NCBI GenBank assembly: GCA_913009335.1
Contig: CAJVXN010000014.1
Span: 1 to 43,966, forward strand
Origin: an uncultured bacterium
Lineage (GTDB): Bacteria; Omnitrophota; Gorgyraeia; Ghiorseimicrobiales; Ghiorseimicrobiaceae
Direction of reading: 5' to 3'
DNA length: 43,966 bases
Under the pieces are notes generated by a model. That model was not told where the DNA came from. It worked only from the letters and a program-made list of their open reading frames with translations, and did no database searches. This document shows, in pieces, positions 1 through 43,966 of this stretch. How positions within the stretch are numbered: position 1 is the first letter of the stretch; every line of letters starts with the position of its first letter. The position numbers and the translations under genes were made by a program.

Positions 1-1995
1 ACTGGCGCTTCCACTTTCACAACCGCTTCTTCAACCGGCATTGTTAAGTTCGCGGAAATTAATTCCGACACTGGAGCTATTAGTTTTGGCAATGAAAATC
101 TTACTACCACCGGCGATTTATCCGTCGCGAACGCCACTCTTTCCGGCGACTTTGTAGTAACCGGCGACCGTGCGGTATATAGTGGTGATTATAATGGAAG
201 AAGAAATTTAATTCTTTGGGATTCAGCAATTTCTTCTCTTAGTACAACAGGAACAACCCCGGTAACGATTTTAATGCTGGGTGATTCGTGGGTTGAAAAT
301 TCCAGGCATGTTGACGATCTTGCCTCTTGGATGTATGAACAGTATGGCTATGCCGGTGAAGGCTATATTAGCGCGTACAGCACATCTAAGCCTCTTTTTT
401 ATAATTCCGATACACAGACATTTACACCATTAACAACAAGAACTCTTACTGGGTCATGGACAGATAACACCATCGCAACGGATTTTAATGGTATCAACGG
501 GGGTTATGCTGTATCTGCAAACGCATCATCGGGGATGACAATAACAGCTCATGGGACAGACTTTAGTATCCACTATATTAAAGGTCTCGCAACTGGAGCG
601 TTCCAATACAGAGTTGACGGGGGGGCTTGGCAAGCCGTTGATACTGAGAATGCCACAGATTTGCTTGCTGTAGCAACAACCGCATTGACAGGCTTAACTG
701 ATAAATCGCACACAATGGAAATTGACGTGACTACGCAAGACACCAACGGTGTAAGAATCGCGGGAGTAGGAATTAAGAAAGCTGTTGGAGGAGTACGGAT
801 AGCTAACGCGGGGCTTGATGCTCAGCGTACTCAGTATAATGCTGATGTATCAGCTACGGATTTTCAAACAGCTGTCGCGGATATTGATCCTGATCTGGTA
901 ATTATACAGTATGGAGTTAATGACATTTTAGCCGGCAGAACAAAAGCGGAATTTAAAGCAGACGTGCAAACGATAATTACAAGATTAAAAGCGGTTGATC
1001 CTAATGTATCTATTTTGCTTTATACTTTTGCCGACATCCTGGCTGTGGATTTTACGGCAGGAGAGGAATATGTGGAAGCATTAATGGAATTATCCGTATC
1101 TAATAATGTCGGGTTTTTGGATTTGTTCCATACGATTGGAGATTACGCAGATGTCCAGTCTCCGTATGATTTATTCGCGAATCAATATCATTTAGGTTAT
1201 TTAGGCCAAAGAATTTCTGCGGAAAAACTTATTGATTATCTAAAACCTAAATCAATAGAAAAAAATTCTTACGATAGTTTGGTTGTCAATGATACCTATG
1301 CGTATCCGGTTACAACCAATTCATTCTACTCAAAGTATCAGATATTAAAAAACGAAACCTTTGTAGAAAAATTTCAGTCAGGGCACGGATTGTCTACAAC
1401 GGGTACTAATTGCACGGGATCAGACGACACTACTGATTATATAATAGGATCGCAAAGCTATGACGTAACCGCTTCGGCGGGGGCCACCTGTATCGTGTCA
1501 ACAATTAGTATATCAAGTGTAGATATGACCAATGCTTATTTGACACTGTATTTCAAAGCAACGGATTATAGTGATATAAGCTCCATGACTGTTGAAATGA
1601 GCAGCGATGGCTTTACCACCGTATCAAATTACGTTTTTAATGAAGCAATGATAGAAAAATCAGACTTATCTAAAGAGATCATTGAGGTGATAAACCCTCA
1701 AGATGAGGCGATACTTCGCTACCAGGATATGGTAAAAAGAAAAATACAGGAATCAAGGAGATATCCGCCATGGGCTAAAAAGCAAGAATTTGAGGGGATT
1801 AGCTATCTAGCGTTTACCTTGCTATCCAGTGGAATAATTAAAGATATTAGAATTAACCGTTCATCAGGATTTCACATTCTTGATAAAGAGGCAATTTCTA
1901 CGGTTAAAAGGGCTTCTCCGTTCAAGCCGATACCGGAGAAATTTAATCATTCCAGCCTTACAATAGAAGTGGCTCTTGTATTCCAGCTAGAATGA
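1..1995 (+). CDS. Partial secreted SGNH/GDSL hydrolase with C-terminal TonB-like domain
   Basis: The reading frame is open from base 1, so the N-terminus is missing; 664 codons remain. Residues 1-85 are a Thr/Ser/Gly-rich beta-strand repeat stretch of tail-fibre or surface-protein type. An SGNH hydrolase fold starts at MLGDSW (nucleophile Ser96), carries an inserted beta-sandwich-like segment (about residues 140-265), then IQYGVND (Asn307) and an Asp/His pair near DLFANQYH (His397). Such domains deacylate or deacetylate polysaccharides. After a second beta-rich part, residues 560-664 match a TonB C-terminal domain (RRYPPWA, SPFKPIPEKF). The hydrolase call is firm from the motif blocks. The TonB tail on a secreted hydrolase is odd and could be a genuine fusion or an assembly join near 1645. 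Confidence 0.75.
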   Translation, partial: TGASTFTTASSTGIVKFAEINSDTGAISFGNENLTTTGDLSVANATLSGDFVVTGDRAVYSGDYNGRRNLILWDSAISSLSTTGTTPVTILMLGDSWVENSRHVDDLASWMYEQYGYAGEGYISAYSTSKPLFYNSDTQTFTPLTTRTLTGSWTDNTIATDFNGINGGYAVSANASSGMTITAHGTDFSIHYIKGLATGAFQYRVDGGAWQAVDTENATDLLAVATTALTGLTDKSHTMEIDVTTQDTNGVRIAGVGIKKAVGGVRIANAGLDAQRTQYNADVSATDFQTAVADIDPDLVIIQYGVNDILAGRTKAEFKADVQTIITRLKAVDPNVSILLYTFADILAVDFTAGEEYVEALMELSVSNNVGFLDLFHTIGDYADVQSPYDLFANQYHLGYLGQRISAEKLIDYLKPKSIEKNSYDSLVVNDTYAYPVTTNSFYSKYQILKNETFVEKFQSGHGLSTTGTNCTGSDDTTDYIIGSQSYDVTASAGATCIVSTISISSVDMTNAYLTLYFKATDYSDISSMTVEMSSDGFTTVSNYVFNEAMIEKSDLSKEIIEVINPQDEAILRYQDMVKRKIQESRRYPPWAKKQEFEGISYLAFTLLSSGIIKDIRINRSSGFHILDKEAISTVKRASPFKPIPEKFNHSSLTIEVALVFQLE

Positions 1996-2102
1996 TAGAG
2001 AATAATAGATTTCAGGATTAAACTGTCCACATCAACACCTTCAATACGCAGCAGGGTTAATCTCAACGGAGGGGTAAATCTAGAGTTCTAGCAATATTCT
2101 AT

Positions 2103-2135
2103 TTGACAATGATCCAAAAAAGGTGTAAATATAAT
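2103..2135 (+). promoter_or_regulatory. Candidate sigma-70 promoter for the RiPP pair
   Basis: A perfect TTGACA (2103-2108) is followed by a perfect TATAAT (2130-2135), but the spacer is 21 bp, longer than the usual 17. The alternative -10 GTAAAT at 2125-2130 gives a 16-bp spacer. It lies about 45 bp upstream of the small Cys-rich peptide gene. Confidence 0.5.
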
Positions 2136-2180
2136 ATTAAGAAGTATCGCTATGAATTCTAAAAGGAAAGGGATGAAGCG

Positions 2181-2366
2181 ATGGATAAAAAAATAATTAA
2201 AAAAACATTAGCCGGGCTAGGTATTGCTACACTTGTTGCGAGTATGACTCTTACAACTAGCGGCTGTGGAAACGAAAAGCCAAAGGGTTCTTGCGGCGCC
2301 GGTTCATGCGGAAAAAGCACAGATGAGGGTACTTCATCCTGCGGTAAAGGTTCCTGTGGTAAATAA
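2181..2366 (+). CDS. Cys-rich RiPP precursor peptide, SbtA (selenobiotic)-like
   Basis: This 61-residue peptide begins with a Lys-rich, hydrophobic leader (MDKKIIKKTLAGLGIATLVA), as in the SbtA-type targets of radical SAM maturases. The core carries two copies of SCGxGSCGK separated by STDEGTS; each Cys sits in an S-C-G context. An SGC sequence at residues 27-29 looks somewhat like a lipobox, but Thr at -3 is a poor fit. SD AAAGGGATGAAG precedes the ATG. The stop is TAA, so no selenocysteine extension is encoded. The next gene is a radical SAM/SPASM protein of the matching maturase type. The family assignment is from recalled leader similarity, and the final modification is unknown. Confidence 0.75.
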   Translation: MDKKIIKKTLAGLGIATLVASMTLTTSGCGNEKPKGSCGAGSCGKSTDEGTSSCGKGSCGK

Positions 2367-2405
2367 TATAAACTGCGCTTAATATTATTAAGCAAGGTTT
2401 CACTT

Positions 2406-2436
2406 AAACGGCCCGTCAATGTATGGCGGGCCGTTT
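2406..2436 (+). promoter_or_regulatory. Strong hairpin between precursor and maturase genes
   Basis: AAACGGCCCGTC (2406-2417) pairs with GGCGGGCCGTTT (2425-2436) through 12 positions with one G-U pair; the loop is 7 nt. No long T-run follows (only TTTAATTTAT), so it looks like a partial terminator or RNA-processing hairpin. It would favour excess precursor over enzyme. The ATG at 2419 lies in the loop, which argues for the later ATG at 2449 as the maturase start. Confidence 0.6.
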
Positions 2437-2448
2437 AATTTATCGAAT

Positions 2449-4047
2449 ATGAGAACAAAACACCGAAAACATAACATTACAGCTATTTACCCACTGTCGC
2501 GATCAATTACCGGCCGTAACAACTGGCATCATTTCCTAAAATCAAACAATGTAAGCCTAAAGCCTCAATCTTTGCCCGGCAAACTGAATACATATCTCAA
2601 AAAACTAAGATTACCGCAATTTCTGCCGGAACTTGCGAAGCTAGAGTGGTCAATTTATAAAACTTCAACCTTAAATATTAAAACTACTTATAGTAGTGGG
2701 GGGAAATTTCAACTTAATCCTACTCTTGGGATTTCACATCTCAACTGGAAGCTTTCCCCGTTTTTGGGCAAAAAAAAAGCTAACTTCAGGCCAAAAAAAG
2801 GACAAGAATGGATTCTAATATGGAAAGATCCTTGGTCAAAAAAAATAAATATTAAACCGGCATCAGCTAGCCAACTGCTTGCAATTAAGCTAGTAACGGA
2901 TAAGATATCACCGCAAGATGTTGCAAAATCCACAAATTCCGATATCCAGCAAATTGAAGCTGCTTTATCGGCGACACAACGAGCCGGCCTGCTTATTGGG
3001 CCGCGGCCGCGTATCAGGCGCAATCCGTTAATCTTTAATCAGCAGCAGAAAATCTCCGATAAATATATCTTTGCCGATACATTTACCCTGCAATGGCATA
3101 TAACCGGAGCTTGCGATCTACACTGCAAACACTGTTATGACCGCAGCCGACGTTCTCCCCTAACGCTTAAGCAGGGAATCGGAGTATTGGAGAATTTGAA
3201 AAACTTTTGCCGCAAATATAATGTGCATGGACACATATGCTTTACGGGAGGAAACCCCTTTCTTTACCCGCATTTTTTAAAACTTTACGCGGAAGCGAAA
3301 GAACGGGGATTTTCTACATCCATATTAGGCAATCCTACTAACGAGACACACCTTAAAAAAATTATTGATATACAAATGCCGGGATATTTTCAGGTAAGCC
3401 TGGAGGGGCTGGAAAAACACAATAATATCATCCGCGGGCAAAAACATTTTCAAAAAGTCATTAAATTCTTAAAAGTTTTACGAAAGTTACATATATCATC
3501 AGCAGTTATGCTTACTTTGACTGAAGATAACATCGACCAAGTTATTCCGTTGAGCGAAAAATTAAAAAACCGTGCAGATTATTTTACGTTTAACCGTCTT
3601 TCGCAAGTAGGAGAGGGAGCAAAACTTAACCTCCCGGATACTAAAAAATATGCCGCGTTCTTGAAAAAATATGTAACCAGGTCAAAGCAAAACACGATAA
3701 TGGGCTTTAAGGATAATTTGATAAACATAGTGCTGAATAAGAAAAAGATGCCGTGTTTTGACGGATGTACCGGCTACGGATGCGGAGCCGCGTTTAATTT
3801 TCTTACTGTTCTGCCTGACGGAGAGACGCATGCCTGCCGTAAGTTTCCTTCTCCAGTCGGCAATGTTTTAAAGCAAAATATTTCCGAAATATATGAATCA
3901 CGCCTTGCCAGGCGCCATCGAAAAGGCAGCAGCGGTTGTAATAAATGCGTAATCCGCCATATTTGCGGGGGGTGCCTTGCAATCAGTTATAGTCACGGCC
4001 AAAATATATTTAAAGATATCGACCCGTACTGTTTTATTGAACCGTAA
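2449..4047 (+). CDS. Radical SAM/SPASM peptide maturase, SbtM-like
   Basis: The N-terminal about 200 residues carry the YPLSR...NWHHFL and LPQFLPELAKLEWS features I associate with selenobiotic-family (SbtM) maturases. The radical SAM core has CxxxCxxC (CDLHCKHC, Cys222, 226 and 229 counted from the ATG at 2449) that binds the SAM-cleaving 4Fe-4S cluster, followed by TGGNP. The C-terminal SPASM region has about nine cysteines (CFDGCTGYGC, HAC, CNKCVIRHICGGC, DPYC) for auxiliary clusters. It would modify the Cys-rich peptide encoded just upstream. An in-frame ATG at 2419 is possible but sits in a hairpin loop; neither start has a clear SD. The gene ends 4 bp from a convergent gene. Confidence 0.8.
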   Translation: MRTKHRKHNITAIYPLSRSITGRNNWHHFLKSNNVSLKPQSLPGKLNTYLKKLRLPQFLPELAKLEWSIYKTSTLNIKTTYSSGGKFQLNPTLGISHLNWKLSPFLGKKKANFRPKKGQEWILIWKDPWSKKINIKPASASQLLAIKLVTDKISPQDVAKSTNSDIQQIEAALSATQRAGLLIGPRPRIRRNPLIFNQQQKISDKYIFADTFTLQWHITGACDLHCKHCYDRSRRSPLTLKQGIGVLENLKNFCRKYNVHGHICFTGGNPFLYPHFLKLYAEAKERGFSTSILGNPTNETHLKKIIDIQMPGYFQVSLEGLEKHNNIIRGQKHFQKVIKFLKVLRKLHISSAVMLTLTEDNIDQVIPLSEKLKNRADYFTFNRLSQVGEGAKLNLPDTKKYAAFLKKYVTRSKQNTIMGFKDNLINIVLNKKKMPCFDGCTGYGCGAAFNFLTVLPDGETHACRKFPSPVGNVLKQNISEIYESRLARRHRKGSSGCNKCVIRHICGGCLAISYSHGQNIFKDIDPYCFIEP

Positions 4048-4051
4048 TCAG

Positions 4052-4879
4052 CTAATCACGAAATTTAGTAATAATCCCCAGATAATATTTTCCTTCTTTT
4101 TCTTTGCCGTATTTTATGCAGCCATTACCGTAAATACGGCACTTCTTTTTAAACTCAGCAATTGCCAAGTCCTGTTGAACTTCGCCTAAATCCACATTTT
4201 TTAAGATATTCATAATTGACTGAATTCGGAATTTATCCATGCCTTGCGCGTAAATAGAAGAAAGCTGATCGCATCTTCCGCCGTTTTTTATTGTCAACGG
4301 TTCATTGATAAGCAAAAACGGGTATTTTATGCTTGTCCTTAGCCAAAAATCATAATCTTCACAACAAGGAAGAGTCGTATCAAATAAGCCCACTAAATCA
4401 AATAATTTTTCCCTGATTAATACCGTAGACATTCCCACAACACACAAACGCAGGCAAGTATTAAAAATATATCCGCCAGATTTAGCGTGTTTGGGTTTTT
4501 GCTTAAATAATTTATCCTTTTTATACCAATCTTCCTGAGTGTGAGAGATAGGATACTCAGGGTTATTGCGCATTTGAGCAAGTTGCACAGAGAGCTTATC
4601 CTTACTCCAGGAATCATCCGAATCCAGAAACGCGATGAATTCTCCTTTTGCTTCTTTAATCCCCCGGTTGCGAGCAGATGAAGGGCCTAAATTATCCTGC
4701 TTGATATAAATGATTTTGCCATCTATTCTAGAAATAACTTTACTGGTTTCATCAGTTGAGCCATCATCTACAATAATCAATTCAAAATCCCGGAGACTTT
4801 GCAATAATACCGATTCAATTGCTTTTTTAAGAAGTTTTGCACGGTTAAATGTGGGAATTACGACACTTATCTGCGGCAT
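4052..4879 (-). CDS. Family 2 glycosyltransferase
   Basis: This is a 275-residue GT-A fold enzyme. The start is MPQISVVIPTFNR, preceded by AGGA about 7 nt upstream; an in-frame ATG 51 bp further upstream lacks this support. Motifs are VVIPTFNR at the N-terminus, IIVDDGSTD (nucleotide binding), LGPSSARNRGI, and FLDSDDSW, which holds the metal/UDP-sugar-binding DxD. CEDYDFWLR is the usual ED motif of the catalytic-base region. No membrane segment is seen, so it is probably cytosolic and acts on envelope or extracellular glycans. The sugar donor and acceptor cannot be told from sequence. Confidence 0.9.
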   Translation of the reverse strand: MPQISVVIPTFNRAKLLKKAIESVLLQSLRDFELIIVDDGSTDETSKVISRIDGKIIYIKQDNLGPSSARNRGIKEAKGEFIAFLDSDDSWSKDKLSVQLAQMRNNPEYPISHTQEDWYKKDKLFKQKPKHAKSGGYIFNTCLRLCVVGMSTVLIREKLFDLVGLFDTTLPCCEDYDFWLRTSIKYPFLLINEPLTIKNGGRCDQLSSIYAQGMDKFRIQSIMNILKNVDLGEVQQDLAIAEFKKKCRIYGNGCIKYGKEKEGKYYLGIITKFRD

Positions 4880-4934
4880 GTTAAATCCTACCCCGTATAT
4901 TTTATAAAATAAGGAAACGTTAAAAAGCATAAGT

Positions 4935-4963
4935 ATTATAGCAGAATACGCCCCTTTAATAAA
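4935..4963 (-). promoter_or_regulatory. Extended -10 promoter for the GT2 gene
   Basis: On the minus strand, TGCTATAAT gives an extended -10 (TATAAT is the complement of 4935-4940). A weak TTTATT lies 17 bp upstream (4958-4963). It sits about 55 bp upstream of the GT2 ATG. Confidence 0.5.
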
Positions 4964-5033
4964 TAATAGTGTGAATCATTCTCTGCGTCAGAATTATAAT
5001 TGGAGTTAAGCTTAAATCATGGAAATATAACTC

Positions 5034-5062
5034 TTGAGAATAATCAGGTTTTAATGTATACT
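5034..5062 (+). promoter_or_regulatory. Sigma-70-type promoter for the GH65/GT4 operon
   Basis: TTGAGA (5034-5039), a 17-bp spacer and TATACT (5057-5062). The transcript would have a leader of about 280 nt that includes the inverted-repeat element. Confidence 0.5.
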
Positions 5063-5216
5063 TGAAGTTTATGTAAGCAGCAGAAAGAGTAAGAGATGGT
5101 ACAAAATACAAGCAAGATAAGCTGGGAAAACATTAAGAAAACCTAAAAAGATGCTTAAACCAGCATTCGAAGTGCTCTAAAATAAAGCTAACATTATAAA
5201 CACAAAGGAGTTACTT

Positions 5217-5344
5217 GCCCCGTTTAGAGATACGGGAGAAAACTAATAATTTGCTCTATACATCATATGATAAATAAATTAGCTATTTTTTTATATATTA
5301 ATATTAACTTACGTCCGCTTACAGCGGACTATCTCTAACGGGGC
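5217..5344. repeat. MITE-like 128-bp element with terminal inverted repeats
   Basis: The left end GCCCCGTTTAGAGATA (5217-5232) and right end TATCTCTAACGGGGC (5330-5344) are inverted repeats differing by one T. A 7-bp-stem hairpin, GTCCGCT-TAC-AGCGGAC, abuts the right terminus. TTAC occurs on both flanks, although two extra T's separate it from the left terminus. Removing the element joins SD AAGGAG to the GH65 ATG at a normal distance. A second element with the same termini is at 42353-42475. No transposase is encoded inside. Confidence 0.65.
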
Positions 5345-5351
5345 TTACCAA

Positions 5352-7688
5352 ATGAAAGAGTACTACATAAAATTTAAAACAAATTATAGCTGGCTTATCA
5401 AGGAAGAGGGATGGGTAAAATCCCTGCAGGGAGTAAGAGAAGCACAATTTGCCCTAGGAAACGGTTTTATAGGAAGCCGGGCCATACTTGAGGAGATGCC
5501 CCATGATGCAAAAGCCGGTACATATATTGCCGGTTTATATGATAGAATAGGTTCCCAAGTATCTGAGATTGTTAATCTACCTAATCCGTTTAATTTCAAA
5601 ATTACGGTTAACGGTGAAAAACTCGGTGCCATGACCATGGATACGGTTGAACATAAACGAATATTGAATTTAAGACATGGTACACTGTATCGCCATAGCG
5701 TCTTCTCCGATAGTAAAAAGCATAAATATGATTACCAATCTTTAAGGTTTCTTTCTATGTGCGATAAAAATATAGGCGTTATGCAGGTAATATTTACGCC
5801 TCTGGATGCCGGAGTTACCGCAACTATCCAAACTGGAATCGATACAGGAGTATATAATTCCGGGACCGTAACCGAGGGACGCAAGAAGCATTTCCGCATC
5901 AAGGAAGTCGGGCAATTTAATAACGCGGGTTACCTGGCAGTTGAAACATTCAGCAAGCAACATACCATAATATTTCGAAGCGGTTTTTACTATGAAACAA
6001 AAGGCAAGAAAATCCCCGCCGAGGATAATATATTTGAGCTTAAATTACGTAAAAATCAAACTGTTATATTTACCAAAATATTCTATATCAATACGATACC
6101 TAAGCTTTTAGATTTTGAAAAGGAAAAAAAAGCTGCGGAGAAAAAATTCCAAAAAAACTTTAAATCCAGTTTTAGCAATTTAATTAAAAAACATGTAAAC
6201 TCATGGGAAAAGCTCTGGCAGGTAGCTGAAGTCTCTATCTGGGGTGATCCGGAAGTTGAGAAAAATTTCAGATTTAATATTTATCATATGCTGATATGCG
6301 CAAATCAGGATGGCGGAACATCGAGCATAGGCGCAAAGGCCCTAACAGGTGAAGGCTATCGCGGACATATCTTCTGGGATACGGAAATTTATGTCCTACC
6401 GTTTTATCTCTATGTCTTACCGGATGTAGCCAAAAGTATACTGCTTTATCGATACAAAAGACTCGATGCTGCGCGGGAAAACGCCAAGAAATACGGTTAT
6501 AAAGGAGTAATGTTTCCCTGGGAGTCCGCGGGCATAGGTGTAGATGAAACTCCCGGATGGGCCAAAGATTTAGACGGAAAAATAATCAAAATACATACCG
6601 GCAAAGTCGAACACCATATAACCGCAGATGTTGCCTATGCATTCTACCATTATTACAACATAACGAAAGACGAGACTTTCCTAATTGATTATGGGTATGA
6701 GGTACTGTTTGAGACGGCGCGATTTTGGGCATCACGCGTAGAATATAATAAACGCAAGAAAAAATATGAAATAAACTGTGTTATCGGGCCGGATGAGTTT
6801 CATGTTGATATTAATAATAACGCATTTACCAATATAATGGCAAAATGGAACTTGTTAACCGCGTACAAACTTTTTCATCAGTTTAAAAAATGTAATACGC
6901 AATGCTGCAAGCGGCTGATGCAAAAATTGGGAATTACTGACAAAGAAATACATCAATGGAAAAAAATCGCATCGAATATCTACGTCAATATAAATAAGAA
7001 TTTTATCATTGAACAATTTGACGGATACTTTAAAAAACGAAATGTTCGCATTCCGGCAAGAGACGAAAATTATTTACCGATTATCACAGAAAAGCTCACT
7101 CCCAGGGGTTATAGTAAAACTCAGCTTATTAAGCAGGCAGACGTAGTTATGCTTTTACACCTCTTAAACGACGTATTTAACTATAAAACTAAAAAAGCTA
7201 ACTACGACTACTATTTGGACCGTACCCTGCATAAATCCTCACTCAGTCTTTCTATGCATGCTCTTGTATCAAGCGAATTAGGAGATAGGGGTAGAGCTTA
7301 CAGGTTTTTTAACGCTGCCTTGCATACCGACTTAAGTGATATTCACAGAAATACTGCTGATGGTATCCATGCCGCCTGTATGGGTGGAACGTGGCAGGCA
7401 CTGATAAATGGATTTGCCGGCATAAAGATAGAAAGAGGATTCTTATCCATTAATCCAAGGCTTCCTAATACCTGGCGTAAGATTATTTTTACGATAAATT
7501 TTAAGGGCCATCTGATAAAATTGGAACTGAAAAATAATCTGATTAAGATGCAGATCATCACTCAAAAACCCAAAGTCAAAAAAATGAAAGTTAAAATATT
7601 CGATAATTTCTGTGAACTAGGTTTTAATAAAACATATAGTTTTAGGCGTAGAAGACGCGCAAAAGAAATACACGATTTTTATTTGTAA
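5352..7688 (+). CDS. Glycoside hydrolase family 65 disaccharide phosphorylase
   Basis: At 778 residues this has the usual length for GH65 enzymes, which phosphorolyse alpha-linked glucose disaccharides such as maltose, trehalose or kojibiose to beta-glucose-1-phosphate. The N-terminal beta-sandwich domain covers about residues 1-270 (ALGNGFIGSR is typical). The (alpha/alpha)6 barrel holds GEGYRGHIFWDTEIY and GPDEFH, whose Glu482 is the general acid. HKSSLSLS (about 627-634) is the phosphate-binding region. The exact substrate is not resolved. It is followed after 18 bp by a GT4 glycosyltransferase, suggesting a small disaccharide module. Its own SD is separated from the ATG by the inverted-repeat element. 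Confidence 0.9.
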   Translation: MKEYYIKFKTNYSWLIKEEGWVKSLQGVREAQFALGNGFIGSRAILEEMPHDAKAGTYIAGLYDRIGSQVSEIVNLPNPFNFKITVNGEKLGAMTMDTVEHKRILNLRHGTLYRHSVFSDSKKHKYDYQSLRFLSMCDKNIGVMQVIFTPLDAGVTATIQTGIDTGVYNSGTVTEGRKKHFRIKEVGQFNNAGYLAVETFSKQHTIIFRSGFYYETKGKKIPAEDNIFELKLRKNQTVIFTKIFYINTIPKLLDFEKEKKAAEKKFQKNFKSSFSNLIKKHVNSWEKLWQVAEVSIWGDPEVEKNFRFNIYHMLICANQDGGTSSIGAKALTGEGYRGHIFWDTEIYVLPFYLYVLPDVAKSILLYRYKRLDAARENAKKYGYKGVMFPWESAGIGVDETPGWAKDLDGKIIKIHTGKVEHHITADVAYAFYHYYNITKDETFLIDYGYEVLFETARFWASRVEYNKRKKKYEINCVIGPDEFHVDINNNAFTNIMAKWNLLTAYKLFHQFKKCNTQCCKRLMQKLGITDKEIHQWKKIASNIYVNINKNFIIEQFDGYFKKRNVRIPARDENYLPIITEKLTPRGYSKTQLIKQADVVMLLHLLNDVFNYKTKKANYDYYLDRTLHKSSLSLSMHALVSSELGDRGRAYRFFNAALHTDLSDIHRNTADGIHAACMGGTWQALINGFAGIKIERGFLSINPRLPNTWRKIIFTINFKGHLIKLELKNNLIKMQIITQKPKVKKMKVKIFDNFCELGFNKTYSFRRRRRAKEIHDFYL

Positions 7689-7706
7689 AACACATGGGGG
7701 GGTAAC

Positions 7707-8882
7707 ATGAAAAAGAAATTAAATATAGCTCATATGCATTGGGGTTTTCCACCCATAATCGGAGGAGTGGAAACTCATCTTACCATACTCTTACCTGTCT
7801 TAGTCAAAATGGGACATAAGGTTAGCCTGCTTACAGGATCTTTCGAAGGAGCTAAGGCAAAAGATACCTATAAAGGAGTAGATGTGTATCGTGAGCCGAT
7901 TATGGATTTAAACTGGCTAACTAAAAGAGGGATGAACGGACTCCTGGAAGAAGTCAATTCAGTATTTACCGAGTTTATCAAAAAAGAAAAGCCTGACTGT
8001 ATTCACGTGCATAATATGCATTATTTTAGCAAAGTACACGCTCGCGCTCTGCAGCAGATAAGCAAACAAAAGGGAATACCGATTATTTTAACCGCGCACA
8101 ACGTATGGGATGATAACTTATTTCTGGATTTAACTAACAATATCAAATGGTCGCATATTATCGCGGTAAGTCATTTTATAAAAAGAGAAATTATCGGTAT
8201 AGGGCATGACCATAGGAATATTACTGTTATCCATCATGGAATTGACCAAGATGATTATTCACCCAAGACGGATCCGCGCCCGGCATTAAAAAAATACCCT
8301 ATTTTACGTAAAAAAAGGATAGTATTCCATCCCGCGCGTATGGGTCTTGCAAAGGGATGCGATGTAACAATTAAGGCATTCAAGATCGTTAAAGAGAGAT
8401 TTCCCGATGTAGTTCTGGTTCTGGCCGGTACAAAGAATATTATCGACTGGACCTTAAGCCAGCAGAAAGACATTGCCTACATGGTAAGCCTGGTAAAATT
8501 CCTTAAGCTTGAAAAAAACGTCCTAATAGATTCATACCAGCTTAAGGATATGCCTAATTTATATGCCGCATCAAGCGTATGTGTTTATCCTTCAACCGCA
8601 TCCGAACCGTTCGGCTTAACTATGCTAGAGGCACTTGCCTCAGGAAAACCAATGGTTGTAACAGAAGCAGGAGGGATGCCTGAAATCATCAAAGACGGTG
8701 TTAACGGATTTATTGTCCCGGTGAAAGATTTTGAATCTTTAGCATCGCGCATAATCCAACTCCTGGCAAATGATGACCTAAGAGAGAGACTGGGTTATAC
8801 CGGACGTCAGATTGTGGAATTACAATATACAAAGCAAATAATTGCTGAGAATACTCTGAGACTCTACCGGAAATTCTGCTAA
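7707..8882 (+). CDS. Family 4 glycosyltransferase
   Basis: This 391-residue GT-B enzyme starts after SD GGGGGG. The N-terminal domain has HWGFPPIIGGVETH, the glycine-rich acceptor-side loop of GT4 enzymes. The C-terminal domain has FHPARMGLAKG and the E-x7-E motif EPFGLTMLEALASGKP that binds the nucleotide sugar, followed by GGMPEIIKDGVNGF. It is soluble and probably cytosolic. Co-transcription with a GH65 phosphorylase could mean that one makes and the other cleaves a glucose disaccharide, but TreT-type activity is only a guess. Confidence 0.88.
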   Translation: MKKKLNIAHMHWGFPPIIGGVETHLTILLPVLVKMGHKVSLLTGSFEGAKAKDTYKGVDVYREPIMDLNWLTKRGMNGLLEEVNSVFTEFIKKEKPDCIHVHNMHYFSKVHARALQQISKQKGIPIILTAHNVWDDNLFLDLTNNIKWSHIIAVSHFIKREIIGIGHDHRNITVIHHGIDQDDYSPKTDPRPALKKYPILRKKRIVFHPARMGLAKGCDVTIKAFKIVKERFPDVVLVLAGTKNIIDWTLSQQKDIAYMVSLVKFLKLEKNVLIDSYQLKDMPNLYAASSVCVYPSTASEPFGLTMLEALASGKPMVVTEAGGMPEIIKDGVNGFIVPVKDFESLASRIIQLLANDDLRERLGYTGRQIVELQYTKQIIAENTLRLYRKFC

Positions 8883-8948
8883 GGATAACTCTCCTGATAG
8901 AATCCATAGGGTAAAGCATGCACGTCTAGCTAGAAATCCACAAAAAGC

Positions 8949-8977
8949 TTGTATTTTAATTTATGCTATGTTATACT
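8949..8977 (+). promoter_or_regulatory. Promoter of the marR-efflux operon
   Basis: TTGTAT (8949-8954), a 17-bp spacer and TATACT (8972-8977), placed 48 bp upstream of the MarR start codon. Confidence 0.55.
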
Positions 8978-8988
8978 TTAATTGATGA

Positions 8989-9000
8989 ATAGTTAACTAT
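8989..9000. promoter_or_regulatory. Candidate MarR operator palindrome
   Basis: ATAGTTAACTAT is a perfect 12-bp palindrome just downstream of the -10 box, where a bound MarR dimer would block initiation. The flanks (TTGAT and ATTAAT) are partly symmetric too. Autoregulation is inferred from position. Confidence 0.45.
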
Positions 9001-9024
9001 ATTAATTATTAAAAGGGTAAAATA

Positions 9025-9495
9025 ATGAAGACAAAATTACAAAAAAAAGAAGCGAGAGACTTAGGGGATTTTGCCGAAAAACTAACCCGCGTTTTACCAT
9101 TTTTTATAAGAGAGTTTTCCCGGAGGCAATCTAATGAGCTATATAAAGGTAAGATTACCGTGCAACAATTCGTCGCGCTTAGTTTCTTAAATTATATAAG
9201 TACGGACAAAGGGGCTACAATGAGTGAAATCGCAAAATCATTACATGTTACTATGCCTGCCGCAACAGGGATTATCGACCGACTCGTTAGAGACGGCTAC
9301 TGCTCAAGATCTAGCGACTTAAGTGACCGTCGCATAATCCGGGTAAAAATAACCTCAAAGGGTGATAAAACAGCTCAAAAAATATATAAGCACCGCAAGG
9401 AAATGATTATCAATATATTCGGCAAATTGACAAAACATGATCGAGATGAATATTTAAGGATTTTTACCAAGGTAGGTGAAATTTTAAAAGTTTAA
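9025..9495 (+). CDS. MarR-family transcriptional regulator
   Basis: 156 residues with a winged helix-turn-helix: the recognition region is MSEIAKSLHVTMPAATGIID, and the wing contains SDLSDRRIIRVKITSKG, the conserved DxRxxxxxLT-type motif. N- and C-terminal helices would form the dimer interface. It lies directly upstream of a TolC-like channel and an RND pump, so it is probably the ligand-responsive repressor of that export operon. The palindrome at 8989-9000 is its candidate operator. Confidence 0.92.
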   Translation: MKTKLQKKEARDLGDFAEKLTRVLPFFIREFSRRQSNELYKGKITVQQFVALSFLNYISTDKGATMSEIAKSLHVTMPAATGIIDRLVRDGYCSRSSDLSDRRIIRVKITSKGDKTAQKIYKHRKEMIINIFGKLTKHDRDEYLRIFTKVGEILKV

Positions 9496-9543
9496 AAATA
9501 AACATGTAGCTTTTAGTAGTAAGCTGCATCTAAACAAGCAAAG

Positions 9544-11013
9544 ATGAAAAAGATATTAATATTTATAGTTATTATTTTTACCCTGTTTATGCATTTTTGC
9601 GTACCTGCGTTCTCAGCAGAAAAAAAGGAGATGTCTTTATCTTTAAAAGACATATCGCACATTGCCCTTGAAAATAACTTTGATATCCAAATTGCCAAAT
9701 TTGATGCATACATAAAGGAAAATGACGCACTTTTAGCCGAATCCATATTCGATACCATCATCTCCGGTAAAATTACTTATACGGATAACCAAAGCAAGCA
9801 GGCCTCAACAATATTTGGAACAAAATCTCTAACAAACGAATATGAGCTATCAGCAGAGAAAAAAATGCCTACCGGAACAACCATAAATACGAGCTTAACT
9901 CAAGAAAGAAACTGGACCAATTCTGCATTTGCCACAACAAATCCATCGCATGAGGCAACGGCAAGCATAGGATTAACCCAGGAACTGGGCAAAAATTTCT
10001 TTGGCTTAATCGATAGGGGTAATATTAAAATAACAAAACTGGATATTAAAAATTCTACCTATACATCACTCGACAAGATAGAACAATCTCTTGCCGATAC
10101 CCAAAAAGCTTACTGGAAACTAATACTTAGAAATAAAGAATTACTCATTGGGAAAGAAATGCTGCAAAAAGCGGAAGAACTACTTAAGATACATACTGAT
10201 AAAGAAAAAATCGGCCTATTAGAACAACCTCAAATTTTAGCATCCGGGGCTAATTTAAAACAGCGCGAAAGTGAAGTAATATTATCTCAAAACGCCCTGG
10301 ATTTAACGCACAACGATATCTTGTATAGATTAGATTTAGATCCCGAGAATATTACAATCCTCCCAAGTGATGAATCCCTCGAGGGTATTTCAAACCCCGA
10401 CTATATTGAATCATTGAAACTTGCTATTCAATCCCGGCGTGACTACGCAAAGCAAAAAAATGAACTAGATGCAAGCAAAATACAACTCTCCATAAAAAAG
10501 AACAGCCTTTGGCCCGAGATAAACCTAGAAATAACATTATCTAGAAACGGCCTGGATAGTGAATACAGAGAGGCATTTGGGAATATTGTAAACGAAGACA
10601 ATCCCCGATATTATACCGGCATAAACTTTAAATTCCCCCTGGAGAACCGAAACGCAAGAGGTGAATTTAATAAGGCAAAGCTTGAAAAAATAAAACAAGT
10701 ACTAAAATTAAAAAACATTGAGCGCAAAATTGTAGTAGCTACAAAAGACAATATAGCTATACTCGTAGCATTAATTGCCGTTGGAGAAAATAGCCGCCAA
10801 GTGGCAAAACTACAGGAGGAAAAATTAATAGCTGAAGAAAGAAGATTTCGCTCAGGACGTTCAGATACGGATACAATAATAAGATATCAGGAAGACTTAT
10901 TGCAGGCGCGAATAAATCTTGCTCGCGCCGAATACAATATACAAGTTGCAAAAATAGATCTAATGCTTGCTGAAAATTCATTGCTTAATAAATACTGGAG
11001 AGAGCAAATATAA
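9544..11013 (+). CDS. TolC-family outer membrane efflux channel
   Basis: 489 residues with a Sec signal peptide (MKKILIFIVIIFTLFMHFCV...AFSA, cleavage near residue 24). Two long helical repeats follow the outer membrane efflux pattern: the first contains LSLKDISHIALENNFDIQIAK, while the second half has SLKLAIQSRRDYAKQKNELD and ends in YNIQVAKIDLMLAENSLL. Beta-strand segments such as GLTQELGKNFF fit the membrane barrel. It forms the outer-membrane exit duct for the RND pump encoded 13 bp downstream. An outer membrane component confirms a diderm host. Confidence 0.9.
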   Translation: MKKILIFIVIIFTLFMHFCVPAFSAEKKEMSLSLKDISHIALENNFDIQIAKFDAYIKENDALLAESIFDTIISGKITYTDNQSKQASTIFGTKSLTNEYELSAEKKMPTGTTINTSLTQERNWTNSAFATTNPSHEATASIGLTQELGKNFFGLIDRGNIKITKLDIKNSTYTSLDKIEQSLADTQKAYWKLILRNKELLIGKEMLQKAEELLKIHTDKEKIGLLEQPQILASGANLKQRESEVILSQNALDLTHNDILYRLDLDPENITILPSDESLEGISNPDYIESLKLAIQSRRDYAKQKNELDASKIQLSIKKNSLWPEINLEITLSRNGLDSEYREAFGNIVNEDNPRYYTGINFKFPLENRNARGEFNKAKLEKIKQVLKLKNIERKIVVATKDNIAILVALIAVGENSRQVAKLQEEKLIAEERRFRSGRSDTDTIIRYQEDLLQARINLARAEYNIQVAKIDLMLAENSLLNKYWREQI

Positions 11014-11026
11014 ATAAGAGATAATT

Positions 11027-14000
11027 ATGAAAAGTATAACGGAATTCTCTGTAAAACATTCAATGTTTGTAAATCTTCTTTCGGTATTCCTTGTAGTTGC
11101 CGGATGTGTATCTCTTTTTCAGCTAAAGCGTGAGGCCTTTCCGAGTGTTTCTTATGAAGTAGTAACAGTTACTACTATGTATAGAGGCGCTACCCCTGAA
11201 GAGGTCGAGCGCTTAGTCACTACGCCCCTTGAGAAAGAACTTAAAGAAGTCGATGATATTGATGAGATTGATTCATCATCTAGTGAGGGCTTATCTACAA
11301 TAATGCTGACTATGAGCCCGGATATCAAAAATAAGCGCAAGGTTGTTGCTGATATTCAAACTGCTGTTGACCGCGTAATTGACTTGCCCAAAGACGCAGA
11401 AGAACCCCTTGTAACAGAGATACTTTCAAAAAACATTCCCGTTATAATTACATCATTAAGCGGTAAACTCCCCGAGCCCGAACTACAGAAATTCGCCCAG
11501 ACCCTGGAAGACGAATTTATGGATATTAACGGCGTTGCCCAAGTAAACAGGAGAGGTTTTCGTGACCGGGAAATGTGGGTTGAGGTAGATTTAGATAAAA
11601 TGCGCAATTTGCATGTATCATTTGCCGAAATACGTTTGGCTCTGGCGAATAGGAATATCGGACTGCCTGCCGGAAAAATTGAGACAGGAACTGACGTACT
11701 AAGTGTTAAAACAAAAGGGGAATTCTACACAAAAGAAGAAATCGAAAATGTGATAATCCGCGCAAATGATGCCGGAATTCTTCTTAGGATTAAAGACGTA
11801 GCTGTCGTACTGGATACATTCGAAGAAGAAAACATTATTAATAAAACGCGGGGAACTCGCTCCATCTCATTAATAGTTATCAAAAAAGATAAAGGTGATA
11901 CAATTAATATCGTTAATGATGTCAAAAAGGCTATTGAGGAATTTAAATTTGCTTCTCCTGAAGGGCTAAATATTGACACGTTCTATGATATGTCTTTCTA
12001 TATTAAGCGCCGGCTTAACGTTGTCCGCTCAAATGGCCTGATTGGCTCATTATTTGTTATTGGCGCTTTATTTATCTTCCTGCATCATATTCCCGCAATT
12101 CTCACAGCTCTAGGTATCCCTATAGCGCTGCTTACTACTTTTTGGGTGATGAATTTGTTAGGTATAAGCATAAACCTTATTACGATGTTTGGTTTGGTTC
12201 TAGTCCTGGGCATGCTTGTTGATGATGGAATAATAATTGCTGAAAATATCTATCGCTATATAGAGCAGGGAGTAGAACCCAGAGAAGCAGCAATAAAGGG
12301 AGCAAACGAAGTAATGCTTCCTGTGCTCTCTACGGTACTTACTACTATCGCCGCATTTTCACCATTAATGCTCATGAGCGGACTTATTGGCAAGTTTATG
12401 CGCGGCGTACCTATTGTTGTTTGCATTGCTCTTACAGCTTCGGTAATCGAGGCATTTATTATTCTTCCTTCGCATATGGCGAATTTTGTAAAACCGATAA
12501 AAAATCACCACCAGACGAAAAAAGGACAGTGGCTTAATCGACTCACCGATAGATACGCTGGTCTATTAGGTAAAGCGCTAAAACACAAATATAAAGTCTG
12601 CATTGTTACCTTTCTGCTATTTATAGCATCAGTTGTCACTGCCGTTAAATTCATGCCGTTTGTACTGTTCGGCGGAAGAGGAATAGAACAATTCATGATA
12701 AGGGCAGAGGCAAAGATAGGAACACCTCTTTCTAAAACAGAAGAACTTATCAAGCCTGTAGAAAAACTCATAGAAAGCATGCCAAAAGATTATATCGATA
12801 CCTATGCTACGCAGATAGGATTATTGCAAGAAGAAGGCGGGCATGATCCGGATGTAAACTATGGGAACCATTTGGTTCAAATAACTGCCTACCTTACACC
12901 GGATCAAAAACGTAAGAAAGGCGCTAAAGAGATCATCGAGGAATATAGGCCCGCGCTTTCTAAAATTGAGGGTTTCCAGCGTCTGTATTTTCAGGAAATA
13001 AGCGAAGGACCGCCCGTAGGTAAACCTATTTACGTAAGAGTACGCGGCGATGACTACAATGTGATAAATAAAATCACCGCTAAGATAAAAGAATACCTCA
13101 GCACTAAAAAAGGCGTATCGGATATTGTTGACAGTTATAAATTAGGAAATAAAGAACTACATGTTATCGTTGACGAAGAGCGTGCCGCGCTCGCTGATTT
13201 AAGTGTAAGCGATGTAGCCTTAGCTGTTCGCTCTGCCTTCGAAGGCAGCATTGCTACATCAATTAAGCCAATAAGAGCCGAAGAGGAAATTAACGTACGC
13301 ATCCGTCTCCAAGAGAACCAAAGAAACAAACGTAAAATTTTAAATGAGCTTCTCATCGCTAACAGACGCGGAAATCTTATCCCTCTCAATAAGGTCGCAA
13401 AAATCGTAGAAGCGCAAGGAATAAAAACGGTGCGCCATTTAGACGGAAGAAGATTTGTATATGTTAGCGGTGAAGTCGATAATAAAAATATTACATCTCG
13501 TAAAATGAAAGCGCTCCTAACAAAAAAATTTAAAAATATCAGCAGCGAATATCCGGGTTATAGCATTAAATATGGCGGAGAAATGGAAGAAACACAAAAA
13601 TCGATGACCAGTCTTGCAACTGCTTTTCTCCTGGCATTTTTATTGATTTTTTTAATTCTGGCTACACAATTTAATTCTTTAGTTCAACCGTTTGTTGTAA
13701 TGCTCGGTATTCCTTTTGCTCTAATTGGCGTGGTAGCGGCTCTTATTCTACACGGCGAGCCATTTGGTTTCTTCGTTATTATGGGACTTGTAGGCTTAAC
13801 AGGAGTCGTTGTTAATGATTCAATAGTTCTTATGGATTTTATCAATAAATTAAGACTAAAAGGGATGCCCAGATACGAATCAATCATGCAGGCAGGGCGT
13901 TTAAGACTTAGGCCCGTAATCCTTACCACTATTACCACAGTTGCGGGTATTAGTACCGTTGCTTACGGAATAGGAGGGAAAGATCCATTCTTGCAACCCA

Positions 14001-14152
14001 TGGCCCTAACCATTACCTGGGGGCTCGTATTTGCCACTATCCTTACACTTATTGTAATACCCTGTATCTATGCTATAATTGACGATATCGCATTAAAACT
14101 TAAGCCACGCAAAGATTTCTGCAGTGCCAATGCCGACAACTCAAACACGTAA
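11027..14152 (+). CDS. RND-family efflux pump, AcrB/HAE type
   Basis: 1041 residues, the normal length for AcrB-type transporters. There is one N-terminal transmembrane helix, a periplasmic porter/docking loop containing YRGATPEEVERLVT, then a helix bundle with GMLVDDGIIIAEN, in which Asp399 and Asp400 are the proton-relay pair. A second periplasmic loop and second helix bundle (GVVVNDSIVLMDF) follow. It exports drugs, lipids or other hydrophobic compounds using the proton gradient. No HlyD/MFP adaptor gene lies in the operon, which is unusual for a tripartite pump; the adaptor must be elsewhere or absent. Confidence 0.93.
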   Translation: MKSITEFSVKHSMFVNLLSVFLVVAGCVSLFQLKREAFPSVSYEVVTVTTMYRGATPEEVERLVTTPLEKELKEVDDIDEIDSSSSEGLSTIMLTMSPDIKNKRKVVADIQTAVDRVIDLPKDAEEPLVTEILSKNIPVIITSLSGKLPEPELQKFAQTLEDEFMDINGVAQVNRRGFRDREMWVEVDLDKMRNLHVSFAEIRLALANRNIGLPAGKIETGTDVLSVKTKGEFYTKEEIENVIIRANDAGILLRIKDVAVVLDTFEEENIINKTRGTRSISLIVIKKDKGDTINIVNDVKKAIEEFKFASPEGLNIDTFYDMSFYIKRRLNVVRSNGLIGSLFVIGALFIFLHHIPAILTALGIPIALLTTFWVMNLLGISINLITMFGLVLVLGMLVDDGIIIAENIYRYIEQGVEPREAAIKGANEVMLPVLSTVLTTIAAFSPLMLMSGLIGKFMRGVPIVVCIALTASVIEAFIILPSHMANFVKPIKNHHQTKKGQWLNRLTDRYAGLLGKALKHKYKVCIVTFLLFIASVVTAVKFMPFVLFGGRGIEQFMIRAEAKIGTPLSKTEELIKPVEKLIESMPKDYIDTYATQIGLLQEEGGHDPDVNYGNHLVQITAYLTPDQKRKKGAKEIIEEYRPALSKIEGFQRLYFQEISEGPPVGKPIYVRVRGDDYNVINKITAKIKEYLSTKKGVSDIVDSYKLGNKELHVIVDEERAALADLSVSDVALAVRSAFEGSIATSIKPIRAEEEINVRIRLQENQRNKRKILNELLIANRRGNLIPLNKVAKIVEAQGIKTVRHLDGRRFVYVSGEVDNKNITSRKMKALLTKKFKNISSEYPGYSIKYGGEMEETQKSMTSLATAFLLAFLLIFLILATQFNSLVQPFVVMLGIPFALIGVVAALILHGEPFGFFVIMGLVGLTGVVVNDSIVLMDFINKLRLKGMPRYESIMQAGRLRLRPVILTTITTVAGISTVAYGIGGKDPFLQPMALTITWGLVFATILTLIVIPCIYAIIDDIALKLKPRKDFCSANADNSNT

Positions 14153-14185
14153 ATAATTACCCAACCCCATAACAATAAAATCGTC

Positions 14186-14214
14186 TTGCATTATGTTTCC
14201 ATCAATAATACAAT
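14186..14214 (+). promoter_or_regulatory. Promoter of the histidine kinase gene
   Basis: TTGCAT (14186-14191), a 17-bp spacer and TACAAT (14209-14214), 27 bp upstream of the ATG at 14241, which has SD AAGGAG. Confidence 0.5.
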
Positions 14215-14240
14215 ATAGGGTATAAACTAAGGAGATTAAA

Positions 14241-14309
14241 ATGCAAAAGGATACTAAAACAACTAAACAAAAAGAAAAGATAATTTTCAAACTATTCTTT
14301 CAGAATTAA
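14241..14309 (+). other. Frameshifted 5' end of the histidine kinase gene
   Basis: The ATG at 14241 has a strong SD (AAGGAG) but reads only 22 codons to TAA. The kinase frame is open back to 14267 and gives DNFQTILSELKLNPFRTVRV before its first internal Met. Adding one A in the A-run near 14270 fuses both into one continuous protein, so a 1-base deletion (sequencing error, mutation or slippage site) is likely. Confidence 0.65.
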
Positions 14310-14350
14310 AACTTAATCCTTTTCGAACAGTTAGGGTTGCCTTCGCGCTC

Positions 14351-15250
14351 ATGGGAATAATCCCACTACTTGTAGTGTTTTGTCTTATCGTAAGCCGGAA
14401 TTATGAAAACGATTTTTTTATTGTTAATGAAACCCTGATCATTGTAATAGCCGTTGCGATATCGATAATCGGGTTTTTCTATGCCTATGGTCTTATTGCT
14501 GCTTTGACCAAAAAATTATTGACCTATTCTTACGAACGCAAACAAGCAGATGAGGATAAATCCGCATTTGTAGCTAATATTGTTCATGAGTTTAGAAATC
14601 CCCTAATAATAATACGAGATTCCCTGGGTTTTCTTTTTACTGACGCACCTGGCAAAATGAACTCGGAAAAAAATCAGATACTTGATGGTGTAAAGAGAAA
14701 TATTTCCAGGCTCCTGCGTCTAACGACTGACTTTCTGTATCTTTCCAAAATCGAAACTGGCAAGATAACGATAGTAAAAGAAAAAATTAATCCGGCAGCA
14801 TTACTAAGCGACATACTAGAAACCTACGAAACGGAGTTTTCAAAAAAGCAAATTACTCTCAATATGGATATCTCTGAGGACGCAGGCTCAATCTGGGCCA
14901 ATACGGATAGATTAAATCAAATCATTATTAATCTTTTAAATAATGCTGTGCGCTGCACCCCTGAAAAAGGAACTATTGTAATTAAATTTTCGGGGGATAA
15001 ACATGAAATTCGTTGCGAAATTTCCGATAACGGTCCCGGCCTTACAGACGATGATTGCAAGAAAATATTTAATAAATTCGAGCGGATTAATACGGAAAGA
15101 CGAGAAGGTTCAGGCATGGGGCTTCCTATCGCTAAAGATATTGTAAACCTGCATAAAGGTAAAATCTGGGTAGAAAGTAAAGTTAACGAAGGAACAAAAT
15201 TTATTTTTACCCTGCCGCGAGACACGCGAGCGCAAAATAACAAGCGATAA
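14351..15250 (+). CDS. Sensor histidine kinase (5' end frameshifted)
   Basis: The intact part codes 299 residues: two transmembrane helices (about 3-15 and 27-49), a HisKA dimerisation domain with phosphoacceptor His79 in NIVHEFRNPL, and a HATPase domain with N box NLLNNAVRCTP, G1 DNGPGL, F box KFERI and G2 GSGMGLPIAK. The H box is HEFRNP rather than the usual HELRTP. The true start is probably the ATG at 14241 in another frame. No response regulator lies alongside, so it is an orphan kinase. The short extracytoplasmic loop suggests it senses the membrane or a partner protein. Confidence 0.85.
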   Translation: MGIIPLLVVFCLIVSRNYENDFFIVNETLIIVIAVAISIIGFFYAYGLIAALTKKLLTYSYERKQADEDKSAFVANIVHEFRNPLIIIRDSLGFLFTDAPGKMNSEKNQILDGVKRNISRLLRLTTDFLYLSKIETGKITIVKEKINPAALLSDILETYETEFSKKQITLNMDISEDAGSIWANTDRLNQIIINLLNNAVRCTPEKGTIVIKFSGDKHEIRCEISDNGPGLTDDDCKKIFNKFERINTERREGSGMGLPIAKDIVNLHKGKIWVESKVNEGTKFIFTLPRDTRAQNNKR

Positions 15251-15342
15251 CAGTTATAAACTATCTTTAAGGTTTCGTTCCTAAATAAACCCTGCCGGAA
15301 TCTTTAAATCCACAGAAGCTAGATGCGTGCATTATTTACGCT

Positions 15343-15708
15343 ATGGATAAGAAAAAAATTGCGCTTATACATATTCTTAAGAGAGAATTAAACTTAAGCG
15401 ATGATGAATACCGAAATATTCTCCGGAAGGCATGCGCGGTTGAAAGTGCTAAAGATTTAGATGAATACAAATTCCGTAAATTAATGAATTTTTTTGTTAG
15501 GAGCCGTCACTGGCATGTAAATAAATTAGGCCTAACAATAAAACAAAAATTATATATTCAAGATCTAGCACGCCGGTTAAATTGGACAAATAACCATCTT
15601 GATAATTTTATGCATAAATATTACCACAGAGCCAATATAGATGAATTAAATAAAAGAGAAGCCGCGAAAGTCATAGCGGCACTCAAAAATATCAAACAGC
15701 ATCATTAA
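15343..15708 (+). CDS. GemA-like (DUF1018, Mu gp16-type) protein
   Basis: 121 residues. KIALIHILKRELNLSDDEYRNILRKA with SAKDLDEYKFRKLM matches the N-terminal half of the phage Mu GemA/gp16 family. LTIKQKLYIQDLARRLNWTN and REAAKVIAALKN match its C-terminal half. GemA modulates host gene expression and DNA topology in Mu-like phages. No other phage genes surround it, so it is a domesticated or leftover phage gene. The family call rests on recalled motif layout only. Confidence 0.6.
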   Translation: MDKKKIALIHILKRELNLSDDEYRNILRKACAVESAKDLDEYKFRKLMNFFVRSRHWHVNKLGLTIKQKLYIQDLARRLNWTNNHLDNFMHKYYHRANIDELNKREAAKVIAALKNIKQHH

Positions 15709-15730
15709 AAAATCACTTAAAGGAGCTACA

Positions 15731-16705
15731 ATGACTAAATCAAATCATAAATTAAGAGTTTATGAAAATATTGCTGATTTAATCGCAAGTCCGGAAAATC
15801 CCACACCATTAGTAAAGGTAAACGAAAGAGTAAATCCTAAAGCTGATTTTCCTATTTATCTAAAGCTTGAAAGGTACAATCCTTTTGGCTCAGTTAAGGA
15901 TAGAATCGCCTTATCAATGCTTAAAGGTATGCGTATTCGACAAGGGCAATCTCTTGTTGAACCCTCAAGCGGTAATACGGGTATCGCGCTTGCCGCGCTT
16001 GCAAACGCTCATAATTTTCCCATAGAAATTGCGGTCCCATCAAGAATACCAGAAGAAAAAAAGACAATACTCCGGTTATTAGGAATAGAGGCATTATGGG
16101 AAGCCGATGATAATCTCTGCCCGATGTATCCTAATGAAGGAGCGCGGGGATTAGTTGCGGGAATAATGAAAAGTAAAGACAAGGAAAAATATTTTAACCC
16201 CAACCAATACGAGAATAAATTGAATGTCGAGGCACACTATAAAAATACGGGTCCTGAAATATGGAAACAAACAGAAGGCAAGATTAAATATTTTTTTGCC
16301 GGATTCGGTACCTGCGGTACAATAACAGGCGTTGGAAAATATTTAAAAGAGCAATCAAAATCTATAAAAATTATCGGTGTTGAACCGACTAAAGCGGACC
16401 ATAACTTACCGGGAATGAAACGAATATCTGATCTAAGCGATGAATACGTACCAAAAATTCTAGATAAATCCGTAGTAGATGATTTTATGCCGATAGAAGA
16501 TAACGATGCCTATAATACAGCAATATTACTGGCCAGAAAAACCGGTATTTTAGTAGGGCCTACAACCGGCGCGATATTACACGTAGCTCTTAAATACGCA
16601 AAAGATAATAACGGTGTGGCCGTAGTTATGTCGCCGGATGATGCCTTTAAATACATTACATTTTATGAGCCATATGTAAAAGAAACAAGCAAACCGAAAA
16701 TATAA
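15731..16705 (+). CDS. Cysteine synthase-family PLP enzyme
   Basis: 324 residues of the fold-type II PLP family. NPFGSVKDR holds the Schiff-base lysine, EPSSGNTGIALA is the asparagine/substrate loop, GFGTCGTITGVG binds the PLP phosphate, and PTTGAILHVA provides the pyridine-N contact. These features fit O-acetylserine (or O-phosphoserine) sulfhydrylase, which makes cysteine from sulfide; the acceptor substrate is not resolved. SD AAAGGAG precedes the ATG. A methyltransferase gene starts 1 bp after the stop, so the two are probably cotranscribed. Confidence 0.88.
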   Translation: MTKSNHKLRVYENIADLIASPENPTPLVKVNERVNPKADFPIYLKLERYNPFGSVKDRIALSMLKGMRIRQGQSLVEPSSGNTGIALAALANAHNFPIEIAVPSRIPEEKKTILRLLGIEALWEADDNLCPMYPNEGARGLVAGIMKSKDKEKYFNPNQYENKLNVEAHYKNTGPEIWKQTEGKIKYFFAGFGTCGTITGVGKYLKEQSKSIKIIGVEPTKADHNLPGMKRISDLSDEYVPKILDKSVVDDFMPIEDNDAYNTAILLARKTGILVGPTTGAILHVALKYAKDNNGVAVVMSPDDAFKYITFYEPYVKETSKPKI

Positions 16706-16706
16706 A

Positions 16707-17348
16707 ATGAAACCTGATCATAAATATAAACACGTTATAAAAGAATATAGCTGGCGGGCATCTAAATACGACACATCTCACTGCCGAAAGTTCCTTAATG
16801 CATCCCAAACTATAGGTGTTGAAGTACTCAACCCCCGCCGCGGTGAAAAAATTCTTGATGCCGGATGCGGCACAGGCGAAATACTATCCGCTATTAGTAA
16901 AACCATAGGGAAAAAAGGTGAGTTGGTAGGAATTGACCTGTGCGAGGATATGCTTGATATCGCAAAGAAAAAACTGTCTAACTGCAGCGAAGCTGCTCTT
17001 ATAGCAGACAATCTGGAAAATATCTCTTATCCGGATGATTATTTTAATGCTGTAATTTGTGTTAATGTAATGCATTACTTCCATGATCTTAGCTTGGTCC
17101 TAAAAGAATTTCGGCGCATTCTAAAAACAGAAGGACGTCTTATTTTAGTTGGTTTTTGTACGGATTATTTCTTCTTTTCGCTTATAGAAAGAATTTGGAG
17201 GATATTTATTCCTTCGCATATCCAAGCCTATCGCTTAAAAGAATTATCTCAAGAGGCCAAAAAATCTGGTTTTAAAATAGCCGCAAGCAGACGATTTAAG
17301 ATTGGATGGTTTTGGAGATCTATGCTGCTTGAATTAAAAAAGGAGTAG
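16707..17348 (+). CDS. Class I SAM-dependent methyltransferase (UbiE-like)
   Basis: 213 residues with a Rossmann-like methyltransferase fold: motif I ILDAGCGTGEIL binds SAM, GIDLCEDMLDIAKKKL contains the acidic ribose contact, FNAVICVNVMHYF is motif IV, and LKEFRRILKTEGRLILVGF is the post-motif region of Methyltransf_11 proteins. The C-terminal part (SLIERIWRIFIPSHIQAY) is amphipathic. The substrate is unknown. It is tightly linked to the cysteine synthase gene upstream and the small membrane protein 5 bp downstream. Confidence 0.87.
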   Translation: MKPDHKYKHVIKEYSWRASKYDTSHCRKFLNASQTIGVEVLNPRRGEKILDAGCGTGEILSAISKTIGKKGELVGIDLCEDMLDIAKKKLSNCSEAALIADNLENISYPDDYFNAVICVNVMHYFHDLSLVLKEFRRILKTEGRLILVGFCTDYFFFSLIERIWRIFIPSHIQAYRLKELSQEAKKSGFKIAASRRFKIGWFWRSMLLELKKE

Positions 17349-17353
17349 TTGCC

Positions 17354-17542
17354 ATGAACTCATTACGATGCACAAGAATCACAATGGGAGCCGTACTTCT
17401 TATTGGATTATTATTTTGGAAACCTTTGGCTTATTTTGTAGCCATAATGCTTATTGTCGCCGGAGTCATTGGTAAGTGTTTCCTAGAAAGAATATTTAAT
17501 AAAATATGCACGGGGAAGGTTAAGTGCTGCAGCAAAGAGTAG
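17354..17542 (+). CDS. Small Cys-tailed membrane protein (DUF2892-like)
   Basis: 62 residues: a short N-terminus (MNSLRCTRITMG), two close hydrophobic helices (AVLLIGLLFW and LAYFVAIMLIVAGVIG), then a basic C-terminal tail with cysteines (CFLERIFNKICTGKVKCCSKE). This resembles the two-helix YgaP-type/DUF2892 membrane segment often found beside sulfur-metabolism genes, which would suit the cysteine synthase neighbourhood. The match is weak and the function unknown. Confidence 0.6.
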   Translation: MNSLRCTRITMGAVLLIGLLFWKPLAYFVAIMLIVAGVIGKCFLERIFNKICTGKVKCCSKE

Positions 17543-17558
17543 GGAAGTACAGCTCATA

Positions 17559-17613
17559 TCCGCCACTAAAGCTTTGGCGTGACAAGTCCGCCACTAAAGA
17601 TTGACGAGACAAG
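17559..17613. repeat. Imperfect tandem repeat, two 27-28 bp units
   Basis: Both units begin TCCGCCACTAAAG and end GACAAG (17559-17586 and 17587-17613). The first unit also contains CGCCA...TGGCG, a 5-bp-stem hairpin. It lies in the 113-bp gap between the small membrane protein and the next methyltransferase. Confidence 0.6.
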
Positions 17614-17655
17614 CTCCTGAGGGTCTACGGCTAAGAGACTAACATAAAAAGCTAT

Positions 17656-18258
17656 ATGCGCACTAAAACTAACTGGCACGAACGATACATAACTAATCAT
17701 GCGGATTGGGATAGCGGCAGAGAAGACTCTAATCTTACCGAAATAGTAAACAAAATACCAATTAAGCCATGTAAAGTCTTAGAGGTTGGTTGCGGTACCG
17801 GCAGTAATGCGATATGGCTTGCCCGAAAAAAATTTATTGTAACAGGTGTAGATATTACTGATTTAGCCATACAAAGAGCAAAAGAAAAAACCTCTAAAGT
17901 TGGTGTTAGTTGTAAATTTCTGGCGGCAGATTTCATGAAGGATAAAATAAAAGGTGCTCCTTTTGAATTTATTTTTGATAGGGGATGCTTTCATTCTTTT
18001 AACTCGCATAAAGAACGCAGCAAATTTGCTGAAAATACCTTTTCTTATTTAAAAAATAATGGGGTATGGTTAACACTTGTCGGTAGTAAAGATGCCCCCA
18101 TGCGTAATCCCGGCCCGCCTCAACGCGGTGCAAAAGATATAATTAGCGCTGTTGAGCCCTACTTTGAAATTATCTCTCTTTATTCAAGCCAATTTGATTC
18201 TAACATGAAAAATCCGCCTAAGGCATGGGTATGCTTAATGAAAAAAAGGCACATATAG
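17656..18258 (+). CDS. SAM-dependent methyltransferase (TehB/thiopurine-type)
   Basis: 200 residues. VLEVGCGTGSNAIWLA is motif I, GVDITDLAIQRAKEK motif II, and FEFIFDRGCFHSF with LKNNGVWLTLVGS completes the fold. The N-terminal WHERYITNHADWDSGRED layout and the DRGCFH motif resemble the small thiopurine/tellurite-resistance-type methyltransferases that methylate small thiol, selenol or metalloid substrates. The exact substrate is not known. It is 113 bp from the preceding gene with no clear promoter seen between. Confidence 0.85.
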   Translation: MRTKTNWHERYITNHADWDSGREDSNLTEIVNKIPIKPCKVLEVGCGTGSNAIWLARKKFIVTGVDITDLAIQRAKEKTSKVGVSCKFLAADFMKDKIKGAPFEFIFDRGCFHSFNSHKERSKFAENTFSYLKNNGVWLTLVGSKDAPMRNPGPPQRGAKDIISAVEPYFEIISLYSSQFDSNMKNPPKAWVCLMKKRHI

Positions 18259-18269
18259 CTTGTAGGTGA

Positions 18270-18623
18270 TTAACTTTTTTTAGGAGGGGAGTTCTTTTTA
18301 CGCCAGTTTTTATAAGCGTAGTCTAAGATCTCTGCTTTTGCTTCTCGTGGTAAGTTACATAGCTTTAAACCCACTTCACATTTTCCGCCAACGTTACGCT
18401 TCCATGCGACTCTGCCGTTTGCCGAGATAAATATAGTGCTATTAGGTTTTGCAATTTTAATATTAATGCTGGAATTTTTTCTCTGGTTAAACTCGTCAAA
18501 AACAAGCTTTAGGCCGTTTCTGGAGAAATCTATTACCTCTCCATATACGCTTCTATCATTCTGCTTTAGCATCACAGCCCTAAGATCTACGTTAAACCTA
18601 TTAAATTCTTCTCTTCTGTCCAT
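18270..18623 (-). CDS. PilZ-domain protein (putative c-di-GMP receptor)
   Basis: 117 residues consisting of one PilZ domain. The N-terminal MDRREEFNRF supplies the Arg-rich RxxxR region, and DFSRNGLKL is the D/NxSxxG c-di-GMP-binding motif; GRVAWKR and CEVGLKL are the later beta-strands. PilZ proteins change motility, adhesion or exopolysaccharide output in response to c-di-GMP. It is monocistronic on the minus strand, convergent with the methyltransferase upstream. Confidence 0.85.
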   Translation of the reverse strand: MDRREEFNRFNVDLRAVMLKQNDRSVYGEVIDFSRNGLKLVFDEFNQRKNSSINIKIAKPNSTIFISANGRVAWKRNVGGKCEVGLKLCNLPREAKAEILDYAYKNWRKKNSPPKKS

Positions 18624-18698
18624 AATATTTGAATTATAGCTCTAAATGCCTTTATTTGCAATAAAAATTCCTATTAAACAACGTTAAGGCCACCCTAC

Positions 18699-18728
18699 AA
18701 CTGTTGAGGCTAAGCCTCAACAGTTTTT
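18699..18728 (+). terminator. Intrinsic terminator-like hairpin
   Basis: AACTGTTGAGGC (18699-18710) and GCCTCAACAGTT (18714-18725) form a perfect 12-bp stem with a TAA loop, followed by a T-run (18724-18728). No plus-strand gene ends close by, so it may instead belong to the TTGA(A/G)GC hairpin family seen at 27622 and 33044. Confidence 0.6.
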
Positions 18729-18812
18729 CATTGGCGTTTCACCGATATAAGGGGTTACCTTGAATTATCTACTCCGCGAATGATAATAAATAGCGCATAT
18801 CCAATAAAACCT

Positions 18813-18841
18813 TTACAACTCCGAAAACAAGGTAGTATAAT
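18813..18841 (+). promoter_or_regulatory. Sigma-70 promoter of the metalloprotease gene
   Basis: TTACAA (18813-18818), 17 bp, and perfect TATAAT (18836-18841). The -10 context GTAGTATAATAAA is identical to that of the promoter at 19586-19614. Confidence 0.65.
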
Positions 18842-18874
18842 AAATTGTTAACTACAAAAACAAGGGGAGCATTG

Positions 18875-19546
18875 ATGAAAAAAATAATAATTGATAATCT
18901 CATAAGGTCGAAAAGACGCAGTATTTCTTTAGAAATCACACCGGATGCTAAATTAATCGTGCGCGCGCCAAATAAGATATCCTTACGATATATAGAAAAT
19001 CTGGTTTCTAAAAAGCGTAAATGGATAGAAAGCAAGAGAATGCTGGCATATGAAAAATACCGGGCAACCTGTAAAAAATTTGTTAGCGGCGAAGAGTTTT
19101 TATATTTAGGCAGAGCCTATTCGTTAACGATTACGGATAAGCAGAATATTCCGCTTTTTTTTCAGCATGAATTCAGGCTATCCAAAGATCATCTTTCCAA
19201 CGCAAGGCAATTATTTATTAAGTGGTATAAAAATGCAGCACTAACTAAAATAGAAGAACGGCTGAGCCTATATTGTGATATGTTCGCCTTTAAGTATAAT
19301 AAATTTAATATAACAAACGCTAAAAAGCGTTGGGGCTCATGCAGCGTAAAGGGGAGCTTAAATTTTAACTGGCGCTTAATAATGGCACCTCTTAGCGTAA
19401 TTGATTATGTCGTAACGCACGAACTTACTCATTTAAAAGAAAAAAACCATTCAATAGATTTTTGGGGGAAACTAAAAACCATCTTCCCTGAATATGCCCC
19501 GGCCAAACAATGGCTCAGAAAAAACGGACACTTACTGATAATTTAA
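18875..19546 (+). CDS. YgjP-type (M48-like, DUF45) metallopeptidase
   Basis: 223 residues from the ATG at 18875, which has SD AGGGGAG; an in-frame ATG at 18845 lies too close to the -10 box. KKRWGSCSVKGSLNFNWRL and the zinc-binding HExxH of THELTHLKEKNHS, with FWGKL after it, are the hallmarks of the YgjP/WLM-like predicted metal-dependent hydrolases. It is soluble, with no signal peptide, so it would act in the cytoplasm. The substrate is unknown. It has its own promoter, so it is probably monocistronic. Confidence 0.88.
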   Translation: MKKIIIDNLIRSKRRSISLEITPDAKLIVRAPNKISLRYIENLVSKKRKWIESKRMLAYEKYRATCKKFVSGEEFLYLGRAYSLTITDKQNIPLFFQHEFRLSKDHLSNARQLFIKWYKNAALTKIEERLSLYCDMFAFKYNKFNITNAKKRWGSCSVKGSLNFNWRLIMAPLSVIDYVVTHELTHLKEKNHSIDFWGKLKTIFPEYAPAKQWLRKNGHLLII

Positions 19547-19585
19547 TTTTAGCCCAGATTTTGCAACAATAGACCAACAAACCAC

Positions 19586-19614
19586 TTACAATTATTAAGT
19601 TAAAGTAGTATAAT
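19586..19614 (+). promoter_or_regulatory. Sigma-70 promoter of the radical SAM gene
   Basis: TTACAA (19586-19591), 17 bp, and TATAAT (19609-19614), 53 bp before the start codon at 19668. Confidence 0.65.
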
Positions 19615-19667
19615 AAAATAATACTAAGCAGACTTTACTATAGAATCTAATAATATGGGATGTGAGC

Positions 19668-21242
19668 ATGTTTGATTCATCAAAAAAAAGACACAGGTTG
19701 CGAATTATCATTCCGGGCTATGCTACTTTTAACGTTTATTCCGATATCGCCAGCAAAACTACGGCCCTGGGACCGGTAAGTATTGCCAGTAGTGTACATG
19801 AAATGGAGGGATGGGATGTTGAGGTCATCGACGAAAACAACCTCAGGTGTCACGGACCCAAGACTGAATCCGGCAGGGCAGACCATGATTTCCTGCAGCG
19901 TCAAAGGCCTGCGGATATTATCGGGCTATACGGTGGATTAACAAGTACTATCCCCCGCCTATATGAAATTGCTGCCATCTATAAAAAAATGGGTCTTACA
20001 ACTATTACCGGAGGACAACACTTTATAGATGAAAATATTCCTGAGGCATTAAACGCCGGCATTGATTATGTTATTATCGGCGAAGGGGAAGAAACTATAA
20101 GAGATCTTCTTCTGACACTAGAGAAAAAAGGGGATGTATCTAGCGTAGCCGGCATTGCCTACATGCAAAATGGCGAAATTAAGTACACATTGCACCGAGA
20201 ACCCATAACTGACTTCAGTAAGCTTCCGCTACCTAACTTTTCCTTAGTACGATACGCGAAAATAAAAACTTATCCTATTAGCAGAATCAGGGGCTGCGAA
20301 ATGCATTGTGAATTCTGCACCGTTAAAGGTAAACCTAGATGCGCCTCACCGGAACGCTTAATGGAAAGTATTAGTTTTCTCGTTGAAACAAGAGATGCGC
20401 GAAACTTTTTTATCGTTGATGACCTTTTTGGCCAACAGCGCGATGAAACAATAAGATTTTGTAATATGCTAAGGGACTATCAGGAAAATATCGGCGTACG
20501 GCTTGAAATAACAGCCCAGATAAGATTGGATAAAGCTCGTGACACTGAACTTCTTTCTGCTATGCGCCAGGCGGCAATTGATACGCTAGCAATCGGATTT
20601 GAATCGCCAATAGCTGAAGAATTAAAAGCAATGAATAAACGCATACGCCCGGAAGAAATGATTGATCTTGCAAAAATATTCCGCAAATTCGGATTTTTAG
20701 TACACGGGATGTTCATTTTTGGTTATCCTACAAAAGAAGGCATTGAGTTTAAAATGTCGGCAGAGGAAAGAGTAAAACGTTTCAAAAAGTTTATTAAAAA
20801 GGCTAAGATTGATACTGTGCAAGTTCTCTTAGCCGGCCCTCTACCGGGGACTGAATTAAGAAACAGGCTGAACGCTCAAAACAGGATTTATCCGCTTTCT
20901 GATGTCGGCTGGGAATACTACGACGGCAATTTTCCTCTTTTTGAGCCTGATGAGCCGCTAACAGCCGAAGAAATGCTGGCCGCCGCTCAAAAAATCATGG
21001 GTAAATTTTATCAGCTTAAATATATGTTTTTGGTTGGCCTGCAAATTATATCTTTTCCTGTTATAATTTTTTATTTACATAATATTCGCGCGGGATGGAG
21101 AAAATGGTATAGACACTGGCGCAACGATTTAATGCGTTTCGGAGGTTGGTTAATTATTAGGCGATGGGCAAGTGAATTCAAAAAAAACAAATACTCGCAA
21201 AAATTAAAAACCGCGCGAGAACACTTAAAGGAGGTAAAATAA
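19668..21242 (+). CDS. B12-binding-type radical SAM protein
   Basis: About 524 residues from ATG 19668, which has GGGA 8 nt upstream; a GTG two codons earlier is less well placed. The N-terminal about 170 residues form a cobalamin-binding-like Rossmann domain (GPVSIASSVHE, GLYGGLTSTI, ITGGQHF, YVIIGEGEETI). The radical SAM core follows with CxxxCxxC in RGCEMHCEFCTVKG and then IVDDLFGQ. The C-terminus has a hydrophobic segment (FLVGLQIISFPVIIFYL), suggesting membrane association. Relatives act in lipid or secondary metabolism; the substrate is unknown. The last base overlaps the next start (TAATG), so translation is probably coupled. Confidence 0.85.
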   Translation: MFDSSKKRHRLRIIIPGYATFNVYSDIASKTTALGPVSIASSVHEMEGWDVEVIDENNLRCHGPKTESGRADHDFLQRQRPADIIGLYGGLTSTIPRLYEIAAIYKKMGLTTITGGQHFIDENIPEALNAGIDYVIIGEGEETIRDLLLTLEKKGDVSSVAGIAYMQNGEIKYTLHREPITDFSKLPLPNFSLVRYAKIKTYPISRIRGCEMHCEFCTVKGKPRCASPERLMESISFLVETRDARNFFIVDDLFGQQRDETIRFCNMLRDYQENIGVRLEITAQIRLDKARDTELLSAMRQAAIDTLAIGFESPIAEELKAMNKRIRPEEMIDLAKIFRKFGFLVHGMFIFGYPTKEGIEFKMSAEERVKRFKKFIKKAKIDTVQVLLAGPLPGTELRNRLNAQNRIYPLSDVGWEYYDGNFPLFEPDEPLTAEEMLAAAQKIMGKFYQLKYMFLVGLQIISFPVIIFYLHNIRAGWRKWYRHWRNDLMRFGGWLIIRRWASEFKKNKYSQKLKTAREHLKEVK

Positions 21243-21583
21243 TGCTACTAGATAAACTAACCGAAAAAGAGAAAAAATTAATCAAATCACATAAAAGAAT
21301 AAATCGGCTATATATTGCTTGTTTTTTTGTAGGAATACTTATTTTTATCATGTTAATTTTGCAATATCGTAATACCGGTTATGTCGTCTCTCTCGTTGAA
21401 GAAGGATTAAGAATCAATATTAACACCGCAGCCAGAAAAATTTTAATTTTTACTGAATTAATATCCTGGATTGTGCTTTTTGTTCTGGGTGTTGCAATAG
21501 GCATCAACTCTGCTACCTATCTTGCAAATCGAAGATGGCTAAAAATCGTAAACAAGCTTTTGTCTTCACCTGAAAAAAAATAG
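21242..21583 (+). CDS. Small two-helix membrane protein
   Basis: 113 residues with two transmembrane segments (about residues 22-40, YIACFFVGILIFIMLIL, and 64-85, IFTELISWIVLFVLGVAIG) and charged ends. Its ATG overlaps the stop of the radical SAM gene by one base and SD AAAGGAGG sits upstream, so it is in that operon and may anchor or assist that enzyme. I do not recognise a family. Confidence 0.7.
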   Translation: MLLDKLTEKEKKLIKSHKRINRLYIACFFVGILIFIMLILQYRNTGYVVSLVEEGLRININTAARKILIFTELISWIVLFVLGVAIGINSATYLANRRWLKIVNKLLSSPEKK

Positions 21584-21593
21584 AAAAACACCC

Positions 21594-21713
21594 CGGAAAA
21601 TATTTGTTGTTCATGGTGAAAAAAGCGTAGCCGATAAATTTGCTTCTCTATTAAAAAAACGCTTAAAAAGCACTATAATTGTTCCGAAATACTTAGAAGA
21701 GTATTCTCTTTGA
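21594..21713 (+). pseudogene. C-terminal remnant of an MBL-fold ribonuclease/hydrolase (RMMBL tail)
   Basis: A 39-codon stretch reads RKIFVVHGEKSVADKF...IIVPKYLEEYSL and stops at TGA 21711-21713. This is the pattern of the RMMBL C-terminal motif of beta-CASP metallo-beta-lactamases (VHGE... and PxYxExxxL). No start codon, SD or upstream catalytic domain is present, so this is probably the end of a deleted gene. Confidence 0.55.
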
Positions 21714-21740
21714 AAAGCATCTAGAAACCAATAAATCCTT

Positions 21741-22244
21741 ATGCTTCACAAAAATAAAATACTTATTAACCAAAAAAAATGTATTTTTGCCTTCGGCCGC
21801 TTCATCAGCGAGGTTAACCCCGCCAGCCGCAACAAATTGCGGCGTGGCGGTCCTTTGGACAGATTTTGTTATTTTAAAATCTGGGTTAAATTAATAGCCT
21901 TCATTGAATTGTCTATCGGATTAAGCACGCTTGCGACGTTAATAGTTTATTCATCGCTATCAATATCAGACAAATCGTTAAATGTGTTTATATTTGTTTG
22001 CACAACAAGCACGATATCTCTCTTAATCGGACTGGGGCTTCTTGCGGAAAACGATATGGCCCGAAAAATATTAGTATTATTCTCAGGATATATTGTACTG
22101 ACAAAAATTTTAATTTTTGTAGAACTTATGCAATTTAACGGTGAAATACTTACGTTTATCCCCACAGGGCTTAAAAACCTAGTATCTGTTTTTTATCATT
22201 TTCTTCTAGTGGTACTGCTCTATCGAATAAAATTACAAAAATAA
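21741..22244 (+). CDS. Predicted four-helix membrane protein, unrecognised
   Basis: Up to 167 residues with four hydrophobic segments from about residue 48 (VKLIAFIELSIGLSTLATLI, FIFVCTTSTISLLIGLGLL, ILVLFSGYIVLTKILIFVEL, LVSVFYHFLLVVLLY). The first 40 residues are Arg/Lys-rich and are encoded by a stretch containing a GC-rich hairpin (21820-21850), so the native start may be later, for example TTG at 21855. The 3' end overlaps the convergent radical SAM gene by 25 bp. The function is unknown. Confidence 0.55.
   Translation: MLHKNKILINQKKCIFAFGRFISEVNPASRNKLRRGGPLDRFCYFKIWVKLIAFIELSIGLSTLATLIVYSSLSISDKSLNVFIFVCTTSTISLLIGLGLLAENDMARKILVLFSGYIVLTKILIFVELMQFNGEILTFIPTGLKNLVSVFYHFLLVVLLYRIKLQK
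21820..21850. repeat. GC-rich palindrome inside a reading frame
   Basis: CCGCCAGCCGCAA (21820-21832) pairs with TTGCGGCGTGGCGG (21837-21850) around a CAAA loop with one bulge. It is much richer in GC than the surrounding AT-rich gene and may be a REP-like insertion. Confidence 0.55.
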
Positions 22245-23602
22245 TCTTTTTTATTTAAAAGAAGGGGGGACAGACTTAGTTTCTGCCATATGGATTTTTC
22301 TTCCATGCAGAGATAGATAGGGGCCCTTAAGTTATGCTGCCTAAACATTGCTATCAAATTAGCATACATATCAACGCGTAATTTATCAGGATATCTTAGT
22401 TTTTTATCATAGCCGTAAAGTAACTCTTCGTTAAGAATTTTATTTTCCGGAAAGCGTTCTTCAATAACGTCTTTAAGCTTAGGCGTAAACCTAAACGTTC
22501 CGATACTTATCCAGGCTATCGATTTAGTTTTCAAATTCAAAAATAATAAATCAATCAGCTCCTTGTAATCCTTGCGCCATCCTTTATAAAAAAATACCGG
22601 ATCAAAATGAAACCCTATTTTATATCCCGCATCAGCGCACTTTCGCGCGGAATCAAGCCGTTGAATAAGCCCCGCGGTAAAAAATTCATTGCCTTTTATT
22701 ATCCGCTGTGGATTGAGGGACCATGATACGACAATATTTGGAGAATATTTAATAGAAAGTAAATTTTTAATATTAGCACTCTTGGTTTTAAATTCAAACA
22801 CTACCTTGGGATGCTTACGGAAAAAATCTATTATTGCTTTGGAATATTGTGTTATATCGTCTAGCATTAACGAATCGGAAAACTCACCCGTTCCGATACG
22901 CATACCGTCTTTTTTATAGGCGATGAAATTATCAAAAAACCTATCCAAATTCGCAGAAAGGATTATGCCCGGAGTATTCGTATATTCCTGCAAATAACAG
23001 TAGGTGCAATCAAATATGCAGCCAAAACCCAAATTAAATATATGATAATCACATCTTATAGCGCCTTTCGTACATGGACATTTCTTAAATAAATCATAAC
23101 GTTCTTTCGTAATAAATACTGTTTTTCGCCTCTGATTATAATCTGATATTTTGGGCCGCCGATAATACATCATACGATACTCTTTTAATGATTTAATATA
23201 AGAGATTTTAGAGAGGGGGAATTTGTTTCTAAAGCGTTTAAGGAGAAAAGAACCCCTTAAAGAATCCTCAACGATTATTTTTGCAGGATAAAATTTGGTT
23301 TTTCTGATATTGGCTTTGTTTTTTACATGGAACCTTACTTTGGGGAGATAGGAGTTAATCGCCTCTTTGTAATAAATACTAAGCGGAAATCTACGGCGAA
23401 GCAGGCAATTTTTTAAATTATGAAAATTATCGTGGGTAATACTGCTTAGAATATCCCCGGGTGATATATTTTCCCGCTTTGAAATCTCGAAAACAAGGCG
23501 AATAATTTCTTGTTTTTTGTTGGGGCCAAAAAGAGGGAAGCGCGAGCTTAAGATAGCGGATGTTTTTTTTAAAATTAGTCTAGGGTTTCGATAAGCTTGC
23601 AT
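22220..23602 (-). CDS. Spore photoproduct lyase-like radical SAM enzyme
   Basis: 460 residues. The radical SAM cluster motif is GCIFDCTYCYLQEY (CxxxCxxC), preceded by CPCTKGAIRC and NLGFGC. TGEFSDSL, VVFEFKTKSANI, VVSWSLNP and GFHFDPVF follow the order seen in SplB-type proteins, which reverse thymine dimers by radical chemistry. A non-sporulating host is indicated by the outer-membrane genes, so this is more likely a relative with another DNA or nucleotide substrate. It overlaps the preceding nucleoside phosphorylase by 28 bp and is the last gene of a minus-strand operon. Confidence 0.82.
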   Translation of the reverse strand: MQAYRNPRLILKKTSAILSSRFPLFGPNKKQEIIRLVFEISKRENISPGDILSSITHDNFHNLKNCLLRRRFPLSIYYKEAINSYLPKVRFHVKNKANIRKTKFYPAKIIVEDSLRGSFLLKRFRNKFPLSKISYIKSLKEYRMMYYRRPKISDYNQRRKTVFITKERYDLFKKCPCTKGAIRCDYHIFNLGFGCIFDCTYCYLQEYTNTPGIILSANLDRFFDNFIAYKKDGMRIGTGEFSDSLMLDDITQYSKAIIDFFRKHPKVVFEFKTKSANIKNLLSIKYSPNIVVSWSLNPQRIIKGNEFFTAGLIQRLDSARKCADAGYKIGFHFDPVFFYKGWRKDYKELIDLLFLNLKTKSIAWISIGTFRFTPKLKDVIEERFPENKILNEELLYGYDKKLRYPDKLRVDMYANLIAMFRQHNLRAPIYLCMEEKSIWQKLSLSPLLLNKKDYFCNFIR

Positions 23603-24285
23603 AGGATATTAACGCCATGATTAATACTGCTTGAAAGGGTGCTTTTAATTTTAGTATCAAGTTTTTTATAAAAGGGTCGCACTTTTAAAATGTCCGTTAC
23701 GTACAAAAGGGCTGCGGCGCGCCTTTTTATATATCGACAGGCATTAAAAAAAGCAGAGCATTCCATGTCAACAACCTCTATTCTTTTCTCAACAAAATCT
23801 TCTATTCGTTCTTCTTCTAGTTTTAACGAACCGACTGTTGCGCAATCGACTTTTTTAATACCGCAATTTTTAATCTGCGCTAATTTTTCCAACAGGCCCT
23901 TATCCGGATAAGAAGCCTTCGAGGAGCAATCATCCTCAAGCAACGTATGGGAAAAACTCTCCTTATTGAAAGCTTTCCGCGGAACTACAAGGCTGGCGAT
24001 GCTTAAATCATCGGTTTCTTTCACAAGCCCGCAGGAACCAAAAAGGATAACATTTTCTGCTTGCGTATCTGCCAAATACAATACCGCATCACCTAAAAGG
24101 GTAGGGCCCAGGCCGGTATGAATTACTGTAAAGTTTTTTTCTTGTGCGCAGGCATATAATTTACCGCGCAAAAATTCAAGTCCCGAAAAATTATTCAAAA
24201 TATTCTTTGTTAAAAGCGGCAGGAGAACACAATTCTTTTTTACCTCATCTTTATCTATACCAAAGATTACCTTAAAATTACTCAT
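23575..24285 (-). CDS. Nucleoside phosphorylase / MTA-SAH nucleosidase family protein
   Basis: 236 residues of the PNP_UDP_1 fold. VIHTGLGPTLLGDAVLYL provides the phosphate/base-side loop, VILFGSCGLV the central strand, and VVDMECSAFF the ribose-binding Met-Glu motif; the Asp of VTDILK is the likely base-contact acid. The enzyme would cleave a nucleoside or 5'-substituted adenosine. Its ATGA overlaps the stop of the ferredoxin gene, and its 3' end overlaps the radical SAM gene. Clearing 5'-deoxyadenosine made by that enzyme is a reasonable but unproven role. Confidence 0.82.
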   Translation of the reverse strand: MSNFKVIFGIDKDEVKKNCVLLPLLTKNILNNFSGLEFLRGKLYACAQEKNFTVIHTGLGPTLLGDAVLYLADTQAENVILFGSCGLVKETDDLSIASLVVPRKAFNKESFSHTLLEDDCSSKASYPDKGLLEKLAQIKNCGIKKVDCATVGSLKLEEERIEDFVEKRIEVVDMECSAFFNACRYIKRRAAALLYVTDILKVRPFYKKLDTKIKSTLSSSINHGVNILCKLIETLD

Positions 24286-25406
24286 AGAATTATTAAATTA
24301 TATTTGGAGTTGCCCAACTTAGTCTTGGCGGCATAATCGAGCATTTTATTGCAAACTCCATGGGGTCTGAGAGTTCGAAACTGCGGATTTTCTTTATTGA
24401 TCAAATCAAGCGTTGCGATATCTAAGCTAACAGGATCAGAAGATGCCAGAATACCTATATTTTTGGCAATAATCGGGTCTGTTTTTGTTGAAATACAATC
24501 ACACTCTTTGGTTATATCAAAAGCAAAGTTAATAAAAAACTTATGTTTGAATTTAGAAAGCACAAACCCCGCTACATCAATCATACGTTTTGCGAATAAG
24601 ACCCCTCCGTCAAAGGTATCAGGATGGTCTACCTGTGCCCGCATGGGTAGCCCTGTGGATAAATCATCATCATCTTCCCAATGAATGAATATTGCGTCAA
24701 ACTTACATGCGCATATACATTCACCACATCCAATACATTTTTCCTGATTAATAACTGCCTTGGCGGATTTTGCCGATATCGCCCTTACCGAACATGCAAC
24801 AATACAGTATCCGCACATCGTACATTTATCTTTTATGATATGTGGTTTTATGGATGAATGTTGAGCGAGTTTTGTAGCCCGCGTTACCATGCCCATGGCA
24901 ACATTTTTCAAGCTGGAGGCAAAACCCGTTAGAATATGTCCGGTTACATGAGATAACACTAAAAGACTATCCAACATCGTGATAAACGAAGGAACTTTTA
25001 TTTTTTTAATATAATCCGAGGAAATAGAAAATTCTTTTCCGTCCTGACCGAAAATACCATCAACAATTACATATGGGGCACCAATACGATAGGCACCGAA
25101 GCCCTTATTTTGCACGAGATTTAAATGATCGACTGTATTTTGACGCTGACCGCTATAGATTACATTTGTATCAAATAGAAAGGGCTTAGCCTTTTTCTTC
25201 TTTATCAGCGCAATAATTGGCTTAACCATTTCCGGATGTATATTATAAATACAGCGACTATCACCTATTGTAAACTTTACAGGGATAAACTCATCTTTGG
25301 CATAAGGAAGGTCTTTTTCTATTCTGCGCAAAAGCGTTAGCAGGGCAGATAAACGAGCCCTGATATCTGCACCTTTTTCAGGAACAAAAAATACATCACT
25401 TTTCAT
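24282..25406 (-). CDS. DUF362 protein with two 4Fe-4S ferredoxin motifs
   Basis: 374 residues. The N-terminal and C-terminal parts form the DUF362 fold (FLFDTNVIYSGQR; SSDPVSLDIATLDLI). Between them lie CTMCGYCIVAC and CIGCGECICAC, each with a following Cys/Pro-type pattern that binds a 4Fe-4S cluster. SD AAGGAA precedes the ATG. It is the first gene of a three-gene operon and may pass electrons to the radical SAM enzyme. About 18 residues after HWEDDDD (LSTG...DHPDTF) are encoded by a copy of a repeat also found in two intergenic places, so they may be an in-frame repeat insertion. Confidence 0.87.
   Translation of the reverse strand: MKSDVFFVPEKGADIRARLSALLTLLRRIEKDLPYAKDEFIPVKFTIGDSRCIYNIHPEMVKPIIALIKKKKAKPFLFDTNVIYSGQRQNTVDHLNLVQNKGFGAYRIGAPYVIVDGIFGQDGKEFSISSDYIKKIKVPSFITMLDSLLVLSHVTGHILTGFASSLKNVAMGMVTRATKLAQHSSIKPHIIKDKCTMCGYCIVACSVRAISAKSAKAVINQEKCIGCGECICACKFDAIFIHWEDDDDLSTGLPMRAQVDHPDTFDGGVLFAKRMIDVAGFVLSKFKHKFFINFAFDITKECDCISTKTDPIIAKNIGILASSDPVSLDIATLDLINKENPQFRTLRPHGVCNKMLDYAAKTKLGNSKYNLIIL
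24603..24664. repeat. ATCC/GTGGATA palindromic repeat, in-frame copy inside the DUF362 gene
   Basis: The block AAAGGTATCAGGATGGTCTA (24612-24631) is identical to 41223-41242, and CCCTGTGGATAAAT (24651-24664) is identical to 41244-41257. Between them this copy has 19 extra bases. Read on the minus strand it encodes LSTG(LPMRAQV)DHPDTF within the ferredoxin protein. Confidence 0.6.
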
Positions 25407-25551
25407 GTCTTATTTCCTTCAATAGTGATTTTAAAAAATGAATAATCAGGTAAAATATAATGCTAAACCCTGAGCATGAATATTATAACTCTTTTTTGCT
25501 TTTTTTGCTTGATTTATTATATTAACGATATTAGAAAACGTCAAATTATGC

Positions 25552-25682
25552 TTGCGCATATGCTTTAATAAGCTATAATAAACCTTAAAGATAGCATTAA
25601 TCTGTTTTTTCATAAAAAAATGGACCACTCGTAAAGCAAAAGAAAAGAAATAAAAAAGACCCGCATGATTTCGGGCCTTTTT
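25552..25682 (+). ncRNA. Candidate small RNA between promoter and terminator
   Basis: TTGCGC (25552-25557), a 16-bp spacer and TATAAT (25574-25579) would start transcription near 25586. An intrinsic terminator follows at 25653-25682, giving a transcript of about 95 nt with no reading frame. The existence of a terminator between two divergent genes is the main support. Confidence 0.3.
25653..25682. terminator. Bidirectional intrinsic terminator
   Basis: AAAAAG-A-CCCG pairs with CGGG-C-CTTTTT around the loop CATGATTT, with one A/C mismatch. A-runs and T-runs on both sides allow termination in either direction. Confidence 0.65.
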
Positions 25683-25819
25683 ATGAGGCGATAAACCTCA
25701 AAAGCTTTCGCTATCGCTTCCCCCTTATTTGGTCTACAAAAAGTATGCCACAAAACAAGAACTTTTCAAGAGGTAAAAAGTAATTTCGCGAAAGCGTTTT
25801 CTTCGAAAATGAGGCAAAT

Positions 25820-26089
25820 ATGCAGGAGATAAAAATTGATAAGCTCAATGAAGCACAATTAAAAGAATTAAGCGTATTTTCCTGGCCGATATGGCAGAAG
25901 GAAGTATCGAAATTCAACTGGCACTACGATACCACGGAAAGATGTTTATTCCTGGAGGGAGACGTTATTATAGAAACTAAAGAAGGGAATATCCAAATAG
26001 GCAAGGGTGATTTTGTCACCTTCCCTAAGGGACTATCCTGCGTATGGAATATAAAGCAAGACGTAAAAAAACACTATAATTTCGAATAG
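25820..26089 (+). CDS. Small cupin (DUF861/EutQ-like)
   Basis: 89 residues forming a single cupin barrel: FNWHYDTTERCLFLEGDVIIET is the first cupin motif region, and IGKGDFVTFPKGLSCVWNI the second, as in (S)-ureidoglycine aminohydrolase-like DUF861 proteins. The metal-binding His set is incomplete, so it may bind a ligand without catalysis. SD TGAGGC lies 5 nt from the ATG. It is 15 bp upstream of the TonB gene and probably cotranscribed. The substrate is unknown. Confidence 0.8.
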   Translation: MQEIKIDKLNEAQLKELSVFSWPIWQKEVSKFNWHYDTTERCLFLEGDVIIETKEGNIQIGKGDFVTFPKGLSCVWNIKQDVKKHYNFE

Positions 26090-26104
26090 AGAGTAAATCA
26101 ATAG

Positions 26105-26797
26105 ATGTTTTCCGACAAACTGTTTTTAACATTCCTGATAATTTCAATCGTAAGCCATGCTGCAATCTTTTTTAACACGCCACTGCTTAGACATAACCCC
26201 GATAAGAAGCCATTCCAAAAGATTGAAATTACATACCAGCAGGTGTTATCAACACCCCTTAAAAAACAAATCACAAAACATAAACCTCCGAAAAGGGTCA
26301 AAACACCAAAAAATATTAATGTCTTTAAAAAAACAGGGAATTTCCCTCCGCGATTTGAGGATTATTTCAAAAAACTTAATACAGATCGAAAACTTACCAG
26401 AAAACCTTCACTCAATACCCGGAAACCTCTAATTGCCGGAATAAAACGGATCCACCTTCCGGAACTTAAAGTCAATTCAAGCCTTACAAAAAGCGATCTG
26501 CCGAAAAACCCTGTTTATTTAAAATACTACCGGACAATACGGGATAAAATTCGCCGCTACGCATATTACAATTATAACCGGGCATATGCAGGCAAAATAT
26601 ACATCTCTTTCCTAGTAACTTCCGAAGGCAACTTAAAGGCTCTAAAGATAATAGATGAGAAATCCACATCCAATGACTATTTAAAAGAAATTGCCGTAAA
26701 AAGCATAAAAGACTCCTCGCCTTTTCCGCCGATACCTGAGAAATTAAACTACCCCGAGCTATCCTTCAACGTAATAATCGCCTTTGAATTGGATTGA
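26105..26797 (+). CDS. TonB-family energy-transducing protein
   Basis: 230 residues with the classic TonB layout: one N-terminal transmembrane anchor (LFLTFLIISIVSHAAIFF), a Lys/Pro-rich periplasmic linker (KKQITKHKPPKRVKTPKN), and a C-terminal domain (YYRTIRDKIRRYAYYNYNRAYAGKIYISF...SPFPPIPEKL) that contacts outer-membrane receptors. The C-terminal domain is recognisably similar to the tail of the SGNH protein at 1-1995. ExbB/ExbD and receptor genes are not in the window. A RAYT transposon sits immediately downstream. Confidence 0.85.
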   Translation: MFSDKLFLTFLIISIVSHAAIFFNTPLLRHNPDKKPFQKIEITYQQVLSTPLKKQITKHKPPKRVKTPKNINVFKKTGNFPPRFEDYFKKLNTDRKLTRKPSLNTRKPLIAGIKRIHLPELKVNSSLTKSDLPKNPVYLKYYRTIRDKIRRYAYYNYNRAYAGKIYISFLVTSEGNLKALKIIDEKSTSNDYLKEIAVKSIKDSSPFPPIPEKLNYPELSFNVIIAFELD

Positions 26798-26802
26798 GAT
26801 TA

Positions 26803-26821
26803 TTCCAAACCCGCATTGGAA
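26803..26821. repeat. Left hairpin of the RAYT unit
   Basis: Stem TTCCAA/TTGGAA with loop ACCCGCA, starting 5 bp after the TonB stop codon; followed by CAGG. Confidence 0.65.
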
Positions 26822-26844
26822 CAGGTTGAATTGAAAGAGTTCAT

Positions 26845-27522
26845 ATGCCTTATCGAAAAACACCTTTAGTTACAGGAAGTATCTATCATATCTTTACCAA
26901 AAGCATTGCTGGGTTTAAAATCTTTAATTCTGATAGTGACTTTGAGCGGATAATAAAGGCGAAAGTTTTTTACAGTACAGAAAATCCGCCTTGTAAATTT
27001 TCACTATTTTTAAAAGAAAAAAATACCTCAAAAACGAATAATTCTATCAAGGGTTATTATCAACATAAAGAAAATAAGAATAAGATAGTTAGAATAATAG
27101 CGTATTGTATTATGCCTACGCATATTCATTTGATTCTCGAGCAATTAAAAGACGGCGCCATTTCGCATTTTTTAAATTTAATCTTAAAGAGTTATAGCAA
27201 ATATTTTAATCTTAAATATAAAAGAAAAGGACCGTTGTGGGAAGGGCGCTTTAAAAATATTTTGATAGATTCGGATGAGTATTTTCTTCATTTGAGCAGA
27301 TATATTCATTTGAATCCGACAAGCGCTTCTTTGGTTGAACGTCCCGAAAACTGGAAGTTTTCTTCCTATCAAGAATATACGGGGGGCATGAAAGAAAATA
27401 GGGGAATATGCAGTTTTTCTGAGTGCATGGATATGGGCGCTTCTTCATATAAGAGATTTGTTGAAGATAACATAGATTATCAAAAAACATTAGGGCGAAT
27501 AAAACATTTACTGCTTGAATGA
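26845..27522 (+). CDS. REP-associated tyrosine (Y1/HUH) transposase, RAYT
   Basis: 225 residues of the TnpA_REP family. The HUH-type metal-binding motif is THIH in AYCIMPTHIHLILEQ. The nucleophile is the Tyr of LSRYIHLNP, followed by the conserved WEGRFKN (upstream) and ENWKFSSYQEY signatures. Such enzymes cut single-stranded REP hairpins and spread them. The gene lies between two reverse-complementary 19-bp hairpins, its likely substrates. The protein appears full length; SD GAAAGAG is present. Confidence 0.9.
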   Translation: MPYRKTPLVTGSIYHIFTKSIAGFKIFNSDSDFERIIKAKVFYSTENPPCKFSLFLKEKNTSKTNNSIKGYYQHKENKNKIVRIIAYCIMPTHIHLILEQLKDGAISHFLNLILKSYSKYFNLKYKRKGPLWEGRFKNILIDSDEYFLHLSRYIHLNPTSASLVERPENWKFSSYQEYTGGMKENRGICSFSECMDMGASSYKRFVEDNIDYQKTLGRIKHLLLE

Positions 27523-27534
27523 ATGATTCCCAGA

Positions 27535-27553
27535 TTCCAATGCGGGTTTGGAA
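27535..27553. repeat. Right hairpin of the RAYT unit
   Basis: Stem TTCCAA/TTGGAA with loop TGCGGGT, 12 bp after the transposase stop codon; the exact reverse complement of the left hairpin. Confidence 0.65.
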
Positions 27554-27621
27554 CAGGTGTGGTAAAAACCGCTTGAAATTATCTAAAAGTAGTGCTAACC
27601 TTTAAATAGAAGTAGTTAGAG

Positions 27622-27644
27622 TTGTTGAAGTTAAGCTTCAACAA
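27622..27644. repeat. TTGAAG hairpin upstream of the giant gene
   Basis: TTGTTGAAG (27622-27630) and CTTCAACAA (27636-27644) form a 9-bp stem. A related hairpin lies just after the giant gene at 33044-33064. Confidence 0.55.
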
Positions 27645-27670
27645 GCGTATTCAGAGGGTGGGGCAGTAAA

Positions 27671-30600
27671 ATGTCAGAGAAAAAAAGCGCAGGGGAAAAA
27701 TGTCTTTTGAACAGGCTAAGGGTATGCCTGCTTTTTGTGTTTTTGTTTGTTGCCGCGGAGGGGATATTTGTAAATAAGGCAGAGGCAGCGGACATTAGTG
27801 ATGCTCAGACCGGCAACTGGAATGCTACCGCTACATGGACAGGCGGCGTTGTTCCCGTAGCCGGCGATAATGTTACTATTGACACAGGCACTGTAACCTT
27901 AACGGCTGATGCCGCATGCGCTGATATTACAATTGGCAGCGGAGGCACGCTTGACGCTTCATCTTATACCATAACTGTCTCAGGTAACTGGGATTCGTCC
28001 GGCGGGACGTTTACTTACGGTACGAGCACGGTGGTAATGACCGGGTCAACAAAGACTATGACCGCGGGGAGCAGTAGTTATGATTTCTACAATTTAACCA
28101 TAAATTCAGGCGCAAGTATTACCGATAATTACGGTCTTGACATCAAGGCGGGAGGCCTATTAACCGTCTCAGGAACGTTTACCGTAGCCAGCGGAAAGTG
28201 GCTTCTTATTCGAAACACTGCTAATATGACTATAAATTCCGGAGGAACGCTGACTATTACGGGAGGGATAATTTCTTATACCGCTGAAGGTAACACCGGT
28301 ACTTTTACGAATGACGGCACTATTGACGGTGGTGGTACGTGGGAATGGGGCATAAAGGGTGTTCAGACTACCGGACCTGTAGCCGCCATAGATTATGGAA
28401 ATCTAAGGATATTTTTCTCTACATACGCCCCTGCAGCAAATTCTACGGCAGTTTTATCAGCAGGTACCTTGACCACAACCGGCGCATTGGATATTTATGA
28501 TGATAGAGGCAATGGCGCAAGTATTACAATTAATAACTCTACTAATAATGCTACGGTTAATGCCGGCAGTTTAACTATCGGAAATACTACCTCTCGGGAT
28601 AGCAGAGGAACATTAATCGCCGGTTCAGCCACTTATACCATTACCGGAAATGTCGTCACTGCAGCGGATGGTTGGGATGTTTCCAGCGATCTGCAGGCTA
28701 ACACAGCTACTTTTAATGTCGGTGGCAATTGGACTAATAATGGTATCTTTACCGCCGATACATCTACCGTTACCTTTGACGGCACAGCGGATCAGACCGT
28801 AACCTCAGGCGGCTCATCCTTTTATAACCTCACCTTAAATAATACCGGGGCATCCGGTTCCGACGATATCCTCTTAGCCGATGCCCTGGATGTAAATAAT
28901 AATCTTTTAATCACCGACGGAGATTTAGATACAACGGCCTCAAACTACGCCGTAGACGTCGACGGAAATCTCACCATAGGCGCTAGCGGCAGCCTGACCG
29001 CCAACGGCTCTACCATAACTGTCTCAGGTAACTGGGATTCATCCGCGGGGACGTTCACTGAAGGAACCTCAAACGTCATCTTAACCGGGACAGGTAACGT
29101 GAATATTAGCGCAAGTGATTATTTTTATGACGTCACTATGGCGCAAACGGGACAAACCACGACCTTGCTTTCCAGCATCTTAACGAACAACACGTTAACT
29201 CTTGGCAGCGGCGGTACACTCACTGGGAGCGGCAAACTTCTGCAGTTCTTTAAGAACGGCGGTACCCCGCTTGTCAATAACGGCGCTGCCGTCTCAGTGG
29301 GGCTGATATCATACGAGCCGACAAGCGGTACGGTAACTGTTGCCGGCGGTACTTACACAGTAAGAAGTGGATGGGGATTTAATCTATACGCAAAAGGTTC
29401 GGATGTAACGTTCAACATTGCGTCCGACCTGACGATTAATACTAATACTTACATGTCTATCTCCGCTGATGACGGGCTGACTAATACTACCGTTAATTTC
29501 CAGAACGGCAGCACGTTTACCATAGATCAGATGATCATAGGTGGTAGCACAACGTCAGGCCCTGTAACGATAAACTTTGGTAGTTCTATAATAGATTTAA
29601 ATGGTACCCTTGTTGTGTTTAAAGTTAACTTAAACGGGGGCAGCCATCAATTGAACCTTCAGACCTCTACTGTTGCATCCGCGGGTAGCTGGCTGATGAC
29701 TAATGTCACACTAGACCCCGGCACTTCTACTTTTACCTTTGATGGCACGGCAACGGGTAATAACATAACCTTAAACGGGGGCAGCTTCTATGACCTTATC
29801 ATCAATGGTTCTGGCGGCGGCTGGACCATGCAGGATGCGCTTACCGTAGATAATGATCTTACTGTTACTGCCGGCACCCTTGATATTGCCGCCAAGGATA
29901 TTACTGTAACCGCAGACCTGCTGGTCAACGGAGGAACCTTAGATACAAGTGACTCCTCCTGCGACTTAGATGTTAACGGAAATCTAACTGTATCCAGCGG
30001 CACTCTCTCTGCACCTGCTGTAGCGGATGATACCTCGTTTACTGTAGCCGGCAACTGGAAGGTATTCGGCACAGGCACATTTACCGCCAATTCTGGAAGG
30101 GTATTATTTGATGCCGGAGTAACCGGAAAGATAATCACCGCATCATCTTCTAATGCTGATGATTTCTATGACGTAAAGTTTAACAATGCCTCAGGCGGCT
30201 GGACCATGCAGGATGCGCTTACCGTAGATAATGATCTTACCCTTACAGCTGGAACATTCAGTACCTCAGCGTCAGATTACGCCTTGGTCGTAACCGGCGA
30301 CGTGGATATTGACGGGACCTTTATCGCCAACGGCTCAACCGTAACTGTTGCAGGCAACTGGGATTCGTCCGCGGGGACATTTACTTTCGGAACAAGTACC
30401 CTGGTTATGACCGGTACTAATAAAAATCTTACCTATAAAGGCGGCTGGGGCTCGCCCCGACTGTATAATCTTACTATAGGCACCGGCGCAAGTATTACCG
30501 GTCTAAAGAACGGAGGCGGCGGCCCTGTTTTAATTGCCAATAATATAGTTCTGGAGGCTAATGCCACTTTTACGCCTTCTGGTAGTTACTGGTTATGGAT

Positions 30601-33040
30601 GACAAGTGATGGGGGGAATAGTGCCGGCGGAGACTTGACTTTAGACACAGGAGCTACATTGACTATTAATAATACTGACTTTATTCGTTTTATTGATGAT
30701 TCCAGCAACCATATTTCTACTGCCGGCACAATTAACGGTACAGGTTATTTTCAGTATTCTGTGATCAGCGGAAGCACTGCCGCGCCAATAACCGCGCGCG
30801 TCTATGATTGTGACATGGGTATGAATGCCCCGGATGCCTCAGACATCGGAGTTTTAGGCGGCGGAACCAGCCTTAATTTAGGCACTAAGACATTGTATGT
30901 TTACGATAGAAATCTGAATATCGGTTTTTACGGCATACTGGATAACTCTGTAAATAATATTGCTATTACTGCCGGCTCTTTAATCGTAGGGCATCCTTCT
31001 TATGCGCATATAAATGGTAAATTAATCTGCGGCTCCGGAACTATTGACATTGACGGTGATGTTGTTATCGCAAATACCACTACTGCCAGTGAAATAGACG
31101 CGGATACATCAAGCTGGACCGTCTCCGGCGACTGGACCAATGGCGATACATTTACCGCGGATTCATCAACCGTCGACTTTGATGCTTCAAGCGGCACACA
31201 GACACTTAATTCCGGAGGTACCGGCGCGAATCAAGACTTTAACAATTTCGCTCATTCCGGAGCAGGGACGCTTGATATCGTAACTAATGACGTTGACATA
31301 AATGGTACATTTACTAATTCCGGCACCTTAATCACCGAGACAACCGGTAACCTTATTATTGCAGCCGCATCTTGTCTTCTTACCAATTCATCCGGTTCAG
31401 AAGTTAGCGAATATATAATCGGAACAGATAGTATCTACGTCAGAGTAGTAGATGAAGATGAGAATTTAGACGGAACTTCCGCTGATACTTTAACCGGTGT
31501 AACTGTTACCGGAGGAACCAACGGAGATTCAGAGACCCTTAGCCTTACCGAAACAGGCAATGCTACGGAGATATTCCTAAGCTCGGCCCTTACCACTGCC
31601 GGTTATGACGGCTCAGCCTCTGCCAATGATGGAACCTTAGAGTTATCCGCGGGCGAGACAATCACCGTTGCCTACATTGATAGCGAAGATAACACAGACA
31701 ACAATGCCTCTGACACAGCCACCTGCCGCTTGGCAATAGCTAATTTCCTTGTCTCAGCCTCAAGCCCTCAGGTTGCCGGAACTGCCTTTGATGTAACTAT
31801 TACCGCCAGAGAAGCAGATGGGACAACGGATATAGATTTTAACCGCACAGCAAATATCACCTTAACCTATGTGACTCCCTCATCGGGAACAAAGACACTT
31901 TCAACTGCTTCAACCTCCAGCTTTACCAATGGAGTGGCTACAGTATCTGAGACCTATACGGATGCCGGGATTGTCTCTATTACAGCCACAGACTCAAGCG
32001 ACTCCACCATATACGGAACAACCAGCAATATCACTTTTGTTCCGGATAGCTTTAGCGTATCGGCCAGCAAGTCAACCATTGTTGTCAACGAACCTTTTAC
32101 TCTCACTCTTACCGCTAAGAATACCGCGGGTAATACCACTGCCAACTATCAGGACAAGGCTACTCTTTCCATAAACTACGTAACTCCTTCAGCGGACCAA
32201 AACGGTACTCTCTCAACCACTGCTTTAACTTCCAGCGATTGGTCCAGCGGCATAGCTGCCCTATCCAGCTTTACCTATAATAAATTCGGCATAATCACTA
32301 TTACCTGCACCGATCCTACGGATACTACACAGACCGGGACAAGCTCAAACATTACATTTTTCCCCCTGGAATTAAAAGTTGAACCTGTTTCTCCTTCAGG
32401 CGGCAGAGACTTTTATTACCAGGATGAAGAGATAACCGCAACTGTAACAGCAAAAGACTACAACGGTAGTACCGTAGGTAATTATACCGGAGATGTTAAC
32501 TTTTCCGGAGAGAACCTAAACCTTCCCGCGGCATATTCTTTTACTCCTTTTGATTCGGGAATACATATATTCTCCGGCCTATCCGGAACAGCCGCCGGCA
32601 CAACCTCAATCACAGCTACTGATGCTGCTTATTCCGCGGCTACAGGCACATCTTCACAATTTACCGTAAAAGAAGGCACAATTATTGTCCGTGATACATC
32701 CGGGCCCGTAGGCCCACTTACTATTACGGTGGATTTGATTGACTCAGATGGATACGATATCACCACTGATAGCGGCACAACATTTACTGTAATTTTAACA
32801 GAATCAAGAGATGATGATACTACCTCTTGCGCAGCCACTAAAAGCGCGGTAACCTTTGAAAACGGCACAGCAGAAATTGAGGTAACCGATACTCAGGCAG
32901 AGGTGGTAACCGTAACTCCTGTATCAGAAGACTATCTAAATATTATTTCAGGTAAAGTCACCTTTGGCGGGGCGGGAGTGCCCAGCTTTGGCTCGGGGTT
33001 TAGGATAAAGTGGTGGAGAGAATTGCGCAACGAAGAGTAA
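27671..33040 (+). CDS. Giant secreted beta-repeat and Ig-like surface protein
   Basis: 1789 residues. There is a signal peptide (positive N-terminus, LRVCLLFVFLFVAAEGIF, cleavage after AEA near residue 40). Up to about residue 1240 there are some ten Gly/Thr/Ser-rich modules of the pattern LTVSGNWDSSAGTFT...STVVMTG...YNLTI, forming beta-helix or beta-sandwich units as in G8-like or adhesin proteins. From about 1350, Ig-like invasin-type domains follow (VAGTAFDVTITAREADG; VNEPFTLTLTAKNTAG). The C-terminus ends GSGFRIKWWRELRNEE. It is cell-surface or secreted and may mediate adhesion or predation. Two 47-bp segments (29816, 30194) are identical, indicating recent duplication or conversion. Confidence 0.85.
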   Translation: MSEKKSAGEKCLLNRLRVCLLFVFLFVAAEGIFVNKAEAADISDAQTGNWNATATWTGGVVPVAGDNVTIDTGTVTLTADAACADITIGSGGTLDASSYTITVSGNWDSSGGTFTYGTSTVVMTGSTKTMTAGSSSYDFYNLTINSGASITDNYGLDIKAGGLLTVSGTFTVASGKWLLIRNTANMTINSGGTLTITGGIISYTAEGNTGTFTNDGTIDGGGTWEWGIKGVQTTGPVAAIDYGNLRIFFSTYAPAANSTAVLSAGTLTTTGALDIYDDRGNGASITINNSTNNATVNAGSLTIGNTTSRDSRGTLIAGSATYTITGNVVTAADGWDVSSDLQANTATFNVGGNWTNNGIFTADTSTVTFDGTADQTVTSGGSSFYNLTLNNTGASGSDDILLADALDVNNNLLITDGDLDTTASNYAVDVDGNLTIGASGSLTANGSTITVSGNWDSSAGTFTEGTSNVILTGTGNVNISASDYFYDVTMAQTGQTTTLLSSILTNNTLTLGSGGTLTGSGKLLQFFKNGGTPLVNNGAAVSVGLISYEPTSGTVTVAGGTYTVRSGWGFNLYAKGSDVTFNIASDLTINTNTYMSISADDGLTNTTVNFQNGSTFTIDQMIIGGSTTSGPVTINFGSSIIDLNGTLVVFKVNLNGGSHQLNLQTSTVASAGSWLMTNVTLDPGTSTFTFDGTATGNNITLNGGSFYDLIINGSGGGWTMQDALTVDNDLTVTAGTLDIAAKDITVTADLLVNGGTLDTSDSSCDLDVNGNLTVSSGTLSAPAVADDTSFTVAGNWKVFGTGTFTANSGRVLFDAGVTGKIITASSSNADDFYDVKFNNASGGWTMQDALTVDNDLTLTAGTFSTSASDYALVVTGDVDIDGTFIANGSTVTVAGNWDSSAGTFTFGTSTLVMTGTNKNLTYKGGWGSPRLYNLTIGTGASITGLKNGGGGPVLIANNIVLEANATFTPSGSYWLWMTSDGGNSAGGDLTLDTGATLTINNTDFIRFIDDSSNHISTAGTINGTGYFQYSVISGSTAAPITARVYDCDMGMNAPDASDIGVLGGGTSLNLGTKTLYVYDRNLNIGFYGILDNSVNNIAITAGSLIVGHPSYAHINGKLICGSGTIDIDGDVVIANTTTASEIDADTSSWTVSGDWTNGDTFTADSSTVDFDASSGTQTLNSGGTGANQDFNNFAHSGAGTLDIVTNDVDINGTFTNSGTLITETTGNLIIAAASCLLTNSSGSEVSEYIIGTDSIYVRVVDEDENLDGTSADTLTGVTVTGGTNGDSETLSLTETGNATEIFLSSALTTAGYDGSASANDGTLELSAGETITVAYIDSEDNTDNNASDTATCRLAIANFLVSASSPQVAGTAFDVTITAREADGTTDIDFNRTANITLTYVTPSSGTKTLSTASTSSFTNGVATVSETYTDAGIVSITATDSSDSTIYGTTSNITFVPDSFSVSASKSTIVVNEPFTLTLTAKNTAGNTTANYQDKATLSINYVTPSADQNGTLSTTALTSSDWSSGIAALSSFTYNKFGIITITCTDPTDTTQTGTSSNITFFPLELKVEPVSPSGGRDFYYQDEEITATVTAKDYNGSTVGNYTGDVNFSGENLNLPAAYSFTPFDSGIHIFSGLSGTAAGTTSITATDAAYSAATGTSSQFTVKEGTIIVRDTSGPVGPLTITVDLIDSDGYDITTDSGTTFTVILTESRDDDTTSCAATKSAVTFENGTAEIEVTDTQAEVVTVTPVSEDYLNIISGKVTFGGAGVPSFGSGFRIKWWRELRNEE
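29816..29862 (+). repeat. Identical 47-bp internal repeat, copy 1
   Basis: Encodes GWTMQDALTVDNDLT within one beta-repeat module; identical base for base to 30194-30240. Confidence 0.85.
30194..30240 (+). repeat. Identical 47-bp internal repeat, copy 2
   Basis: Identical to 29816-29862, 378 bp downstream, one module apart. Confidence 0.85.
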
Positions 33041-33043
33041 GCC

Positions 33044-33064
33044 GGTTGAAGCCCAGCTTCAACC
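33044..33064. repeat. TTGAAGC hairpin downstream of the giant gene
   Basis: GGTTGAAGC (33044-33052), loop CCA and GCTTCAACC (33056-33064) make a perfect 9-bp stem 3 bp after the stop codon. No T-run follows, so it is not a canonical terminator. Confidence 0.6.
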
Positions 33065-33102
33065 AGTACAATTATTGCGACACTACTGTAGTATGATATT
33101 TG

Positions 33103-33131
33103 TTGACAATTTTATCTTCGCGTGGTATAAA
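33103..33131 (+). promoter_or_regulatory. Strong sigma-70 promoter for rpsU and the downstream cluster
   Basis: Perfect TTGACA (33103-33108), 17-bp spacer and TATAAA (33126-33131). It leaves a leader of about 145 nt before rpsU. Confidence 0.8.
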
Positions 33132-33281
33132 AAACAATAGCTTTTTAGAGTATACCAGCTCACTAAACGATTGCTTACTTTTATCTATAACATGTTTGAC
33201 AACAAAAGGTTATTTCGGACTCACAGTCTGCATTCTAAGGCGATGCATTGTTGATTAAATACGCAAAGGAGATGATACAAA

Positions 33282-33455
33282 ATGCCAGAAATCGAAATAA
33301 GAAAAGGGGAATCTTTTGAAGGAGCTTTAAGACGCTTTAAAAGACAACTCGAAAGAGAAGGCACCCTCAGAGAAGTAAGGGACCGCAAATACTACGAGAA
33401 ACCCAGCGAACGCAAGCGGAAAAAGGAAAAATCCCGAGGAAGAGGAAAAAGGTGA
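33282..33455 (+). CDS. rpsU: 30S ribosomal protein S21
   Basis: 57 residues: [19 protein letters not shown], then [28 protein letters not shown] and a basic tail (SRGRGKR). This is the full S21 pattern, including the ExxLRRFKR-like start and the YYEKPSxxRKRK motif. S21 binds the 30S platform near the anti-SD helix and helps initiation. SD AAAGGAG is well placed. The stop TGA overlaps the GTG start of the next gene (GTGA), implying translational coupling. It is driven by the strong promoter at 33103-33131. Confidence 0.93.
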
Positions 33456-34369
33456 GTTTTGCGCTTTCAACTTCTTGGAACGCTTTCAGATTATCCCAAG
33501 GAAGAAAAATCGTAAAACAAATAAAAGATATCGGTTTTGACAAAATCGAGCTCAGCTTTGCGCTGGATGCCGCAACATTAAAGGATATCCTTGATCTCTC
33601 TAAAAAAAACGCTATAGAAGTTGTAAGCCTGCATAATTTTTGTCCGATACCTGATGGATTAATCAGGGAAACAGCTCTACCTGATAGCTACTCACTGGCT
33701 TCAAAGGATGAAAAACAACGAAAGGCGGCAGTCTTTTTTACAAAAAAAAGTATCGATTGCTGTCATAGATTCAGAGCAGACGCTTTAGTCTTACATTCCG
33801 GACGCGTGGAGATAGAAGATGAAACACGTTCTTTGATGGAGCTATATTCAAACGGACTAAAGAATACGCATCAATATAGCGAGATATTTGCTAAAATGAA
33901 ACAAGATAGAAACAAAAAAGCGGATATTTATTTTTCGCAGGCGATAAAAAGCCTAAAAGAACTAGCTGATTATGCGCAGGAATCCGGTATTTCTCTTGGT
34001 ATAGAAAACCGTTTTTACTACCGGGAAATTCCCAACTTTGATGAATTAAAAATAATATTTGCTAGCTTAAAAAATAAACCTGTTTTTTACTGGCACGACA
34101 CAGGACACGCAGCTGTCGCAGAAAATCTTGGTTTCGTTAATTCATCCAATCAGTATCTTGATGCCTACGCAGATAAGCTTATCGGCATGCATCTGCATGA
34201 TGTAGTCGGCTGCCGGGATCATTTAGCGCCCCTTAAGGGTGAATTAGACTTTAGTAAGCTTAAACCTTATTTAAAAAATAACACATTAAAGGTAATTGAA
34301 GCGCATTATCCGGCAACATCACAAGAAATTATTAAAGGAAAAGATTATTTAGAAAAAATCTTAACTTAA
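33452..34369 (+). CDS. Sugar phosphate isomerase/epimerase-type TIM barrel protein
   Basis: 305 residues from a GTG start that overlaps the rpsU stop. The TIM-barrel pattern of the AP_endonuc_2/xylose-isomerase-like family is clear: [43 protein letters not shown] (metal-binding Glu), YWHDTGHA (Asp and His), [11 protein letters not shown] (His-x-His) and KVIEAH. The metal centre therefore looks intact. Substrates in this family range from keto sugars to inosose, so the exact reaction is unknown. Its stop codon lies at the start of a tandem repeat. Confidence 0.85.
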
Positions 34370-34450
34370 TGGCTTTGGTTATCAGAAGCCAAACCATTGT
34401 CCGCTGACTTAATGGCTTTGGTTATCAGAAGCCAAACCATTGTCCGCTGA
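34365..34450. repeat. 43-bp repeat family, two tandem units
   Basis: Two units of exactly 43 bp start at 34365 and 34408, each beginning CTTAATGGCTTTGGTTATC and containing the potential stem TTTGGT/GCCAAA. The first unit overlaps the stop codon of the upstream gene, and a partial third start (CTTAAT) follows at 34451. Related units are at 38621-38666 and, in reverse orientation, 40416-40543. Confidence 0.8.
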
Positions 34451-34468
34451 CTTAATCCGATATCTGTT

Positions 34469-35284
34469 ATGCCTACACTACGAATACCTGCGGTTGCGGG
34501 GCAATTTTACCCTGCCGCGTTCTCTAGTCTAAAGCAAGAATTAAATAAGCTTTGTCCGGATATAAAGCAAAAGAAAGACGCGAAAGCTCTCTTGCTTCCG
34601 CATGCCGGCTATATTTATTCTGGTCGTGTTGCAGGTATTACTCTTGCGAACGTAAACCTCAAAGATATATTTATAATCTTAGGGCCTAATCACACCGGCG
34701 CAGGTGAACCAATAAGCATGGATGTTGAGGAAACATGGCAGACACCTTTAGGCGAAATAAAAATTCAGCTAGAACTTGCAAAAGAAATCTTAAACAGTTC
34801 CTCGTATATAACAAAGGATTCAAAGGCGCATAGCTTTGAACACTCAATTGAAGTACAGTTGCCTTTTCTGCAACATTTTAAATCAAAGTTTTTAATCGTA
34901 CCCATTATAATAGGCGAAAAAAGCTTAGAAATCTATAAACAGACGGGGCGCGATATTGCATCCGCGATTAAAAAATTAGGTATTCAAGATAGGGTGCAGA
35001 TAATTGCATCTAGCGATATGACTCACTACGAATCCGCAAGTGTTGCAGAAAATAAAGACAAAAAAGCAATGGATGCATTACTTAAATTAGATCCGAATCT
35101 CTTATTTGATACGGTAAAACAAGAGTCAATTTCAATGTGCGGATATGCTCCAGCAATAATAATGCTTGAAGCGCTAGCGAATTTAGGAGCAACTCGTGCT
35201 GAACTAATAAAATACGAAAATAGCGGTGCAACAAGCGGCGATTACGATTCTGTAGTAGGATACGCAGGATTAATTTTTAACTAA
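34469..35284 (+). CDS. amrB: AmmeMemoRadiSam system protein B (MEMO1 family)
   Basis: 271 residues. VAGQFYPA, LLPHAGYIYSGRVAG, ILGPNHTGAG, HSFEHSIEVQLPFLQ, SSDMTHYES and MCGYAPAIIMLE are the conserved blocks of the Memo family, with the His and Asp/Cys residues of the dioxygenase-like metal site retained. In bacteria it is usually found with an AMMECR1 protein and a radical SAM enzyme (AmrA, AmrS); neither is next to it here. Its biochemical role is not settled. The tandem 43-bp repeat separates it from the upstream gene. Confidence 0.9.
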   Translation: MPTLRIPAVAGQFYPAAFSSLKQELNKLCPDIKQKKDAKALLLPHAGYIYSGRVAGITLANVNLKDIFIILGPNHTGAGEPISMDVEETWQTPLGEIKIQLELAKEILNSSSYITKDSKAHSFEHSIEVQLPFLQHFKSKFLIVPIIIGEKSLEIYKQTGRDIASAIKKLGIQDRVQIIASSDMTHYESASVAENKDKKAMDALLKLDPNLLFDTVKQESISMCGYAPAIIMLEALANLGATRAELIKYENSGATSGDYDSVVGYAGLIFN

Positions 35285-35286
35285 AC

Positions 35287-35334
35287 CCCCGCCCTTCCTA
35301 AAGAACGCGATAAGCTTGGGAAGGAAGGGCGGGG
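35287..35334. promoter_or_regulatory. Perfect GC-rich 12-bp inverted repeat
   Basis: CCCCGCCCTTCC (35287-35298) and GGAAGGGCGGGG (35323-35334) pair fully around a 24-nt loop. It lies 3 bp after the Memo stop and ends 17 bp before the DUF1844 start. There is no T-run, so it acts as an mRNA-stability or processing structure or is a REP-like repeat. Confidence 0.55.
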
Positions 35335-35351
35335 TGAACACGGAGAATAAA

Positions 35352-35699
35352 ATGAGTGAAAAAGAAAAAAATATCGATGAGAGCTGGAAAGAAGCAGTAG
35401 AAAAAGAAAGAAATTCCGACCCAAAAAATAAAGATGATTTTGTTCCACCGGAACCAGATTTTAACTTTTTTTTAAGCACGCTTGCGCTGCAGGCTGCAAT
35501 ATCAATGGGAGATATTCCTAATCCGTCAAATAACCAAAAAGAAGAAAACCTAACACAGGCAAAATTCATCGTTGACACACTAACCATGCTTAAAGATAAA
35601 ACTATCGGCAACCTCTCACCCGAAGAAGACAGCCTTCTGGATAAATTACTTTATGACCTGCGAATGAAATACGTCAGTAAAGTAAATACAAAATCATAA
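35352..35699 (+). CDS. DUF1844 family protein
   Basis: 115 residues from the ATG at 35352, chosen for SD CGGAGA; a GTG/ATG-type start upstream would lie inside a hairpin. The conserved part is PEPDFNFFLSTLALQAAISMGDIPNP, then LTQAKFIVDTLTMLKDKTIGNLSPEEDSLLDKLLYDLR. This is the DUF1844 signature, widespread in diderm bacteria with no known function. The N-terminal 35 residues are highly charged. It lies upstream of the Trm112-like and aroQ genes on the same strand. Confidence 0.85.
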   Translation: MSEKEKNIDESWKEAVEKERNSDPKNKDDFVPPEPDFNFFLSTLALQAAISMGDIPNPSNNQKEENLTQAKFIVDTLTMLKDKTIGNLSPEEDSLLDKLLYDLRMKYVSKVNTKS

Positions 35700-35727
35700 A
35701 TTTTTAGCAATAAAACAGGAGGAGAAA

Positions 35728-35907
35728 ATGATTGATAAAGAGCTCTTAGAAATACTTGCCTGTCCAAAATGCAAGGCAGATGTCAAGCTGGAAAATGAAA
35801 AAATTATCTGCACATCATGCAAAAGAAAATACCCTATTCGTGATGGCATACCTGTCATGTTAATCGACGAGGCAGAAGGAGGCCCCGATGAAACAAAAAA
35901 AAGCTAA
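35728..35907 (+). CDS. Trm112/UPF0434 (YcaR)-like zinc protein
   Basis: 59 residues beginning [21 protein letters not shown], then [24 protein letters not shown]. The CPxC...CxxC pairs form the zinc ribbon of the Trm112p-like family, and [15 protein letters not shown] is its strongest signature. In eukaryotes and archaea Trm112 activates several methyltransferases; the bacterial role is unclear. SD AGGAGG is strong. The 3' end overlaps the start of aroQ by 20 bp, so the two genes are coupled. Confidence 0.88.
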
Positions 35908-36337
35908 AAAAATACTAATCATTCACGGCCCCAACTTAAATCTTCTGGGCAAACGTGAAGTATCAATCTACGGAAAAGTAAACCTTGGGGAAATTAACCT
36001 AAAGCTAAAAGAATTAGCTAAAACACTCAAACTTTCACTTACTATTGTCCAATCTAATCACGAAGGTGAAATTGTCGACCTTATAGGTAAATCTCCTAAG
36101 AAATATAACGCCATCTTGATAAATCCCGCAGCTTACACACACACAAGCATTGCAATACGAGACGCGATCGCTGCAATCGATATTCCCGTCATAGAAGTAC
36201 ATTTATCAAATATCTATTCCCGGGAAGACTTTCGTCATACTTCGTTAATCTCAGCTGTTGCAAAGGGACAAATCTGCGGCTTTGGCATTGAAAGCTATTC
36301 GTTGGGCCTTAAAGCCTGTCTATCCCTGATACCATAA
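35888..36337 (+). CDS. aroQ: Type II 3-dehydroquinate dehydratase
   Basis: 149 residues, the usual length. [19 protein letters not shown] carries the catalytic Arg/Tyr loop, [12 protein letters not shown] the Asn/His/Glu set, [17 protein letters not shown] the Asn/His substrate contacts, and [18 protein letters not shown]-type residues close the active site (here [18 protein letters not shown]). The enzyme converts 3-dehydroquinate to 3-dehydroshikimate in the shikimate pathway as a dodecamer. SD AAGGAGG. It begins the aroQ-M24 peptidase-efp-accBC block conserved in Bacillus. Confidence 0.95.
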
Positions 36338-36351
36338 ACACTAGCTAAAAA

Positions 36352-37434
36352 ATGTCGACGCATAAAAAGACCAACCAACGCATAAATAATCTCTTCAAGC
36401 AGATGGAAAAACATCTGCTTGATGCATTTTTAATAACTAATCCTTCGAACGTATCATATATCACACAGTACATAATCGAAGATTCGTATCTTCTAATAAC
36501 TCCTTATGAAAATTTTATCATTACTGACTTCCGTTATATAGAAGAGATAAAAACCAATATTAAAGGTTTTTCTATTTGCCAAATAAACGGTTCACTCTTT
36601 AATGTAATTTCTTCACTTATAAAAAAACTTAATATAAAACGCTTAGGTTTTGAGTCAAGACACCTACCCTTTGCTGAATACGATAAAATACATAAGCTAG
36701 TCGCCAAACATACAAAATTAGTACCTGCAATTGAACTAGTCGAAAAACTGCGTGTAGTTAAAGATAAAACTGAAATATCACTTCTTAAAAAATCCACTAA
36801 GATAACTACAGATATGCTACTATTCTTAAAAGACGTAATTAAACCGGGAGTCAGTGAATTGGATATCTCGGGTGAAGCCAATCAGTTTTTAAGAAAGAAG
36901 GGGGCGAGCAGCGCATCATTCGCAATAATAGTCGCAAGTGGATCTCGATCCTCGATGCCGCACGCAAAAACAAGCTCAAAAATCATACAAAACAACGAAC
37001 CGGTTTTAGTCGACATAGGCGTTAATTTCTGTGGCTATAAATCTGACTTGACACGCATGTTTTTTTTGGGTAAAATTCATAGGGATATTAAAGAGGCTTT
37101 TGAGGTTGTTTTTGCGGCAAAAAAGAAAGCGATAGATAAACTAAAACCGGGTATTGCGATTGCAGAAATTGACGCAATAGCCCGTAACTATATAGGCAAG
37201 TTTGGCTGGTCTAAAAATTTTGGTCATGGTCTTGGCCATGGCATTGGGTTAGATGTTCACGAAGACCCAGCTATCACCCGCAAAAATAGCTCTCTCCTTA
37301 AAACTGGCATGGTTTTCACAATTGAACCTGCGGTTTATTTTCCCGCGGAATTTGGAATAAGATTAGAAGACATGGTATTAATTACAGATAAAGGATGCAA
37401 AATTTTAAATGGCTCTCTCGATAACACAATGTAA
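36352..37434 (+). CDS. M24B aminopeptidase (Xaa-Pro peptidase family)
   Basis: 360 residues. The N-terminal creatinase-like domain (LDAFLITNPSNVSYIT) is followed by the pita-bread M24 domain. Metal ligands are visible as the Asp of VDIGVNFCGYKSDLTRMF, the Asp of the same motif, His in GHGLGHGIGLDVHE, Glu in FTIEPAVY and Glu in GIRLEDMV. It removes N-terminal residues ahead of proline or cleaves Xaa-Pro dipeptides. It overlaps efp by 26 bp; the same pairing with efp in Bacillus (yqhT-efp) fits a link with proline-rich translation products. Confidence 0.92.
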   Translation: MSTHKKTNQRINNLFKQMEKHLLDAFLITNPSNVSYITQYIIEDSYLLITPYENFIITDFRYIEEIKTNIKGFSICQINGSLFNVISSLIKKLNIKRLGFESRHLPFAEYDKIHKLVAKHTKLVPAIELVEKLRVVKDKTEISLLKKSTKITTDMLLFLKDVIKPGVSELDISGEANQFLRKKGASSASFAIIVASGSRSSMPHAKTSSKIIQNNEPVLVDIGVNFCGYKSDLTRMFFLGKIHRDIKEAFEVVFAAKKKAIDKLKPGIAIAEIDAIARNYIGKFGWSKNFGHGLGHGIGLDVHEDPAITRKNSSLLKTGMVFTIEPAVYFPAEFGIRLEDMVLITDKGCKILNGSLDNTM

Positions 37435-37969
37435 ATCCGGACAAACAATCCTTCTAGGCGATCAAGTATTCCTTATTTTAGAAGTTAAGCACGTTAAACC
37501 CGGCAAAGGCGGAGCTTTTATCAGGACAAAGCTTAAAAACCTAAAACTAGGGACCAATCTTGACCGTACCTTCAAACCCAGCGAAGCTATAGAGCAAGCA
37601 TACGTAGAAGAAAAAAAGCTCATTTATCAATATAATTCGCGTGACACCTATCACTTTATGGACCAGGAAACCTTTACAGAAAGTATATTATTAAAAGATC
37701 AGTTAAGTGAGATAATACCTTACCTAAAAGACAACCTGGAAGTAACGGCCTATTTCCATAAACACGAGCTAATCAATGTAATCATACCTAATTTTATTAA
37801 CGTTAAAGTTACTCAGACTGAACCCGGTATTCGGGGCGATACCGCGAAAGCATCGCTAAAACCCGCAACAATAGAAACCGGAGCAATAATTTCCGTACCG
37901 CTTTTTATAAATACTAACGATATTATCAAAGTAGATACTCGCGAAGGTAAATATATCGAACGAGCATAA
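37409..37969 (+). CDS. efp: Elongation factor P
   Basis: 186 residues with the three EF-P beta-barrel domains. The domain I loop is HVKPGKGGAF, whose Lys33 is the position that is post-translationally modified in bacteria with lysine-type EF-P. The domain II/III boundary is INVKVTQTEPGIRGDTA, and the C-terminus is GAIISVPLFINTNDIIKVDTREGKYIERA-like, the EF-P signature region. EF-P relieves ribosome stalling at polyproline. The start lies inside the end of the peptidase gene, so translation is coupled. The modification enzymes are not in this window. Confidence 0.95.
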   Translation: MALSITQCKSGQTILLGDQVFLILEVKHVKPGKGGAFIRTKLKNLKLGTNLDRTFKPSEAIEQAYVEEKKLIYQYNSRDTYHFMDQETFTESILLKDQLSEIIPYLKDNLEVTAYFHKHELINVIIPNFINVKVTQTEPGIRGDTAKASLKPATIETGAIISVPLFINTNDIIKVDTREGKYIERA

Positions 37970-37996
37970 AAATAGATGATACAATACACTAAATAT

Positions 37997-38102
37997 ATCC
38001 CGCCTCACAATCTGTATAAAAATCTTCTCGAGAGAATTTTTATACGTTCGACGGGATCAATTCGCGCAAATAAGTTACGGAAAAATAGTTTTTCTAACTT
38101 AT
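37997..38102 (+). promoter_or_regulatory. Structured leader of the accBC operon: two nested/adjacent hairpins
   Basis: The outer arms ATCCCG (37997-38002) and CGGGAT (38052-38057) enclose GTATAAAAAT (38014-38023) and ATTTTTATAC (38036-38045). A second hairpin pairs ATAAGTTA (38070-38077) with TAACTTAT (38095-38102), extended by GAAAAA/TTTTTC beyond a 2-nt bulge. The accB SD (GAGGAG, about 38112) follows 10 nt later. It could be an attenuator or a cis-regulatory RNA. No known riboswitch family is recognised. Confidence 0.5.
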
Positions 38103-38122
38103 ACGCTCATTGAGGAGTTATC

Positions 38123-38569
38123 ATGAATTTGAAAGAAATTAAAGAAATGATAAATTTAATGAATGAGAACGGCCTTGCGGAACTCGAAATCGAGAAAGAT
38201 GGCATGCGTATCAAGCTAAAGAAAGAAGGTGAGACAGGAATTTCCCAATTAGCTCCGTTAATCATCGAAAAAGGAAAGATTACCCACGACAAAGAAGAAA
38301 CCCAAACACCGGAAACAACCAATGAAAAAATCCAGGAAATTAAAGCCCCCATGGTCGGTACTTTCTATCGTTCACCCTCACCTGAGGCACCATCATTTCT
38401 TGAAGTCGGACAAATAATAGAAGTGGGGCAAGTTGTCTGCATAATTGAAGCAATGAAATTAATGAATGAAATCAAATCCGAAATCAAAGGCAAAGTCCTG
38501 GAAGTTTTAGTGGAGAATGCTGAACCCGTAGAATTTGGACAGATAATGTTCTTAGTAGAGGCACTATAA
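38123..38569 (+). CDS. accB: Biotin carboxyl carrier protein of acetyl-CoA carboxylase
   Basis: 148 residues. The N-terminal helical part (MNLKEIKEMINLMNENGLAE, then LEIEKDGMRIKLKKE) is the standard AccB start. An Ala/Pro-poor, Thr/Glu-rich linker leads to the biotinyl domain with IKAPMVGTFYRSPSPEAP and EAMKLMNEI, in which Lys112 is the biotinylation site. It carries carboxybiotin between AccC and the carboxyltransferase in fatty-acid synthesis. SD GAGGAG. A palindromic leader precedes it, and accC follows after a 43-bp repeat unit. Confidence 0.95.
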   Translation: MNLKEIKEMINLMNENGLAELEIEKDGMRIKLKKEGETGISQLAPLIIEKGKITHDKEETQTPETTNEKIQEIKAPMVGTFYRSPSPEAPSFLEVGQIIEVGQVVCIIEAMKLMNEIKSEIKGKVLEVLVENAEPVEFGQIMFLVEAL

Positions 38570-38620
38570 TCTTAAACTTTTCTCCTTAATATAAGGAAAA
38601 GTAATATTGACTTCCATCAA

Positions 38621-38666
38621 TAATGGCTTTGGCTATCGGTTGCCAAACCATCGCCCTCTGGCTTAT
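38621..38666. repeat. 43-bp repeat family, single unit between accB and accC
   Basis: TAATGGCTTTGGCTATCGG begins the unit, which contains the stem TTTGGC/GCCAAA and ends GCCCTCTGGCTTAT. It is closest to the reverse complement of the third unit at 40502-40543. It is open in the accC frame and adds a false 19-codon extension to that gene. Confidence 0.8.
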
Positions 38667-38679
38667 AGAAAGGTCAATG

Positions 38680-40041
38680 ATGTTTTCAAAAATACTTATT
38701 GCGAATCGGGGAGAAATTGCTTTACGGATTATACGGGCATGCAAAGAATTAGGCATACGCACGGTTGCCGTATACTCCGAAGCCGATAAAGATTCGCTGC
38801 ATGTTCGCTTTGCCGATGAAGCGTTATGTATAGGTGGTGCATCTCCAGCTAATAGCTACTTAAATATTCCGGCAATAATAAGCGCGGCCGAGATTACCGA
38901 CGTAGAGGCTATCCATCCCGGATATGGATTTTTATCAGAAAACTCACACTTTGCCGAAATATGCGAATCATGCAAAATTACTTTTATCGGTCCGAACTCC
39001 GAATCAATGAATATGATGGCCGATAAAATGACCGCAAGAGAGACCATGCGCAAAGCCGGCCTCCCCATAGTACCCGGAAGCCAAACTACGGTTAAAGATA
39101 AAAATGATGCTTTAAAAATCGCCCATAAAATAAAATATCCCATAATAATCAAGGCCTCTTTAGGCGGAGGCGGACGTGGTATGCGCGTTTGTCATAACGA
39201 CGTAAGATTAATTAGCTCTATCATGACGGCGCAAGCAGAAGCTGAAGCGGCATTCGGAAGTCCTGATATCTATATGGAAAAATACGTAACTAACGCGCGT
39301 CATATAGAATTCCAGATATTAGCCGACAGCTACGGTCATATTATACATCTAGGCGAAAGAGACTGTTCCATCCAACGCAGACACCAAAAACTTTTAGAAG
39401 AAGCACCTTCCCCGGCACTAGATAACCGGCTGCGGAAAAAAATGGGCGACGCAGCTGTGCGAGGAGCTAAAGCCGTAAAATATCGAGGCGTAGGTACGAT
39501 GGAATTTATACTTGAGGAAAACGGCTCATTCTATTTTATGGAATTAAATAAACGTATCCAGGTAGAACACCCGGTAACAGAATCAATTTGCGGAATTGAT
39601 CTCATAAAATGGCAAATCAGGGTCGCTACCGGTGAGCGGCTTACGATAAATCAAGATGAAGTTAAAATCAGCGGCGCAAGCATTGAATGCCGCATAAACG
39701 CAGAAGATCCGGATAATAACTTTATACCTTCTCCGGGAAAAATTGAAGAATTACATTTTCCGGCCGGACCTAATATAAGAATAGACAGTCATGCCTATCA
39801 AGGATACACGATTAGCCCGTACTACGACTCTATGATAGCTAAAATTATCGCGCATGGTAAAAATAGAGACGAAGCAATAAAAATCATGAAAAGGGCGCTG
39901 GACGAATTAATTATTGCCCCCATTAAAACCACAGCTGGCCTGCATCGTAAAATCATGGACAACAAATTATTCCTGGAGGGAAAAGTATACACTAACTTCC
40001 TGGAAAATATATATGGCACAAAATCAGAGTCGGAGGAATAA
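38680..40041 (+). CDS. accC: Biotin carboxylase subunit of acetyl-CoA carboxylase
   Basis: 453 residues from MFSKILIANRGEIALRI; SD GAAAGG favours this ATG (38680) or the adjacent one at 38677 over the open frame that starts in the repeat at 38623. Biotin-carboxylase N domain, then ATP-grasp with KASLGGGGRGMR (glycine-rich loop), HIEFQILADSYGHIIHLGERDCSIQRRHQKLLEEAPSP-type signature (shown in part: GERDCSIQRRHQKLLEEAPS), EFILEENGSFYFMELNKRIQVEHPVTE region, and a C-terminal domain with CRINAEDP. It uses ATP and bicarbonate to carboxylate biotin on AccB. One oddity is Lys-Arg in ELNKRIQVEH, where NxRxQVEH is standard, so the catalytic Arg is kept. Confidence 0.95.
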   Translation: MFSKILIANRGEIALRIIRACKELGIRTVAVYSEADKDSLHVRFADEALCIGGASPANSYLNIPAIISAAEITDVEAIHPGYGFLSENSHFAEICESCKITFIGPNSESMNMMADKMTARETMRKAGLPIVPGSQTTVKDKNDALKIAHKIKYPIIIKASLGGGGRGMRVCHNDVRLISSIMTAQAEAEAAFGSPDIYMEKYVTNARHIEFQILADSYGHIIHLGERDCSIQRRHQKLLEEAPSPALDNRLRKKMGDAAVRGAKAVKYRGVGTMEFILEENGSFYFMELNKRIQVEHPVTESICGIDLIKWQIRVATGERLTINQDEVKISGASIECRINAEDPDNNFIPSPGKIEELHFPAGPNIRIDSHAYQGYTISPYYDSMIAKIIAHGKNRDEAIKIMKRALDELIIAPIKTTAGLHRKIMDNKLFLEGKVYTNFLENIYGTKSESEE

Positions 40042-40044
40042 AAA

Positions 40045-40416
40045 ATGAAAGACAGCACAATTACTGATCTGGGAAAGATAAGAATTCATAAAAAAGTTAT
40101 TGCCTCAATTGCCTCAATCGCAACATGCGAAATTAACGGGGTAGAAAGAATCGGGGGAGATTTAAAAAGCGGATTATATGACTTAATCGGGAAAAAAGGC
40201 AACTCCGCGGGCATAACCGTTGAATTCGATAAAAACGATGACGTAATAATAAATGTTCCCGTAATTATAAAATACGGGCATAATCTACCTGATGTAGCCG
40301 CGAAGATTCAAGAAAACATCAGAATTTCCATTGAAAAAATGACTGATTTAACCATAAAAGATATTGATGTGGATATTCAGTCAGTAGAAAAAAATCCGGA
40401 AACCGAAACAAGATAA
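40045..40416 (+). CDS. Asp23/Gls24 family protein (YqhY-like)
   Basis: 123 residues: GKIRIHKKVIASIASIATCEINGVERIGG at the N-terminus (shown region is the Asp23 signature, with GVERIGG), then GITVEFDKNDDVIINVPVIIKYGHNLPDVAAKIQENI-type beta/alpha part and ending in VDIDVDIQSV-like strand. Starts 3 bp after accC with SD GGAGG. The Bacillus counterpart YqhY, also directly downstream of accBC, is linked to control of acetyl-CoA carboxylase. The same role is likely here. The stop codon lies at the edge of a three-unit repeat. Confidence 0.9.
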   Translation: MKDSTITDLGKIRIHKKVIASIASIATCEINGVERIGGDLKSGLYDLIGKKGNSAGITVEFDKNDDVIINVPVIIKYGHNLPDVAAKIQENIRISIEKMTDLTIKDIDVDIQSVEKNPETETR

Positions 40417-40543
40417 TAAGCCAGAGGGCGATGGTTTGGTTTCCGAACAACCAAAGCCATAAGCCAGAGGGCGATGGTTTGGTTTCCGAACAACCAAAGC
40501 CATAAGCCAGAGGGCGATGGTTTGGCAACTAATAGCCAAAGCC
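40416..40543. repeat. 43-bp repeat family, three tandem units (reverse orientation)
   Basis: Units start at 40416, 40459 and 40502 (43, 43 and 42 bp), each beginning ATAAGCCAGAGGGCGATGG. Units 1 and 2 carry the stem TTTGGTT/AACCAAA and unit 3 carries TTTGGC/GCCAAA, a compensatory change that supports a conserved hairpin. The first unit begins at the last base of the Asp23 stop codon. Confidence 0.85.
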
Positions 40544-40601
40544 ATAAAATTTTTAAGATACAGAATGACTAAAACTAAAAAAAATTACTAAGGAGGTACC
40601 A

Positions 40602-41210
40602 ATGCGCCTTTTTTACACTATCGGAGTTTATTTCTATGTAACTGTATTAACTTTATTAGGAATCCTTATGATTTCTTTTGCGGTACATTTAATTCAACCG
40701 CAAGATATAACAGCAACCCTGGATATTATCTATGATACATATAACTCTCGTTTGATTGCGGGACTTGCCGGAATACTGTTAATACTGCTTACAATATCAT
40801 TTGCGCAGGTTTTAACCGGTAAAATGCAAAAAGAGCGAACCATTGCGTTTAATAACCCGTCAGGACAAGTAACAATTGCTCTTTCTGCGGTAGAAGATTT
40901 AATCAAGCGATTAACGACTGAAATACCAGAAATTAAAGAATCCCGCTCTGATGTTATTGCCAGCAAAAAAGGGCTTGAGGTTGAGTTACGCATTATCTTA
41001 CGCTCAGAGACCAATATACCGGACTTAACCAACAGCCTGCAAGAAATGGTTAAAAGTAAGCTTCAGGAAACTTTGGGCCTTGAGGAAACAATAACCGTAA
41101 AGGTACACGTAGCTAAAATAAGCCTTCAGGAGACAAAGACTAAAGAAAAAAAAGAAAACACGGAAGTCTTAAGAAAACCATCGATTCCGTTCCAAGGATA
41201 TGGAAGATAA
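40602..41210 (+). CDS. amaP: Alkaline-shock membrane anchor protein, AmaP-like
   Basis: 202 residues. Two N-terminal transmembrane helices (IGVYFYVTVLTLLGILMISF and LIAGLAGILLILLTISFAQV) are followed by a cytoplasmic domain with the Asp23-like fold (FNNPSGQVTIALSAVEDLIKRL; VELRIILRSETNIPDLTNSLQ). In Gram-positives AmaP recruits Asp23 to the membrane, so with the adjacent Asp23 protein it probably forms a membrane complex near acetyl-CoA carboxylase. The C-terminal tail is Lys/Glu-rich. SD AAGGAGG. Confidence 0.88.
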   Translation: MRLFYTIGVYFYVTVLTLLGILMISFAVHLIQPQDITATLDIIYDTYNSRLIAGLAGILLILLTISFAQVLTGKMQKERTIAFNNPSGQVTIALSAVEDLIKRLTTEIPEIKESRSDVIASKKGLEVELRIILRSETNIPDLTNSLQEMVKSKLQETLGLEETITVKVHVAKISLQETKTKEKKENTEVLRKPSIPFQGYGR

Positions 41211-41257
41211 GACCCATCCTTTAAAGGTATCAGGATGGTCTATCCCTGTGGATAAAT
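41211..41257. repeat. ATCC/GTGGATA palindromic repeat, copy after amaP
   Basis: It starts at the base after the amaP stop. GACCCATCC pairs with GGATGGTC around TTTAAAGGTATCA. Contains the 20-bp block (41223-41242) and 14-bp block (41244-41257) shared with the DUF362 coding copy at 24603-24664. Confidence 0.6.
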
Positions 41258-41319
41258 TAAACAAGTAAACAAATTTTGATTATCACTTAAAAAGCAAAAA
41301 AGAAAGGGAAGAAGCTAGG

Positions 41320-42351
41320 ATGAAAAAAACAATAGGTATTCTTACAGGCGGCGGAGATTGCCCGGGGTTAAATCCGGTTATTCGTGCCGTAGTTCGAAAA
41401 GGCATAAATCTGGGATACGAAATAATAGGCATAAAAAATGGTTGGAAAGGGCTAGTCGAGAATGATACAGAAAAATTGGATCTATTAAGCGTTTCAGGAA
41501 TCATACATAGAGGAGGAACGATTTTAGGCACAAGCCGTACGAATCCCTACAAAAACCAGGGAGATATTAAGAAAGTAATCGCAAACTATAAAAAATTAAA
41601 TCTCCATTGCCTTATTGCAACCGGAGGTGAGGATACTTTAGGAGTTGCCGCAAAATTAAATAAGGAAGGTTTAAACGTCGTAGGTGTGCCAAAGACTATC
41701 GATAATGACTTATCCGCAACTGATTTTACCTTTGGTTTTGATACCGCGGTAAACATCGCAACGGAATGCATCGACAGACTCCATACAACCGCCGAAAGCC
41801 ACCATAGAATAATCGTTGTTGAAGTAATGGGTAGACATGCCGGATGGATTGCCGCTTATTCGGGAATTGCGGGTGGGGCCGATATAATCTTAGTACCTGA
41901 AATCCCTATCGATACTAGCGAAGTTGTTGAGATAATAAAGAAGCGCCACGGCAGAGGAAAGACTTTTAGTATCGTCGTTGTTGCTGAGGGCGCAAAACTT
42001 AAGAAATCAGATGAAATCCTGCAAGAAGAAGAATTAGATTCTTTCGGACACGTGCGTTTAGGAGGAATAGGTGAAACGCTAGGTAAACTAATAGAAGAAA
42101 AAACAGGTTATGAAACCCGCATAAGCGTCTTAGGGCATATTCAGCGCGGCGGAACACCCACAGCTTTTGATAGAGTACTCGGAACTCGCTTCGGAGTAAA
42201 AGCTATAGAGATGATCGATGCGGGTGAATTCGGATGCATGGTCAGCCTACAGAGAAATAAAATAGTGTCTGTAACAATTGACAGCGCGATTGCAAAACTT
42301 AAAACGCTGGATATGGAACTCTACGATATCGCCAAGGTATTTTTTGGCTAA
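41320..42351 (+). CDS. 6-phosphofructokinase, PPi-dependent/mixed-substrate type
   Basis: 343 residues of the PfkA fold. GGGDCPGLN begins the phosphoryl-donor site, and GGEDTLG places Asp105 where ATP-dependent PFK has Gly (E. coli Gly104). PKTIDNDL places Lys125 where ATP enzymes have Gly (E. coli Gly124). Both substitutions are the established mark of pyrophosphate-using PFK. MGRHAGWIA and HIQRGGTPTAFDR are the fructose-6-phosphate site. The reaction would be reversible F6P + PPi to F1,6BP. The stop TAA abuts the MITE-like element at 42353. Confidence 0.9.
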   Translation: MKKTIGILTGGGDCPGLNPVIRAVVRKGINLGYEIIGIKNGWKGLVENDTEKLDLLSVSGIIHRGGTILGTSRTNPYKNQGDIKKVIANYKKLNLHCLIATGGEDTLGVAAKLNKEGLNVVGVPKTIDNDLSATDFTFGFDTAVNIATECIDRLHTTAESHHRIIVVEVMGRHAGWIAAYSGIAGGADIILVPEIPIDTSEVVEIIKKRHGRGKTFSIVVVAEGAKLKKSDEILQEEELDSFGHVRLGGIGETLGKLIEEKTGYETRISVLGHIQRGGTPTAFDRVLGTRFGVKAIEMIDAGEFGCMVSLQRNKIVSVTIDSAIAKLKTLDMELYDIAKVFFG

Positions 42352-42352
42352 A

Positions 42353-42475
42353 CCCCGTTAGAGATAGGTCGTCATTAGACGACCGTCTATTAAACTAAAA
42401 CTAGCGGATAAACTTACAGGTTTCATAATTATGAATTCATCAATCATAAACACAAAAACAGTATCTCTAACGGGG
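42353..42475. repeat. MITE-like 123-bp element with terminal inverted repeats, copy 2
   Basis: CCCCGTTAGAGATA (42353-42366) and TATCTCTAACGGGG (42462-42475) are perfect 14-bp inverted repeats, flanked on both sides by TAAA (a possible 4-bp target duplication). GGTCGTC-ATTA-GACGACC, a 7-bp-stem hairpin, abuts the left terminus, mirroring the element at 5217-5344. The interiors of the two differ. Confidence 0.7.
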
Positions 42476-42490
42476 TAAACCTATAAAATC

Positions 42491-43063
42491 ATGCAAAAAA
42501 GAATAGAAGAAATCTTAACTGAATCAATAAACATCAAAAAGCAAATTATAGCCGGAACAATCGATATAATCGAAAAAATCGCTCATCAGATATGCACAAC
42601 CCTAAGAAGAGGCGGAAAAATTATCATATTTGGAAACGGCGGTTCTGCTGCTGATGCTCAACATATTGCCGCGGAATTTGTGGGCCGCTTTCAAAAAGAG
42701 CGCCGCGGGCTTGCGGCAATTGCCCTAACCGCCAACACATCAATTCTTACCGCGCTTGGTAATGACTATGGCTATGAAAGTATATTCAAAAGACAAATTG
42801 AAGCTCTGGCAGATAAAAAAGATATAGTATTGGCAATTTCAACAAGCGGAACAGCAAAAAATGTCAATGAGGCGGTAAAATTTGCCGTATCACTTGATAT
42901 CCAAACTATCGCCCTAAGCGGTAAAGATGGCGGAGAATTAGCTAAGTTATCAGATACATCGCTTATTGTACCATCAGACGTCACCGCCCGCATTCAAGAG
43001 GCACATATAACTGTCGGGCACATAATCTGTCAATTAGTCGAAGAAGAGCTATTTGAAAATTAA
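42491..43063 (+). CDS. gmhA: Phosphoheptose isomerase
   Basis: 190 residues with a SIS domain: FGNGGSAADAQHIAAEFVGRF is the substrate-binding loop (Ser and His/Glu), AISTSGTAKNV the second phosphate loop, and ARIQEAHITVGHIICQLVEE the C-terminal helix with Glu and His active residues. It converts sedoheptulose-7-phosphate to D-glycero-manno-heptose-7-phosphate, the first step of LPS inner-core or S-layer heptose. It is followed 3 bp later by the adenylyltransferase. The 5' leader contains the MITE-like element. Confidence 0.95.
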   Translation: MQKRIEEILTESINIKKQIIAGTIDIIEKIAHQICTTLRRGGKIIIFGNGGSAADAQHIAAEFVGRFQKERRGLAAIALTANTSILTALGNDYGYESIFKRQIEALADKKDIVLAISTSGTAKNVNEAVKFAVSLDIQTIALSGKDGGELAKLSDTSLIVPSDVTARIQEAHITVGHIICQLVEEELFEN

Positions 43064-43065
43064 AT

Positions 43066-43545
43066 ATGGCAAACTCTAAAATAAAAAGTTTAAGCCAGTT
43101 AAAAAAAATAACGCAGCAGATAAAAAACCGCGGTAAGCAAATTGTATTTACCAATGGCTGTTTTGATATTATACACGTTGGCCATATTAAATACCTGGAA
43201 AAAGCCGCCAAATACGGTGATGTTTTAATTATTGCCGTCAATAGTGATAAATCAGTTAAGACTATAAAAGGCAAAACGCGCCCGTTCAATAAACAACTAG
43301 AGCGAGCTTATATTTTATCAGCGTTTTCTTTTGTCGATTACGTAATTATATTTAACGAAAAAACTCCTCACCGTTTAATTAAAAGCCTTAAACCCGACGT
43401 ACTGGTAAAAGGGGGAGATTGGCCAAAGAGTAAAATTATCGGTCGCAGCACAGTCAAGAAATACGGCGGCAAAGTAATAAATATACCGTTTGTTAAAGGA
43501 TTTTCTACAACAAAACTAATACAGCGCATAAGACTCATCCTTTAA
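43066..43545 (+). CDS. Heptose-1-phosphate adenylyltransferase (RfaE2/HldE C-terminal type)
   Basis: 159 residues of a nucleotidyltransferase. VFTNGCFDIIHVGHIKYLEKA contains the HxGH motif and the N-terminal GxFD, and VKGGDW and GRSTVKKYGG follow the RfaE domain II pattern, ending with FSTTKLIQRI. It makes ADP-D-glycero-beta-D-manno-heptose from the 1-phosphate and ATP. The kinase domain fused in E. coli HldE is absent here, so it is a stand-alone protein and the kinase must be encoded elsewhere. The stop codon lies inside an ATCC/GTGGATA repeat. Confidence 0.93.
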   Translation: MANSKIKSLSQLKKITQQIKNRGKQIVFTNGCFDIIHVGHIKYLEKAAKYGDVLIIAVNSDKSVKTIKGKTRPFNKQLERAYILSAFSFVDYVIIFNEKTPHRLIKSLKPDVLVKGGDWPKSKIIGRSTVKKYGGKVINIPFVKGFSTTKLIQRIRLIL

Positions 43546-43575
43546 AGATATCGGGAGAGTCTATCCTGTGGATAT
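43532..43575. repeat. ATCC/GTGGATA palindromic repeat, copy 3
   Basis: Begins GACTCATCCTTTAAAGATATC and ends CCTGTGGATAT. GACTC pairs with GAGTC, a compensated version of the stem at 41211. It overlaps the heptose gene stop and ends 3 bp before the next start. Confidence 0.6.
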
Positions 43576-43578
43576 TTG

Positions 43579-43764
43579 ATGGCAAGCCACACTCTAAAAA
43601 AAGTTACAAATAATAAAATATACCGCGTTTTAGATGCGAATATTAATCGAGCCAAGGAAGGATTACGCACCTGCGAAGATACAGCCAGATTTATTTTAAA
43701 TGATGAGACCTTGGCCAAAAAATTTAAAAAACTACGTCACGATATCACAGGGATTACCAAAGAG
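43579..43764 (+). CDS. Thiamine-phosphate synthase N-terminal (ThiD2-like) domain, truncated
   Basis: 62 genuine codons, starting MASHTLKKVTNNKIYRVLDA. NINRAKEGLRTCEDTARFILND and FKKLRHDITGI match the ThiD2-like domain that precedes ThiE in many diderm bacteria; it handles HMP in thiamine synthesis. The gene is cut by adapter sequence at 43765, so the downstream ThiE barrel is missing. Translating on would give the artefact peptide RSEERRVGKECRSRWSPYH, which is not biological. Confidence 0.8.
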
Positions 43765-43822
43765 AGATCGGAAGAGCGTCGTGTAGGGAAAGAGTGTAGA
43801 TCTCGGTGGTCGCCGTATCATT
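43765..43822. other. Illumina TruSeq universal adapter (artefact)
   Basis: These 58 bases begin AGATCGGAAGAGCGTCGTGT and end CGCCGTATCATT, the full reverse complement of the TruSeq universal (P5) adapter. It is untrimmed read-through assembled into the contig end. Confidence 0.98.
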
Positions 43823-43966
43823 AAAAAAAAAAACAAAAAACATAAAAAAATTTGCCATATTATTTGAAAATAAAGAAAAAAAATTAATAAAACAACGCAT
43901 ACATTATCTTAACCTTAGGTGCTGTCGTCGGACCGTTCAATAGCATCATTATCAAGTATGTACTCT
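43823..43966. other. Artefactual A-rich tail after adapter
   Basis: An A-run and low-complexity sequence follow the adapter, as expected from reads running past the end of the insert. The last about 50 bases are more complex but cannot be linked to the genome. Confidence 0.8.

Follow-up and report, generated by a model that had tools for sequence, protein, structure and literature searches.

The window considered here, a stretch of 43,966 nucleotides from an uncultured bacterium, carries near its beginning a gene for a short, cysteine-rich peptide and, directly downstream, a gene for a radical SAM/SPASM enzyme. The original prediction took the two for an SbtA/SbtM-like pair of precursor and maturase and noted that, with neither a transporter nor a protease adjacent, export and processing were open questions. 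The locus asks what such a pair would make, where the product would go and what it would do there.

By its title, as cited in PMC13188914 and PMC12668002, Lewis et al. 2021 (Biochemistry 60:3347) assigns the making of thio(seleno)oxazoles to radical SAM enzymes, and the modified substrate of SbtM has been grouped with 5-thiooxazole compounds by its absorbance at ~305 nm (PMC12668002). All characterised MNIO-PME1 clusters install 5-thiooxazole and their products generally bind Cu (PMC12668002), while the bufferins are periplasmic copper sequesterers with Sec signals (PMC12452194). In the literature searched these two RiPP systems, the radical-SAM-made selenobiotics and the MNIO-made copper captophorins, stand apart; the present analysis links them.

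Identification of the precursor and maturase genes

The HMM search proposed with the original prediction places both proteins in their own families above the curated NCBIfam cut-offs (Table 1), SbtA with E=6.4e-10 and SbtM with E=1.9e-203 (676.9 bits, full-length along profile positions 1-516). The precursor carries the 27-residue leader of TIGR04081, with sbtM directly downstream. The host genome holds a single match to TIGR04081, which is the window SbtA, and a single SbtM above cut-off. The window thus certainly contains a genuine SbtA/SbtM system, belonging to an all-cysteine branch of the family. The pair had been placed from position 2,103 onwards, of which the first ~78 bp prove to be upstream DNA; the sbtA frame, read directly, runs from an ATG at 2181 to a stop at 2366. 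The 61-residue product is MDKKIIKKTLAGLGIATLVASMTLTTSGC followed by GNEKPKGSCGAGSCGKSTDEGTSSCGKGSCGK.

Table 1. Coordinates and supporting evidence for the features of the sbtA-sbtM locus
Feature	Position	Strand	Evidence
sbtA, predicted precursor lipopeptide, 61 aa	2181..2366	+	TIGR04081, 38.6 bits, cut-off 30.5
Predicted Sec/lipoprotein signal peptide (leader), residues 1-28	2181..2264	+	PROSITE-type lipobox match
Cys29, predicted lipidation site	2265..2267	+	Lipobox position 29, register as in most relatives
Core, two SCGxGSCGK units; candidate modified Cys38, Cys43, Cys54, Cys59	2268..2363	+	Direct reading
15-bp intergenic hairpin, sbtA-sbtM	2404..2438	+	MFE -34.2 kcal/mol, z -6 to -8
sbtM, radical SAM/SPASM maturase, 532 aa	2449..4047	+	TIGR04082, 677 bits, cut-off 350
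PME1-like module: DUF2063-like helical part (~1-75) and RRE-like winged-helix part (~90-180)	2449..3003	+	
Radical SAM CxxxCxxC motif, C222, C226, C229 (2449 numbering)	3112..3135	+	Invariant in 69 homologues; PF04055
SPASM domain, eight invariant Cys, two auxiliary Fe-S clusters	3751..4044	+	PF13186, TIGR04085, invariant columns

The four S-C-G triplets described earlier are present, at C38, C43, C54 and C59, and the core has no in-frame UGA, so that the selenocysteine by which selenobiotics were originally defined is absent from it. Repeats of the type SCG(K/A)GSCG also recur in the other Omnitrophota precursors. The HvfA model (NF050137), built on KCGExKCG repeats, gives the window SbtA 7.3 bits against a cut-off of 19.5. 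In the enzyme, the CxxxCxxC motif that had been noted is confirmed, and the SPASM cysteines, counted earlier as about nine, number eight that are invariant across 69 homologues (C440, C445, C463, C497, C500, C506, C509 and C528). In its gene order and leader, as in its radical SAM and SPASM cysteines, the pair agrees with the known SbtA/SbtM thio(seleno)oxazole system. The radical SAM enzyme of the ACGX system (TIGR04340) shares a related radical SAM/SPASM core (152 bits), but this score lies far below the cut-off of 400 and the match takes in residues 220-539 only, without the N-terminal module to which we now turn.

The N-terminal module of SbtM

The ~205 residues ahead of the radical SAM core match no Pfam model; the invariant residue E66 is among them. 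They follow a pattern, FLPELAKLEW, then a W-containing strand region, then a helical end, that led us to suspect DUF2063, and because Pfam and HMMER do not detect that domain here, profile-profile and structure comparisons were used. Against a PME1 profile built from 29 DUF2063 proteins from the phylum of an Acidobacteria MAG, hhalign aligns the SbtM N-terminus over 187-206 columns with 98-99% probability (E 9.4e-15 to 1.5e-18). The two halves of the module match PME1 singly (97% and 94%), the match persists when the rows of the cysteine branch are removed, and the controls (reversed, shuffled, 12 unrelated families and the catalytic part of SbtM) all stay at or below 1.4%.

AlphaFold2 models the whole of SbtM with a mean pLDDT of 92. 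In the PDB this full-length model finds for the most part further radical SAM enzymes, and for that reason the module was also modelled by itself (mean pLDDT 91); its first Foldseek match is 3DEE (NGO1945; E 3.3e-6, probability 1.00, TM 0.63, 201 columns), followed by TglI of the TglHI complex. The former is the PME1 protein of the captophorin cluster of N. gonorrhoeae (PMC12668002), and DUF2063 proteins carry an RRE (PMC12710340). The N-terminus of SbtM is thus remotely homologous to DUF2063/PME1, which acts as partner to the MNIO enzymes behind the copper-binding 5-thiooxazole peptides, and in its make-up SbtM resembles a radical SAM/SPASM enzyme to which a PME1-type partner has been joined. 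This link is the most useful outcome of the analysis; we found no earlier statement of it in the literature searched, which covered Lewis et al. 2021 by title and citation.

The comparison with the bufferin, oxazolin and captophorin systems (MNIO + PME1) shows both likeness and difference. Common to both are a cysteine-rich repeat precursor with a Sec signal and a PME1-type module of DUF2063 and RRE; in those systems, however, the module is a separate protein and the enzyme an MNIO, whereas in SbtM it is fused to a radical SAM enzyme. No DUF2063 protein encoded as a separate gene was found in 16 SbtM genomes, and no MNIO (PF05114) in 24 (G000 and 23 others), so that SbtM stands alone.

The module also bears on the bond that is formed. 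Related radical SAM/SPASM families such as PapB make thioethers, and the PapB model does match SbtM, at 73 bits, from which it might be argued that the SbtM of the window branch makes, say, a cysteine thioether of the ranthipeptide or sactipeptide kind rather than a thiooxazole. Against this stand the 677 bits of the SbtM equivalog, the catalytic and SPASM cysteines that are invariant over both branches of SbtM, and a PME1-like module that SbtM has in common with the thiooxazole makers, and we regard a thioether product as very improbable. Judged from the family enzyme, a thiooxazole on the core cysteines of the window SbtA is the likely modification, the 5-thiooxazole product being known for the bufferins, oxazolin and captophorins and inferred for the window pair.

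The leader and probable export of SbtA

The leader of the window SbtA consists of a K-rich n-region, a hydrophobic h-region and the residues TTSG ahead of Cys29, and the leaders of the family likewise join a short basic part to a hydrophobic stretch, mostly with a lipobox cysteine at or near residue 29. By rule-based calls rather than SignalP, a strict lipobox is present in 39 of 71 SbtA precursors (66 loci) versus 18 of 975 control ORFs, and a looser rule of the Ala-x-Ala type adds 24 more of the 71. The fifth cysteine of the window peptide, C29, is accordingly best read as a putative lipidated lipobox residue rather than as part of the core. By the same rules the precursor has the hydrophobic signal expected of a captophorin or bufferin, but with a lipobox where those precursors have a plain signal. 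The host genome encodes LspA, above cut-off in a profile search, and an Lgt homologue that scores 82.6 bits, under the curated cut-off of 118.9.

Judged from these signals, Sec export and lipid anchoring of the window SbtA are likely. An exporter gene would be missing from the vicinity because the leader is itself a Sec signal with a lipobox, and the question of export without an adjacent transporter or protease is thus answered in principle, on rule-based calls, by the leader, lspA and the Lgt homologue. Five loci (L054, L074, L080, L085 and L097) combine a single SbtM with two nearby SbtA precursors, of which one has a lipobox and the other a plain signal, and the product of the family may in such cases occupy two compartments.

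Distribution and the all-cysteine branch

The host belongs to the Omnitrophota and its nearest named relatives are MAGs of that phylum, among them CG11 Omnitrophica PCWA01 (G001). SbtM was found above cut-off in 8 of the 384 Omnitrophota genomes sampled. A maturase kept by close relatives that lack the peptide would have told against the pair; SbtA is present in seven of these eight, adjoining SbtM in six, lying on another contig in G247 and missing from G121. The last genome, 75% complete, has a truncated SbtM (L039/L047) without the PME1-like module, and no SbtA was found in it; its sister G105 encodes SbtA together with an SbtM of full length. We rejected G121 as a counter-example to the pair and take it as a case of decay or incompleteness.

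Scanning 84,980 species genomes brought up 355 SbtM relatives, of which the best 80 were kept. These 80 come mostly from Thermodesulfobacteriota and Nitrospirota, and 66 of their loci have an SbtA-like precursor near SbtM; a viral collection yielded no SbtM relative. The claim that the product would be previously undescribed is too strong for a family that NCBIfam already names as thio(seleno)oxazole and of which the genome collection encodes 355 relatives. The new elements are the PME1-like module, the branch with cysteine only and, for some relatives, a neighbourhood with copper genes.

Most precursors of the family use selenocysteine, with in-frame UGA in motifs such as SUSG and GUGG, whereas those of the window and the other Omnitrophota have cysteine only, in repeats of the SCGKGSCGK type (four SCG in the window). 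On a tree of SbtM, with labels set by eye since an automatic UGA count mislabels precursors that end in TGA, 12 of the 14 cysteine-only rows group in a single set that also takes in one row without a label (SH-aLRT 99), and the cysteine/selenocysteine label changes 3 times versus a mean of 12.8 in shuffles. The window SbtM belongs to this deep all-cysteine branch. SelB above cut-off is absent from all eight SbtM-bearing Omnitrophota genomes, the host included, and the 11 other SbtM genomes of the same test all have it; in a second set it was found in 4/4 selenocysteine-type genomes and in 0/7 further cysteine-only genomes, two of which (G558 and G560) have partial SelB matches near contig ends. 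The cysteines of the window core are thus most likely due to a lineage without selenocysteine insertion, and the copy does not look degenerate.

The patchy occurrence of the system in the phylum, and the cataloguing of the SbtA family as a natural-product precursor, would suit a secreted bioactive compound, the 'selenobiotic', whose leader is removed and whose modified core is released onto other cells. This seems to us distinctly unlikely: no gene for immunity, a dedicated exporter or a peptidase is widely common to the 80 loci (best 80 of 355), the lipobox of most precursors would anchor the peptide rather than release it, and the SbtA cores are repetitive and resemble metal ligands. The recognition module that SbtM has in common with the unrelated machinery for copper-binding peptides in other bacteria suggests that the pair handles metal at the cell surface and is not there to make an antibiotic.

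Gene neighbourhoods

In the Omnitrophota MAG Aceula meridiana (L051) the genes run OEP-CusB-CusA-SbtA-SbtM-DoxX, where CusA scores 1026 bits (cut-off 701) and DoxX comes closest to the HvfX Cu-RiPP family (61.8 bits, cut-off 80); in this one relative, DoxX and copper genes thus lie nearby as they do in the bufferin, oxazolin and captophorin systems. A CusB/CusA-like pair also adjoins an all-cysteine SbtA-SbtM in a Desulfobacterales MAG (L049), where CusA, truncated as the contig stops, reaches 452 bits and so falls short of the cut-off of 701. At a third locus (L157, in G247) SbtA comes after genes for Cu/Zn SOD and a superoxide reductase. Cus genes flank 2 of the 80 loci (best 80 of 355) versus a roughly estimated ~0.4-0.5 expected, a weak signal, and copper neighbours at three loci among ~85 suggest, and do not prove, a copper role. 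Two RND pumps that clustered as CusA (L066 and L067) were left out of the copper loci because of their low identity (23-24%) and the AcrAB/TetR setting of L066. Beside the window pair itself there is no copper gene; it adjoins a GDSL/TonB_C ORF that runs to the edge of the contig and a glycosyltransferase gene in convergent orientation.

Such neighbourhoods can also be read as those of a lipoprotein that binds no metal and whose thiooxazoles or thiols would serve in redox or sulfur/selenium stress. The superoxide reductase and SOD at L157, MsrA and oxidoreductases near some other loci and the selenocysteine of most of the family, which copper buffering alone leaves unexplained, all fit this reading; Cus efflux genes directly adjoin two all-cysteine pairs, however, and the published 5-thiooxazole peptides bind copper (PMC12668002). 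We consider the stress function unlikely, though less so than a secreted antibiotic.

Proposed function

Starting from what was observed here, namely family membership, domain make-up, the signal/lipobox pattern, the all-cysteine core and the lineage, we propose that SbtM would hold the leader of SbtA in the cytosol through its N-terminal PME1-like (DUF2063 + RRE) module and, as the family enzyme suggests, would use 5'-deoxyadenosyl-radical chemistry to cyclise the core SCG cysteines oxidatively to 5-thiooxazoles. The modified peptide would exit via Sec and have its signal cut by signal peptidase II, presumably in this order, and would remain lipid-anchored in the envelope, where its thiol-bearing heterocycles could bind Cu(I) or another soft metal. 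SbtA and SbtM would then act like the MNIO-made bufferins and captophorins, a radical SAM enzyme performing the oxidation instead; this like function by a different enzyme is proposed because the module, the kind of precursor and the reported heterocycle are the same. The literature searched gives no measurement of metal binding by any SbtA product, and buffering of copper or a soft metal, argued by analogy, is plausible, with the case evenly balanced. Thiooxazole formation, Sec export, lipid anchoring and envelope binding of Cu(I) or a soft metal, taken together, form the best explanation, and one that we hold to be moderately probable.

If it is right, the SbtA family gains a function that can be tested, the handling of metals at the envelope, the absence of a nearby exporter is accounted for, and one recognition module serves two unrelated oxidation chemistries, which is of use in RiPP genome mining and engineering. 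We would go further only with equal weight on either side: SbtM may have arisen by fusion of a PME1-type module to a radical SAM enzyme, SbtA may be the radical-SAM counterpart of the captophorins, and the all-cysteine branch may act as a copper buffer with a lipid anchor in lineages that do not insert selenocysteine. MNIO and radical SAM enzymes, members of unrelated superfamilies, would in that case use one recognition module to place the same thiooxazole on exported cysteine-rich peptides.

The intergenic hairpin and other features of the window

A pattern scan finds one copy of the sbtA-sbtM hairpin within the window, and strong hairpins occupy the equivalent place in L048, L050, L051, L072 and L035/G243, while a promoter scan of the sbtA-sbtM region gave results at chance level. 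The hairpin is a probable attenuator or partial terminator; as a partial terminator it would yield much precursor and little enzyme, which is its simple reading. The longest sbtM ORF opens at an ATG at 2419, and because this codon sits in the hairpin loop, and the alignment also fits the later ATG, the start is likely at 2449.

Elsewhere in the window, the ORF at 1-1995, cut by the contig start, has an odd architecture of tail-fibre-like repeats, a GDSL lipase and a C-terminal TonB_C. Positions 9025-14152 encode a MarR-like regulator, a TolC-like protein and an RND pump unlike CusA (23% identity), and 27671-33040 a surface protein of 1789 aa with no strong family match, its G8 domain falling just below cut-off. 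On the minus strand, at 22220-23602, lies a gene for a spore photoproduct lyase-like protein (PF20903, 110 bits), which is unexpected in Omnitrophota.
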